From: Thermoflexales bacterium
Lineage (GTDB): Bacteria > Chloroflexota > Anaerolineae > J036 > Brachytrichaceae
Reading direction: 5' to 3'
DNA: 56,048 nucleotides
NCBI GenBank assembly: GCA_025056895.1
Contig: JANWVJ010000005.1
Location: 1 to 56,048 of the forward strand
Under the pieces are notes generated by a model. The model was not told the origin of the DNA and searched no databases. It saw only the letters and a program-made list of their open reading frames with translations. Shown one piece after another: positions 1-56,048 of the stretch. Position 1 is the stretch's first letter. Each line of letters opens with the position of its first letter. The position numbers were made by a program, and so were the translations under genes.

Positions 1-80
1 AACTCTACAAGCGCGCTCATCCACTTTACAACCCACCGTTGCGTGACTTCGCATCTATCTGGGTTTAGTCACTCCCAGGC

Positions 81-109
81 TTGAACCTCGGCTGGCTATG
101 TGCTATACT
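81..109 (+). promoter_or_regulatory. Promoter of the tRNA-Lys gene
   Basis: A TTGAAC -35 box (81-86) is separated by 17 bases from a TATACT -10 box (104-109). A TG dinucleotide at 101-102 makes it an extended -10. The predicted start lies about 40 bases before the mature tRNA. This is the best match to a sigma-70-type promoter that I found in the window. Confidence 0.7.
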
Positions 110-155
110 CTGCACCACCTAAGCAAGGGGCGAGTCTTCTGGCTGGGCAATCAAC

Positions 156-228
156 GGGCCGCTAGCTCAATTGGCAGAGCAGTTGACTCTTAATCAATTG
201 GTTGGGGGTTCGAGTCCCTCGCGGCTCA
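156..228 (+). tRNA. tRNA-Lys (anticodon CTT)
   Basis: The 73-base sequence folds as a complete cloverleaf. The acceptor stem pairs 156-162 with 221-227 and contains one G-T pair. The D arm is at 165-180. The anticodon stem pairs 182-186 with 194-198 around a seven-base loop with CTT at 189-191, which reads AAG lysine codons. The T arm spans 204-220 with a TTCGAGT loop. The discriminator base is A228. CCA is not encoded, so it must be added after transcription. The gene has its own promoter upstream and a terminator downstream. Confidence 0.95.
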
Positions 229-246
229 TCAAGTTACTCTTGCACC

Positions 247-276
247 AAGCAGCGCACCAGGCGCTGCTTTTCTTTT
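247..276 (+). terminator. Rho-independent terminator of tRNA-Lys
   Basis: AAGCAGCGC (247-255) pairs perfectly with GCGCTGCTT (261-269) across a five-base loop. A T-rich run follows to 276. It lies 18 bases after the tRNA and separates it from the importer genes. Confidence 0.85.
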
Positions 277-287
277 AGTGCAGCGCG

Positions 288-293
288 TATAAT
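288..293 (+). promoter_or_regulatory. Possible -10 box upstream of the BMP-type importer operon
   Basis: A perfect TATAAT lies 82 bases before the start codon of the binding-protein gene, just after the tRNA terminator. The -35 position would fall in the terminator's 3' arm, and no good -35 hexamer is visible, so the assignment is tentative. The leader would be about 75 bases long. Confidence 0.4.
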
Positions 294-375
294 CTTTCCG
301 GCACTCAGGCCGTGCCGCGTGTGCGCAACAGGAGGCATGGCAATGGTTAATCAAACATGAAGGAGAGAGAAGCAT

Positions 376-1626
376 ATGAAACCCATCCCCTACAAGAGCA
401 TGTTGGTCTGTGGCGCGATCAGCTTGCTTGTCGCTGCGTGCGCCGCTCCCGCTGCTGCTCCTAAGGCAGCCCAGCCGACCCAGCCGGCCCCGGCTCCCGC
501 CGAAAAGACCGGCTTGCAGATTCCCGACGTACAACCGGGCAAGTTTAATGTCGCCGGCGTGTTGATCGGCCCGCACGACGACGGCGGGTGGAGCCAAGCT
601 CATTATGAAGGCCTCGTGTACGTCGGCCAAGCGGTGCCGAACACCCACGTCGCCTACGTTGAGAATGTGCCGGAGGGCGCAGAGGCCGAGCAAGTGATTC
701 GCGCCTTGGCGCGCAAAGGTTTCGACCTGATCTTCACCACGTCGTTCGGTTACATGGACGCCACCGGAGCCGTGGCCGAAGAATTCCCCAACCAAACTTT
801 CATCCACGTCAGCGGCTACAAGACAAACAACAAGAACTTCGGCAACTTGTTCGGCGCGATGGAGAATATGAAGTACCTGGCCGGCATGATCGCCGGCTCA
901 CGCGCCAAACTGGACGGCCAGACCAAGCTGGGCTACATCGCCACCTTCCCCATCCCCGAAGAGCTGCGCCTGGGCAACGCTTTTGCACTGGGCATGCGCA
1001 AGACCTGCCCGAATTGCACGCTCGACGTGCGCTGGATCAACACCTGGCACGATCCGGTCGTTGAAAAGGCAGCGTCCGAATCCCTGTTCGACGCCGGCGC
1101 GTACATCGTCTTCACCGGCGCCGACACGCCCGCGCCGGCCGACGTGGCCCAGGCCAGAGGCGACAAGTGGGGTATCACCTACGACTGGGTCGGCTCGTGC
1201 AAAGTGGAACGCTGCCTCACCGCCCCCTACTGGGACTGGGGCAAGATTTACGCCAAGATCGCTCAAGGCGTGATCGACAAGACATACAAGCCCGGCTTCG
1301 ACTATTTCGACGCCGATAGCGGCGCGCTGGGCATTTACGGCTTGATGGAAGGCCAGGAATTGACGCCCGGCATGAAGGATTTGCCCGCCGAGGAGTTGCA
1401 GATGGTCAAGGATATCTTGGCCAAGATGCTGAAGGGCGAGTTCACCCGCTTTGATGTCTTCGCCGGCCCAATCAAGGACAATGCCGGCAACATCGTTGTG
1501 CCTGCCGGCGAGAAGATGACCCAGGCTGACCTAGACCAGTTCCCGCCCGGCGCCGAAGGTTTGGCCTGCAAATACTGCATGTACTGGTGGGCTGAGGGGG
1601 TGACGGCTGAACTGCCCAAGAAGTAG
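376..1626 (+). CDS. BMP-family ABC transporter substrate-binding lipoprotein
   Basis: This is the extracytoplasmic binding protein of a nucleoside/purine-type ABC importer (BMP/BmpA, YufN-like, 416 residues). A short signal peptide ends in a lipobox, LLVAACAAP, so the mature protein should be lipid-anchored at Cys22. A proline/alanine-rich linker follows and then the basic-membrane-protein fold, with typical elements VLIGPHDDGGWSQAHYEG and IFTTSFGYMD. A Shine-Dalgarno AGGAGAGAG (361-369) supports the ATG at 376. The next three genes encode the matching ATPase and permeases in the same direction. Substrate is inferred from family: purine nucleosides are typical, but some relatives bind other ligands. 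Four cysteines near residues 211-275 and three near the C terminus are unusual for the family and could form disulfides. Confidence 0.9.
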   Translation: MKPIPYKSMLVCGAISLLVAACAAPAAAPKAAQPTQPAPAPAEKTGLQIPDVQPGKFNVAGVLIGPHDDGGWSQAHYEGLVYVGQAVPNTHVAYVENVPEGAEAEQVIRALARKGFDLIFTTSFGYMDATGAVAEEFPNQTFIHVSGYKTNNKNFGNLFGAMENMKYLAGMIAGSRAKLDGQTKLGYIATFPIPEELRLGNAFALGMRKTCPNCTLDVRWINTWHDPVVEKAASESLFDAGAYIVFTGADTPAPADVAQARGDKWGITYDWVGSCKVERCLTAPYWDWGKIYAKIAQGVIDKTYKPGFDYFDADSGALGIYGLMEGQELTPGMKDLPAEELQMVKDILAKMLKGEFTRFDVFAGPIKDNAGNIVVPAGEKMTQADLDQFPPGAEGLACKYCMYWWAEGVTAELPKK

Positions 1627-1677
1627 CAGTCAGGTCCCAATCTCCGATACACTCAAAGCGAGGGACGGAACGCACTA

Positions 1678-1727
1678 GACGACGGACGCGCCGATCATCC
1701 CTGCATGATCGTGTCGCGTCCGCCGTC
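1678..1727 (+). other. Long intercistronic stem-loop between binding protein and ATPase genes
   Basis: Bases 1678-1690 pair with 1715-1727 (12 of 13 positions). An inner stem pairs CGATCAT (1692-1698) with ATGATCG (1705-1711) around a six-base loop. No T run follows, so it is not a classic terminator. In importer operons such hairpins often protect the upstream binding-protein mRNA and let that gene be expressed more than the membrane genes; that role is inferred. Confidence 0.6.
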
Positions 1728-1793
1728 CATTCTGTCGGACGCTGCAACCGGAGATGGCGCACCGATTTTCAACCACGGGTTAGCTATTACTTG

Positions 1794-3359
1794 ATGTCTG
1801 CTTCAGCTCCTTTGCCTGACTCGGCCTCGTCCATTCCATACGCCGTGGAAATGCGCGGCATTGTCAAGCGTTTTCCCGGCGTGTTGGCAAACGACCACGT
1901 CGATTTCGATCTGCGTCCCGGCGAAGTACACGCTTTGCTGGGCGAGAACGGAGCCGGCAAAAGCACGTTGATGAACATTTTGTCCGGGCTGTATCGGCCG
2001 GATGCCGGCCTGATTCGCGTCAATGGCCGACCTGTCCACTTCAACTCGCCGCGCGATGCAATTGCCGCCGGCCTGGGCATGGTGCATCAACACTTCATGC
2101 TCGTGCCAACCCAAACGGTAACCGAAAACATCATCCTCGGTCTCTCCGAGCCACGCTTCTTCCTGCCACTTGACCAGCTCGATCAGCGTGTGCTTGCTTT
2201 ACAAGAGCAATACGGCCTTCGGGTCGATCCGAAAGCCAGAATCTGGCAACTGTCGGTCGGCGAACAGCAGCGCGTCGAAATCTTAAAGATGCTCTATCGC
2301 GGGGCAAACGTGCTGATCATGGATGAGCCGACGGCTGTCTTAACCCCGCAAGAAGTCGAGGAATTGTTCCACACGCTACGCGCGATGGTAGCACGCGGTC
2401 ATTCGGTCATCTTCATCAGCCACAAACTGGACGAAGTGCTGAAGATATCAAACCGCATCACCGTCTTACGCCAAGGACGGGTGGCCGCCAGCGGCATTCC
2501 CGCTCACGAGGCGACCAAAGCCCAGCTCGCTCAGTTGATGGTGGGGCGCGAAGTGGTGTTCACCGTGCGCAAAAAGCCGGTGCAACCAGGCGAGGTGGTG
2601 CTGTCGGTGGAAGACGTATGTGCCGAAAATGACCGAGGTCTGCCGGCCCTGCGCCACTTTTCGATTCAGGTGCGCGCCGGCGAGATCGTGGGAATCGCCG
2701 GCGTGGCCGGCAACGGCCAGAGCGAGCTGGCGCAGGTCATTACCGGCCTGCGGAGATGTTCGTGCGGGCGGGTGGTGATTGCCGGCGAGGACATCGCCAA
2801 CCGGCCGCCGCGCGCAGCCATCGAGCGACACGTCGCCCATATCCCCGAAGACCGTCACGGCGTCGGCAGCTCACCGGGCCTCAGCTTGGCAGAAAATCTG
2901 ATCATGAAAAGCCATCGTCGCCCGCCGATCTCAAATGGTTGGGTGCTCAATCTGCCGATGATCCGCCGGCAAGCCGCACAACTCAAAGACGAATACAACA
3001 TCATCGCTCCTTCGGTGGAGGTACAAGCGCGCCTGCTGTCGGGCGGCAACTTACAGAAAGCCATCCTCGCCCGCGAGATATCGGCCGGGCCGCGACTGAT
3101 CATCGCTGTGCAGCCAACGCGCGGGTTGGATGTGGGCGCCATTGAAACGGTGCAAAATCTGTTGCTCAAAGAGCGCGAGCACGGAGCGGCCATTCTGCTT
3201 ATTTCCGAAGAGTTGGAAGAACTGTTGACGCTCTCGGATCGCATTGTCGGCATGTATGAAGGCCGGCACATGGGCGAGTTGAACGCAGAAGAAGCGACCC
3301 TGGCCGCCATCGGCTTGATGATGGCCGGCACACCCCAGGGCAAGCCGGCAACGAGGTGA
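1794..3359 (+). CDS. ABC transporter ATP-binding protein with two nucleotide-binding domains (nucleoside/sugar type)
   Basis: This 521-residue protein is the energising subunit of the BMP-type importer (YufO/RbsA-like). The first ATPase domain has Walker A GENGAGKST near residue 53, a signature LSVGEQQRVEI and Walker B VLIMDEPT. The second domain has a degenerate Walker A, GVAGNGQSE, a signature LSGGNLQKAI and IAVQPTRGLD in place of a standard Walker B. This asymmetry is normal for the family. The frame also offers a TTG three bases earlier at 1791, but the ATG at 1794 is more likely. The permease gene follows five bases after the stop. Confidence 0.92.
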   Translation: MSASAPLPDSASSIPYAVEMRGIVKRFPGVLANDHVDFDLRPGEVHALLGENGAGKSTLMNILSGLYRPDAGLIRVNGRPVHFNSPRDAIAAGLGMVHQHFMLVPTQTVTENIILGLSEPRFFLPLDQLDQRVLALQEQYGLRVDPKARIWQLSVGEQQRVEILKMLYRGANVLIMDEPTAVLTPQEVEELFHTLRAMVARGHSVIFISHKLDEVLKISNRITVLRQGRVAASGIPAHEATKAQLAQLMVGREVVFTVRKKPVQPGEVVLSVEDVCAENDRGLPALRHFSIQVRAGEIVGIAGVAGNGQSELAQVITGLRRCSCGRVVIAGEDIANRPPRAAIERHVAHIPEDRHGVGSSPGLSLAENLIMKSHRRPPISNGWVLNLPMIRRQAAQLKDEYNIIAPSVEVQARLLSGGNLQKAILAREISAGPRLIIAVQPTRGLDVGAIETVQNLLLKEREHGAAILLISEELEELLTLSDRIVGMYEGRHMGELNAEEATLAAIGLMMAGTPQGKPATR

Positions 3360-3363
3360 CAGG

Positions 3364-4494
3364 ATGACAGGTCAGGAGATGTCTGCAAATCCAGTCGGCG
3401 GGCAGGGATGGCAGTTTCCCTTCTCTATTTCGATCGAACCCCGCCTGACCGTACCGAAGTGGCTGCCTGCGCTGATCTCGGTCGGCTCGCTTGGGGTGGC
3501 GTTCGTCATCGGCGGCATCGTGTTGGCCGTTGCCGGCGGCAACCCACTGGCCATTTATGCGCATCTGATCCGAGCAGCCTTCGGCGACATCGGCGTGTTC
3601 AACGACACATTAGTGAAAGCCTCGCCGCTCATGCTGGTAGGCTTAGCGTGCGCCCTGGCGTTCCGTATGAAGTTGTGGAACATCGGCGCCGAGGGTCAGT
3701 TCTTCTTGGGTGCGTGGGGAGCAAGCGCCGTCGTGTTGGCTCCCATCCTGCCGCGCGACACGCCGGCCATCCTCATGATCCCAACGATGATGCTGGCCGG
3801 CGTCGCCTGTGGCGCACTGTGGGGATTGATCCCCGGTTTCCTCAAAGCCAAGTTCAACGTCAACGAGATCATCACAACATTGATGATGAACTACATCGCG
3901 GTGTCATGGGTGTTATTCTGGGTGTTCGGTGAATGGAGTGAATCGGGCTTTCAAATGTCGCCGATGTTCCCGCGCAATGCCTGGCTGCCCCGGCTGACGG
4001 ACTACGCGGCACAAATTCCCCAGTTCGCCGGCCTGACGCTACACGCCGGCATCCTGTTTGGATTGATTGTGTCGGTGGTGGTGTGGTTTATTACCTCACG
4101 CAGTCGGTGGGGCTACGAAATCCGATTGATCGGCGACAACAAAGAAGCCGCGCGCTACGCCGGCGTGGACATCGCGCGCAACACCATGCTGCTGATGATG
4201 GTGTCGGGCGGCATCGCCGGTTTGGCCGGCATGGCCGAAATTGCCGGCGTGGTGCACCGCCTGCAAGGCGCTATTTCCAACAACTATGGCTTCACCGGCA
4301 TCATCATCGCCTGGCTGGCCAAGCTCAACCCTTTCGCCGTCATCTTGGTATCCGTGCTGTTCGGCGGCTTGATCCAGGCCGGCCGCGAGATTCAACCCTC
4401 CGGCGTGCCGCGCATGTTGCAAGGCATCATCTTGTTCTGTGTGATCGCCGGTGATGTGTTGTTGCGCTACCGCATTCAGATCACGCGACGTTAA
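3364..4494 (+). CDS. ABC transporter permease, BMP/nucleoside type (first subunit)
   Basis: This 376-residue integral membrane protein is YufP-like (branched-chain/BPD_transp_2 superfamily). Hydrophobic segments are spread from about residue 35 to the C terminus. The family motif FRMKLWNIGAEGQFFLG is present near residue 100, and the cytoplasmic coupling region contains IGDNKEAARYAGV, typical of this permease family. GAGGTG at the end of the ATPase gene acts as the ribosome-binding site. It should form a heterodimer with the next gene product and dock on the double ATPase. Confidence 0.92.
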   Translation: MTGQEMSANPVGGQGWQFPFSISIEPRLTVPKWLPALISVGSLGVAFVIGGIVLAVAGGNPLAIYAHLIRAAFGDIGVFNDTLVKASPLMLVGLACALAFRMKLWNIGAEGQFFLGAWGASAVVLAPILPRDTPAILMIPTMMLAGVACGALWGLIPGFLKAKFNVNEIITTLMMNYIAVSWVLFWVFGEWSESGFQMSPMFPRNAWLPRLTDYAAQIPQFAGLTLHAGILFGLIVSVVVWFITSRSRWGYEIRLIGDNKEAARYAGVDIARNTMLLMMVSGGIAGLAGMAEIAGVVHRLQGAISNNYGFTGIIIAWLAKLNPFAVILVSVLFGGLIQAGREIQPSGVPRMLQGIILFCVIAGDVLLRYRIQITRR

Positions 4495-4515
4495 GCGCAC
4501 CCCACAGAGGTTCTT

Positions 4516-5487
4516 ATGATCGATTGGATCGCGATTTTGCAAGCCGGAATTGCCAGTGGTACGGTGCTGTTGTTCGCCGCCATCGGCGAGATCATGGCCG
4601 AGCGGTCGGGCGTGATGAACTTGGGTGTGGAAGGCATGATGCTGATCGGCGCCATGACGGCCTACCGCACCGCAGTCACGATTGACCAGCCGTGGGTGGG
4701 GCTGCTCTTTGCCATGCTCGCCGCCGGCATATTGAGCCTGCTACACGCCGTCGTGAGCATCCATTTCCAAGCCGATCAGGTCGTGAGCGGGCTGGCGATC
4801 AATTTTGTAGGCATCGGGCTGAGCATGGTGTTGGGAGAAGGGCTGAGCAAAGCCGGCGCGGTATCCCTGTTGCCGACGATTACCGTGCCGCTGCTCTCTC
4901 AGATTCCCGTTCTAGGCCCGATCTTGTTCACCAACCACAACCCGATGACATACCTGGGCTATGCCCTTACGCCGGCGGCTTGGTTCTACATCCATCGCAC
5001 ACGGCCGGGCTTGCATCTGCGCGCCGTGGGCGAACACCCTGCCGCCGCCGATGCGATGGGCATCAACGTGTATCGCTTGCGCTACGGCTACGTGTTTGCG
5101 GGCGGGGTGCTGGCCGGCTTGGCCGGCGGCACGATCAGCTTGGCCGTGTCGCCCGGTTGGTTCAGTGAACTCACTACGTCGGGGCAGGGCTGGATTGCCA
5201 TCGGACTGGTGATCTTTGCGCAGTGGAACCCCTGGCGTGCCGCTGCCGGCGCATACATGTTCGGCGCATTGCGCCGGCTGATCCTCGATTTGCAAGGGCC
5301 GCAGACACTACTGGGCTTTGCCAATCCGTTCTTCTACACACCGAGGCTGGGCTTCTTCTTGCAAATGCTGCCGTATGCGCTGGTGATCTTGATCTTGTTC
5401 ATCGGGTCGCGCGAAGCGATGAAGAAGCGTGTCGGTGCGCCGGCGGCATTGGGCGTGCCGTACATTCGAGGCGAGCGGGGCACGTAG
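4516..5487 (+). CDS. ABC transporter permease, BMP/nucleoside type (second subunit)
   Basis: This 323-residue membrane protein is the YufQ-like partner of the preceding permease. It has the signature AERSGVMNLGVEGMMLIGAM near residue 35 and the coupling motif AVGEHPAAADAMGINVYR. An AGAGG ribosome-binding site sits before the ATG, and the gene follows the previous stop by 21 bases, so the four genes likely form one operon. It converges on the HD-domain gene, with stop codons almost touching at 5487 and 5489 and no obvious terminator between them. Confidence 0.92.
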   Translation: MIDWIAILQAGIASGTVLLFAAIGEIMAERSGVMNLGVEGMMLIGAMTAYRTAVTIDQPWVGLLFAMLAAGILSLLHAVVSIHFQADQVVSGLAINFVGIGLSMVLGEGLSKAGAVSLLPTITVPLLSQIPVLGPILFTNHNPMTYLGYALTPAAWFYIHRTRPGLHLRAVGEHPAAADAMGINVYRLRYGYVFAGGVLAGLAGGTISLAVSPGWFSELTTSGQGWIAIGLVIFAQWNPWRAAAGAYMFGALRRLILDLQGPQTLLGFANPFFYTPRLGFFLQMLPYALVILILFIGSREAMKKRVGAPAALGVPYIRGERGT

Positions 5488-5488
5488 A

Positions 5489-6124
5489 TCACATCTCGGT
5501 TTGCTCGTCGAGCAACACCGATCGGCTCCTGCGCAAACGGTTCAATTCGTCCAGCACCGTGCGCAGATCGGCGTCGGTCAGCGCGGCATCGGCGGCAGAC
5601 ACGAACTCGTCGGCGTCCAACTCGCCGGCCCGTTCGTAGAGCGCCGCTTGTAATGCCATCTCCAGTCGGTCGAGCTGGCGGACAAAACGCGCCTCAGGCG
5701 ATAAGCCGGCTTCGTATTCTTCCCACAGCGCCCCATACAACTCGCCGTTGGGCAGCTTGTCGAGCACTTGATGGATAGCATCTCGTTCACGGTTCAGCTT
5801 GTCTTGCGGGTCAACGCCGTCGGCAGGCGTGATATCGCCGGCATAGATCTCGCCGAAATCATGCAACAAGACCAGACGCAGGATTTTCAGCACATCCAGC
5901 GCCGGCCTATCTTGTGCCCGCATATCAGCCAACATCATTGCCAGCACGGCCATGCTGAAGACATGCTCGGCCACGCTCTCACAGCGTTCTTCCGGCAGAC
6001 CGCGCCGCAGCCACCCCTGGCGATATAACAGTTTGAGCTGATTCCACTCGAAGTAGGCCGCGATGAGAGGCAATGTGTTCACAGCGCGCAACAACAATGC
6101 CGGATGGTTCGATTTAGTTCGCAT
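5489..6124 (-). CDS. HD-domain metal-dependent phosphohydrolase (YfbR/HDDC2-like)
   Basis: The 211-residue product has the HD-domain pattern: His in SVAEHVFSMA, the paired His-Asp in LLHDFGEIYAGDITP, and a downstream Asp in VRQLDRLEMALQA. The closest remembered relatives are 5'-deoxynucleotidases of the YfbR/HDDC2 type, including the opening segment about ten residues before the first His that contains WLRRG. The function would be removal of phosphate from (deoxy)nucleoside monophosphates. The neighbouring nucleoside-type importer fits a salvage theme, but the two are convergent and not co-transcribed. The N terminus before residue 20 is not conserved in the family, so the start could lie downstream. 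It diverges from the threonine synthase gene across 47 bases. Confidence 0.75.
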   Translation of the reverse strand: MRTKSNHPALLLRAVNTLPLIAAYFEWNQLKLLYRQGWLRRGLPEERCESVAEHVFSMAVLAMMLADMRAQDRPALDVLKILRLVLLHDFGEIYAGDITPADGVDPQDKLNRERDAIHQVLDKLPNGELYGALWEEYEAGLSPEARFVRQLDRLEMALQAALYERAGELDADEFVSAADAALTDADLRTVLDELNRLRRSRSVLLDEQTEM

Positions 6125-6157
6125 GGCGCCGATTGTCTCTCTTTTAGCTGCTCGGTG

Positions 6158-6163
6158 TACAGT
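6158..6163 (+). promoter_or_regulatory. Likely -10 box for a near-leaderless threonine synthase mRNA
   Basis: TACAGT lies eight bases before the ATG at 6172, with TTGTCT 19 bases upstream (6133-6138). Transcription would start at or within a few bases of the start codon. No Shine-Dalgarno sequence is visible, which agrees with leaderless translation. Confidence 0.4.
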
Positions 6164-6171
6164 ACGGCCCT

Positions 6172-7473
6172 ATGAATCCCTATCTGCTTGGTTTTCGCTG
6201 CACGCGCTGCGAGCAGATGCTCGACGTTGAAGAGGCGCTGTACACCTGTCTGCGCTGTGGCGGCAATCTGGATGCACACTACGACTACGCCGGCATTGCA
6301 CGTCACGTGAATCCGGCGCATCTGATTGCCAATCCCAACCACTCGGTATGGCGCTACGCACCGCTCTTGCCCATCGGCTATCCTGTGCCGGCACAAGACG
6401 AGCAGCGGCAGGCAGAATTGCGCTGGCATCCACTGACCACTTTTGGCGACTCGCCGCTGATCCGCGCCCCGAAACTAGAACGCCTGTTGGACGTGCGCAC
6501 AGTATGGTTAAAAGACGACAGCCGGCTGCCTAGCAGCTCGTTCAAAGACCGAGCCAGCAGCATGGTGATCGCGCGGGCGCTGCACGCCGGCATTCAGACC
6601 ATTTGCGCAGCCTCAACGGGCAATGCAGCGTCATCGCTAGCGACGTTGTGCGCCGGCGTGGGGATTCAGGCTGTCATCTTCGTGCCGCGCAGCACACCCG
6701 AAGGCAAGCTGGCGCAAATGTTGGTTCACGGCGCACAGGTGTATGCGGTCGAGGGCAGCTATGACGAGGCATTCGACCTGGCGTTACAGGCCACCCGCGA
6801 GTTCGGTTGGTACAACCGCAACACTGGCTTCAACCCCTACACGCGCGAGGGCAAGAAGACCGCTGCCTTCGAAATCTGTGAACAACTGGCCCGCTTCGCG
6901 CCCGATACCCGCGCAGCAACTTTTCGCGCGCCGGATGTAGTGATTGTGCCGGTAGGCGACGGCAACATCATCAGCGGCTTGCACAAGGGATTTAAGGATT
7001 TGGTGAATACCGGCTGGATCGAGCGTATGCCGCGCTTGATCGGTGTGACGGCTGCGCTTGCGCCGGCGCTGTATCGGGCGTGGCAAAGTGGCAGCGAACA
7101 GATCACGCCGGTTCCTGCAACGACGATTGCCGGCGGCATCAGCGCTGACCTGCCGCGCGACGGCGTCATGGCGTTGCGCGCCGTACGCGAGAGCGGCGGT
7201 CTGCTCATCGAAGCAAGTGATGAAGAGATGCTGGACGGCATCCGCGTCTTAGCGAGCACCGCCGCCGTGTTTGTCGAGCCGGCCTGTGCTGCCGCCTACG
7301 TCGGCCTGGTCAAGGCAAGCCGCAGCGGAATCATCCGCCCCGATGAAGAAGTCGTGCTGCAACTGACCGGCAGCGGTTTAAAAGATGTCAAATCAGCGCT
7401 GTACGCGCGGGCCGGCCGGCTGATCCCCATCCAACCGCGCATCGAGGATGTGCGTCGTTTTGCCGAGGGCTAG
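6172..7473 (+). CDS. thrC: Threonine synthase with N-terminal zinc ribbon
   Basis: The 433-residue pyridoxal-phosphate enzyme converts O-phosphohomoserine to threonine. The N terminus carries a zinc-ribbon-like CTRC...CLRC arrangement (residues 10-32), typical of one threonine-synthase subfamily. The PLP lysine lies in SSSFKDRASS, about residue 125, and a phosphate-binding AASTGNAASS follows. The glycine-rich PVGDGNIISG and the C-terminal QLTGSGLKD are also family features. The protein belongs to the fold-type II PLP group, so related threonine synthase-like proteins or cysteate synthase are alternatives, but the zinc ribbon and motif set favour ThrC. It appears monocistronic. Confidence 0.88.
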   Translation: MNPYLLGFRCTRCEQMLDVEEALYTCLRCGGNLDAHYDYAGIARHVNPAHLIANPNHSVWRYAPLLPIGYPVPAQDEQRQAELRWHPLTTFGDSPLIRAPKLERLLDVRTVWLKDDSRLPSSSFKDRASSMVIARALHAGIQTICAASTGNAASSLATLCAGVGIQAVIFVPRSTPEGKLAQMLVHGAQVYAVEGSYDEAFDLALQATREFGWYNRNTGFNPYTREGKKTAAFEICEQLARFAPDTRAATFRAPDVVIVPVGDGNIISGLHKGFKDLVNTGWIERMPRLIGVTAALAPALYRAWQSGSEQITPVPATTIAGGISADLPRDGVMALRAVRESGGLLIEASDEEMLDGIRVLASTAAVFVEPACAAAYVGLVKASRSGIIRPDEEVVLQLTGSGLKDVKSALYARAGRLIPIQPRIEDVRRFAEG

Positions 7474-7596
7474 AATGAAATTGCCGACACGCCGCCCATT
7501 TGAACATGTCACGGACAGACGGTTATCGCGAGGCAGTGGCTTAATCGCGACCATACAATACCGCGAACCAGTTCTACTTCTCAAATAGGAACAGTC

Positions 7597-9849
7597 ATGT
7601 CTTTGAAACAAGATGCTCTGGACTACCACAGCAGTCCGCCAGCCGGCAAGCTGGAGATTGTGCCGACCAAGCCTTCGGCGACACAACGCGACTTGTCGCT
7701 GGCTTATTCTCCTGGCGTTGCCGAGCCGTGCCTAGCCATCGAGCAAAACCCAGAAGATGCGTACCTATACACCGGCAAGGGCAATTTGATCGCCGTGGTC
7801 ACAAACGGCACCGCCGTGCTGGGCCTCGGAGACATCGGGGCGCTGGCCGGCAAGCCGGTCATGGAAGGCAAAGCGTTGCTCTTCAAACGCTTTGCCGATG
7901 TCAACGCCATCGATATCGAAATCAACACGCACGACCCAGACTTGCTCATTCAGACGGTCAAGTTACTCGAGCCGACCTTCGGCGGCGTCAACCTTGAAGA
8001 CATCAAGGCGCCGGAGTGCTTTTACATCGAAGAGACGCTGAAGCGCGAGATGAACATTCCGGTGTTCCACGATGATCAGCACGGGACGGCCATCATCTCC
8101 GGCGCCGGCTTGCTGAACGCGCTGGAGTTGCAGGGCAAACGAATTGGAGCGGTTCGCATCGTATTCAACGGAGCCGGCGCATCAGCCATCGCCTGCGCGC
8201 GCTTCTATTTGCAACTGGGGGCGCGGCGCGAGAACATTCTGATGTGCGACAGCAAGGGAGTGGTCTTCAAAGGTCGTACCGCCGGCATGACGCCTCAGAA
8301 GGAAGAGTTCGCCGCCGACACGCCGCTGCGCACTCTGGAGCAGGCCCTGGCCGGGGCAGATGTATTTGTCGGGCTGTCGGTAAAGGACGCCGTGACGCCG
8401 GAGATGATCCGGCGCATGGCGGCGCGCCCGATAATCTTTGCGCTGGCCAACCCGGATCCGGAAATCCCATATGATGTTGCAAAGGCCGTCCGGCCCGATG
8501 CGATTGTCGCCACCGGCCGCTCCGATTTCCCCAACCAGGTGAACAATGTGCTGGGCTTTCCGTTTATCTTTCGGGGGGCGCTAGACGTGCGCGCGCGCCA
8601 GATCAACGAAGAGATGAAAGTGGCGGCTGCGCATGCGCTGGCCGCATTGGCGCGCGAAGATGTGCCGGAGGCGGTGGTTAAAGCATACGGCTTGTCCTCT
8701 CTCGAATTCGGACCGGACTACATCATCCCGAAGCCGGTTGATTCGCGTGTGTTGTTGTGGGAAGCGCCGGCCATCGCTAAAGCAGCCATGGAAAGCGGCG
8801 CAGCGCGCATTCACCTCGACCTCGACCGCTATCGCGAGCAACTGGAAGCGCGGTTGGGCAAGTCCAAAGAAATGATGCGCATCGTGTTCAACAAGGCCAA
8901 GGCGCGCTCGAAAAGATTGGCGCTGGCCGAAGGGGAAAACGAGCGCATCATCCGCGCCGCGCGGCAGATCGCCGAAGAGAAGATCGCCGCGCCGGTGCTG
9001 CTGGGTGACCGAGTGACGATCCTGGCTAAAGCGCACGACGCGCGGATTGATCTGTCCGGCATCGAGGTTGTTGATCCCGTCAAATCTGCCGAGCTGGAAC
9101 GGTACACCCAGCGCTTGTTCGAGCTGCGCGCGCGCAAAGGCGTGACGCGCAACGAAGCCGAGCATTTGATCCGCGATCCGAACTACTACGCCGCAGTGAT
9201 GGTGGAGATGGGCGACGCCGATGCGATGTTGACCGGCCTGAGCTTTCACTACCCAGACGCGCTGCGTCCAGCGTTGCAAATCATTCGCACGGCCCCGCAG
9301 TGGACAACAGCCGCCGGCGTATATATGGTGACGCTGCGCAATCGCGTGTTGTTCTTCGCCGACACGACGATCAATATTGACCCCGACGCCGACAAGCTGG
9401 CCGAAATCGCCATCCTAACGGCCCGTTTGGCCGTCCACTTCGATGTTGAACCGAGCATCGCCATGCTCAGCTATTCCAACTTCGGCAGCGTGCGCGACGC
9501 GCGTACCGACAAAGTGCGGCAGGCAGTGGACATTGTGCGCCAGCGCGCGCCGCACTTGGAGATTGACGGCGAGATGCAGGCCGATACAGCGCTGGTGCCG
9601 GAGCTGCTCAAAGGCACCTATCCGTTCAGCACGCTGCGACGCCCGCCAAATGTCCTGATCTTTCCCAATCTGGAAGCCGGCAACATCGGCTACAAACTGG
9701 TACAACGGCTGGGCAACGCAGAAGTGGTCGGCCCGATCGTGGTCGGCCTCAACAAGCCCGCCTACGTGCTCCAACGCGGCGACGAAGTAAAAGACATCGT
9801 CAATTTAGCTGCCATTGCGGCTGTCGAAGCCCAAGAGAGCAGCTCATAG
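7597..9849 (+). CDS. maeB: NADP-type malic enzyme fused to a phosphotransacetylase-like domain
   Basis: The 750-residue protein has the MaeB architecture. Residues 1-425 are malic enzyme: [12 protein letters not shown], the malate/metal site [11 protein letters not shown] near residue 160, the nucleotide-binding [15 protein letters not shown] and [10 protein letters not shown]. Residues 430-750 resemble phosphate acetyltransferase, with [13 protein letters not shown] and [16 protein letters not shown]. It should catalyse oxidative decarboxylation of malate to pyruvate; in studied MaeB proteins the C-terminal domain regulates through acetyl-CoA rather than catalysing acetyl transfer. A TAGGA motif precedes the ATG. 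The epimerase gene follows on the same strand after 34 bases. Confidence 0.93.
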
Positions 9850-9883
9850 CGCGCAGGATGCGCATTTTTGTGAGGATGCAAGC

Positions 9884-10705
9884 ATGTTGAAGGTGCTCGT
9901 GACCGGGGCAACCGGACTGGTCGGTAACATTGTTTATGCACGGCTGGCCGCGCAGCCGGAGCGATACGACGTGTATGCCTCTGCGCGACGAGCGCGTCCC
10001 TCGGCGCGCGCGGAGACAATGGCTTACACCGACATTCCATCGGAGCGGCTGCGCTTGGCCGATCTGACCGATTTCGACGCCATGCGGCGTGCGGTTGAGG
10101 GCATGGATGTTGTGGTGCACATGGCAGCCGAGCCAAACGTGGACGCGCCATGGGAGAATGTGCTGCACAGCAACATCATCGGCAGCTATCACCTGTTCGA
10201 AGCCAGCCGGCTGGCCGGCGTCAAGCGCGTGATCTACGCCAGCACCAACATGGTGGTGTTCGGATATCTGCGCGATGAGCCGTATCGCTCAAGCTTGATG
10301 CACAGCCCTGAACACATCACCCCACAGGATTTCCCGCCGGTGCGACATGATCAACCGCCCTGGCCGACGTCGCTTTATGCGTGCAGCAAGATTTTTGGGG
10401 AATCGTTGGCCCGAATGTACGCCACATTACACAACTTGTCCTGCATCTGCCTGCGCATCGGCTGGGTGACGGCCGATGATCAATTGCCCACTCCCTGGGC
10501 GCGTCTGTTGTGGTGCAGTCAGCGCGACATCGCCCAATTGGTCGAGCGGTGCATCAACGCGCCCGACAGCTTGCGCTTCGACATCTTCTTCGGCCAGTCG
10601 AACAATCGCTACAACCTGGTCGATATCCAGCACGCGCGAGACGTGCTGGGATACGCGCCACAGGATAGCGCAGAAGACCGGTTGGCCCAAAAACGGCGGG
10701 CATAA
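9884..10705 (+). CDS. NAD(P)-dependent epimerase/dehydratase family protein
   Basis: This 273-residue short-chain dehydrogenase (extended type) opens with a Rossmann motif VLVTGATGLVG. It has VVHMAAEPNV and the active-site YACSK (Tyr-x-x-x-Lys near residue 165), as in NAD-dependent sugar epimerases and uronate dehydrogenases. The C-terminal region containing FFGQSNNRYNLVD and a LGYAPQD stretch resembles uronate dehydrogenase-like members, but the substrate cannot be assigned. An in-frame ATG occurs at 9815 inside maeB; the ATG at 9884 is chosen because GAGG lies eight bases upstream and the Rossmann strand begins there. Confidence 0.8.
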   Translation: MLKVLVTGATGLVGNIVYARLAAQPERYDVYASARRARPSARAETMAYTDIPSERLRLADLTDFDAMRRAVEGMDVVVHMAAEPNVDAPWENVLHSNIIGSYHLFEASRLAGVKRVIYASTNMVVFGYLRDEPYRSSLMHSPEHITPQDFPPVRHDQPPWPTSLYACSKIFGESLARMYATLHNLSCICLRIGWVTADDQLPTPWARLLWCSQRDIAQLVERCINAPDSLRFDIFFGQSNNRYNLVDIQHARDVLGYAPQDSAEDRLAQKRRA

Positions 10706-10722
10706 AAGCTCAAGACGGGGCT

Positions 10723-11271
10723 TTACATGCCGCGTGTGTCAATCGGCCCCGGCAACAGGTCACGCCGGCCGTCGATATAGCCGGCCACCCATTGCGCCAG
10801 GCGCTGTCCCAGCCGTCGGCAGGCAGCGATTTCTTTTGGATCGCGCGGCTCGCCGGCTGTGACTGCGCCATAGTGCAAAGTGAACTGCTTGCCGACGTAA
10901 TCCGTTACGCCAAACACGAGGAACCCAAAGTTCATCAACACAGTCAGCAGCGCCATACAGGCCAACTCGCTGCCGCCACCCCATCCACCTGAAGAAGAAA
11001 AGGCGCAGGCGATTTTGCCGTCCACCTTGCCCCATATGCCGTCTGAGAGGTCATCCCAGAAACGCTTCATCTTCCAGGACATCACGCCCAGGTTGGTCGG
11101 CGAGCCGACGGCCAAGCCGTCGGCCCACACAATGTCCTCTTGGCCGGCTTCGTCCACCGATTTAACGCGGACTTCTGTGTGGGCAACGGTGCGCGCGCCC
11201 TCGGCCACATGAACGGCCATTTTGGCCGTGTAACCGGTTCGGCTGTCGTACAGGACGAGAACCTTTCCCAT
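10723..11271 (-). CDS. Flavodoxin-like NAD(P)H:quinone oxidoreductase (WrbA-type fold)
   Basis: The roughly 182-residue protein has a flavodoxin fold. The FMN phosphate loop is YDSRTGYTAKMA near the N terminus. A second FMN contact follows in GSPTNLGVMSWKMK, and SSSGGWGGGSELA is the third loop, as in WrbA and related NAD(P)H-quinone reductases. It probably uses FMN to reduce quinones by two electrons or acts as an electron carrier. A GTG at 11283 is in frame, but the ATG at 11271 fits the family N terminus (MGKVLVLYDS). The phytanoyl-CoA dioxygenase-like gene ends just upstream on the same strand, so the two are probably co-transcribed. Confidence 0.8.
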   Translation of the reverse strand: MGKVLVLYDSRTGYTAKMAVHVAEGARTVAHTEVRVKSVDEAGQEDIVWADGLAVGSPTNLGVMSWKMKRFWDDLSDGIWGKVDGKIACAFSSSGGWGGGSELACMALLTVLMNFGFLVFGVTDYVGKQFTLHYGAVTAGEPRDPKEIAACRRLGQRLAQWVAGYIDGRRDLLPGPIDTRGM

Positions 11272-11288
11272 CGAGCAATGCACCGAAT

Positions 11289-12113
11289 CTAACTGGAATA
11301 CAGAACAGGATTGATCGGCGAGGCCGCCGGTTCACCGATCTTGACGCCGGGCAACCAACCATGCCAGTCATTCACGTGCGCCTTGCGCTGCGGTTCAATC
11401 AGGCGGATACCGTCTTCCATGTAGATGACGGTCATCACAGCGCGTGGGCGATCGGTTTTGTTCGCGCCGGCACGGTGGAATGTCCAGCCGTAGTGATAGC
11501 TCACCTCGCCCAGCTCATAGGGCGTTTCGTCGATGGGGAAGTTGCGCAGGTTAAATTGCATCTGCCGCTCACTTTCGTCGCTGATTTCGAGATCACGGCC
11601 TTTCTCGAAGCGATGGCTGCCGATGCTGAATGCCAGCGGCCCCATTTCGAGCGGTGTTTCTTGTAAAGGAATCCATACCGTGCAGGTATTGCCGTTGCTC
11701 AAGGGCCAGTAAAACTGGTCAGCGTGCCACGGCGTGATCCCACCACCCGGCTCTTTGTAGAGCGCCTGGTCGTGATACATGCGCACGCCGGCTACGCCCA
11801 TCAGCTCGGCGGCAATACGCGCCAGGCGACGTGAGAAGGCAAACTCGCGCGCTACCTCACTCTTGGTCCAGATGTTCATGACCTGTAGAAAGGCTTTGCC
11901 ATACGTATCGCGCTGATCGAGTGGGCGTGTCTCGGTATTGAGCAAGTGCACCATGCGCGTAATCTCCGCGCCGTAGTATTCAATCACTTCTGGAGATAAA
12001 ACGCCTTTAAGCTTGACGTAGCCCTTTTCTCGGAAATGGCGAATCGCCTCTTCTGACAAAGGGAACACTTCATCTAACTGACGTTTCAATTCTTCACGGT
12101 TGATCTGACTCAT
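11289..12113 (-). CDS. Phytanoyl-CoA dioxygenase family protein
   Basis: The 274-residue protein belongs to the Fe(II)/2-oxoglutarate-dependent PhyH superfamily. The iron ligands appear as HxD in ITPWHADQFYWP (near residue 135) and a distal His in YGWTFHRAGANKT, followed by an Arg (DRPRAVMTV) that would bind 2-oxoglutarate. The start is the ATG at 12113, with GGAGA six bases upstream; an in-frame ATG two codons earlier is less well placed. The family hydroxylates diverse small molecules, and nothing nearby identifies the substrate. The flavodoxin gene immediately downstream could supply reducing power, which is inference only. Confidence 0.85.
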   Translation of the reverse strand: MSQINREELKRQLDEVFPLSEEAIRHFREKGYVKLKGVLSPEVIEYYGAEITRMVHLLNTETRPLDQRDTYGKAFLQVMNIWTKSEVAREFAFSRRLARIAAELMGVAGVRMYHDQALYKEPGGGITPWHADQFYWPLSNGNTCTVWIPLQETPLEMGPLAFSIGSHRFEKGRDLEISDESERQMQFNLRNFPIDETPYELGEVSYHYGWTFHRAGANKTDRPRAVMTVIYMEDGIRLIEPQRKAHVNDWHGWLPGVKIGEPAASPINPVLYSS

Positions 12114-12234
12114 ATGCATTCTCCGTTTCGTTGTATGTCGCTATCCTACCGAGCAATGTTCTAATGCTGTCTATTCTCATGGGCCGAGCTTGCTCGCGGG
12201 CAAGGCTTTTGGCAGCGTGCCAAATTGACACATC

Positions 12235-13233
12235 TTACAACACACCACACGAGCCGGCATTAAACCAAGCCGAGATCAAGCGGTGAGAGATAGCAAATCG
12301 CTGGGGCAGGGTGATGGCGCCGGCATCCAGCCCGGCGCGCAACGCTTGGCGCGTGAACCAACGCGCATCAGCCAGTTCGCCATCGCGTAGCGTAATGTGT
12401 TCATCAACGGCCTGAGCGTGAAAACCTAACATCAAGGAAGCGGGAAAAGGAAAGGATTGTGAGCCGAAGTAGCGCAGCTCACTCAGTCGGATGCCCGTTT
12501 CTTCGTATACCTCACGGGCAACGGCTTGCTCGACCGTCTCGCCCGGCTCCATGAAACCGGCCAGCGTCGAGTAACGGCCGGTCGGCCAAGAGGGTTGCCG
12601 GCCTAGCAGCGCCCGCTCACCGCAAGGTGAAACCACCAATACGATGATGGCCGGATCGGTGCGCGGGAAATGATGGCGGCCACAGGCCGGATTGGCGCAG
12701 CGTCGCATGTGGCCGGCCTGCGCGCTGGTTGTTGGATGGCCGCAATCACTGCAAAAGCGACACCGCTGGTGCCAATACACCATCGCCCGCGCATAGGCCA
12801 GCACGGCCCAGTCTTCTGGCGAGAGCGCGTCGGACACGGTGCGCAGGTTCGCCCATCGGCCGTATTCGGTTAACGGCCCGACTTCAGCATCGGCGTGCTG
12901 ATCGGCGGCGCTGTCGGGAATACCGACGGCAAAGTAGGCCCGTCGGGCGCGTAGGCCCAGCAAGATGAGCGATTCGGCCCTGTCTAGCCACGGCGCGATA
13001 TCAGAAGCGGATAGGCCGGCCGGCTGTGGCGGATCGCCGGCGATCAAACTATCGAGCCGCCAGACCGGCACAAAGAGGGTGGTGGGATCAATGAGGCGCG
13101 CTTGCACCCAGTCCACATCGTCGCGCAAACTGCCGCTGCGGTCGAGCGGCGGCGCTACGTCAAAGTGCGCCGGCGAGGCCAGTGAGAACGTGCGCCAATC
13201 AACGGCCGGCAGAGTTGAGTCTGGTTGTGTCAT
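12235..13233 (-). CDS. nudC: NAD+ diphosphatase, NudC-type Nudix hydrolase
   Basis: The 332-residue protein has an N-terminal NudC domain, a zinc ribbon with four Cys (CSDCG and CANPACG) near residue 165, and a Nudix box GFMEPGETVEQAVAREVYEE beginning near residue 220. The motif SQSFPFPASLMLGFHA after the box matches the NudC-specific SQPWPFPxS. It cleaves NAD(H) to NMN(H) and AMP, and in some bacteria removes NAD caps from RNA. The open frame extends upstream to 13335, but the ATG at 13233 fits the family length. A TATACT seven bases before the ATG suggests a leaderless transcript. Confidence 0.9.
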   Translation of the reverse strand: MTQPDSTLPAVDWRTFSLASPAHFDVAPPLDRSGSLRDDVDWVQARLIDPTTLFVPVWRLDSLIAGDPPQPAGLSASDIAPWLDRAESLILLGLRARRAYFAVGIPDSAADQHADAEVGPLTEYGRWANLRTVSDALSPEDWAVLAYARAMVYWHQRCRFCSDCGHPTTSAQAGHMRRCANPACGRHHFPRTDPAIIVLVVSPCGERALLGRQPSWPTGRYSTLAGFMEPGETVEQAVAREVYEETGIRLSELRYFGSQSFPFPASLMLGFHAQAVDEHITLRDGELADARWFTRQALRAGLDAGAITLPQRFAISHRLISAWFNAGSCGVL

Positions 13234-13322
13234 GGGCCGCAGTATAGAAGATGGGCGCTCCGCTCCATAGAGGCTTTGTCTTCGGCACTCACCACAAGCA
13301 GCGAGATACAATAACACGCTGC

Positions 13323-13586
13323 ATGGACAACGCAATCACCCATACCTTGGCGCGCTACATCGCCGAGTCGATTCTCAATCAGCCTCGGCGCGTGATCCGC
13401 GAAGACGAGCCGCTCATCTCCAGCGGCTTGATCGATTCATTCCACTTGGTCGATCTGGGCTTGTTTGTCGAGGATCGCTTTGGTGTGCGGCTGGATGACA
13501 CAGAACTAAACAAAGAAACGTTTGACACGCTGGCGCAATTGACCGCCCTGATCACCACACGACGAGCGGAAGCCGGCCTATCGTGA
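13323..13586 (+). CDS. Acyl carrier protein-like protein
   Basis: This 87-residue protein fits the acyl/peptidyl carrier fold. The phosphopantetheine attachment Ser is in SGLIDSFHLVDL, where DSF replaces the usual DSL. It is followed by a helix VEDRFGVRLDD, as in carrier proteins. Such stand-alone carriers hold acyl or aminoacyl groups as thioesters. There is no fatty-acid synthase or peptide synthetase gene next to it, so its partner is unknown. The ATG at 13323 is chosen from the family N terminus; TACAAT lies ten bases upstream. The stop overlaps the 3' end of the converging phosphatase-like gene by nine bases. Confidence 0.82.
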   Translation: MDNAITHTLARYIAESILNQPRRVIREDEPLISSGLIDSFHLVDLGLFVEDRFGVRLDDTELNKETFDTLAQLTALITTRRAEAGLS

Positions 13587-14042
13587 ACCGTCACGAATCT
13601 GCGCTTTCATTCGCGCGATGAATTGCTCCCAAACTGGGTAGTCACTGCCGGCCCAAATCCGGGCGCGGAATGCTTCAGCTTGCTCTTCCGACCAGCCTAA
13701 CCACTTGAGGGCATACAGCGCGTAGAAGGCGGTGGCGCGGAAGTTTGCCGCGCAGTGCAACAAGACCTTGCCGGCGCCCGACCGCTGCATCGCCTGCTCG
13801 AACGCCGTGAAATCTTCGGGAGTAGGATTGTCCCATTCGACCGGAATGTGGATATATGCCATGCCCAACGATCGAACCAAGTGGCCTTCTTCCGGCAGCG
13901 CATTCGCCGAGCGTTCAGTCGCCAAGTTGATCACCGTGTCGAAGCCGGCAGCGGCTGCGGCGCTCAGCTCGTCAGGGGTGGGCTGACCGGCCGTGGCAAG
14001 TTTGTCGTGAACTTGGATGAAGTTGTAGATGGTTTCAATCAT
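13578..14042 (-). CDS. Protein tyrosine phosphatase-like protein
   Basis: The 154-residue protein has the Cys-phosphatase P-loop HCAANFRA (Cys-x5-Arg) near residue 98 and an early AGQPTPDELSAAAAAGF, typical of the DUF442/beta-lactamase hydrolase-like group of dual-specificity phosphatase-fold proteins. A downstream acidic EWDNPTPEDF may include the general acid Asp. It could dephosphorylate proteins or small molecules; in some relatives the domain is linked to sulfide metabolism. No such neighbour is present. A TATAGA box ten bases before the ATG suggests a very short leader. It overlaps the carrier protein gene tail to tail. Confidence 0.75.
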   Translation of the reverse strand: MIETIYNFIQVHDKLATAGQPTPDELSAAAAAGFDTVINLATERSANALPEEGHLVRSLGMAYIHIPVEWDNPTPEDFTAFEQAMQRSGAGKVLLHCAANFRATAFYALYALKWLGWSEEQAEAFRARIWAGSDYPVWEQFIARMKAQIRDGSR

Positions 14043-14095
14043 TTCTGCCAGTTCTATAATCTCTTTCGCAGCCCAGCGGGGCTGCGCACGATTGC

Positions 14096-15409
14096 ATGAG
14101 ATCAGAGTTCATTCACGATGCCCAACAGAATAACACGCGGCGCATCTTTGTGTTTCACTTGCGCCGAGCATTGCGGCATCTCTATGATCCAATTGAACTG
14201 CGCAAAAACCCGCTCCTTGTATTATTCGGATTCAGTGGGGATGGTGCCATCGTTGCCATGCGGCAGACGTTGGAAGCAGCAATTCGCTCGATGAAGCCGC
14301 CGGCCGGCCTGTCTCCCCAATCGGATGCATGGCGCGCTTACCGAGCGTTGTATCACCGCTATATCGAACAATTCGACCAAGTAAGCGTAGCTGCTAACTT
14401 GGGCCTGAGTGTGCGTCAACTGCGTCGGCAAGAACAGTCGGCCATCCAAACGCTGGCCGACCGACTGGTTGAACAATACAGTCTTGATTTGGAGAGTGCA
14501 TTCAAAGAGTCGTCTTTTGACGAAACGATCGCCGAGTCTGACATCGGCGCTCCTATCGGGGATTCAACCAGCGAAGGCGACGCCCTACCTGATGACATCG
14601 CCGACGAATTGAAATGGGCCGAGCGCGCTTTTCCCAGCCAGGTGATCGCGCTGGATGAAATTGTGCGGTCGGCCGTGCACACGATGCAACCGATGCTCCA
14701 ACAAGCAGGCATTGCGATCGATTGCAACCTGGCTGGCAAGGTCGGCGGTGACCTCCCTCGCGCCCTCGGCCCCTTCGTCTCGGTCAGACAGGCAACGCTC
14801 AACCTGTTGATTGCTGCCGTGCGATCAACAACCGGACAAGTGGTGCGCGTTGAATGCGGGTCGTCAGAGAGCGAAGTATGGATCGATGTGCAACCGATCA
14901 CGCCGACAGGCGACGCCGGCGAGGCGCTGACCGCAGCGCAACGATTGGCAACTCTAGCAGGCGGGCGACTGGAGTGTCGCACACTGGAGAACGATGTGCG
15001 AGCTGCGCGCCTCAGTCTGCCGAAGATCGAACAGCTCACCGTGCTGGCCATCGATGACAACCTAGATGCGCTGCACCTGTTCCAGCGCTACTTGGCCGGC
15101 AGTCGGTATGCGCTGATCGGCGCGCGGGATCCGCTTCGCGGGTTGGCGTTGGCGGAGGAAATCCGGCCACGGGTGATTGTGCTCGATGTGATGCTGCCCG
15201 GCTTAGACGGTTGGGAACTACTGGGTCGCCTGCGTGAAAACCCTGCCACGCAACGCATCCCCGTCGTGATCTGCACCATTTTGCCGCAAGAAGACCTGGC
15301 GCTGACGCTGGGTGCAGCCGGCTTCCTGCGCAAGCCGGTCAGCCGCGAGCGTCTGCTGGCTGTGCTCGATCAGCAGATCGAGGGGGCGCAGGAGAAAGCA
15401 AACGACTGA
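14096..15409 (+). CDS. Response regulator with N-terminal HTH-like region, HATPase-like middle and C-terminal receiver
   Basis: The 437-residue protein has an unusual order. Residues about 75-135 form a helix-turn-helix-like segment (VAANLGLSVRQLRRQEQ) resembling sigma region 4. Residues about 185-315 look like a degenerate histidine-kinase ATPase domain: a possible N-box helix (RQATLNLLIAAVR) but no clear DxGxG. Residues about 318-430 are a receiver with acidic pair IDDN, phosphoacceptor Asp in VLDVMLPGLDGWE, and Lys in LRKPV. It is probably a DNA-binding or signal-integration regulator. It converges on the hybrid kinase gene and the two coding regions overlap by 71 bases, so the pair may act together. 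The start at 14096 has no clear ribosome-binding site. Confidence 0.75.
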   Translation: MRSEFIHDAQQNNTRRIFVFHLRRALRHLYDPIELRKNPLLVLFGFSGDGAIVAMRQTLEAAIRSMKPPAGLSPQSDAWRAYRALYHRYIEQFDQVSVAANLGLSVRQLRRQEQSAIQTLADRLVEQYSLDLESAFKESSFDETIAESDIGAPIGDSTSEGDALPDDIADELKWAERAFPSQVIALDEIVRSAVHTMQPMLQQAGIAIDCNLAGKVGGDLPRALGPFVSVRQATLNLLIAAVRSTTGQVVRVECGSSESEVWIDVQPITPTGDAGEALTAAQRLATLAGGRLECRTLENDVRAARLSLPKIEQLTVLAIDDNLDALHLFQRYLAGSRYALIGARDPLRGLALAEEIRPRVIVLDVMLPGLDGWELLGRLRENPATQRIPVVICTILPQEDLALTLGAAGFLRKPVSRERLLAVLDQQIEGAQEKAND

Positions 15410-17618
15410 GGTTGTCGATGCATCCCAGGAGTTGATGCAAAGACAAGCCGCCGGAGCGCGTCACGCCGATGGCGCTGCTGACGATCGGTTGACCGGCCGG
15501 ATCGCGCGCTGAGACCACAATCACCGGAATTGACTTGAGATCGGGATCATTGTGTTTCATCGCCAGCAATTGAAATCCGTTCACGTCCGGCATGACCAAA
15601 TCCAACACCACCACATCCGGTCGCTGGCTACGCATCAATTCAACAGCCTGCCGGGCGTCTTCAGCGGTCAACACGAAATAGCCATGCGGTGGGCCGGACA
15701 ACATCCGCCAGTACAAGCGTCGAGCATCCGGCTCATCATCTACGACCAAGATCACGCGCCGGCCACCGCTCGCCGACGCATGGGAGTCGTTGCCAATGGC
15801 GCGTTCGATGGATTTAAGCAGCTCCTCCTGATCGATCGGCTTGACCAAGTAATCTGACACACCCAGATCATTCGCCACGTCTGCGTGGCCGGCGACAGCG
15901 CAAACCATGAGCGGCGTGCCATATGGCAGCCTATCGGCTGCACCCAGTTGTAGCAGCCACTCCTCGGTGTGCAGAGTATTCACGATGAGCATATAGGCCG
16001 GCGCGCGCGCCAGTTCATCCAGAGCGGTTGATAGGTCGGGCGCGCAGACAACCTCGATTCCTTCCAGATAGCGCATCAGTAGGCGTTGCAAAACTCCGGT
16101 TGAATCGACGACCATCAGTCTGGGCTTGAGCGCAGGCAGAGTTGTGGGCACATAGTCGTGCTGCAAAGCAAGCCAATCGGGATTGAGCCAACGCGCAGCG
16201 TTGCTTGGTGGAGGAGAGGTATCAAGCGGCAGGGTGAAGAAAAACGTGGCGCCCTGGCCGGGCGTGCTCTCGAACCACATGCGCCCGCCGTGGAGTTCGA
16301 CAAAACGCTTGCTGATGGTCAGACCTAAACCGCTGCCCCCATGCCGTCGGCGAATGGAGCCGTCTAATTGCTGAAAAGGTTGAAACACCCTTTCCTTGTC
16401 TGCCTCGGCAATGCCCGGCCCGGTGTCGGCGACGCTGACCACAATCTCATTCGCTTCAGGGTGATGCACCACCGAGACGGTCGTGCCGCCGCGCTCGGTG
16501 AAGCGGCCGGCGTTGCTCAACAAATTCAGCAGTACCTCGCGGATGCGGGTGCGATCGCACGAAACAGCCGGCAAATCATCAGGCAGATGTGCGTGCAACG
16601 ACAAGCCTTTTGACTGGAATAACGGACGCACGGCAGTTGTGGCCGCCTCGACGATTTCTCTGAGATTGACGCGCTCCTTAACCACTGCCATACGGCCGGC
16701 TTCAATTTGGCTCAGATCGAGCACGTCATCGATCAAGTCGGACAAGTGGCGGCTGTTGCGCAGAATCACCGCCAGATCAGCCATGAGTGGAGGAGGAATA
16801 GGCGCGCCGTAAACCTGGGGGGCGTTCAGGACCATCTCGCTGAAGCCGATGATCATGTTGAGTGGCGTGCGCAGCTCATGGCTGACGTTAGCCACAAATT
16901 GTTCTTTGGCTCGCAGGGCCTCTTCAGCGGTTTGACGCAGGCCATCTGCAATGTGAGTCAGACGCATCAACTGCAGATTGGCACTCTTCAAATCATTCAG
17001 TGTTTGAGTCAACTGCACGTGCGTGTTTTGAATGTGTTCGAATAAATCATGCTCACGCGCATATCCCTCCCACACCCAGCGCACAGTAGTCAACAAGGGC
17101 TGTAAAGCCGCCCACGACATGCCGGCAGTGCCCCAAACGGCAATCAGCGCGATGAGACGAAGCTCAGCCGAGGCCGGCAGCACAAAATCGGGCAGCAGCA
17201 CAATGAGCAGAGAACATCCTGTAGCCAGAGACAAGCCGGCCGCTCCGCCCAGCATCAACGTCGCCAGCCCAACCGGCAGGGCGAGCAGCGGCAGCGCCAA
17301 CGTTAGTCCAGCCCAAGCCACCGTGGCGAATGCCAGCGCTGTAGCGCTGAATGTCAGCACGAGCACAGCAGCACGGTAATAGCGCCGGCGCAGCCACCAC
17401 ACGAGGCCGGTCAGCCCAAAGGTGACAAGCGCCAATATCAGGCTGTGATCCAAATGAACCGATTGCGCGGACAAACCGGCCATACAAGCGCCGAACAGAA
17501 ACAGCCCTACCACGGCCCATAACAGAACTTCATTTTGAAGCTGCCGCAGCGTCTGTTGTAACTCGGCCGGCCAGCTCGCCTTTGCGGCCGGCGATGACAC
17601 AGAGTCTCTCATCGCCAT
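15339..17618 (-). CDS. Membrane hybrid histidine kinase with two receiver domains
   Basis: The 759-residue protein begins with about six hydrophobic segments (residues 30-195), then a coiled stretch. A HisKA domain follows with the phosphorylated His in ANVSHELRTPLN near residue 246. The ATPase domain has VLLNLLSNAGRFT, VADTGPGIA and GGSGLGLTISK. Two receivers complete it. The first (about residues 505-620) has Asn (LIVNTLH) where the phosphoacceptor Asp belongs, so it is probably not phosphorylated. The second (about 630-740) keeps VVDDEPDA, VLDLVMPDVNG and a following Ser. The signal is unknown. Its 5' end faces the sugar importer operon across a region with three 11-bp repeats, which points to possible control of that operon. 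Confidence 0.9.
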   Translation of the reverse strand: MAMRDSVSSPAAKASWPAELQQTLRQLQNEVLLWAVVGLFLFGACMAGLSAQSVHLDHSLILALVTFGLTGLVWWLRRRYYRAAVLVLTFSATALAFATVAWAGLTLALPLLALPVGLATLMLGGAAGLSLATGCSLLIVLLPDFVLPASAELRLIALIAVWGTAGMSWAALQPLLTTVRWVWEGYAREHDLFEHIQNTHVQLTQTLNDLKSANLQLMRLTHIADGLRQTAEEALRAKEQFVANVSHELRTPLNMIIGFSEMVLNAPQVYGAPIPPPLMADLAVILRNSRHLSDLIDDVLDLSQIEAGRMAVVKERVNLREIVEAATTAVRPLFQSKGLSLHAHLPDDLPAVSCDRTRIREVLLNLLSNAGRFTERGGTTVSVVHHPEANEIVVSVADTGPGIAEADKERVFQPFQQLDGSIRRRHGGSGLGLTISKRFVELHGGRMWFESTPGQGATFFFTLPLDTSPPPSNAARWLNPDWLALQHDYVPTTLPALKPRLMVVDSTGVLQRLLMRYLEGIEVVCAPDLSTALDELARAPAYMLIVNTLHTEEWLLQLGAADRLPYGTPLMVCAVAGHADVANDLGVSDYLVKPIDQEELLKSIERAIGNDSHASASGGRRVILVVDDEPDARRLYWRMLSGPPHGYFVLTAEDARQAVELMRSQRPDVVVLDLVMPDVNGFQLLAMKHNDPDLKSIPVIVVSARDPAGQPIVSSAIGVTRSGGLSLHQLLGCIDNLSRLLSPAPPRSADRAQPADARG

Positions 17619-17662
17619 CCTCTTCGCTGCCTCCTCTCCTGCTCTCCCGCTCTCCTAACGAT

Positions 17663-17695
17663 GTCCGTTTTTTGTCCCATTTTTGACCCGTTTTA
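17663..17695. repeat. Three tandem 11-bp repeats in a divergent promoter region
   Basis: GTCCGTTTTTT (17663-17673), GTCCCATTTTT (17674-17684) and GACCCGTTTTA (17685-17695) follow one another with an exact 11-base period. They lie 45 bases before the histidine kinase start and about 117 before the permease start. Direct repeats of 11 bases are the layout bound by OmpR/PhoB-type response regulators, which makes an operator plausible. The rest of the 17619-17812 gap shows no gene. Confidence 0.55.
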
Positions 17696-17812
17696 CTACA
17701 CAAACGCCGACAGCTTGCTACCATTTTGCATGTGATCCATTTGACCGATGCACCGACAGCCGGCCGCTCGACCGTACACGGCACCGCCCGCCAAATGAGG
17801 AGGGGAAGGCTT

Positions 17813-18715
17813 ATGCGTGCCGTGCAGCGCAACCTGCCCTTTCTGTTAATGGCATCTCCGGCTCTATTGGTGCTGCTGGTGTTCAGCTACTTGCCCATGT
17901 TCGGTATCATCATCGCTTTCAAAGACTTTCGGGCAAACTTGGGCATCTTCGGCAGCGAGTGGGTTGGGCTTAAGAACTTCGAGTTTTTGCTGCGCTCGCC
18001 GGCGTTGGCCCGCATCACCACCAATACGCTGTTCCTCAACACATTGTTTATCTTCACCGGCCTGATCGCGTCAGTCGGGCTGGCGTTGTTGTTGAATGAA
18101 GTGCGGCTCAAGTTAGCAGCGCGCACCTACCAGACGGTCGTTTTCTTTCCCTACTTTATCTCGTGGGTGATCGTCGGCTATTTCTCATTTGCGCTGCTCA
18201 ATTCTGACAACGGCTTGGTAAACCGCGTGCTGCAACAGGTAGGCGTCGAGCCGGTGGCGTGGTACAGCTCGCCGCAGTATTGGCCGGCCATTCTGACGGT
18301 GACGCATGTGTGGAAGAGCGTTGGCTATGGCAGCGTGATCTATCTGGCCGCCATGCTCGGCATCAACCAGGAGTATTACGAAGCGGCCATGCTCGACGGG
18401 GCGAACAAGCTGCAACAGATTCGCTACATTACCTTGCCGCACCTGGTGCCGGTGATGACGATTCTGACTCTGTTGGCAATCGGCCGGATTTTTTACGCTG
18501 ACTTTGGCTTGTTCTACTACGTCACGCGCGACAACAGTCTGCTGTACTCCACAACTGACGTGATTGATACGTATGTATACCGCGCTCTGCGCGTCAACGC
18601 GGATATCGGCATGGCAGCCGCTGCCGGATTGTATCAGTCGGTGGTCGGCTTTGTTCTGATTTTGGCGTCGAACTGGCTGGTCAAGCGCATCGACCCAGAT
18701 CGCTCACTGTTTTAG
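17813..18715 (+). CDS. ABC transporter permease, LplB-type (carbohydrate importer)
   Basis: The 300-residue protein has six or so membrane segments and belongs to the MalF/LplB-type permeases. Its N-terminal motif FSYLPMFGIIIAFKDF is characteristic of the LplB/polysaccharide group, and the EAA loop reads YYEAAMLDGANKLQQIRYIT. The ATG at 17813 is chosen because TGAGGAGGGG lies seven bases upstream; the open frame begins earlier at 17726. The second permease and a binding lipoprotein follow. No ATPase gene is in the cluster, as is common for systems sharing an MsmX-type ATPase. Confidence 0.9.
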   Translation: MRAVQRNLPFLLMASPALLVLLVFSYLPMFGIIIAFKDFRANLGIFGSEWVGLKNFEFLLRSPALARITTNTLFLNTLFIFTGLIASVGLALLLNEVRLKLAARTYQTVVFFPYFISWVIVGYFSFALLNSDNGLVNRVLQQVGVEPVAWYSSPQYWPAILTVTHVWKSVGYGSVIYLAAMLGINQEYYEAAMLDGANKLQQIRYITLPHLVPVMTILTLLAIGRIFYADFGLFYYVTRDNSLLYSTTDVIDTYVYRALRVNADIGMAAAAGLYQSVVGFVLILASNWLVKRIDPDRSLF

Positions 18716-18727
18716 GAGGCTTAAACC

Positions 18728-19648
18728 GTGCACAGAGCGCTGCCGGTCAGAACCGCTCACTCACGAGGTTGGCTATCCCGGCATGTCGGGCAGCTTGGCC
18801 TACACAGTGTGCTGGTCGCAATCAGTGTCCTCTTTTTGATTCCGTTGTTGGTGGTAGTGGCGGCGTCATTCAGCGACGAAGTGGCACTGACCCGCAACGG
18901 ATATGGACTGTGGCCATCTCAGTTCAGCCTGGATGCCTACACCTACATTTTGGCCGATCCGAGCCAGATTCTGCGCGCCTATGGCATCACGATCTCGGTG
19001 ACGCTGATCGGCACAGTGCTGGGCTTGATGGTAATGTCGTTGCTGGCGTATGCGTTGGCGCGGCAAGATTTCACCTGGCGGAGACCGGTGGCGTTCTTCG
19101 TTTTCTTTACCATGCTGTTCAACGGCGGCCTGGTACCGACCTACATCCTGATTACCCAGCAGTTACGCCTGCGCGACACATTATGGGTGCTGATCTTGCC
19201 TTACCTGGTTGTGCCGTGGTTTGTGTTTCTGTTGCGCACGTACTTTCAGACGTTGCCCAAAGAGTTCATCGAATCGGCCCGCATCGATGGAGCGAATGAG
19301 TGGCAGATCTACCGCAGCATCATCATGCCGTTGTCCACACCGGCCCTTGCGACGATCGGCCTGTTCTGCGTCCTGATGTACTGGAACGACTGGTGGCTGG
19401 CCTTGCTATACATCAATGAGCCGAGGCTGTATCCGTTGCAGTATTTGTTGTTTGCGATTCTGAAAAACGCTGAGTTTCTAAGCACAAACAGCAGCGCTTC
19501 GGCCATGCTGACTTCTGTGCGCGTGCCGTTACAGACGACGCGGATGGCAATGGCTGTGGTGGCCATCGGACCGGTTGCGATCGCGTTCTTGGCGCTCCAG
19601 CGTTATTTCGTGCGCGGCATCACGCTGGGCGGTATCAAAGGTGAATGA
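18728..19648 (+). CDS. ABC transporter permease, YtcP/MalG-type (carbohydrate importer)
   Basis: The 306-residue partner permease starts with GTG, supported by AGGAGG overlapping the previous stop. It has the typical FTMLFNGGLVPTYILITQQL segment and an EAA loop FIESARIDGANEWQIYRSII. The C terminus ends in LGGIKGE, typical of YtcP-like permeases. It should pair with the preceding LplB-type subunit to import oligosaccharides or similar compounds. The 220 bases after it hold no gene but probably the leader of the binding-protein gene. Confidence 0.9.
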   Translation: MHRALPVRTAHSRGWLSRHVGQLGLHSVLVAISVLFLIPLLVVVAASFSDEVALTRNGYGLWPSQFSLDAYTYILADPSQILRAYGITISVTLIGTVLGLMVMSLLAYALARQDFTWRRPVAFFVFFTMLFNGGLVPTYILITQQLRLRDTLWVLILPYLVVPWFVFLLRTYFQTLPKEFIESARIDGANEWQIYRSIIMPLSTPALATIGLFCVLMYWNDWWLALLYINEPRLYPLQYLLFAILKNAEFLSTNSSASAMLTSVRVPLQTTRMAMAVVAIGPVAIAFLALQRYFVRGITLGGIKGE

Positions 19649-19868
19649 AGGGCGTGCCGGCAGCACCTCGCATCACTCACGCAAGCCCAACTTGTCACAA
19701 GAGAACCGGTTGTGCGCCTGCCAGATTAAACCCACTAAGGAGGTGGTCAGGGGACAAAACTGAACGATACAGACGGTTAGACGTACAGATTTTTACCGGT
19801 TATTTGTTGAAGTGATTCGTTGTCACATCTACTACTCATCTCACTTACTCTTGGAGGAGCGAAGGATC

Positions 19869-21374
19869 ATGTCCAGGATGATTAAACAGATTGTTACCGG
19901 CGCACTCATCGGCGTGCTGTTGGCCGCGTGCGCCGCACCCAGAGCCGTTGAGGCTCCCAAGCCGGCCGAGCCAGCCGGCCAACCGGCCGAGCTGCCGCCC
20001 GTCACCATCACCTACACCTATGGCGGGACGGTGTTCAAGGATGTTGACATGGTGTCCGAGGCGTTGAGCGCCATCGCCCAGAAGAAGATCAACGCCACCA
20101 TCAAGCTCAAACCGATCGACTGGGGCGCGTATGATGAGAAGATGAAGCTGGCGTTCGCTGCCGGCGAGGAGTGCGATATCGTCTTCACCGCGCCGTGGAT
20201 TAACAACTACATCCAGAACATCGCTAACGGAAACATTATTCCGCTCGACGACTTGCTGCCCAAATACGCCCCCGGCCTGTGGAAGAGCATGCCTGAATCA
20301 AGCTGGGATGCGGCGCGCGTGGGCGGCAAGATTTACGGCGTGCTGAACCAGCAAATCTGGGTTAAGCCGTTTGGCTTTCTGGTGCGCAAAGATCTGGCCG
20401 ACAAATATGGTCTGGATGTCAACACAATCCAGAAGTATGAAGACCTCGAACCGTTCCTCAAGGCGGTGCAGGAAGGCGAGCCGGACGTTATTCCGCTCAC
20501 ATCGGCTTACAACTGGATGTTCGAGACGGCCGGCTTTGATCCGATCGTCAGCCAGCAGGTTCCTGCGGCGATTCGGTATGACGACAAAGACTTAAAAGTG
20601 CTCAATGTCGTTGCCACGCCGGAATTCAAGGCCTCGGTCGAACTGGCGCGCAAGTGGTATCTGGCCGGTTATGCGCCGAAGGACAAGATCGAGCCGGCAG
20701 ACGGTGAAGCCATGTGGCGCGCCGGCAAGTTCGCCATGCAACTGGCTGTCGTAATCAAGCCCGGCGGCGACATCGAGTCCCGCCAGCGCTCTGGTCAAGA
20801 GGTGTATCAGAAGTCGGTCACCCAGCCGTTCCTGACTACGGCCGCAGCCAGCGCCACGATGAACGCCATTTGCCGCACCTCGAAGAACCCCGAACGCGCC
20901 ATGATGGTGCTGGAGCTGCTCAACACCGATGTCGAGTTCTACAACCTGATCAGCAAAGGCATCGAAGGCCGGCACTGGGAATGGGCCGACAAGGAGAACA
21001 AGGTGATCAAGCCTGGCCCGAACAACGCCGACTACAACCCCAATACCGACTGGGAGTTCGGCAACCAGTTCAACGCCTACTACATCGACCCCGAACAGGC
21101 CGCCCAAAAGGTATGGGAAGCGACTTACAAGCTCAACAATGAGTCTCCACCTTCAGCGGCGCTTGGCTTTAACTTCAACCCCGACCCGGTGAAGACCGAG
21201 CTGGCCAATGTGGCGGCGGTGGTGAAGGAGTTTGGCGAGCCGCTCACGAACGGCATGGTTGATCCGGCAACGGCACTGCCTGAGTATCTGAAGCGCCTGG
21301 ATGAGGCCGGCTTGCAAACCATCATCGCGGAGACGCAAAAGCAGTTGAACGAGTGGGCGCAGAGCAAGAAGTAA
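19869..21374 (+). CDS. Extracellular solute-binding lipoprotein of the LplA type
   Basis: The 501-residue protein has a signal peptide ending in LLAACAAP, so Cys of the lipobox is lipid-modified and the protein is held outside the membrane. The mature part shows features of family 1 sugar-binding proteins close to LplA: TYTYGGTVFKDVDMVSEAL, KLKPIDWGAYDEKMKLAFAA with CDIVFTAPW, and QIWVKPFGFLVRKDLADKYG. The ATG at 19869 follows GGAGGAGCGAAGG; the frame opens at 19812. Placement after two permease genes and before a strong terminator fits a high-expression binding protein. The ligand is not predictable. Confidence 0.9.
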   Translation: MSRMIKQIVTGALIGVLLAACAAPRAVEAPKPAEPAGQPAELPPVTITYTYGGTVFKDVDMVSEALSAIAQKKINATIKLKPIDWGAYDEKMKLAFAAGEECDIVFTAPWINNYIQNIANGNIIPLDDLLPKYAPGLWKSMPESSWDAARVGGKIYGVLNQQIWVKPFGFLVRKDLADKYGLDVNTIQKYEDLEPFLKAVQEGEPDVIPLTSAYNWMFETAGFDPIVSQQVPAAIRYDDKDLKVLNVVATPEFKASVELARKWYLAGYAPKDKIEPADGEAMWRAGKFAMQLAVVIKPGGDIESRQRSGQEVYQKSVTQPFLTTAAASATMNAICRTSKNPERAMMVLELLNTDVEFYNLISKGIEGRHWEWADKENKVIKPGPNNADYNPNTDWEFGNQFNAYYIDPEQAAQKVWEATYKLNNESPPSAALGFNFNPDPVKTELANVAAVVKEFGEPLTNGMVDPATALPEYLKRLDEAGLQTIIAETQKQLNEWAQSKK

Positions 21375-21402
21375 TCCTAAACTGAAACCCGACTCTGCGT
21401 GC

Positions 21403-21440
21403 AACTGGGGCAGCCGTCTCGGCTGCCCCAGTTCTTTTTT
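21403..21440 (+). terminator. Strong rho-independent terminator of the sugar importer operon
   Basis: A perfect 14-bp stem (21403-21416 with 21420-21433) closes a three-base loop and is followed by C and six T residues. It lies 28 bases after the binding-protein stop. Confidence 0.93.
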
Positions 21441-21461
21441 GCGTCCCTTCGGCGGTGACGG

Positions 21462-21634
21462 CTACGCGCGCCGATACGTCACTTGCACGATACCGCCGGC
21501 GTAGCTGTGTGTTGCCACCAGATGCAAGGCGGTTTGCCGGCGGATGCCGCCGGCGAACATGGATGCCGCCATTCATCTGCGCTGCCGATGAAACCGCCCA
21601 GCGTCGCCGCGATGTACAAAATCACATCGCTCAT
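21462..21634 (-). pseudogene. Remnant of a dihydrofolate-reductase-family (RibD C-terminal-like) gene
   Basis: On the minus strand the first 21 codons read MSDVILYIAATLGGFIGSAD, close to the start of stand-alone DHFR/RibD_C-fold proteins (typically VILYIATSLDGYIA). The last codons before the TAG at 21462-21464 read LHLVATHSYAGGIVQVTYRR, close to the C terminus of the same family (LVxTxxYxxGVVQLxYE). Only 173 bases lie between start and stop and the two ends are in different frames. About 130 internal codons are therefore missing, with a junction in a GC-rich GGCGGCATCC-type repeat around 21545-21575. It starts 13 bases after the alpha/beta hydrolase stop on the same strand, so the intact gene was probably the last of that operon. 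Confidence 0.72.
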
Positions 21635-21647
21635 CCTCACCTGCCTG

Positions 21648-23438
21648 TCAGGCAGACCGATCCCTTAGAAAGGCAATGAGCGCCTGCGCCACGTCATCCG
21701 GCGCTTCCTCGTGCGCGAGATGGCCGACTCCATCGATGACGTGCAGGCGCGCAGCCGGCAGAATATCGACCAGGCGCCGGCCATCGGCCACGGGGAAGAT
21801 CGGATCGCCGGCCCCCCACACCAGCAGCGTGGGCGCCGTCACACGCGCCAAATTGTGCGGCACCGGCTCGGCGCCGTCTTTGGGTGAGCGGCCCTGCCAT
21901 ACCTGTCCCCACACCGATCCTTTCACCACCATCGGCGCGCTGTAGCCGGCGGTCACCTCCGGCGTAATCCAATCGGTGCGTTGTGAGGCCGCCTTCAAAA
22001 AGGGGGTAATCAGCGCCGGCAGGGTGGTGTAAAACGCGATCACATATCCCAGAAACGGAATCTTGAGCAGTTGTGCAATGCCCGGCCGCGTCGTGGCGAA
22101 TGCTTCTGGCGAGATTGCGACGAGCGATAACACCCGTTGCGGAGCGATGATCGCGATCTGCATTCCCATCCGGCCCCCGAACGAATGACCGACAACGTGT
22201 GCGCGGTGTATGCCCAACGCATCCAACACGGCCAACATCCGCTCGGCTTGCCGGCGGGTATCGTACACCGGCGCACGCGGGCGATCCGACGCGCCATACC
22301 CGGGCTGGTCGGCAGTGATCACGCGAAAGCCGGCTTCCAGCAACGCGCGACGTATGTGCCGCCAGGTAAACGAATAGGCCCCGAAACCGTGCATCAACAA
22401 GACCGGCGGCCCGTCGCGCGGGCCGTCGTCGCTATACCAAACGTCGAGTACCAACCCATCTGCTTCGCGTAGCGTGACAAAGCGCTCGTCCCCCAACACG
22501 GTGCGCGCAAATTCACGCGGAGTGAGCCGTTCGCGCAGCGGCGTGAAGACATGGGCGCCGGCAATCCACAGCACGAACAACATCAACACCAGCACCAGCA
22601 CCGTAAGCGCCACATTGCCGGCGCTGTAAAACCACGTCGCCAGGCCGGCAGCCAGCCACAGCACGCCGAACAATCCCACCAACCAAACCGAACGATGTAT
22701 ATGAGGCGCGTTGCGCCGGCGCGTGATCCAGGTGAAGCCGAACGACACCAACAGCGGCAACATCGCTGCCGGTAGATGGCCCCACTGCAAAAACTCACGC
22801 ACCTGCCACCAGTAAAGCGGATACTTGATGAGCACCCACGGGGCATAGGTTTCCATGATGCCGATATCCAAGGCGTAGCGAGCGCGCCCCACCGGTTCGC
22901 CGTACACTGCCATGTAATAGCGCCCGGTTTGCGGCATGTGCAGCTCCATCTCGGCGCGCGGCCAAAAGGTCATCTGGGTGAAGATGTCAAAGTAGGGAGT
23001 CTGATTGTCGCTGGTGGCGGTGAGGATGCCCATGCCGGGCGGCAAAGGAAAAGGCGCGTCGCCGGCCGGCAACCCAGGCCCGATCAGAGCGATGATCGGC
23101 GCAAAGTGGCGCAAGTCCTCATGCGCCGGGATAAACATTTTGGCGCGAAATAGTTCGCCGGCCTCGTACTCGAAAGTCACCAAATCGACATCGTCCGGAC
23201 GTTCCAGCTCGCCCATCACAAACCACATGAACCATGGTTCGGGCAGATTGGGCATGGTTGGGTCGGTTGGATCGGCTAGAATCACGTCGGTGTAGTCGCC
23301 GGGCTCCAACACCGGGATTTCGGCGTGCGCAGGCCGAGCAGTGATCGCTACCCACATCAACCAGGCCAACGCAACACACACGACAAAAAAAGGGGCGTTC
23401 CGGCGAACGTCCCTCTGAAGCTGCCCCTCTTGTTGCAT
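21648..23438 (-). CDS. Membrane-bound alpha/beta hydrolase with an extracytoplasmic N-terminal region
   Basis: The 596-residue protein has an N-terminal signal anchor (about residues 15-40, ending ARPAHA) and a region of roughly 150 residues that may be extracytoplasmic. A cluster of hydrophobic helices follows (about residues 200-295), then an alpha/beta hydrolase domain from about residue 325 to the end. In the latter, HGFGAYSFTWRHI gives the oxyanion region, VVGHSFGGRMG the nucleophilic Ser near residue 420, WGAGDPIFP the acidic residue and GVGHLAHEE the catalytic His. It could hydrolyse an ester at the membrane; the substrate is unknown. It follows tgt by 32 bases and may be co-transcribed with it. 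Confidence 0.85.
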   Translation of the reverse strand: MQQEGQLQRDVRRNAPFFVVCVALAWLMWVAITARPAHAEIPVLEPGDYTDVILADPTDPTMPNLPEPWFMWFVMGELERPDDVDLVTFEYEAGELFRAKMFIPAHEDLRHFAPIIALIGPGLPAGDAPFPLPPGMGILTATSDNQTPYFDIFTQMTFWPRAEMELHMPQTGRYYMAVYGEPVGRARYALDIGIMETYAPWVLIKYPLYWWQVREFLQWGHLPAAMLPLLVSFGFTWITRRRNAPHIHRSVWLVGLFGVLWLAAGLATWFYSAGNVALTVLVLVLMLFVLWIAGAHVFTPLRERLTPREFARTVLGDERFVTLREADGLVLDVWYSDDGPRDGPPVLLMHGFGAYSFTWRHIRRALLEAGFRVITADQPGYGASDRPRAPVYDTRRQAERMLAVLDALGIHRAHVVGHSFGGRMGMQIAIIAPQRVLSLVAISPEAFATTRPGIAQLLKIPFLGYVIAFYTTLPALITPFLKAASQRTDWITPEVTAGYSAPMVVKGSVWGQVWQGRSPKDGAEPVPHNLARVTAPTLLVWGAGDPIFPVADGRRLVDILPAARLHVIDGVGHLAHEEAPDDVAQALIAFLRDRSA

Positions 23439-23470
23439 AGCTGCTTATTATCATCACCCAGCTCGTGGAA

Positions 23471-24613
<1,143 letters not shown>

Positions 24614-24640
24614 TCATAGCCGGCTGTGTAGGGTGTATGC

Positions 24641-25990
24641 CTATTGCGGCGCGACGATCGTTTGCCCCTCGCTCAAGCCGGCCACAATCTCGGTCTGAGT
24701 TTCTCCACGCAGCCCAACCTGAACCTCAACTTCTTGGGGCTGGTTGTCTGTGCCGAGGACGGTCACAAATGTCTTGCCAGAAGCACGGTCGCGGCGGACG
24801 GCCCAGTTTGGGGCCAGGAGTACGCCGTCCCGCCGATCAACAATAATCGAAGCATTGGCAGTCATGCCTACCCGCAGCGGCGCCTCGGTCGGATCGAGCA
24901 CGATGCGCACAGCATAGGACACAATTCCATTTTGCACAGTGGATGTCGAGGCAATGCGATCCACCCGTCCGACCAACTCGACGTCGGGCAACGCATCCAG
25001 GGTGATCCGTACCGTCTGGCCGGCCTTGACTTTGGCAACGTCAATTTCGTCCACCTTCACATCAATGTGCAACAGGGTGGTATCCAGCAGTGTAATGACC
25101 GGCTGTGTGCCGACCATCTCGCCCACCTCTACGCCAACTGCGCCAACCACGCCATCTGCCGGCGCGACAAGCAGCGCTTTATCCAGCCGACGCTGCGCTT
25201 GTTCAACAGCCAACCGAGCGCGCTTGCGCTCGGCATCGGCGCGTTGTAAATCGAAGTCCTGTGCCGGCTGTTGCAGTTGCTCCAGCCGCGCGCGCGCCTC
25301 TTCGACGCGCTGCCACGCAGCGGCCAGTTGAGCTTGCTCTGGGTCTTGCAACAGCCGCTCGTATTGCCGGCGGGCAGCTTCTAGGTTGTTCTGAGCTTGC
25401 CGCAGTTGCACCACGGTGGGGCTGTCGTTAATTGTGTTCGGTTGGAACTTGAAGGCTAGATCGTAAGCAGCCTGGGCTTGGCGCATTTGCGCCTCCGCAC
25501 CTAGCAGTTGGGCGCGCGCAGCATCCAGGTCGGTCTTTTCTGCGCCGGCCTTGACTTTGGCATAGTTCGCCTGAGCAGCGCGCAGTGCAGCTTCGGCTGC
25601 GCGAATGTCCGCGCCGCGCGCGCCTTCCACGGTGCGGCTGTATGCAGCATTCGCAATGATCAACGCGGTTTGAGCTTGAGCCAGCGCCAGCTCCAAGTCG
25701 CTGGTATCGAGGCGAGCCAGAACATCGCCCCGCTTCACTTGGGAGCCAACCTGAACGCGTACCTCGGCGAGCTTGCCCGGCTGTTGAAAGCCAAGCCGAG
25801 TTTCTGCCTCGGCTTGAATGTTGCCGGTCGCATTCACTGTCGAAAGCAATGTGCCGCGCGTCACTGTTGCCGTGCGTGCAAAGGTCGCCTGAGACTGTGT
25901 GGCGCTCGGCAGAGCTGAGCAGCCGGCTGTCAGTAGGACGCCTGCTACACATGCCAAACTGAATCTTTTGAATGTGTGCGTTGAAAGCAT
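24641..25990 (-). CDS. Efflux transporter membrane-fusion lipoprotein (HlyD/MacA type)
   Basis: The 449-residue protein has a signal peptide ending in the lipobox LLTAGCSA. A biotinyl-lipoyl-like half motif (ATGNIQAEAETRLGFQQPG) and VQVGSQVKRGDVLARLDTSD follow. A long alanine/glutamine-rich coiled coil covers about residues 95-280. The second lipoyl half (VAPADGVVGAVGVEVGEMVG), a beta-barrel and a membrane-proximal domain complete the RND/MacA adaptor layout. It would link an inner-membrane ABC exporter such as MacB to the envelope. No exporter gene lies next to it, which makes it an orphan here. The ATG at 25990 follows GAGGAG by 11 bases; GTG at 25999 is an alternative. Confidence 0.9.
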   Translation of the reverse strand: MLSTHTFKRFSLACVAGVLLTAGCSALPSATQSQATFARTATVTRGTLLSTVNATGNIQAEAETRLGFQQPGKLAEVRVQVGSQVKRGDVLARLDTSDLELALAQAQTALIIANAAYSRTVEGARGADIRAAEAALRAAQANYAKVKAGAEKTDLDAARAQLLGAEAQMRQAQAAYDLAFKFQPNTINDSPTVVQLRQAQNNLEAARRQYERLLQDPEQAQLAAAWQRVEEARARLEQLQQPAQDFDLQRADAERKRARLAVEQAQRRLDKALLVAPADGVVGAVGVEVGEMVGTQPVITLLDTTLLHIDVKVDEIDVAKVKAGQTVRITLDALPDVELVGRVDRIASTSTVQNGIVSYAVRIVLDPTEAPLRVGMTANASIIVDRRDGVLLAPNWAVRRDRASGKTFVTVLGTDNQPQEVEVQVGLRGETQTEIVAGLSEGQTIVAPQ

Positions 25991-26225
25991 GTCGTTCACT
26001 TCTCCTCACTCGCCAGCCCCACCCTGCGCACTGTACATGCGCGGGCGATCGGCGAGGAAGTTCACGTGTGTTAATCGGTTAGCCGTTATATCGCGTAATT
26101 CCTTGAATAGTCTGAGAATCAGCTAAAAGTTGGCGCGCGACCTGTACAGCGCCTAACTGCTCCTCACTCCTAGGCCGGGCGCATCCGAGGTGTTTCGGGA
26201 ACTTCTCGTGTATCGTTACAGGTTG

Positions 26226-28799
26226 ATGATTCACCTGACCGATTTGTTGGCCGCCACACAAGGGCGGCTGTGTGGCTTTTCCGGCGACGGGCGTTCGCCA
26301 GTGCGCATCGAGGACGTTCAGTTTAGCGGCTTTTGCTTCGACTCGCGCCGGGCGCACGCCGGCGAGTTGTTCACGGCCTTGAAAACCGACCGGGGCGATG
26401 GCCATGACTACATCGCCGACGCCGTGGCGCGTGGGTGCGCCGGCGTGCTGGTAGAAGAGGGCCGTTTCAGCGCCGTTGATTCGCTATCCTTGGCCGGCAA
26501 GGCGCCCTATATCATCGTCGTCCCAAACACCCTGTCCGCTTTAATTGACTATGGCCGGTACATCGTCCGCCGGCGCAGCTTGCCGGTGGTCGCCATCACG
26601 GGCAGCCTCGGCAAATCGAGCACACGCGAGGCGGTCGCCGCCGTCCTATCCAAACGCTTCTCCGTGTTTCGCAACCCGGCCAACTTCAACGGGCGTTTGG
26701 GCCTCTCGATCGCGCTGGGCGGACTGGAAGATCATCACCAAATCTTGGTGCTGGAGATGGGCACAGATGCCCCCGGCGAGATCGGCGATCTGTGCGAAAT
26801 TGCCCCGCCGCAGGTTGGGATTGTTACCAACGTTAGTGAATCGCATCTGGCCTATTTCGGTTCGCTCGACGCGATTGCCCGCGAAAAGGCCAGTTTGGTG
26901 GAAGCGCTGCCGCCGGACGGACTGGCTATCTTGAACGCCGACGATCCGCGTGTGTGGGCTATGCGCGCGCGCACCCGAGCAACCGTCATCGCTGCGCGCG
27001 CGCGCCATGCGCCGGCTGATGGCCTGACGGCGCCGGGTGATGGTTTGAAGGTGGAGATCGCCCATGCAGTGGGCCGCCACTTTGGTATTCCCGACGCAGA
27101 GATTGAGGCGGCGCTGGCGCATGTGCCGCCTTTGCCGGGCCGGATGAATTCCCTGGCCGGTGTGAACGGTTGCTTGCTGTTGGACGACTCTTTCAATGCC
27201 AATCCCACCTCGATGCGCGCCGCGATTGAGTCCGCAATTCACCGTTGGCAATCGTCAATCGCGAATGGTCAATCGGTTGACATGCCATCGACGCTGTGGC
27301 TTGTTTTAGGGGACATGGATCAACTGGGTGATCACAGCCGGCGCTACCATCACGAGATCGGCGTTCACATTGCCCGACTGGGACGTGAACACACTCAGGC
27401 ATCGATCATGCTCGTCACGCTCGGCGAGCGGGCGCAGGACATCGCGGCAGGTGCACTGGAAGAAGGAATGCCGGCTGAGCGCGTCAAAGTGACCTATGTG
27501 GCGCGCGACGTGGTCAACTTGTTGCAACGACAGGTCGCTGCCGGCGATGTGGTGTTGGTGAAAGGCGATACCGGCGCGCGCATGGAGCGCGTGGTCGCGG
27601 CGTTACTGGCCAACCCGTCAGACAAAAGCAAGCTCGCCCGGCAGGAGCCGGGATGGGAGTCGGTTCGCATCACTCAGCCGGAGCGGCCAACGTGGTTGGA
27701 AGTCGATCTGGATGCAATTGCCCACAACACGCGGCTCATCAAGCAGATCATCGGGCCGGACGTGGCGTTGATGGCAGTGCTCAAGGCAGATGGATACGGG
27801 CACGGCGCAGTCAAAGTAGCGCGCACAGCGTTGAACAACGGCGCAGTGTATTGCGGCGTCGCCTCGCTGAACGAGGCAGCAGCACTGCGCGCCGCTAACA
27901 TCGACGCGCCGATCTTGATCTTGGGTTACACGCCGGCCTGGCACGCGCGCGAAGCCTTATTGCGCGATGTGACCGTCACCATATATGACTTGGACATTGC
28001 GCGGGCGTTCTCACGTGCGGCGATTGACTTGCAAAGGCCGGCGCGCGTTCACATCAAGATCGACACCGGCATGGGCCGGCTGGGTGTGTTGCCCAAAGAT
28101 GCCGTCGATTTCATCGAAGCGGTGGCCGAGCTGCCCGGCATCGAGATTGAAGGCATGTTCACTCATTTCAGTTGTGCCGATACCGACCCCGATTTCACGC
28201 GCGTGCAATTGACCCGCTTTCTGGACATCGTGGGCCATCCAAGACTCAAAGGGCGGACGCCGAAATGGAGACACGCTGCTAACTCGGCTGCGACACTGAC
28301 GCTGCCTGAAACCCGCCTGAATATGGTGCGGGTCGGGCTGGCGCTCTACGGCTTGTCTCCTTTTGCCCCCGATGCGATTGGGCAAGCGGAGGCCGTCGGC
28401 CAACTGAAGCCGGCGCTGGTCTGGAAGACGACGATTTCGCAGGTGAAGACCCTGCCCGACGGCGCGCCGGTGTCCTACGGCGCGACGTACCGCTGCCAGG
28501 GAGAGCGCCGCATCGCCGTCATCCCCGTCGGCTATGCGGATGGTTTCCGGCGTGCGCCGCAGCATTTCGGCGAGGTGCTGGTGCGCGGCCGGCGCGCGCC
28601 CATTGTAGGACGCGTGTGTATGGATCAAACCATGCTCGATGTGACGGACATCCCTGGCGTGCGCATCGGCGACGAAGTGGTGCTGATCGGCCAACAGGGA
28701 ACAGAACGCATCACAGCCGAAGATGTAGCAGCCCGCATCGGCACGATCAATTACGAAGTCGTATCGGCCATCCTGCCGCGCGTCCCGCGTGTGACATGA
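26226..28799 (+). CDS. Fused MurF ligase and alanine racemase
   Basis: The 857-residue protein joins two peptidoglycan enzymes. Residues 1-480 are MurF-like: an N-terminal substrate domain with SGFCFDSRRAHAGELFTAL, an ATP-binding GSLGKSSTREAV, NPANFNGRLGLS, and VLEMGTDAPGEI, and a C-terminal DDSFNANPTSMRAAI. It adds D-Ala-D-Ala to the UDP-MurNAc-tripeptide. Residues 485-857 are alanine racemase: the PLP Lys in MAVLKADGYGHGA and the catalytic Tyr in VSYGATYRC, with VCMDQTMLDVTD. Making D-Ala and consuming D-Ala-D-Ala in one polypeptide is known from some Bacteroidetes. The ATG at 26226 fits the MurF N terminus; a TATCGT box lies nine bases before it. Confidence 0.9.
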   Translation: MIHLTDLLAATQGRLCGFSGDGRSPVRIEDVQFSGFCFDSRRAHAGELFTALKTDRGDGHDYIADAVARGCAGVLVEEGRFSAVDSLSLAGKAPYIIVVPNTLSALIDYGRYIVRRRSLPVVAITGSLGKSSTREAVAAVLSKRFSVFRNPANFNGRLGLSIALGGLEDHHQILVLEMGTDAPGEIGDLCEIAPPQVGIVTNVSESHLAYFGSLDAIAREKASLVEALPPDGLAILNADDPRVWAMRARTRATVIAARARHAPADGLTAPGDGLKVEIAHAVGRHFGIPDAEIEAALAHVPPLPGRMNSLAGVNGCLLLDDSFNANPTSMRAAIESAIHRWQSSIANGQSVDMPSTLWLVLGDMDQLGDHSRRYHHEIGVHIARLGREHTQASIMLVTLGERAQDIAAGALEEGMPAERVKVTYVARDVVNLLQRQVAAGDVVLVKGDTGARMERVVAALLANPSDKSKLARQEPGWESVRITQPERPTWLEVDLDAIAHNTRLIKQIIGPDVALMAVLKADGYGHGAVKVARTALNNGAVYCGVASLNEAAALRAANIDAPILILGYTPAWHAREALLRDVTVTIYDLDIARAFSRAAIDLQRPARVHIKIDTGMGRLGVLPKDAVDFIEAVAELPGIEIEGMFTHFSCADTDPDFTRVQLTRFLDIVGHPRLKGRTPKWRHAANSAATLTLPETRLNMVRVGLALYGLSPFAPDAIGQAEAVGQLKPALVWKTTISQVKTLPDGAPVSYGATYRCQGERRIAVIPVGYADGFRRAPQHFGEVLVRGRRAPIVGRVCMDQTMLDVTDIPGVRIGDEVVLIGQQGTERITAEDVAARIGTINYEVVSAILPRVPRVT

Positions 28800-28830
28800 C
28801 CCCAGGTAAAGATGAATGTTGTGTCCGGCA

Positions 28831-28839
28831 TGGTAGAAT
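28831..28839 (+). promoter_or_regulatory. Possible extended -10 promoter of gyrB
   Basis: TGGTAGAAT matches the extended -10 pattern TGnTANNNT. It would give a leader of about 145 bases for the gyrase gene. No good -35 is visible at the usual distance, and no regulatory element is recognised in the leader. Confidence 0.35.
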
Positions 28840-28870
28840 AAAACGTCTGTTCTAATTTGCCGCGACCTGA

Positions 28871-30976
<2,106 letters not shown>

Positions 30977-31008
30977 GACCCAAAACCGGGCGATAAGGTC
31001 ACCTGCAG

Positions 31009-31047
31009 CTTGCGTGCTCCCCAAAATAGGAGCACGCAAGTTGTTTT
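31009..31047. terminator. Bidirectional-type terminator between gyrB and hpt
   Basis: CTTGCGTGCTCC (31009-31020) pairs perfectly with GGAGCACGCAAG (31029-31040) across an eight-base loop. TTGTTTT follows on the plus strand. It lies between two convergent genes and ends gyrB transcription; the minus-strand side lacks a strong T run. Confidence 0.85.
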
Positions 31048-31088
31048 GCTCCGCAGCAACGCTTTATTTCGGGCTGGAGGGCGAGATG

Positions 31089-31652
31089 TTACTGGTACTC
31101 ACGCTTCAACACGCCGATGAAAGGCAAATTGCGGTACAGCTCATCCACGTCCAGGCCATAGCCGAAAACGAACTCGTCTGGAATGGCAAATCCACGATAG
31201 GCGATCGGGATATCTACGACGCGACGCTCGGATTTGTCGAGCAACACACACACCTTCAAGCTGGCCGGCTCGCGCGTTTGCAATAGACGCAATACGTGAT
31301 CCAGGGTATGCCCACTGTCCACAATGTCTTCTACCAGCAAGACATGCCGGCCGGCGATGTCGGTGTTCACATCCAACACAATGCGCGGCGATCCACTCGA
31401 CACGCGCGCGCCCACCCCGTAGGAGGAGACGGCCATGAAATCGATGTGGTGAGGGATGGATAAGCTGCGCATCAAGTCGGTGAGAAACACAACCCCTCCG
31501 CGCAGGATGCACAACAACAAAGGACACAAGCCGGCATAGTCGCGCGAAATCTCCGCGCCCAGCTCGACAACCCGCGCTTTCAACTGTTCTTCGGAGATCA
31601 GCACACGCTCCAAGTACAACTCGTAGCCCGAAATAGGGTTTACTTTGGCCAT
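31089..31652 (-). CDS. hpt: Hypoxanthine phosphoribosyltransferase
   Basis: The 187-residue enzyme salvages hypoxanthine and guanine with PRPP. It has the type I phosphoribosyltransferase PRPP loop VLLVEDIVDSGHTLDHV near residue 110, a substrate loop region LLCILRGGVVFLTDLMRSL, and the C-terminal KVCVLLDKSERR and YRGFAIPDEFVFGYGLD typical of HPRT. It diverges from the GH13 gene across 105 bases of non-coding sequence. Together with the BMP importer at the left end it could serve purine salvage, although the genes are far apart. Confidence 0.93.
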   Translation of the reverse strand: MAKVNPISGYELYLERVLISEEQLKARVVELGAEISRDYAGLCPLLLCILRGGVVFLTDLMRSLSIPHHIDFMAVSSYGVGARVSSGSPRIVLDVNTDIAGRHVLLVEDIVDSGHTLDHVLRLLQTREPASLKVCVLLDKSERRVVDIPIAYRGFAIPDEFVFGYGLDVDELYRNLPFIGVLKREYQ

Positions 31653-31757
31653 GAGATGAAGTGTAGCGTCAAATACGGCTTGCAGCGATCCACGGTGTAT
31701 ATCGATTCAGGTACTCAGGCAGTGTGGACACGCTCAAACGGATTATCATTGCGTCAA

Positions 31758-34700
31758 ATGGAATTCCACGTCTCTCGCGCCGCCCGCGATCTCTATCAGT
31801 TCGATGATGCTCTGTTTACGTTGACTGGCAACGTGATCTTTGCCGACTTTCACGCTGCGCGCCGCTTTGCGCAAAAGATGAACCAACGGCGCGATGTGAT
31901 ACGCCGCCCAGAACAGGCAGTGCAAGCCGGCCAGATCAACGCGATGGGCTTGATCGATGAAATCCTGCACTTTGTGGTTGCTCAGTACCGCAAGCAGCGT
32001 AACCCCCAAGCAATGGCCAAAGCGCTAACATGGCTGGAGGCGCGGCTAGGCCATCAGGAAGTCGATCGCGCCTTGACGGCCTTCGCCGAGGAGTTTCCTA
32101 CCGTTGCTGTTTATCGGAATGGACTGAGCGCCGCCGAATACATGAGCGGTGAGACAGAAGGCATTCCCAACCGGCAAGTGGCTCTAGAAGAAATGTTGAT
32201 GTTGTGGCTGGCCAACTTGAATCCGGCCTTTGCCCCATTCGGCGAACTGTTCGACGACACACGGCTGGAACGCGATACGGCCTATGCGCAGATCATGCCG
32301 GCCTTGCGCGAATTTTTTGACACCCAGCCGCGCTTTGGGCCGGAGAATCAAAATCTGATCGACATGTTGCGCGCGCCGGCGCTGGCCCACCCGCACTCGC
32401 TCAGCGATCAATTGCAGTTCATCGCCACGCGCTGGGCCGGCATCCTAGGCGAGTACCTGACGCGCTTGCTGATCAGCCTCGATCTGATCCGCGAGGAAAA
32501 CCGACCTGCCTTCAGCGGCCCGGGGCCGGCCCAAATCCCGATCTATGACCGCGCCGCACTCGCAGCGCTGGGGCTGGGTATGCCCGGCCCGGATATCGAG
32601 CGCTATAGCCCCGATCGCGATTGGATGCCGCGCCTGGTGCTGATCGCTAAAAACACCTACGTCTGGCTCGATCAGTTGTCGAAGAAGCATCGGCGCGAGA
32701 TTCGCCAATTGCACCAAATTCCTGATGAAGAGCTGGATCAACTCGCGCGCTGGGGTATCACCGGTCTATGGCTGATCGGTGTGTGGGAGCGCAGTCCCGC
32801 CTCGCAGCGCATCAAGCAGTTGTGCGGCAATCCCGATGCACTTCCTTCAGCCTACTCACTGTACGACTATCGCATCGCCAACGACTTGGGCGGCGAGGCA
32901 GCGTTGAACAACCTGCGCGCCCGCGCCGCACAACGCGGCATCCGCCTGGCCAGCGACATGGTGCCCAACCATATGGGCATCGATTCGCCCTGGGTCATCA
33001 ATCACCCAGATTGGTTCATCTCGCTTCCCTATCCGCCCTTTCCTACCTACAGCTTCAACGGGCCGGACCTGTCGCACGATGCGCGCGTAGGCATCTTCAT
33101 CGAAGACCATTACTACAACCGCAGCGATGCTGCTGTAGTGTTCAAACGCCTGGATCGTTGGACGGGCGACGCGCTGTACATCTATCACGGGAACGACGGC
33201 ACGAGCATGCCGTGGAACGACACCGCTCAACTCAACTACCTGAACCCCGAAGTACGTGAAGCGGTGATGCAAACCATTTTGCACGTGGCACGTCAATTTC
33301 CCATCATTCGCTTCGATGCGGCGATGACGCTGGCCAAGCGGCATTATCAGCGCCTCTGGTTCCCAGAACCGGGCGCCGGCGGGGCGATTCCTTCGCGGGC
33401 CGGCCTTGGCCTCACCCGCCAACAGTTCGACGAAGCGATGCCGGAAGAGTTTTGGCGCCAAGTGGTCGATCGCGTGGCCCAAGAAGCGCCTGACACCTTG
33501 TTGCTGGCCGAAGCATTTTGGCTGATGGAAGGCTACTTCGTGCGCACACTGGGCATGCACCGCGTGTACAACAGCGCCTTCATGAACATGCTGCGCGACG
33601 AAGACAACGCCAAGTACCGTTACTTGATCAAGAGCACCTTGGAGTTCGACCCGCAAATCTTGAAAAGGTACGTCAATTTCATGAACAACCCTGATGAGCG
33701 CACAGCGGTCGATCAGTTCGGCAAGGGCGATAAGTACTTCGGCATTTGCACGTTGATGGCGACTCTGCCGGGCTTGCCGATGTTCGGCCACGGTCAAATC
33801 GAAGGCTTCGCAGAAAAGTACGGTATGGAGTTCCGACGCGCCCTGTGGGATGAGCAACCGGACGGCTATTTGATCAGCCGGCACGAGCACGAAATCTTCC
33901 CCTTGCTACATCGCCGTTACCTTTTCTCCGACGTGGAACGATTCGAACTGTACGACTTCTTCACCGGCGATGGGGCGGTGTGTGAAGATGTGTTTGCCTT
34001 TTCAAACCGCCACGGCGAAGAGCGCGCGCTGGTGATATACCACAACAAATTCGCCGAGGTGCGCGGCTGGATTCGCACGTCAGTCGCTGCATTGCGGCCA
34101 ACGTCCAACGGTGAGGGCGCACCCTCAGGACGCGCGCTCAGACAAACCACTCTGGTTGAAGGGCTGGGGCTGGTAGCAGAAGAGGGCTGGTTCACCTTAT
34201 TCCGCGACCTGGTTACCGGCCTGGAATACATCCGCAACAACGCCGCGCTGGCAGAGCAAGGCTTGTATGTCGAGTTGGCGGCCTATAAACGCCATGTGTT
34301 CCTCGATTTTCGCCAAGCGCAAGATGTCAACGGGCGTTACGCGCGCATCGCCGCCCATCTGAACGGTCGCGGCGTTCCCAGTGTGGAAGCTGCCTTGCGC
34401 GAGCTGGAATTGCAACCGATCCTAGACCCCTTCCGCACACTCCTAAACAGCGATGTGCTCTATCAACTCATCGAGCTGCGCTTGAGCGCTGAGCCGGCCC
34501 GCAACACCACGCTGCTGGATGATGTCGAGCAGCGCGTTCAACACGCTTATGCCGCAGCCCTGGCATTTGCGCGAGGTGAACCGGCTACTACTCACCCCGC
34601 ACTCGATCCGGCGGCGATTGCCGGCGAGATGCGCCGCAAGCTGGAGACACTTCTGATAGCTCAACCAGAGGATGAACAGAGCGGGGAGGACGCCTTGCAC

Positions 34701-35267
34701 GCTTACTTGCGCGCCCACCTTCCGCCCGACACGGCATCGTGGGTTGCCGGCTTGGCCTGGTTGTTCGTCAGCGAAATCGGTAGGGTGATGCAGGGCGATC
34801 ACCTGGCCGAAGCAGGGCGTGAACTCTTGGACGAATGGCGGCTGTCGGCCGTCATCGCCAAGGCCGGTCATCAAATCGGGCTGGACGATGGCGCAGTGAC
34901 TCATGCACTGGCGCTGGTCAAAACGCTGATGATGCACCAGTGCTGGTTCGACAGCGCCGGCATCGACACGCCGCCTGACCTGACCACATTCGCCCGCGCC
35001 CTGTTCAGTGACGCCGACGTCTGCACCTACTTGGGCGTCAATCGCTACAACAACATCTTGTGGTTCAACAAAGAATCATTCGAGCGGTTGGTGTGGTGGC
35101 TATTGGCGTTGGCCGATCTAAACTTAGACCGTCTGGAGCCAGCCGAGGCGCACGCGCGGCGCGAACAGCTCGTTGCCGCTGCACACAGGCTGCACGAGGC
35201 AGAACGCGCCTCTGGCTATCAGGTCGAACAACTGCTTGAAGCCCTGGCACACGGCGAGACGCTGTGA
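31758..35267 (+). CDS. Large GH13 alpha-amylase-family glycosidase
   Basis: The 1169-residue protein has an N-terminal region of about 330 residues without recognised motifs. A GH13 barrel follows: region I DMVPNHMG near residue 400, region II IIRFDAAMTL with the nucleophile Asp near 519, region III LLLAEAFWL with the acid Glu near 585, and region IV FMNNPDERTAVDQFG near 645. The last has Pro where most families have His (NHD). A C-terminal region of roughly 400 residues follows, rich in helices. No signal peptide is visible, so it should act in the cytoplasm, perhaps on glycogen or maltodextrins. The ATG at 31758 is preferred to the frame start at 31656 because a TATCAT box sits eight bases before it. 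Confidence 0.82.
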   Translation: MEFHVSRAARDLYQFDDALFTLTGNVIFADFHAARRFAQKMNQRRDVIRRPEQAVQAGQINAMGLIDEILHFVVAQYRKQRNPQAMAKALTWLEARLGHQEVDRALTAFAEEFPTVAVYRNGLSAAEYMSGETEGIPNRQVALEEMLMLWLANLNPAFAPFGELFDDTRLERDTAYAQIMPALREFFDTQPRFGPENQNLIDMLRAPALAHPHSLSDQLQFIATRWAGILGEYLTRLLISLDLIREENRPAFSGPGPAQIPIYDRAALAALGLGMPGPDIERYSPDRDWMPRLVLIAKNTYVWLDQLSKKHRREIRQLHQIPDEELDQLARWGITGLWLIGVWERSPASQRIKQLCGNPDALPSAYSLYDYRIANDLGGEAALNNLRARAAQRGIRLASDMVPNHMGIDSPWVINHPDWFISLPYPPFPTYSFNGPDLSHDARVGIFIEDHYYNRSDAAVVFKRLDRWTGDALYIYHGNDGTSMPWNDTAQLNYLNPEVREAVMQTILHVARQFPIIRFDAAMTLAKRHYQRLWFPEPGAGGAIPSRAGLGLTRQQFDEAMPEEFWRQVVDRVAQEAPDTLLLAEAFWLMEGYFVRTLGMHRVYNSAFMNMLRDEDNAKYRYLIKSTLEFDPQILKRYVNFMNNPDERTAVDQFGKGDKYFGICTLMATLPGLPMFGHGQIEGFAEKYGMEFRRALWDEQPDGYLISRHEHEIFPLLHRRYLFSDVERFELYDFFTGDGAVCEDVFAFSNRHGEERALVIYHNKFAEVRGWIRTSVAALRPTSNGEGAPSGRALRQTTLVEGLGLVAEEGWFTLFRDLVTGLEYIRNNAALAEQGLYVELAAYKRHVFLDFRQAQDVNGRYARIAAHLNGRGVPSVEAALRELELQPILDPFRTLLNSDVLYQLIELRLSAEPARNTTLLDDVEQRVQHAYAAALAFARGEPATTHPALDPAAIAGEMRRKLETLLIAQPEDEQSGEDALHAYLRAHLPPDTASWVAGLAWLFVSEIGRVMQGDHLAEAGRELLDEWRLSAVIAKAGHQIGLDDGAVTHALALVKTLMMHQCWFDSAGIDTPPDLTTFARALFSDADVCTYLGVNRYNNILWFNKESFERLVWWLLALADLNLDRLEPAEAHARREQLVAAAHRLHEAERASGYQVEQLLEALAHGETL

Positions 35268-35277
35268 TCCCGACAGC

Positions 35278-36474
35278 ATGATTGTCCGCCACCTGTCGCT
35301 CACCAATTTCCGCCTCTATGCGCGGCTGGAGCTGGACTTATCGTCCGGCTTGACCATCGTGCAGGGCGACAATGCCCAGGGCAAGACCTCCCTGTTGGAA
35401 GCGATTTACTTCCTGGCCACCGCGCACTCGCCGCACACCCACACAGACCGTCAAATCATTCGCTGGGCTGCGGAAGAGGAAGCGGCCTATCCATTCGCCA
35501 TTCTCAAAGCCGAGGTGTTGCGGCGCGATGGGCCATGTCTACTGGAGATCGGACTACAACGTGCCGATTCAGGCCGGCTCAAAAAGGAAATTCGCATCAA
35601 TCATGCGCCACGCCGGGGCATCGACTTGGTCGGGCAACTGGCGGTGGTGTTGTTCCTGCCGAGCGACGTGGAGATCGTTGCCGGCGCGCCGGCTTTGCGC
35701 CGACGCTATCTCGATGCAGCCCTGTCGCAGGTGGACGCTGCCTATGTGCGCGCGCTCGATCAATATGAGCACGCCCTGGCGCAACGCAACGCCCTGTTGC
35801 GTCAAGCGCAGGAACGCCGGGTTGATCCAGACGAGTTTGCCGTGTGGGATGAGCAGCTTGTACCGGCCGGCGTAGATGTGGCGCTGCGGCGCCGGCGCGC
35901 CGTTGCTGAGCTGACCCAGTTGGCGTTGCCGGTTCATCGCCGTCTGTCCAACGGCCAAGAGTACTTGGAAATTCTCTATCGACCTAACTTCGATCCATCG
36001 GCGCCGGTCTCATCAGAACGTGTCTATCAGATCGGCCTCGACCCGGCCAGCCCTCCAAACGGCTTCAATCGCGCCGATCTAGAAACAGCTTTCCGCAGAG
36101 CATTGATCAATCGACGGCGCGAAGAGATTGCACGAGGGGCGACGTTGACCGGCCCTCACCGCGATGATTTGCGCTTTATCGCCAACGGCGTTGATTTGGG
36201 CGACTACGGCTCGCGAGGGCAACAACGCACGGCGGTTTTGTCGTTGAAGTTGGCCGAGGCAGACTGGATGCGCGCGCGCATTGGCGAAGCGCCGGTATTG
36301 CTACTCGATGAAGTGCTGGCCGAGTTAGACCCGAATCGACGGCGGTGTTTGTTGGAGCACATCGGCAGCTTGCATCAGACCATCGTTACGACTACCGACG
36401 TCGGCCGCTTCGATTCAGCATTCGTCCAACAAGCAACTGTGCTCACGGTGGCGCACGGCGTGTTGAACTTGTGA
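35278..36474 (+). CDS. recF: DNA replication and repair protein RecF
   Basis: The 398-residue SMC-like ATPase helps load RecA at gaps. It has Walker A VQGDNAQGKTSLLEA near residue 30, the signature YGSRGQQRTAVLSLKLAE, Walker B VLLLDEVLAELD near residue 345, and the RecF-type LTNFRLYARLEL at the N terminus and GPHRDDLRF. The ATG at 35278 lies ten bases after the GH13 stop, so the two may be co-transcribed. The gyrB gene is 4 kb upstream, but gyrB-recF adjacency is interrupted here by hpt and the glycosidase gene. It converges on the SGNH-like gene. Confidence 0.94.
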   Translation: MIVRHLSLTNFRLYARLELDLSSGLTIVQGDNAQGKTSLLEAIYFLATAHSPHTHTDRQIIRWAAEEEAAYPFAILKAEVLRRDGPCLLEIGLQRADSGRLKKEIRINHAPRRGIDLVGQLAVVLFLPSDVEIVAGAPALRRRYLDAALSQVDAAYVRALDQYEHALAQRNALLRQAQERRVDPDEFAVWDEQLVPAGVDVALRRRRAVAELTQLALPVHRRLSNGQEYLEILYRPNFDPSAPVSSERVYQIGLDPASPPNGFNRADLETAFRRALINRRREEIARGATLTGPHRDDLRFIANGVDLGDYGSRGQQRTAVLSLKLAEADWMRARIGEAPVLLLDEVLAELDPNRRRCLLEHIGSLHQTIVTTTDVGRFDSAFVQQATVLTVAHGVLNL

Positions 36475-36511
36475 CCGGGCGCTACCCGTCTGATCGATCT
36501 GCGAGGCACAA

Positions 36512-37642
36512 TCAGTCACGTCTTGCTATCTTCTGCACAGCCTCTGCAATTCGGTTTGCCAACAGAAGCGAGCCGGCCGGCGTGAGATGCACCGCGCTGT
36601 TCGTGAACTCGCTCATCGGAACGATGTCCCACACATCCAGATAGTGCCACCGGTTACGTTGCGCCTCGGCTGCCAAAAGAGCGCGATATTGATCGTAGGC
36701 CCAGCGCGGATAGAAGAAGTTGTAACGCACGTCGCTGTTGCGACCGTTGCTGATCAGAATCGGTTCGTTGACCAACAGGATAGGCGTTGCACCGGCCAGG
36801 GCATGGCCGGCGCGCAGCACATCCAGAGCGAGGTCTTCTGCTCGCAGCATGGGTGGCTTGAGGTCATGGAAGGTCTCATCGGCTTCCAGGTCAATCGCCG
36901 CCGGCTCGTAGTCGGGATAATCTTGATCGATGCCGGTAGCTGCCCACAGCACACCGTATAGTTGCAGGCGAATGATATCGGCCACGTGACGCCGCCGACC
37001 GACCACCGTGCGATCAAAAACAGATGGGTCAATCAGGCGGGCGTCGTTCGGATCGAGCGCCAGCCCATACTCGGCAATCAGCGCCCGCACGGCCGAGGCA
37101 TTGTTTTGTACGAGCGGATGGATGAGCTGGCGGTTGCGCGGCAGCGATTCTAGCGTCACCAACCAGACGATTAAATCCGGCTGATAGCGCATAGCTTCTC
37201 GCAAGAGCAGCAGGTCTTTGGTCACCGACATGATGGGATAGCCGAGGTTGTACACGCGCACGCGGCGTCCATCCGGCGACATGTATCGGCCGGCGTTCAG
37301 ATATGCAGCCAGCGTCTGCTCCGGTTTGAGCAGGAAGCCCCACACCGACGAGTCGCCAATCAATAGGATGCGATATTCATCAGCCGGCTTGGGGCCAGCG
37401 TTGATCTCATGGGCGGCGAACATCGCGTTTAAGGTGTAGAGGCTGAGGTTGTACGCGCGGTCTGGAAAGTCGCTGTAGGGCAAGCGGGGGCGTCCGGGAA
37501 AGATCACGTTGTACGCCGATAGCGAACCAATGGCCGGCAGCGGATCTACAAGCACAAACAGCGCGTTAATCAACACAAACAGCGCGAGCGCTTTGACCGC
37601 AATGCGCCCCATTGCAGGGCGATGGATATCGACGCGACTCAT
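36512..37642 (-). CDS. Membrane-anchored SGNH-like protein downstream of an MBOAT acyltransferase
   Basis: The 376-residue protein has one N-terminal membrane segment (about residues 14-38) and an extracytoplasmic domain with the SGNH block I motif ILLIGDSSVWGF near residue 97 and VHLTPAGSLLLANRIAE near the C terminus. The usual Asp three residues before the catalytic His is Ser here. Proteins of this layout next to MBOAT enzymes (AlgJ/AlgX, DltD-like) receive acyl groups from the MBOAT partner and transfer them to surface polymers. It follows the MBOAT stop by seven bases on the same strand. The open frame extends far upstream into the MBOAT gene; the ATG at 37642 is chosen as the only plausible start. 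Polymer and acyl group are unknown. Confidence 0.8.
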   Translation of the reverse strand: MSRVDIHRPAMGRIAVKALALFVLINALFVLVDPLPAIGSLSAYNVIFPGRPRLPYSDFPDRAYNLSLYTLNAMFAAHEINAGPKPADEYRILLIGDSSVWGFLLKPEQTLAAYLNAGRYMSPDGRRVRVYNLGYPIMSVTKDLLLLREAMRYQPDLIVWLVTLESLPRNRQLIHPLVQNNASAVRALIAEYGLALDPNDARLIDPSVFDRTVVGRRRHVADIIRLQLYGVLWAATGIDQDYPDYEPAAIDLEADETFHDLKPPMLRAEDLALDVLRAGHALAGATPILLVNEPILISNGRNSDVRYNFFYPRWAYDQYRALLAAEAQRNRWHYLDVWDIVPMSEFTNSAVHLTPAGSLLLANRIAEAVQKIARRD

Positions 37643-37649
37643 CTTAGAT

Positions 37650-39149
37650 TTATCCCCCAAACAACGTTGCGAACAGGTCCAACGCCTGGCCGACATCCGG
37701 CAGCACAAACCAAACCCAGCCCAAGGCGACAAAGTGGAAGGTGAGTGCAATGTTGAACGCGGCCACGGCGCGCGTGCGCCAAACGGATGTCGGCGTCGAA
37801 GGCAGATCGGCATTGGCGCTGCGCGCGCGCATCCAAGCTGACCAGCGATTGTGAATGAACAACCCCAGCGCATGCCATACGCCCCATAGCGCAAAGTTCC
37901 ATGCGACGCCGTGCCACAGGCCGATCAGGAGCATGGTGCTGGTCTGGCCGATTAAGATCACGCGCGATGCATCTCGCCCGATGCTGCGCGTGCGCAGCCA
38001 GCGGGTGAGTGGATTGAACCAGTAGGCGCGGAACCAATTAGCCAGTGTCATGTGCCAACTGTTCCAAAACAGGGTCAGATTCGGACGCAAGTAAGGCCGG
38101 TCGAAGTTCTCCGGCAGCCGCACACCGAACAGCCGGCCCATTCCTACGGCGATATCGGTGTAACCGCTGAAGTCCAGGTACAGCCGAAAGGCATAGGCGT
38201 ACACCAGTACCCAGGCCCACCCCGCTGTTTGGACTTGGCCTGCGTTGGTTGGGTTGAGGGCGATCAGCGCCAACGTGTCGGCCAGAGCAAATTTCTTAAA
38301 CAGACCGATGAAGATACGCTGTAGGCCGGCGCTCACATCCTCTGCGCGCGCGTCGATTTGTTCCGGCGCAGCGTCCCAGGTGCGCACATCTTTGACAAAG
38401 CGCTCGGCGCGATCAATCGGGCCGGCTACCAGCGCAGGGAAAAAGAGGACATAGATCACAAATTCGCGCAGCGAGAGCGCCGGCAAACGGCCTGCCGCAT
38501 GATCGCGTAGAACATGAATGAGTCGGAAGGCAATGTACGAGAAACCCAGCCAGCTCACATCAAACGCAGACGCCTGCGCCACCGACTGTCCGCTCAACGA
38601 ACGCAACAGCGCGCTCAAGCCGGCGCCGAGCGGCTCTGTTTTGAGCACAACAAACACCCCCAACACCATCACCAACAGAGCCGCGTTCAATTGGCGCGCG
38701 CCGGCAAGGAATTGCCCGAATCCGGCGCACAGGGCGACAATTGCCAACACCACCACCAGAATCGCCGTCGCTTCAGGCGGACGCGAGGGGGTCAGGCAAC
38801 ACAGCGCGTCGATGTAGCGGGTAGCGCCGATCAACAGGACCAGGCCGGCGACAACCGACGCCGTTACCAGGGTAGTCGGGATGTCGATAGGGCGTGGGCG
38901 GCTCGTCACAGTCCAGATCAATCCCACCAACGCCAACGTCGCGGTGGGCAGCCAAAAATCCAGGTGACGAATCGGCGTGGAGGGTTGCAGCCAGTACAGC
39001 GCAATCACGCCGGCAGCCAACATCAGCCAGGGACGCGCAGCGCGCACTGCATTGCGCCATCGCTCCAGGCCGCTGCGCGCCACAGCGAGCGCCAGTGTGC
39101 CAAACACGCTTGCGCTGGCGGTGAACACCAGAATTTGGATGAGGCTCAT
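37650..39149 (-). CDS. MBOAT-family O-acyltransferase
   Basis: The 499-residue integral membrane protein has about ten hydrophobic segments. The AlgI/DltB-type MBOAT signature is present: LYLDFSGYTDIAVGMGRL, the conserved SWHMTLANWFRAYWF near residue 370 and the catalytic-type His in IGLWHGVAWNFALWGVWHAL near residue 430. Such enzymes move an acyl group, often acetyl from acetyl-CoA, across the membrane onto an extracytoplasmic carrier or polysaccharide. The downstream gene encodes an SGNH-like protein that could complete the transfer. A 38-codon membrane peptide gene lies 19 bases upstream on the same strand. Confidence 0.9.
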   Translation of the reverse strand: MSLIQILVFTASASVFGTLALAVARSGLERWRNAVRAARPWLMLAAGVIALYWLQPSTPIRHLDFWLPTATLALVGLIWTVTSRPRPIDIPTTLVTASVVAGLVLLIGATRYIDALCCLTPSRPPEATAILVVVLAIVALCAGFGQFLAGARQLNAALLVMVLGVFVVLKTEPLGAGLSALLRSLSGQSVAQASAFDVSWLGFSYIAFRLIHVLRDHAAGRLPALSLREFVIYVLFFPALVAGPIDRAERFVKDVRTWDAAPEQIDARAEDVSAGLQRIFIGLFKKFALADTLALIALNPTNAGQVQTAGWAWVLVYAYAFRLYLDFSGYTDIAVGMGRLFGVRLPENFDRPYLRPNLTLFWNSWHMTLANWFRAYWFNPLTRWLRTRSIGRDASRVILIGQTSTMLLIGLWHGVAWNFALWGVWHALGLFIHNRWSAWMRARSANADLPSTPTSVWRTRAVAAFNIALTFHFVALGWVWFVLPDVGQALDLFATLFGG

Positions 39150-39168
39150 GCGATCAGACGCAGCGCGG

Positions 39169-39285
39169 CTAGAACCCTTGATAAATCCACTGCGGGGCTT
39201 GGTCGGCAGTCAGCACAATCAACGCCATTGCCATCAAACAGATCATCAACGCAATCAGGTTTTCGCGGGTGAACAAGCGGCGCAT
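39169..39285 (-). CDS. 38-residue predicted membrane peptide, first gene of the MBOAT cluster
   Basis: The frame runs from an ATG at 39285 to a TAG at 39169-39171. The peptide begins MRRLFTREN, has one hydrophobic helix (about residues 10-26) and ends DQAPQWIYQGF. The positive N terminus predicts the helix inserts with the N terminus inside. It lies 19 bases before the MBOAT start in the same direction. Small membrane peptides occur next to other MBOAT systems, where they can be accessory subunits (DltX beside DltB). No Shine-Dalgarno sequence is visible. I am fairly confident it is translated because of its position and composition, but cannot assign a family. Confidence 0.6.
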   Translation of the reverse strand: MRRLFTRENLIALMICLMAMALIVLTADQAPQWIYQGF

Positions 39286-39359
39286 AGGTGAAATGTGGGC
39301 CGACGGCTAAAACAGATATAAGGGCAAGCTATATTAGCAACGGAGGATAGAAAACGGTC

Positions 39360-39842
39360 CTACTCATAGCCGCACATGCGCCACTCACCGCCTTCGGCGA
39401 TCAGTTTGAATTTGCGTTTGTCAAGCGGCAGAGGACGGTCTTCACCGTTGTAGTTGGCGACGATGTTGCCGGCGCAGAGCACCAGCGCCGTCTGTGGGTC
39501 CAGGCTGTCTACCGTGCAGGCCATGCCTTCCAAACGGGCCTTTACCCCGCGCAGCGAGTTGGATTCTTTGCGGGCATCGCTTTCCCAGCCGGCGCACGAG
39601 AGATTGATCATGGCATTCGTATCGGCTGCCACACGCGCCGTCAGGTAGTCTTCGATCACCTGCGCTGGATCGCCGACGATGCCTCCGCCGGCCTGGACAG
39701 GAGCAGTCGCGACAGGAACAGGTGTTGAGTCGGTCGGTGTTGTTACACCGCTTTGACGATCTGCGGTTTGGCAGCCGGCCAGGCCGGCCAGCATCAGCAA
39801 CGCCGGCCCAAGCAGGCCGGCGCGCACGAGAATCAACTTCAT
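39360..39842 (-). CDS. Small lipoprotein of unknown function (NTF2-like guess)
   Basis: The 160-residue protein has a signal peptide ending in the lipobox LAGLAGC. A Thr/Pro/Val-rich linker leads to a compact domain of about 105 residues beginning VIEDYLTARVAADTNAMINL and ending GGEWRMCGYE. Four Cys in the mature domain could form two disulfides. The repeated helix-then-sheet layout with GEW near the end resembles NTF2-like lipoproteins, a weak call. The ATG at 39842 is chosen because the signal peptide begins there; an ATG 33 bases earlier is also in frame. It points toward the MBOAT group and diverges from the LysM gene across 115 bases. Confidence 0.75.
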   Translation of the reverse strand: MKLILVRAGLLGPALLMLAGLAGCQTADRQSGVTTPTDSTPVPVATAPVQAGGGIVGDPAQVIEDYLTARVAADTNAMINLSCAGWESDARKESNSLRGVKARLEGMACTVDSLDPQTALVLCAGNIVANYNGEDRPLPLDKRKFKLIAEGGEWRMCGYE

Positions 39843-39942
39843 GCGTGTACCTCTGGGATCGGCTCGGCGGCACATCGCATCAGCGCCGAGCCGGCGTTGA
39901 TGAGCGATTGTGTGCGCCGAGTCTGTTGTGCGGTTGGTCGGC

Positions 39943-39948
39943 TACAAT
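39943..39948 (+). promoter_or_regulatory. Likely -10 box of the LysM-SH3-SGNH gene
   Basis: TACAAT lies nine bases before the ATG at 39958, without a Shine-Dalgarno sequence between. Transcription would start within a few bases of the start codon. The -35 region is not clear. Confidence 0.4.
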
Positions 39949-39957
39949 CCGCGCCGT

Positions 39958-41451
39958 ATGCGCCGACCAAACCGGCCTAATTTTAACCGTCCCTTTGCTA
40001 CGTGGGTTGTGCTGGCGGCGGGCCTCGTCATGGTGATCGCCGGCGCGATCAGCGTGGCGTTGCTCGCACCACACAGCAGCGGGCAGCCTGTGGCATTCAA
40101 CATTACGCCGCGTGTCACGCTGTATGCAACCTGGCCGCCCCCAACCGACACGTCTCCCCCTACTCTCCCTACGCCGACTGCGGAAGCAGCGGTGGTTGCC
40201 CCGACGCCGACAGCGCAGAGCACAATGTACACCGTTGTGGAAGGGGACACGCTGTGGGACATTGCCGTGCGATTCGGTCTCAGCCTCGATACCTTGATTG
40301 CTGCCAATCCGAACATCAATCCGGATTTGCTGAGTCTGGGCATGGTGCTCAACATCCCTGCGCCGGGCGCCGCTTTGCCCACTGTGCCCACACGGGCGCC
40401 GGCCGTCGGCGCACCGAGCACGACTGCTTCGGCGCACGTGCGCCTTGACGCCGGCGGTCTGCGTCTGCGGCGCAGCCCCAGCGCCCAAGCAGAGGTGATT
40501 ACCAAGCTCGCTCCGCAGACGTCGCTGCGCGTGCTGGCGCGCACAGCAGACGATTTCTGGCTACAGGTAGTCACGCCGCAAGGCACACAAGGATGGGTGA
40601 TGCAGCAATACGTCGACCTGAACGTGCCGCTGGCGCAGATTCCGGTCGAGGGCAACGCGACCTCGGAAGCCGGCGCATCGGCGCAAGCGCCGCCGGCTGC
40701 CATTCCCGACGATCCAAATTTGTCGAACATGACCGGGCGTGTGTGGCAAATATATCAAGCCGGTCAAGCAATGGGCAACCGTCCGAACGTCTTTTCTTTG
40801 ATCGGCGACAGTAACACGGCCAACACAGCGTTCTTTGCGCCGTTCGATTGGGGCAACTACACCTTAGGCCGCTACGCCTACTTGCAAGACACGATCGATT
40901 TCTTCCGTGGATCGTTCTCTCGCGAGCGCATCGCGGCGCGGGGTGGCTTCAATACCACCAAGGCGCTCGACCCGGCCAATGCGCCGGCCGGCTGCGCAGC
41001 CGGCGAATCGCCGCTGGCATGTGAAGTACGCCTCAATCGGCCAAGTGTGGCATTCATTTTGCTCGGCACGGGCGACCAACACACGTGGCAAGGCTTTGAA
41101 GGACGTTACCGGCAAATCATCGAGCTTTTGATCGGTCAAGGCGTGATCCCGGTGTGCCTGACCAAAGGGGATGATCTGGAGTCAACGGACAGCCAAGCCC
41201 CGTATGGTTACATTAACGACATCATCCGGCGGCTAAGTCGTGAGTACGGTGTGCCCCTGCTAGACCTACGACAAGCCCTGGCTGCGCTTCCCAACCGTGG
41301 CTTTGAGGCCGACGGTTTTCACATCAACAAGCCGCCGGACGGGCAATCGGCCAACCTGACCGGCAGTTATCTGTCCTATGGCTACAACATGTACAACCTA
41401 ACGGCGCTGCGCGCGCTTGATGTAATCCGCCGGCAGGTGATAGGACGGTGA
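39958..41451 (+). CDS. Membrane-anchored LysM-SH3-SGNH surface protein
   Basis: The 497-residue protein has a membrane anchor (residues 14-37), a Thr/Pro linker, a LysM domain at 90-134 (YTVVEGDTLWDIAVRFG), a bacterial SH3 domain at about 160-221 (LRLRRSPSAQAEVITKLA) and an SGNH-like domain from about 276. The latter has LIGDSNTAN with Ser285 as candidate nucleophile, a Gly-rich ARGGFNT, LLGTGDQH in place of GxND, and DGFH near residue 450 supplying Asp and His. A CxxxxxxxxC pair (CAAGESPLAC) probably forms a disulfide. LysM binds peptidoglycan or related glycans, so it should be a wall-bound esterase or transferase. Two paralogues follow on the other strand. Confidence 0.82.
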   Translation: MRRPNRPNFNRPFATWVVLAAGLVMVIAGAISVALLAPHSSGQPVAFNITPRVTLYATWPPPTDTSPPTLPTPTAEAAVVAPTPTAQSTMYTVVEGDTLWDIAVRFGLSLDTLIAANPNINPDLLSLGMVLNIPAPGAALPTVPTRAPAVGAPSTTASAHVRLDAGGLRLRRSPSAQAEVITKLAPQTSLRVLARTADDFWLQVVTPQGTQGWVMQQYVDLNVPLAQIPVEGNATSEAGASAQAPPAAIPDDPNLSNMTGRVWQIYQAGQAMGNRPNVFSLIGDSNTANTAFFAPFDWGNYTLGRYAYLQDTIDFFRGSFSRERIAARGGFNTTKALDPANAPAGCAAGESPLACEVRLNRPSVAFILLGTGDQHTWQGFEGRYRQIIELLIGQGVIPVCLTKGDDLESTDSQAPYGYINDIIRRLSREYGVPLLDLRQALAALPNRGFEADGFHINKPPDGQSANLTGSYLSYGYNMYNLTALRALDVIRRQVIGR

Positions 41452-41522
41452 GGCATAAGGATGAAGGATAAGCGGTGAGCGGGAAACCGCTGGGCGAGGA
41501 ATGGCCGAGAGCGAGAAACGTG

Positions 41523-41562
41523 GCGCGCGGCAGCCGGTGGTGTCTCCTGTTCTGCCGCGCGC
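41523..41562. other. Inverted repeat between convergent SGNH-like genes
   Basis: GCGCGCGGCAG (41523-41533) is perfectly complementary to CTGCCGCGCGC (41552-41562) with an 18-base loop. No T run follows on either strand, so termination would be weak or Rho-assisted. The surrounding 130-base gap holds no gene. Confidence 0.5.
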
Positions 41563-41581
41563 TCTGGCGCACGCAAGCCGT

Positions 41582-42649
41582 CTATCGCCAGATTTGGTCA
41601 AGTACTTGTACTGTCTGAAGCAGATGGATGTAAGAACCGCCGGGGCCAAGGTGAAAATCGGCGTTGCCTTCATCCAGTAAGCCATAGTTAGGCAGATCGC
41701 GCGTCGCCTTCCAGAAGTCCATCACCGGCACGCCATACTCTGCGCCGACTTTACGGATGACATTGTTGATGTATTCCTCCGGCGCGTCGGCTTGTTGATA
41801 CTCTAGGGCATCTGCTTTGGTGATCAGCACAGGCAACACGTTGCTCTTCAATGTTGTCTCGACCACCGCGCGGAAATTGGCCTCAAAATCGCGCCAGATA
41901 TGAGTGTCGCCGGTTCCCAACTCGATAAAGGCGATGCTGGCTTTGGACATGCGCAATTCACAGGCGAGGGGAGACTCGCCGGCTTTGCAGAAATAAGGAT
42001 CGGCCCAGGTGGGGTCTAGAACGGCAGCGCTGTTGAAACCGCCGGCAGCAGCCAGACTGACACGGGCGAAGGCGCGTGTGAAGCGCGCAACGGTGGCGGG
42101 GTAGGCGCGGTATTGCTCATAACCGAACAGACCGGCAGCCAATCGCCCTACATACGCCGTAGGTTGCGAGTTGCAATCGCCGATCACGGCAAACATCGTG
42201 GCATCGCGACCGGCGGCAATGGCTTTGCGGTAGAGCGCTTTCTGCGCAGCGGTGATGACCGGTGTGCCGGGCACAGTGATCGGGCCGGGTCGGCCGGGCG
42301 GCACGGGCGGCGGCATTTTATTGGCCGGCAGCGGCTTGACACTTTTCAACTCACCGATCACCTCACCCAGCGAGGCGATGATCCAAGTGCCACTGATTGC
42401 GTTTGGATAGGACAGTTGCAGCCATATGTTGTCGGCAGTGCGGCCAACGATTTCAAAGCGGTCGCCTTTGAACACCGGATAAGTGTTTGCAGAGAGCAAG
42501 GTCGGTTGCTGGCGCAGATAAGCGCCGGGGGTGACGATCGCAAATTGGGGCGCCTGGTTGCTTTGGGCGTGCGCCGGCACAACCGGTGCGGCGCACAGCA
42601 TCGCCACAAAGCCACCTAGCGCTAACAAGCGCATGGTTCGATTGTTCAA
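41582..42649 (-). CDS. Exported SH3-SGNH paralogue with Cys in the nucleophile position
   Basis: The 355-residue protein has a signal peptide ending in PAHAQS, an SH3-like domain (about residues 33-95, with GRTADNIWLQLSYP), a Pro-rich linker (PPPVPPGRPGP) and an SGNH-like domain. The block I motif is VIGDCNSQ, with Cys159 where the family has Ser; ELGTGDTHIW matches block III, and DFHLGPGG supplies a His with Asp at -2 rather than -3. The disulfide pair CKAGESPLAC is conserved with its paralogues. The start is decided by GGAGG: the TTG at 42649 lies six bases after it, whereas the frame's first TTG is inside the motif. Activity may be altered or lost; a binding role is possible. Confidence 0.78.
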   Translation of the reverse strand: MNNRTMRLLALGGFVAMLCAAPVVPAHAQSNQAPQFAIVTPGAYLRQQPTLLSANTYPVFKGDRFEIVGRTADNIWLQLSYPNAISGTWIIASLGEVIGELKSVKPLPANKMPPPVPPGRPGPITVPGTPVITAAQKALYRKAIAAGRDATMFAVIGDCNSQPTAYVGRLAAGLFGYEQYRAYPATVARFTRAFARVSLAAAGGFNSAAVLDPTWADPYFCKAGESPLACELRMSKASIAFIELGTGDTHIWRDFEANFRAVVETTLKSNVLPVLITKADALEYQQADAPEEYINNVIRKVGAEYGVPVMDFWKATRDLPNYGLLDEGNADFHLGPGGSYIHLLQTVQVLDQIWR

Positions 42650-42705
42650 GATCAGCCTCCTCAAAAAAGCATGTTCTCTCTAGCTCTGAATCTCAAGTCT
42701 AAGCC

Positions 42706-42728
42706 GGCTTCGATAACGCCTCGAAGCC
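42706..42728 (-). other. Stem-loop between the two minus-strand SH3-SGNH genes
   Basis: GGCTTCGA (42706-42713) pairs with TCGAAGCC (42721-42728) around a seven-base loop. It lies 15 bases after the stop of the upstream paralogue. Without a T run, it may act in mRNA processing or as a weak terminator. Confidence 0.4.
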
Positions 42729-42743
42729 GAGCCGTTCGTGGCT

Positions 42744-43949
42744 TCATCGCGCAACGGCGTTTAAGGTCATCAAAGTCATCACCAACCGCAGGTCCATGCC
42801 GTAGCCGTTGAGATGAAAGCGTGACGCCGCCGCATAGACCAACCCACGACCGGGGATTTCTCGTCCTTCTTCTGCCAGACCTTGGTCGGGCAGCCGGCGG
42901 GCAGCCAGGGCAAAGTCCATCACCGGCAGTTGGTACTGCGCTCCCAATCGTCGAATCACGTTGTTGATGGCCTCAGGCGGCGCGCCCCCTTGCGTGGATT
43001 CCAGACTATCGGCTTTGGTGACCAGCACCGGCAGCGCTTTGTGTTCTAGAACCGTGTCGATGATGCGGCGATAGTTGGCCTCAAAGTCCTGCCAGATGAA
43101 CGTGTCGCCTGTGCCGAGCGCGATGAAGATGATGCTGGCGTTCGAGCGGCGCAGTTCACACGCCAGCGGACTTTCGTTTGCGCGGCACTGTTGGGCGTTA
43201 CTGAACAAGGGATCGAGCACCGAGGCACTGTTGTGTCCTCCGTCCACGGCCAAGCTGACCCGTTCAAAAGAACGGGCAAATTTTTTGGCGACCGGTTGCA
43301 AGGCTGCAAAACCGTTGCCGGCCAGATCAAACCCGCCGGCAGCGAAACGGCCCAGATAGACCTGCGGCTCTGAATTGCAGTCGCCGGCCACGGTGAACAG
43401 GTTTGGGTCGCGCCCAGCAGCAACTGCTTGGCGATAGAGCTGGCGCGCGCGGGGGGTAATCGTTGGCACACCTGGCGTTGCCATACGAACGCGGCTCGGA
43501 GAAAGGCCGCCGGCTGTTTCACGCACGGGCAGCGCGGCCAACGCAGGTGCGTTCAGGCCCTCTAAATCTCCCGCAAAGCGCACCATGCTGCGATGCAGCC
43601 AGGCCAGATTGTTGCCGAAATCCACTTGCAGCCATTCACCGTTTGGATTGCGAGCCAGGGCGATAAATGTTTGCCACTTCATGACGCGTCCGATTTGGCC
43701 GCTGTTCCAATCCGGCGCTAAATACGCATACGCACTGTCTATGTTCACCGTAACAAGAAGGCTGGGTGCAAGACTTCCCTGCTTGGCGACAGCGCCGGCG
43801 GCAGCCGCTGAGGCATGGCCTTGGGTTGGGGACGGCGAGTTGAAAAGCACATTCCCGACCACCACCATCAGCGTCAGCCCAACAGCGTGCAAGGATGCAA
43901 ACAAAAAGGTGCGCAGCAGATGGCGGCACATTTGAGCCGGCTTGCTCAT
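42744..43949 (-). CDS. Membrane-anchored SH3-SGNH paralogue with Cys in the nucleophile position
   Basis: The 401-residue protein has an N-terminal membrane segment (about residues 14-38), an SH3-like region (about 63-122, with LARNPNGEWLQVDFGNN) and an SGNH-like domain. Block I reads VAGDCNSEP with Cys191 replacing Ser, block III ALGTGDTFIW, and the C-terminal SRFHLNGYG keeps His but has no Asp at -3. The pair CRANESPLAC is shared with the other two proteins. The start is the ATG at 43949, with GAGGAG nine bases upstream; an in-frame ATG occurs at 43976. With its neighbour it forms a likely two-gene transcript, preceded by an operator-like palindrome. Confidence 0.78.
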   Translation of the reverse strand: MSKPAQMCRHLLRTFLFASLHAVGLTLMVVVGNVLFNSPSPTQGHASAAAAGAVAKQGSLAPSLLVTVNIDSAYAYLAPDWNSGQIGRVMKWQTFIALARNPNGEWLQVDFGNNLAWLHRSMVRFAGDLEGLNAPALAALPVRETAGGLSPSRVRMATPGVPTITPRARQLYRQAVAAGRDPNLFTVAGDCNSEPQVYLGRFAAGGFDLAGNGFAALQPVAKKFARSFERVSLAVDGGHNSASVLDPLFSNAQQCRANESPLACELRRSNASIIFIALGTGDTFIWQDFEANYRRIIDTVLEHKALPVLVTKADSLESTQGGAPPEAINNVIRRLGAQYQLPVMDFALAARRLPDQGLAEEGREIPGRGLVYAAASRFHLNGYGMDLRLVMTLMTLNAVAR

Positions 43950-43979
43950 GTTCAATCGCTCCTCATAACTTTGCATGTT

Positions 43980-43994
43980 CCAGATGATATCTGG
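43980..43994. promoter_or_regulatory. Operator-like palindrome upstream of the SH3-SGNH gene pair
   Basis: CCAGAT-GAT-ATCTGG is a perfect 6+6 inverted repeat. On the minus strand it follows a TACAAT box (complement of 44001-44006) by six bases, so it should cover the transcription start. A dimeric repressor is the natural candidate to bind it. The remaining bases to 44145 hold no gene. Confidence 0.45.
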
Positions 43995-44175
43995 AGGAAG
44001 ATTGTATAACGTCAGGTCGAGACGAAGGAGCTGTTCGATCGATACACCGGCGTAGTATCGCGTTGGATCAACCCTGTGCGCCGAGTCGCCACGCTGCTCT
44101 TCTCAGCGCGCTCACAGATCATTCACAGCAGTAAATTAAACGATATTGAGTGATAATGCCGGAGTCCTCGTAGGG

Positions 44176-45120
44176 ATGTCAGCCGGCCGGGAGCAGATGA
44201 GCATGGCAAGACCGCAGGCGGAGATTGGCCTTAACCCGCATATGGGCGGGCAGAATAGTGCATTTGAAGAGTTGGTTCGCATCAACACGAATGATTTCAT
44301 CACGGCGATTGGTCTGGAGCACTTGAAGAGAGGCCGAGGGATTTTAACCGCCTTGTTGCGCCCGTTGGCCGTGCGGTTTGCCAAGCAAGTGCTGATGTTC
44401 GACGAGATCGTAGCCACCCGAGGCCTGCCGGCAGCCGGCGAGTGGGTCACGCGCGAGTTTGCCGCCGGCTACACCGTCCTTGGCTGGCGCGAGGAATTGC
44501 GCAACGGGCCGGTACTGTTTGTATCCAATCATCCGGGGCTAACCGACGCGCTGGCTTTGTTCGCCGCGATTGATCGCAACGACCTGGCCATCATTGCCAG
44601 ACATCGTGATTTTCTACACGCCATTCCAAACATCGCGCGGTATTTGATCTATGTGTCGGACGAGGGCAGCGATCGTTCGTTAGCGATCCGCGCGGTGCGC
44701 GATCACCTGCGGGCCGGGCGGGCGGTGTTGTTGTTCCCGGCCGGCAAGATCGAGCCGGACCCGTTGGCGTTGCCCGGAGCCGCCGAGGCACTCTCGGAGT
44801 GGTCGAGCAGCATCGGGTTGATCGCTCGGCTGGTGCCAGAAGCGCTGATCGCGCCGGTGATCGTAAGTGGCGTGCTGTCACGCGCTGCGCTGCGCAATCC
44901 GATCACACGCATCCGCAAGCAAAAAAAGGATCGTGAATGGCTGGCAGCGACGCTGCAGGTGATTGTGCCGGCTTATCAACATGTGCAGGTACACCTCAAC
45001 TTTGGCGCGCCTGTTCCGGCTGGAGAACTGGTACGGCACTACGGAGATGCTATCGCTGTCACGCAAGCGGTGGTTGCGCGCGCGCGCGCGTTGTTGCCTC
45101 CAGAACCCCTCAATCGGTGA
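44176..45120 (+). CDS. PlsC-like glycerol-phosphate acyltransferase family protein
   Basis: The roughly 314-residue protein has the acyltransferase block I VLFVSNHPGLTDALALF, with His-x4-Asp, followed by a block III-type LLFPAGKIEPDP, as in PlsC-family 1-acylglycerol-3-phosphate acyltransferases. An early QVLMFDEIV region is not diagnostic. It probably transfers an acyl chain from acyl-ACP or acyl-CoA to a lipid precursor at the membrane. The start is uncertain: a TTG at 44146 and ATGs at 44176, 44197 and 44203 are in frame, and none has a well-placed Shine-Dalgarno sequence except possibly the last (GGGAG nine bases before). It may or may not belong with the acyl-modification genes to its left. 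Confidence 0.78.
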   Translation: MSAGREQMSMARPQAEIGLNPHMGGQNSAFEELVRINTNDFITAIGLEHLKRGRGILTALLRPLAVRFAKQVLMFDEIVATRGLPAAGEWVTREFAAGYTVLGWREELRNGPVLFVSNHPGLTDALALFAAIDRNDLAIIARHRDFLHAIPNIARYLIYVSDEGSDRSLAIRAVRDHLRAGRAVLLFPAGKIEPDPLALPGAAEALSEWSSSIGLIARLVPEALIAPVIVSGVLSRAALRNPITRIRKQKKDREWLAATLQVIVPAYQHVQVHLNFGAPVPAGELVRHYGDAIAVTQAVVARARALLPPEPLNR

Positions 45121-45125
45121 ATGCG

Positions 45126-45608
45126 CTAGGACTTGTGTCCCTCTGTGATAGCTTGACAGAGCGCCTGGTCTAGAGCAGCCAGCGCCATGTCACGGATGTG
45201 TCGATTGATGAAATAGCGCGAGAGCGTGTCAATCGAGAGATACTTGGCACCGGCTACCAGTCGCACACACTGTGGCGCCCCGCACAGGCAAATGAACGGG
45301 CGATCCATTTCCCATTCTGTGGACGGATAGAAGAACGTCAGTTCTTCGCCGGCAGCGATATCACGCGCTGCGCGGACTTCCATCGCTGTCGTGTCCACGA
45401 TCGTGTTGGGCCGGCAAGAGTGGTTCAGATAGGCCAACACACCCAATTCCTCGATATGTGTATCAGGGCCGATCTGCACGGTTTGATAAGTGGCCTGATG
45501 GGTGACGCGATAGCCTGTGATGGCGCAAATCAACTCACCCTGGCGGTATGGACGGTCGGTGACCAAGCGTGCTCCGTATGGACTGCCGCCGGTTTCGATT
45601 CGCAACAT
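45126..45608 (-). CDS. SET-domain protein
   Basis: The 160-residue protein is a compact SET domain, the catalytic fold of protein-lysine methyltransferases. It has the S-adenosylmethionine/lysine pocket motif YLNHSCRPNT near residue 60, the C-terminal GEELTFFY near 88, and a post-SET-like CLCGAPQC with three Cys that could bind zinc. The start at 45608 is supported by AGGAGG seven bases upstream. Bacterial SET proteins are sporadic and often laterally acquired; few substrates are known. It converges on the PlsC-like gene with five bases between stops. Confidence 0.85.
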   Translation of the reverse strand: MLRIETGGSPYGARLVTDRPYRQGELICAITGYRVTHQATYQTVQIGPDTHIEELGVLAYLNHSCRPNTIVDTTAMEVRAARDIAAGEELTFFYPSTEWEMDRPFICLCGAPQCVRLVAGAKYLSIDTLSRYFINRHIRDMALAALDQALCQAITEGHKS

Positions 45609-45622
45609 GGAAGCGCCTCCTG

Positions 45623-46063
45623 AACGTGACTGCCCGTGTGCGCTGCTCCAAACTCGGCCATTCAGACAGACAGCCGGCTTGGTTTTGATTGGGGCGGGAT
45701 TATAGAGCCGGGCTAGGCCATGTCAAGATGGTTTGTCAGCCGGGCAGCCAATCAGCCTCAGAACTCATTGCTCGATCAGCGCAGCAAGCTCATCCAACGG
45801 GGCCAAGAAGATTATCGAGTTCATCGCGCAGTCCGGCTGCGCGTCGGTCATGCCGGGTGGTTCATATCCGATCCATGACCCGCGACGATCGATCACATCC
45901 AAGCAGTCTGAACCGGTGGGCAGCAAGGTATAACCTTCTCGATACCGGCTACCGCCTGTTGCGCGATGGCGTCGAGACACCGAGAGAAGACAGTTGATCG
46001 GGCCGCTGTCTTGACATCTACGCCCTGACCAGCAAACAGGACAAAACACTCACCTGCGCGGTC
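45623..46063. other. Region without a recognised gene
   Basis: Several frames stay open for 60-95 codons, including 45765-46049 on the minus strand, but none shows a recognisable family, a ribosome-binding site or a conserved length. The sequence looks like decayed coding DNA. The only feature I can interpret is the helicase-like fragment just to the right. Confidence 0.5.
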
Positions 46064-46278
46064 GTGCTGGCTGCCGAGACGGTCGGTCCGAAGGTCATTG
46101 ACTACGAGCTGAGTGACGCCCAGGGCACGATCGTTGGGCAGTTGTCAGGCCCTCTGCTGGTAATTGCCGGTCCTGGTTCAGGCAAGGCCTACAGCAAGCA
46201 TCTTGCTTGCACGCACTCAGCCTGCTGCTCCTTGACAAGGCTGCTCCCAGGGAGATCACACCCACCTCGGCCATGATT
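46064..46278 (+). pseudogene. Frameshifted fragment resembling a UvrD/PcrA-type helicase N terminus
   Basis: In one frame the sequence reads YELSDAQGTIVGQLSGP then LLVIAGPGSGKAYS, matching the Q-motif and Walker A region of superfamily 1 helicases (SxxQ...GPLLVIAGxGSGKT). A shift between about 46200 and 46225 brings LSLLLLDKAAPREIT, which matches the residues that normally follow. The remaining helicase motifs are absent; the glycosidase-like gene begins close after. The Thr of GKT is Ala. It is a remnant of what was probably a full-length gene of 700 codons or more. Confidence 0.6.
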
Positions 46279-46304
46279 AGGACACACTGGACGGGCTGAC
46301 GCAA

Positions 46305-47285
46305 CTAGCGCACGGTCAGCATAAACCGCCCCACTCCACCGACATAGCTGGCTTGCTGTGGGCGGTTTTGGTCGTGGCCGATAGGCGTGCCGAGGTAGTA
46401 CACCCACCAGCGATTCGGCCGGCCGGTGGGAATCAATCCCGGCGCAACATAGATACCGCGAGAATCAAAGCCGTTGCCCAGCATCAAAAATGGCTTCCGT
46501 TCGACTCGTCTGAATGAACAACCATCGGCGCTGACGGCAAGATGGGGCAGAAGCACATCTTCGCCAACATAGAAGGCAGAAGGGAACATCAGATACAGCC
46601 CTTCGCCGGCCTTAGCGGCTGCCGAGTTGTAAAAGTGCAAATGAGGCGGATCCAACTCATCTGGGGCAAGTATCGGGCGAGGGGGCGGGAAGTCGCCAAA
46701 GATGCTCGATTCCGTATAGCCGATCAGGCGCTTACCTTGAAAGAGACCCTCGCTCCACAGGCGAACATACAGTCGGTAACGATCTCCGTCGCGGAAGCAC
46801 ACCGTTTGCGTATCGCTGTTGGCACACAACAGCGGTTCTTGGCGGCGTTGCCAGTGGATGCCATCAGGTGAGACCGCTCCGAAAACCCACCAACCCGGCT
46901 GAGGGCAGCGCGGCGTTGCTTCCCTCCAGCTTACGCATACCATTTTGAATCGCTCGGCAGCCAGCGCATCGGCGTCTATGAACACGTTGCTGCCGTGAAC
47001 TCCTCCTACATTTCGACCGTCGAGCAAGATGTTATTGGCGCGGCTTCCGGCATACTCAATCAGCCCCAAGGCCGGCTTGTACCAGTGTTCGCCGTCGCGG
47101 GATTCTGCGTAGCACAAAAATCCATCCGCGTCATCGCGATAGGCGCGATCATAGGCTTCATACCACATGCGCCACAGCGCTCCATCCCTTAGGACGGTGC
47201 AGTATCCAATACAGAAATCTTCATGGAGCTGATCGGCCCGCAGCAACGGGTCAACGGTGCGATGAGAAACAACATACTCGGACAT
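46305..47285 (-). CDS. Five-bladed beta-propeller glycosidase-like protein
   Basis: The 326-residue protein has repeated strands and aromatic-acid motifs seen in GH43/GH32/GH130-type propellers: WRMWYEAYDR, YAESRDGEHWYKP, FGAVSPDGIHW, YRLYVRLWSEG and IGYTESSIFGDF. The 'SxDGxHW' repeat is a hallmark of these folds. There is no signal peptide, so it would act in the cytoplasm on short glycosides or glycosyl phosphates; the exact family cannot be fixed by eye. The ATG at 47285 is chosen; a TTG at 47303 is also in frame. It follows the UroD-family gene by 21 bases on the same strand, so the two are probably one transcript. Confidence 0.65.
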   Translation of the reverse strand: MSEYVVSHRTVDPLLRADQLHEDFCIGYCTVLRDGALWRMWYEAYDRAYRDDADGFLCYAESRDGEHWYKPALGLIEYAGSRANNILLDGRNVGGVHGSNVFIDADALAAERFKMVCVSWREATPRCPQPGWWVFGAVSPDGIHWQRRQEPLLCANSDTQTVCFRDGDRYRLYVRLWSEGLFQGKRLIGYTESSIFGDFPPPRPILAPDELDPPHLHFYNSAAAKAGEGLYLMFPSAFYVGEDVLLPHLAVSADGCSFRRVERKPFLMLGNGFDSRGIYVAPGLIPTGRPNRWWVYYLGTPIGHDQNRPQQASYVGGVGRFMLTVR

Positions 47286-47306
47286 CGTAATCTGCGCCGG
47301 CAAAGG

Positions 47307-48347
47307 CTATCTGCGCCAATTAGCGCGCAAGTAATCCATGTAGTACAGCGCATTGTCCAGCGGGATGTTGCTGGGCAAATGGTTGCCGACGGCAAAGACA
47401 AAGCCGGGGCATTTCCGTGCAAGTCGCAATGTGTCATCGATCTCCTGCTTGATGTCCTGCGGCTTGCCAAAAGTCAGGGTGCGGCAATCCACTTTGCTGC
47501 TCACAATCACTTTGCTCTGGCCGTATCGCTCCACAACGTACTCGAGGCTGGTCATCGGCTCAAAAATCAAGCCATCCGCGCCGGCGCTCACGATGTCGTC
47601 CACGAACTCGGTGAAGTCGCCATCGGAGCAGAACAAGACGATCTTGCCGGCGTCGTGTAACTCGCGCCACAATTTGGCATAGCGCGGGAAGATCGCCATG
47701 CGATAGAACCCCGGCTGCATAAACGCGCCCTCAGACCACACCATGTCGTCATGTTGGATAAACACCTGAATTGAGGTTTTAGCCCACGCTCTCACATGAT
47801 GCAGCGCGAGCTGAAAGAAGCCGTCCAATACTTTCTCAAAGCGCCGGCGATCGGCAGCCGCCAGGAGCAGCATATCCCAGCCAAACGCTTGAATGGCGCC
47901 AGAAACAATCGTCTTGTAATAGCCGCCAGTGTAGACCTGATTGGGGTTGTTCGATTGGCCCTCTCGCCAGATGCGTTCGTAGTAGGTCACCAACTCATCC
48001 ATGTCCGGCAGGCCGTATTCTTCGACAGCGTCAAAAGCCCACACTTCTTCGACATCGGTGAACGGGCAAGCAACCGTATCACGCCGATCAATGCCGCCCT
48101 CCATGAATTCAGCGTGCCCCATATCCGTCACTCGCCCGCGTTGCGCCCATTCCGCCGGCCCATCGTTGGTGACCCACAACATATCCAGTTCCCAAGCATC
48201 GTTGAAGCGGCGCCACGCTTCGGGGGTTGTCAACGGGTCGAGGCCGGTGACGGCGCGCACCAAGCTATAGTGATCGTTGTACTCTGTATGCGCGAGTCGA
48301 TCTGGGCACTCTAAGTGCATAGCCGCCATGCCAACCTGGTAGCTCAT
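47307..48347 (-). CDS. Uroporphyrinogen decarboxylase-family protein
   Basis: The 346-residue protein belongs to the UroD/MtaA superfamily: C-terminal VDCRTLTFGKPQDIKQEI with CPGFVFAVGNHLPSNIPLDN, and FCSDGDFTEFVDDIVSAGAD in the middle of the barrel, as in members that act as corrinoid methyltransferases or of unknown role. The HemE-specific N-terminal arginines (RPP-type motif) are absent, so heme synthesis is unlikely. GGGAGGGA upstream fixes the start at ATG 48347. Pairing with a glycosidase-like gene suggests a role in catabolism of a methylated or glycosylated compound; that is inference. Confidence 0.8.
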   Translation of the reverse strand: MSYQVGMAAMHLECPDRLAHTEYNDHYSLVRAVTGLDPLTTPEAWRRFNDAWELDMLWVTNDGPAEWAQRGRVTDMGHAEFMEGGIDRRDTVACPFTDVEEVWAFDAVEEYGLPDMDELVTYYERIWREGQSNNPNQVYTGGYYKTIVSGAIQAFGWDMLLLAAADRRRFEKVLDGFFQLALHHVRAWAKTSIQVFIQHDDMVWSEGAFMQPGFYRMAIFPRYAKLWRELHDAGKIVLFCSDGDFTEFVDDIVSAGADGLIFEPMTSLEYVVERYGQSKVIVSSKVDCRTLTFGKPQDIKQEIDDTLRLARKCPGFVFAVGNHLPSNIPLDNALYYMDYLRANWRR

Positions 48348-48547
48348 AACGTATCCCTCCCATTCCTCAAACAGGAACTTGGTCGTTTGCAACGACGCCG
48401 GCCGGGCATGTCCCACCTCTCAAGACGACGTTGCGCAACTCGATGTTGATCCCAGTTTACTTCCAGACCGGCGGGTTTCAAAGCAACATCATAAAGACAA
48501 AGCAAACAGCCGGCATCATCCAACACACCGCTACAATTCGGCGACCG

Positions 48548-51091
48548 ATGCAAACCGATTTGCCGATCTGGCAACTGCACAATGCGTTGCGCGCCGCCTG
48601 GCGCACCCACAATCGATTTGTGTTGATCGCACCGACCGGCTCCGGCAAAACCACGCAGGTCTGCCAGATGATGGCGCAAGACGAAACGCTTGCAAAGGAT
48701 CGACACATTGTGATCCTTCAGCCGCGCCGCGTGGCAGCGCGCAGCGTAGCGCGGCGCGTTGCCGACGAGATGGGCGTTGCGCTGGGCAGCGTGGTGGGTT
48801 ACCAGGTACGCTTTGAAGATGCGCTCTCGCCCGACACGCGCATCGCCTTTGTGACCGAAGGCGTGTTATTGCGCTGGCTGCAAGACGACCCAGCGCTGGG
48901 ACGCGTCGGCGCTATTCTTTTCGACGAGTTCCACGAACGCACGCTGTTCAGCGATGTGGCACTGGCCATCGCCAAGCAGCTCCAGAACAGAACCCGCCCG
49001 GATTTGTTGCTGGGTGTGCTCTCGGCCACGTTAGAAGCGCAACCGGTGGCAGCCTATCTCGGCAATTGCCCGATCTTGGAAGCAGAAGGCCGGCAATTCC
49101 CTGTCGAGATTCACTACCAGGGCTGGCGTGACGATGCCGACATCTGGGAGCGCGCCGCTGAAAAGGTCGATCAGATTCTGCGAGAGACCGACGAAGGGGA
49201 CATCTTGGTGTTCATGCCGGGCGCCTATGAGATCGCCCGCACCCTGGAAGAGATTCGTCGCGCGCTGAGCCGCGCGCCGCGTCAGAACGTGATCGTGTTG
49301 CCCTTACACGGCGAGCTGCCGCCCGAAGAACAGGATCGCGCTTTTATCCCCACGCCCTACCGCCGTGTGATCGTCTCGACGAATGTGGCCGAAACCTCGG
49401 TGACCATTCCGGGCATTCGCTACGTGGTGGACAGCGGGCTGGCGCGCATCGCGCGCTATGATCCGCAACGCGGACTGGACACGTTGCACATCGAGCCGAT
49501 CTCGCAGGCCTCGGCCGATCAGCGGGCCGGCCGCGCCGGTCGCATCGCGCCGGGTGTGTGCTATCGCTTGTGGAGCGAGGCCGATCACGCCCGCCGGCCT
49601 GCACGCAACACCCCTGAAATCCAGCGCACCGATTTAGCCGAAGCCGTGCTGCTGCTGTATTCACTCGGACAGACAGATGTGGCCGGCTTCGATTTTCTCG
49701 ACAAGCCGCAGCCGGAACGCCTACGCCATGCCGAAGAATTGTTGTCGTTGCTGGGCGCAATTGAGATTGGGCGCGGCTTGACCCCGTTAGGCCGGCAGAT
49801 GATACGCTTACCGATGCATCCGCGCTATGCACGTATGGTGATCGAAGCCTCACGGTATGGTTGTGTGCGCGAGGTGGCATTGCTGGCGGCGCTGGTCAGC
49901 GGACGAGACCTGTTCACCCGCCTAGACCGGAATGACCAGTCGGCCCGCCGCAACCGCGAACGGCTCTACCAGGCCGCCGGGCGGTTGGCCGGCCAGTCCG
50001 ACTTTTTTGTGTTGTCTCAGGCATTTGCGCACGCCGTGCAGCACAACTTCAATCCAAAAGCGTGCTACAGCCACGGCATTCATCCGCACGCTGCGCGGGA
50101 GGTGGCACAAGCCTATCGCCAGATCATCGGGCTATGCGAACAAGCCGGTCTCGGGTCGTCTATCTCAACGAAAGAGATGCCGCTTCTTCCGCCCACTATG
50201 AAAGAAGCGGCAGGTGAGGGCGTAGCGCGTTGTCATTTAGCCGGCTTCATCGATCAACTGGCCGTGCGCACGAGCAGCGGGACAGATGAGTTTGAGTTGG
50301 CCGGCGGGCGGCGCGGCACACTCATGGACGAGAGCGCAGTCAAACGCGCTCTGCTGATCGTCGTCTCAGAGATGCGCGAGATCGTCACGCGCGCCGGCAG
50401 TAGGCTCAACTTGATCGGCCTGGCCAGTGCAATCAAGCCGGAGTGGGTGCGCGCACTCAATCCGCCTGGCCTCAGCGAGCGCGTCGAGTACGTCTATGAG
50501 CGGTTGAACAAGCGCGTGGTGGCTGGGCAAGTGCTACGGTATCACGATCTGATCATCGCAGGCCGGCCGCTCGACCCGGCCGAGTTCGATCTGGACGAAG
50601 CGGCACGCACGTTGGCGCGCGAGTTCAGCAATCAACTCGACACGCTGCCGGCGTGCACCCATGAGTTGAAGCAGTGGTTGTTGCGCGTGAGACTGGTCAG
50701 TGAGCTGGTGCCTGAGTTAGGCTTGCCAACGATTGATCGCGCCTTCATCGAGCGCGCCCTGACAATCGCCTGGCGCGGCGTGTTGACACTCAAAGAGGCC
50801 GTCGAACGGCCTTTATCGGCAGCCTTCGAGCGCCTGCTCACAGTTGAACAACGCGCAGCACTCGAACGACTTGCTCCAAGCACGATTGAACTGATGCCCG
50901 GCAAATCGGTGCGCATTGTGTATCTGGACGGCAGCCCTCCAGAAGCAGCAATCAAGCTAGATGAGGCGCGACGATTGACAGTACAGCCGGCAATTGTGGA
51001 AGGCCGACAACCGCTCAGGCTGCGATTGTATGGGCCGGACAATTCAATCGTGGGCGTCGTCGATGATGTGCGGCTGCTCAACCGAACATGA
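48548..51091 (+). CDS. hrpB: ATP-dependent helicase HrpB
   Basis: The 847-residue DEAH-type helicase has Walker A APTGSGKTTQVCQMM near residue 30, motif Ia ILQPRRVAARSVARR, motif II FDEFHERTLFSD, motif III SATLE, STNVAETSVTIPGIRYVVDS (motif V) and QRAGRAGRIAPGVCYRLW (motif VI). The C terminus has the HrpB-specific domain. Motif II reads DEFH rather than DEAH, which is usual in HrpB. It probably remodels RNA or RNA-protein complexes; its exact role is not settled. The ATG at 48548 matches the family N terminus and is preceded by TACAAT ten bases upstream. Confidence 0.93.
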   Translation: MQTDLPIWQLHNALRAAWRTHNRFVLIAPTGSGKTTQVCQMMAQDETLAKDRHIVILQPRRVAARSVARRVADEMGVALGSVVGYQVRFEDALSPDTRIAFVTEGVLLRWLQDDPALGRVGAILFDEFHERTLFSDVALAIAKQLQNRTRPDLLLGVLSATLEAQPVAAYLGNCPILEAEGRQFPVEIHYQGWRDDADIWERAAEKVDQILRETDEGDILVFMPGAYEIARTLEEIRRALSRAPRQNVIVLPLHGELPPEEQDRAFIPTPYRRVIVSTNVAETSVTIPGIRYVVDSGLARIARYDPQRGLDTLHIEPISQASADQRAGRAGRIAPGVCYRLWSEADHARRPARNTPEIQRTDLAEAVLLLYSLGQTDVAGFDFLDKPQPERLRHAEELLSLLGAIEIGRGLTPLGRQMIRLPMHPRYARMVIEASRYGCVREVALLAALVSGRDLFTRLDRNDQSARRNRERLYQAAGRLAGQSDFFVLSQAFAHAVQHNFNPKACYSHGIHPHAAREVAQAYRQIIGLCEQAGLGSSISTKEMPLLPPTMKEAAGEGVARCHLAGFIDQLAVRTSSGTDEFELAGGRRGTLMDESAVKRALLIVVSEMREIVTRAGSRLNLIGLASAIKPEWVRALNPPGLSERVEYVYERLNKRVVAGQVLRYHDLIIAGRPLDPAEFDLDEAARTLAREFSNQLDTLPACTHELKQWLLRVRLVSELVPELGLPTIDRAFIERALTIAWRGVLTLKEAVERPLSAAFERLLTVEQRAALERLAPSTIELMPGKSVRIVYLDGSPPEAAIKLDEARRLTVQPAIVEGRQPLRLRLYGPDNSIVGVVDDVRLLNRT

Positions 51092-51113
51092 CCCAAACAG
51101 CACACAAGCTTGC

Positions 51114-51848
51114 TCATGTGAGCGCGCCGAGCGTAGAGTGCAGCGCGAACTCTTCGCCGTAAATAATCTCAACTCCTCCCAGTGACAGGACATCGCCGGC
51201 TTCAAGGGTGCATTGCTGGATGGGGTAGCCGTTTAGTTTGGTGCCGCCGGTGCTGCCCAAGTCAACGCAGAGGAACTTCTCCAGATCGCGCTGCCAGCGC
51301 AACTCTAGATGGTGCCGCGACACGCGCCGGTCGTCAACTACGATATCGTTCTCACGCGAGCGGCCGATGCGTACCAGCTCGTCGGTGAGAGCGATCTGCC
51401 GGCGACCATCGACAATGACGAAAGGCCGGCGCGGCAATGAAATGGCTTGGGCGAACTGAGCCGTAGTAGAAGATATCGGCAAAGCAGGCGGAATCCAGCG
51501 CGCTACAACACTGATCTGGCGCGGAGCCAGTTCTTGAACGCCGCGCAAAAAGACACGCGGCGCGGCATCCAGGTGCAGGCCCATGTGCAACATGATCTGG
51601 CGTAGGCTTTCTGCCAGTTGGTCTGCCAGGTTAGGATGGAAGTACTCCAGCGGGGCCAGGTCCTGTTCGCTCAGATGCACCCAAAAGTGATTCGGCGCAA
51701 CGGGGTTGCCGTGCGCATCGACCGTCTCGGCATCTTCAATGGCTTGCACCAGCGCACGTAGCACGGCATTCGGCTGCAAGCGCTCGCCCAACAAGCGCGC
51801 CAATGAGCCTTCGATCAGGCGTTGCGCCAAATCCTCGAATCGATGCAT
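51114..51848 (-). CDS. FhaA-like protein (DUF3662 plus FHA domain)
   Basis: The 244-residue protein has an N-terminal domain of about 115 residues (MHRFEDLAQRLIEGSLAR) like that of FhaA, and a C-terminal forkhead-associated domain (about 150-235) with IGRSRENDIVV, SRHHLEL and the usual DLGSTGGTKLNG. FHA domains bind phosphothreonine; the FhaA group works with membrane Ser/Thr kinases and cell-wall synthesis in Actinobacteria and Chloroflexota. The upstream gene encodes a small tail-anchored protein and is 18 bases away on the same strand. Confidence 0.9.
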   Translation of the reverse strand: MHRFEDLAQRLIEGSLARLLGERLQPNAVLRALVQAIEDAETVDAHGNPVAPNHFWVHLSEQDLAPLEYFHPNLADQLAESLRQIMLHMGLHLDAAPRVFLRGVQELAPRQISVVARWIPPALPISSTTAQFAQAISLPRRPFVIVDGRRQIALTDELVRIGRSRENDIVVDDRRVSRHHLELRWQRDLEKFLCVDLGSTGGTKLNGYPIQQCTLEAGDVLSLGGVEIIYGEEFALHSTLGALT

Positions 51849-51866
51849 CGGTAGCTGCTTGAGTGG

Positions 51867-52133
51867 CTATCGAATAATGACCGAGAGCACGATCATGATG
51901 ATGAGCAGAGTGGCTGCCAGGATTCCGGTGCGTTTCAGGTCGCCCAACACCGCACCATATTCGGCTTGCCAGTTCACCGCTTTAGGGGCTGTTTCGGCGC
52001 CGGATGCAGAGCCGACAGGGGTGTTCGAGACGGCTACTTGAACAGCGCGACTTGGAGTAGGAACAGATTGAGGTTCGGCAAAAGCCTGAGGGGGCAAGTT
52101 TGGCGTGCGCAGGCGACGTGGCTTTTTCGACAT
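51867..52133 (-). CDS. Small C-terminally anchored membrane protein
   Basis: The 88-residue protein begins with a basic, Pro-rich region (MSKKPRRLRTPNLPP), has a disordered middle and ends in one hydrophobic helix (ILAATLLIIMIVLSVIIR), so the N terminus should be cytoplasmic. GGAG stands 10 bases before the ATG. It precedes the FhaA-like gene and could tether or be recognised by the FHA domain; the Thr-containing N-terminal region might be phosphorylated. No family is recognised. Confidence 0.7.
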   Translation of the reverse strand: MSKKPRRLRTPNLPPQAFAEPQSVPTPSRAVQVAVSNTPVGSASGAETAPKAVNWQAEYGAVLGDLKRTGILAATLLIIMIVLSVIIR

Positions 52134-52154
52134 CTTGGACTCCGATCAATATAG

Positions 52155-53534
52155 CTATGCGCCCCGGATGGCAGGATCACCTAATCCGCGCCGTTCATCA
52201 AGTGCATCCCGCGCGCGCAAGATGCTGAGTGCAGCGTGGATGATGATCGAGCGCGCCGGCTCCGGCGGCAGCGGAATTGTAGCGCGTTTGACAAAGAACA
52301 CATCTGTTAGGTCGGTCTTGCGCTCCAGCAACAGATCGCTCAAGACACGGCCGTTCAACAGTGACAAGGCCGCGTTGTGCTCCAAGTTGCCTACACTATA
52401 GACAACGCGCCGATCACCACTGACGAAACCCAGCGCCGGCGTCAGGTCGGCCGTCGCCGACGCAACCCAGCCCCATTGATGCGTAATCGGAATACCGCGC
52501 AGGGAAGGAAAAGTCTGATCGATGAAAATAGCCAGGTCTTCAAACACACGCGCGCTGGAGTACATGCCGGTTTGATTGCCGGCGATGTAACGCGCATCGC
52601 CGCCGGCGACCAGAATACGATCGTCGGCGGTCAGGCGATACTCGTGCGGCAGCGCACGCGTATCAGACAATGCCTGACGATCGTGCCAGCCTAAACTGTT
52701 GCGCTGGGCGGGGGTCAGCGGCTCGGTTGCGACAGCATAAAAGTGGAGGGGACATTGTTTGGAGCGCAGAGGCGGAAATTGGACTGCGTAGGCATTGATC
52801 GCCAACGCACAATAATCGGCCTCGACAGCGCCGCGCGGCGTCTGGGCGCGAATAACAGGTCCGAAATCAAGCTGAATCACCGGGCTGTGTTCGTAAATCT
52901 CTACGCCGTGTGCGACAGCGAGGCGTTTGATCTCGCGGGTGAAACGGGCCGGATTGAGCAGCGCAGCACCGTGCTCGCGCTTGGCGCCGAGATAGGTAGG
53001 CGAATCGATCAGCGCACGCAAGGGGGTGGCTTCGATCCAATCGACTGCCAGAATGCCCAACCGGTGCGCGAATTCGACTTCCTGAAGCGCGCGCCGACGT
53101 TGCGCAGGTGTGGCAGCCACCTGCAAGTAGTCGCAGGCTTCGTACTCGCTCGCAAGGCGATTGGTTTGGATGACCTGCGCCGCATACGCACATGCGTGTT
53201 CGGCATAGCGTCGCGCCTCAAGAGTGCGCTGTGCGCCAAATCGGGCAGTCATTAGGCTGAGCGGCAAACCGATAACCGGTGCGATGAAGCCGGCATGACG
53301 GCCACTGGCTCCATAGCCGACCACTTCCGCTTCGAGGAGCGCAACGCGTAGGCTGGGTTCGGCGAGTTTGAGATGATAGGCGGTCGAAACGCCGGTGAGA
53401 CCCCCTCCGATCACCAGCACATCGGCGCGCACCAGCCCTTCTAAAGCAGGGCTTTCGGCATACCCTGTCGCAGCGTGGTCAAGCCAGAACGACTTGGTGC
53501 GGTAATTTGCAAAGATGCCGGCGATCGGACGCAT
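52155..53534 (-). CDS. FAD-dependent oxidoreductase (DAO family)
   Basis: The 459-residue protein has an N-terminal Rossmann motif VLVIGGGLTGVSTAYHL (near residue 35), an NH2-terminal extension with SFWLDHA, typical of gamma-glutamylputrescine oxidase/glycine oxidase-like members, and GYGASGRHAGFI, the flavin-contact loop. A C-terminal WGWVASATADLTPALGFV completes the DAO fold. It should oxidise an amine or amino acid with FAD and oxygen; the substrate is not identifiable. It follows the methyltransferase gene by three bases, probably as an operon. Confidence 0.88.
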   Translation of the reverse strand: MRPIAGIFANYRTKSFWLDHAATGYAESPALEGLVRADVLVIGGGLTGVSTAYHLKLAEPSLRVALLEAEVVGYGASGRHAGFIAPVIGLPLSLMTARFGAQRTLEARRYAEHACAYAAQVIQTNRLASEYEACDYLQVAATPAQRRRALQEVEFAHRLGILAVDWIEATPLRALIDSPTYLGAKREHGAALLNPARFTREIKRLAVAHGVEIYEHSPVIQLDFGPVIRAQTPRGAVEADYCALAINAYAVQFPPLRSKQCPLHFYAVATEPLTPAQRNSLGWHDRQALSDTRALPHEYRLTADDRILVAGGDARYIAGNQTGMYSSARVFEDLAIFIDQTFPSLRGIPITHQWGWVASATADLTPALGFVSGDRRVVYSVGNLEHNAALSLLNGRVLSDLLLERKTDLTDVFFVKRATIPLPPEPARSIIIHAALSILRARDALDERRGLGDPAIRGA

Positions 53535-53537
53535 ATC

Positions 53538-54353
53538 TCAGCCTGGTTTGGCTCCAATCGCAAATACTTCGCGCTCGAAGAACCAGGCAAACGGAATCCA
53601 GTTGAAGGCAATGTGCCGCAACAGCGACATCAAAGCGCCTTCTGTGCGGCGCTGTGGGGGCGTGTCCAGCCAAACTTTGACCTGGTTAAATCCGTTCTTC
53701 TTGAGGGTGCGGCGCATGCGCAGAATATCTTGCTCGTTCACGTGTACCTCTGTGTTGACAGCAACGTTCAGAGCGCGCGGGTTGGCCGGATAGTGTTGAC
53801 CCTGCCCCATCAGCCGGCGCACCTGTCGCACAACAGGATAAGCATACAGGTCATACCAGCGGTTAGGAGCGGTATGCACAATCAACCGTCCGCCCGGCTT
53901 CAGCACACGCCACACTTGCTGGAGACAGGCGTCCAGTTCCCAAGGGTACAGATGTTCTACGACATCAAACAGCAGCACCCGGTCGAACACATTGCTGCAG
54001 AAAGGCAGGTGTTTGGCGTCGCTCTGGGCTAGGCCATATACGCCGGCCCGTTGCTCGCGTTCCATGATCCGCCGCGAGAGATTCACTGCGGCCTGAGCAT
54101 AGTCGACGCCGAAGGAGTGTGCGCCGAGCCGCGCTACATGGCGCACGATTTCACCTCGCCCGCATCCTACATCAAGCACACGCATGCCCGGCTGGACATC
54201 GGCAAATTCAAACGCTTGCTTTAGCCGACGCGACAGGTGCTCCCCTTCGCTTTGCAAAAACTCTTCATAACCTTCGCAGGCTGTCAGAAAATAAGCCTCG
54301 TCGTATCGGTCTGGTGGTATTGGCTTCTCACGCAGCGGCTGATGGTCTGTCAT
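53538..54353 (-). CDS. Class I SAM-dependent methyltransferase
   Basis: The 271-residue protein has the SAM-binding motif I MRVLDVGCGRGEIVRHV near residue 56, FGVDYAQAAV as motif II, LLFDVVEHLYPWE near residue 128 and KPGGRLIVHTAPN after it. These are typical of the ubiquinone/menaquinone-type Methyltransf_11/25 group, which methylates small molecules or lipids. A TAAGAT box eight bases before the ATG suggests a leaderless transcript that continues into the oxidoreductase gene. The substrate is unknown. Confidence 0.88.
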   Translation of the reverse strand: MTDHQPLREKPIPPDRYDEAYFLTACEGYEEFLQSEGEHLSRRLKQAFEFADVQPGMRVLDVGCGRGEIVRHVARLGAHSFGVDYAQAAVNLSRRIMEREQRAGVYGLAQSDAKHLPFCSNVFDRVLLFDVVEHLYPWELDACLQQVWRVLKPGGRLIVHTAPNRWYDLYAYPVVRQVRRLMGQGQHYPANPRALNVAVNTEVHVNEQDILRMRRTLKKNGFNQVKVWLDTPPQRRTEGALMSLLRHIAFNWIPFAWFFEREVFAIGAKPG

Positions 54354-54404
54354 CGGCGGCTATCTTAGCAGAAGCGACACGGAGATGCAGGGCGATTTGT
54401 GGCA

Positions 54405-56048
54405 CTAGTTTGGTTGAGCGGTGGCTTCGCTGGCCAAAATGCGCTTGACGTTGACATACCATTCGCCGATGGTGCGCAGACGGTCGCTTGGATAGACCAG
54501 CGGCGGGATTTGCACCCGCTTCACGCGGGTTGAAATGGCGTACTGATAGGTCGGGTAGTATAAGGGCAGAGCCGGCAGCTCTTCGGCAAATAAGGCCTGG
54601 AAGCGACGGTAATACTCAAAGCGGGTTGCCCGATCAGTGGTCAGCCGCGCCTTCTCCAGCCAGTCGCTGGCATCGGCATTGTCAAAGCCGGTATAGTTCT
54701 GGCCCGGTTGAACAATCTGGCTGCGATGCCAGAGCGGATACGGATCGGGATCGCCGTCGAGCAGCGTTTCCACCAAGGCAACTTGAAACTGGCGCGTGGC
54801 CAAAAAGTCGCGCACCAAGTTGCGCACCGGCTGCACACTGACTTGCACGCCGAGTGTCCGCCACTGACGGGCAACCGCTTCGGCCACCGCCCGACGAGTC
54901 GGATCGTCTTGCGTCAGCAAGGTGAACGCGATCGGCTCGCCGTTTTTCTGCCAAACCGAGATATTCGAGGGGGCGACGGTAGCCAGCTCGTATCCAGCAG
55001 TCTTCAAGTACTGCACCGCACGGTCTGGATCAAATGGATATTGGGTGACGCCGGCATCAAAGGCCCACGTGCCGGGGATAAACGGCGTATGTGCCACGAT
55101 GCCCTGGCCGTCCAGAGCTTCTCGGATGATCTGCCGGCGGTCTAGGGCATGCATCAAAGCCAAACGCACCGCTTTGTCCGACAAGGCGATCGCCCCGCTG
55201 TCTGGGCGCAGGTTAACGAACAGAGCAACGTAACGCGACTTCGTGGCGCTGTAGAGGGTCAGGTCAGGAATTGCCTCGGCGCGTTTGGCCAACGCAGGAG
55301 GCAAATTTCCCATGCCGTCGATATCACCGGTGCGGAAGGCCTCGAATACCGCTTGAATATTGGGATAGTAACGGAACACCAGGCGCGAAAGGGTGGGCTT
55401 TGGCCCATAGTAGTTGGAGTTAGGTTCCAAGGCAATCGAGGCAACTCGATTGTTCGATGTGTTGACCTCGGCTACGCGCCACGGGCCATTGCCGACCGGC
55501 TGTAAATTGAAAGGCAGTTGATCCAGATTGGCTGCCAGCGTGCCCGACAACACATGTTCGGGCAACAGGCCAATCGTGGTGAAATCAAGAAACGGAGCCA
55601 AGGGCTGAGTCAACTGGAACTGAACGGTGTACCGATCCAACTTCACCACGGTCACACTTTGCCACAAGGCGCCTATATCCGGCCGGCCAGGGAAGTCTGG
55701 ATTTTGCAACAAGCGGGTGGTAAACAGCACATCATCTGCCGTGACAGGCTGACCGTCTTGCCAGCGCGCATCCTGGCGCAACTTGAACGTATAGGTGATA
55801 CCATCGGGAGAAATCTCCCACCCAGAGGCCAACTCAGGCACGACCTCGCCCGTTTCGTTGAAGCGTGTCAGACCGACGAACACCAGACTGCACAGGTCAC
55901 GATCTTCATCGTGCAGTTGGCATAATAAGGGATTGATGTATTGCGGCGCACCGGCCACTCCCTCAATGTAAGTGCCGCCTACATCCGGCACGACAACGGT
56001 GCTGCGAGGGATCAGCAACTGAGAGATGACTACGCCAACGGCAGCCAC
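54405..56048 (-). CDS. Peptide/oligopeptide-type ABC substrate-binding protein (partial)
   Basis: At least 547 residues of an extracellular solute-binding protein family 5 member are present; the 5' end lies at or beyond the right edge of the window. Features are GAPQYINPLL, SLVFVGLTRFNETGEVVPEL, the family stretch LASGWEISPDGITYTFKLRQ, VTADDVLFTTRLL, and a C-terminal LPLYYPTYQYA. The sequence begins with a hydrophobic segment, perhaps the signal anchor. It would bind oligopeptides or similar compounds outside the membrane. The permease genes may lie in the unsequenced side or be absent. Confidence 0.88.
   Translation of the reverse strand: MAAVGVVISQLLIPRSTVVVPDVGGTYIEGVAGAPQYINPLLCQLHDEDRDLCSLVFVGLTRFNETGEVVPELASGWEISPDGITYTFKLRQDARWQDGQPVTADDVLFTTRLLQNPDFPGRPDIGALWQSVTVVKLDRYTVQFQLTQPLAPFLDFTTIGLLPEHVLSGTLAANLDQLPFNLQPVGNGPWRVAEVNTSNNRVASIALEPNSNYYGPKPTLSRLVFRYYPNIQAVFEAFRTGDIDGMGNLPPALAKRAEAIPDLTLYSATKSRYVALFVNLRPDSGAIALSDKAVRLALMHALDRRQIIREALDGQGIVAHTPFIPGTWAFDAGVTQYPFDPDRAVQYLKTAGYELATVAPSNISVWQKNGEPIAFTLLTQDDPTRRAVAEAVARQWRTLGVQVSVQPVRNLVRDFLATRQFQVALVETLLDGDPDPYPLWHRSQIVQPGQNYTGFDNADASDWLEKARLTTDRATRFEYYRRFQALFAEELPALPLYYPTYQYAISTRVKRVQIPPLVYPSDRLRTIGEWYVNVKRILASEATAQPN

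Follow-up and report, generated by a model that had tools for sequence, protein, structure and literature searches.

The gene cluster at positions 36512-43949 of the window (that is, the whole stretch of DNA analysed, 56,048 nt) probably encodes, together with a carrier protein and a ligase encoded elsewhere, an acyl relay of Dlt architecture for fatty acyl groups, which appears to serve several uncultivated Chloroflexota. An earlier note had read the cluster as generic glycan O-acylation; the MBOAT-SGNH surface acylation contained in that reading is supported, but a DltX-like motif, a dedicated carrier and a fatty acyl-AMP ligase (FAAL) had been missed, and these shift the reading to a carrier-fed, probably fatty-acyl system built like Dlt. 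As to the chemistry, the acyl group and the acceptor, we infer the following steps: the FAAL would activate a fatty acid with ATP and load the small dedicated carrier, as its family suggests; at the inner membrane face the DltB-like MBOAT (B) would take the acyl group from the carrier and pass it through its channel to the tyrosine in the C-terminal WIYQGF of a microprotein (X), both steps being modelled on DltX and PatA chemistry; the acyl-tyrosine would swing to the catalytic serine of a DltD-like SGNH protein (D) outside, which would transfer it to an acceptor beyond the membrane, probably a polymer of the wall or a molecule associated with it, with the exported LysM/SH3-SGNH proteins as putative partners or editors of the acceptor step. 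What the sequences themselves show are the components, the conservation of their order, their co-occurrence and the families to which they belong.

All seven open reading frames (ORFs) noted earlier are present in the cluster. On the reverse strand, the candidate core comprises X (39169-39285), the 499-residue B (37650-39149) and D, anchored in the membrane at its N-terminus (36512-37642); the gaps of 19 nt between the peptide and MBOAT genes and of 7 nt between the MBOAT and SGNH genes fit the single transcript proposed for the three, and a lipoprotein gene (39360-39842, same strand; lipobox LAGC), 74 nt directly upstream of X, is probably part of that transcript. Scans for promoters and terminators gave nothing above chance. 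Three further genes encode exported SGNH-type proteins: a LysM-SH3-SGNH protein on the forward strand (39910-41451, likely start 39958; Pfam LysM 1.4e-14) and, on the reverse strand, an SH3-SGNH protein (41582-42664) and an SH3-like/SGNH protein (42744-43949); Pfam SH3_3 matches the first of these paralogues at 1.1e-10, the second at 0.0087 and the third not at all, while Lipase_GDSL_2 matches the SGNH-type genes of the locus at 4e-5 to 2e-9. The dedicated acyl carrier protein, with a DSF phosphopantetheine site, is encoded in the same window but outside the cluster (13323-13586, forward strand). A PlsC-like acyltransferase gene (44146-45120) was not seen adjoining the system in relatives and is left out of it.

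That the gene set is a conserved unit, as had been supposed, is borne out by the gene order, which was checked in relatives and is kept across the class Anaerolineae. The predicted operon there runs lipoprotein, X, MBOAT, DltD-like SGNH, (Cys-SGNH), carrier, FAAL; it is found in this form, with or without the additional SGNH gene, at loci L101, L107, L117, L125, L153, L158, L162 and others, and with some parts absent or moved at L058, L059 and L072. The presence of the ligase follows that of X: a FAAL occurs in 23 of 25 genomes with X and in 1 of 25 without it (Fisher p 1.2e-10), and the SH3-SGNH family in 21/25 and 2/25, respectively (p 7e-8), these p values ignoring genome relatedness and being indicative only. 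The exceptions for the ligase are two genomes with X and no FAAL match (G105, G217) and one with a FAAL and no X (G037); in two incomplete genomes (G018, G019) a FAAL is present and X was not found.

Microprotein X has 38 residues, with one predicted transmembrane helix, and ends in APQWIYQGF, the last six residues being the acyl-shuttle motif of DltX with Trp in place of the first Phe of the published motif; by analogy, Tyr35 is the predicted acyl-carrying residue. In DltX the tyrosine motif carries D-Ala from DltB to DltD (PMC12148441), and bona fide Chloroflexota DltX proteins end in FIYQGF or YIYQGF. Judged by sequence comparison, the peptide is a real gene, because an ORF ending in [WF]IYQG[FY] adjoins the MBOAT in 25 of 26 orthologous loci that were found through the MBOAT, without use of the peptide; in the 26th genome an X-type ORF is present elsewhere, not beside the MBOAT. 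Moreover, the codon differences between the window and a congener are mostly synonymous (12, compared with 8 nonsynonymous). A search of the 247 genomes of the class for the C-terminal pattern gave 52 that contain it, and a reversed-pattern control gave 0; among the 78 loci found by pattern PxWIYQGF is close to 100% conserved, in part because the search pattern itself selects for the motif, and the unbiased figure is that of the MBOAT-found loci. At three loci (L120, L126, L142) X occurs with no MBOAT nearby. Pfam and NCBIfam matched no family to the 38-residue peptide and, among 14 rows compared with Pfam DltX (PF12459), the single match is L146, a true DltX included as a control, X being without a match.

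Among solved structures in the PDB, B matches DltB only (E 3e-43); Pfam recognises it as an MBOAT (1.7e-19), and the LTA_dltB model TIGR04091 matches it with E 3.7e-64 and 217 bits, below the cut-off of 375, whereas the DltB of the dlt locus of a relative (G014) scores 420. His366 and His413 are invariant in B. None of 27 members of this MBOAT family carries a C-terminal FxYxxF motif; AlgI/PatA-type MBOATs of the same class (L035, L036 and two in L072) end in FIYFQF or FVYLQF. In D, which Pfam GDSL matches at 4e-5, the invariant residues are those of GDS (Ser79 in A1 numbering) and His333. Its structure model (pLDDT 95) aligns with DltD (6o93) over 282 residues with Z 14.1; alignments with DltD span 269-282 residues, while other SGNH proteins mostly align over the core alone, and the modelled fold of D resembles that of DltD from end to end.

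The exported SH3-SGNH proteins were expected to have an SGNH fold and, as modelled, they do: the model of the 41582-42664 protein (built for 41585-42664; mean pLDDT 83) matches known structures at Z 15-17 over 151-173 residues, the best at Z 16.7 over 173, with TesA at 15.7 and the SGNH domain of OatA at 15.2. What had been taken for sequence degeneration in them is more aptly seen as a Ser-to-Cys replacement that recurs at the nucleophile position, with a variable block III and a partly variable Asp. In the window, the LysM paralogue has Ser (GDSN, with DGFH) and the other two have Cys (GDCN; Cys164 and Cys191); across relatives an alignment-based tally gives 35 Cys and 33 Ser, and the operon-embedded SGNH protein has Cys in 16/16 relatives. 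The idea that Cys goes with loss of the DxxH Asp throughout the family was rejected, since the Asp is retained in 21 members of the Cys type. In the Cys-type proteins the Cys may itself serve as nucleophile, or these proteins may be pseudoenzymes that only bind.

The best-surviving rival explanation concerns the last step only, and thus overlaps with the fatty-acyl relay: the acceptor could be, in place of a glycan, an exported protein or a lipid, for instance the lipoprotein or the SH3-SGNH proteins, making the system a surface lipidation machine. The steady position of the lipoprotein gene upstream of X (49 of 72 testable loci) and the co-occurrence of the SH3-SGNH family with X speak for it; DltD-like enzymes are known for action on polymers, however, and no acylation site is identifiable, so that such an acceptor appears rather unlikely. 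A bolder extension, to be regarded as speculative and decidedly doubtful, would have the acyl group pass from the carrier thioester to the Tyr of X, the Ser of the DltD-like protein and finally an exported SGNH protein, which would act through its Cys as nucleophile and, as an acyltransferase, deliver the group in the wall; a fatty-acyl version of Dlt would then be a new class of envelope acylation.

The nature of the acyl group depends on the ligase and the carrier. The best PDB match of the operon ligase is LpFAAL (3pbk, 4e-63), aligned through residues 334-390, the FAAL insertion region, and the NCBIfam fatty acyl-AMP ligase models score high on it; on sequence grounds it is closer to FAALs than to acyl-CoA ligases, a membership that makes a long-chain substrate no more than putative. 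The window genome holds both proteins, dispersed, with the carrier (71% identity to its counterpart in the G014 operon) in the window and the FAAL on other contigs. Neither the carrier gene nor the ligase gene is linked to X, B and D in the window genus, as would suit plain O-acetylation of the AlgIJ/PatAB kind from acetyl-CoA, with FAAL and carrier serving another pathway; the making of lipids or polyketides is a common role of FAALs. Against this stand the inclusion of FAAL and carrier within the operon in many relatives, across families, the co-occurrence of FAAL with X and the absence from B of the fused motif of acetyl-CoA-using MBOATs, which together make O-acetylation improbable. An ordinary Chloroflexota Dlt D-alanylation system would share the four-part export core (DltX-like peptide, DltB-like MBOAT, DltD-like SGNH and small carrier) but is very hard to sustain, since the adenylating enzyme is a FAAL and not DltA (TIGR01734 passes its cut-off in 0/31 genomes, the best match in the window genome being 1.5e-16), the operon carrier matches DltC weakly and outside its cut-off, searches of the window genome gave no DltA or DltC ortholog, and TIGR01688 (DltC) passes in G014 only, at a true dlt locus (DltX, DltA, DltB, DltC) separate from the FAAL-type system.

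The tyrosine acyl shuttle on a separate microprotein has so far been described for D-alanylation only, and MBOAT-SGNH pathways other than Dlt are said to lack a DltX-like microprotein (PMC12148441, 2025), a rule to which the present system is an apparent exception. No paper joining a fatty acyl-AMP ligase with an MBOAT or DltB was found in a search of freely accessible journal papers, an absence that carries little weight. The fatty-acyl relay would couple Dlt architecture to fatty-acid activation in environmental bacteria with little-known envelope chemistry; it leads one to expect fatty acyl groups, bound as esters and exposed at the cell surface, in Anaerolineae, offers a test of whether the tyrosine shuttle can carry larger acyl groups, leaves the Cys-for-Ser SGNH proteins as a family open to assay, and is testable as a whole with five genes.

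Compared to DltXABCD, which D-alanylates teichoic acid in Gram-positive bacteria, the system has in common a microprotein with a C-terminal [F/W/Y]IYQGF tyrosine motif, a DltB-like MBOAT with no fused motif, a membrane-anchored DltD-like SGNH protein, a small carrier, an adenylating enzyme and clustered genes; it differs in having a FAAL for DltA, a carrier outside the DltC cut-off, an X with no Pfam DltX match, and an additional conserved lipoprotein and LysM/SH3/Cys-SGNH proteins; in G014 it also occupies a place of its own, away from the true dlt locus. PatAB and AlgIJ likewise pair an MBOAT with an SGNH protein, with presumably the same tyrosine acyl-shuttle chemistry, and alginate acetylation also employs several SGNH proteins within one system; MBOATs of that type, however, have the motif fused to their C-terminal end and draw on acetyl-CoA (PMC12148441), whereas the present system places it on a peptide of its own and encodes a carrier and a FAAL. 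Finally, FAAL-ACP modules (FadD32, FadD28, LpFAAL) share the ligase family and the stand-alone carrier, but those known so far supply the synthesis of polyketides or lipids, while in the present system the pair is linked to an MBOAT/DltX-like/SGNH export core.

Every gene that the earlier note had described in the window, contig C271 in a genome of 3.29 Mb and 87% completeness, was found where it had been placed. On the minus strand, the 38-residue membrane microprotein X (39169-39285) is separated by 19 nt from the DltB-like MBOAT (37650-39149), and the latter by 7 nt from its DltD-like SGNH partner D (36512-37642), while 74 nt separate X from the lipoprotein gene (39360-39842) upstream of it. 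The neighbours at 31656-36474 (+), by eye an alpha-amylase-type-like protein of 1203 aa followed by a RecF-like gene, are unrelated. On the other side, a PlsC-like acyltransferase (44146-45120, +; Pfam 1.6e-5; weakly similar to OlsF and GlsA) adjoins the third SH3-SGNH gene and was not seen as a neighbour in the relatives' loci; a small SET-domain-like protein, also recognized by eye, follows at 45126-45608 (-).

X has a positively charged N-terminus, a single hydrophobic segment and the C-terminus ADQAPQWIYQGF. In the Dlt system, DltX carries D-Ala on the Tyr of a C-terminal FXYXXF hexapeptide, a motif which in PatA-type MBOATs is fused to the MBOAT itself (PMC12148441). When the neighbours were counted starting from MBOAT orthologs alone, a small ORF with an X-type ending adjoined the MBOAT in 25 of 26 loci (WIYQGF in 23, WIYQGY and FIYQGF in one each); in the remaining genome, G007, X is found on a different contig (E 9e-19). 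The MBOAT matches TIGR04091 (DltB) with an E of 3.7e-64, under the cut-off, DltB is the only solved structure matching it, and His366 (WHM segment) and His413 (LWHG segment) are invariant across 27 aligned proteins. None of these 27 carries the C-terminal Tyr motif, whereas the AlgI-type MBOATs of loci L035, L036 and L072 do; the separate peptide X would therefore supply the missing part.

The DNA pattern [AS]Px[WF..]IYQG[FY]-stop occurs in at least 119 stretches among 85,000 species genomes; the 80 matches listed are, by record title, nearly all from Chloroflexota, mostly Anaerolineae, and include one true DltX (L146) and one stretch (L152) with neither such an ORF nor the neighbours. It is present in 52 of 247 genomes of the class (reversed control, 0), the sole match outside the class in the phylum sample being G388, of the FIYQGF type. 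Among testable loci, an MBOAT lies within 600 nt downstream of X in 52/63, the lipoprotein upstream in 49/72, D in 27/35, the carrier protein in 12/18 and the AMP ligase in 10/18.

In the relatives the operon goes on with genes for a small carrier protein and for an AMP ligase (L058, L059, L072, L101, L104, L107, L117, L125, L129, L132, L153, L158, L162 and L168, among others). That this ligase is DltA was ruled out by NCBIfam and PDB searches, which identify a fatty acyl-AMP ligase (FAAL; LpFAAL 3pbk, 4e-63); FAAL occurs in 23 of 25 X-positive genomes, against 1 of 25 X-negative ones. The window's carrier ortholog (13323-13586; 71% identity, PP-binding domain) adjoins a phosphatase-like gene (13578-14042, -), and the carrier of G001 (L053) likewise stands alone beside the same gene; an assembly break divides the FAAL of the window genome (67% identity) into two pieces, one at the end of contig C242 and one at the start of C259. 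X-like microproteins are also found in L120, L126 and L142, with no MBOAT within the stretch covered and, in L120 and L142, with a FAAL-like gene that immediately precedes X; the system may be arranged differently in these loci. In L145 (1154-6700), an operon joins X to three DltD-like SGNH genes, a carrier and a FAAL, with no MBOAT detected between them.

The AlphaFold model of D (pLDDT 95) aligns with the DltD structures 6pfx, 3bma and 6o93 over 269-282 residues (Z about 14), and with TesA-like hydrolases, at equal Z, over the SGNH core alone (about 170 residues); the top Z is that of CgnD (16.1 over 214 residues). Its GDS motif and His333 are invariant. As for the SH3-SGNH family, present in 21 of 25 X-positive versus 2 of 25 X-negative genomes, the model of 41585-42664 shows a small beta domain followed by an SGNH domain, for which Z reaches 16.7. 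The nucleophile block reads GDSN in the LysM paralogue (39910-41451, +) and GDCN in the other two window proteins (41582-42664 and 42744-43949, both -); a fourth SH3-SGNH-type paralogue, with GDSN, lies elsewhere in the window genome (L004, G000:C260:28249-29115). The mature 41582-42664 protein has three Cys, namely Cys164 of GDC and the family-invariant Cys 226 and 235, which perhaps form a disulfide. In the relatives, family members whose genes stand either between MBOAT and D or between D and the carrier have Cys at the nucleophile position (16/16), and those preceding the lipoprotein or MBOAT have Ser (20/23), a non-random split by operon position which suggests a function for the Cys.

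Sequence comparison establishes the parts of the putative acyl system and their linkage, while the transfer chemistry of the relay is inferred from the homologous Dlt and PatAB systems, on whose model the acyl group would travel from FAAL to carrier, MBOAT, the Tyr of X, the Ser of D and finally the acceptor. The cargo is likely a fatty acyl group, as judged from FAAL membership, which gives no chain length, and the LysM and SH3 domains in the accompanying proteins suggest that the wall may be involved. True dlt loci do occur in Chloroflexota (L052, L211 in G014:C140, and L146), with DltX beside DltA and DltB; the DltX of L146, which exceeds the Pfam DltX gathering score and precedes DltA and DltB, ends in APEFIYQGF, that of the G014 dlt locus in PPYIYQGF, and G014 has both the true dlt and the FAAL-type system. 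Judged by its anatomy, the window-type system would operate like Dlt, but it is kept out of that class because it lacks DltA and falls below the family thresholds for DltX, DltB and DltC; it is a new variant within MBOAT-SGNH acylation, joining a Dlt export core to a FAAL input and additional Cys/Ser SGNH proteins.
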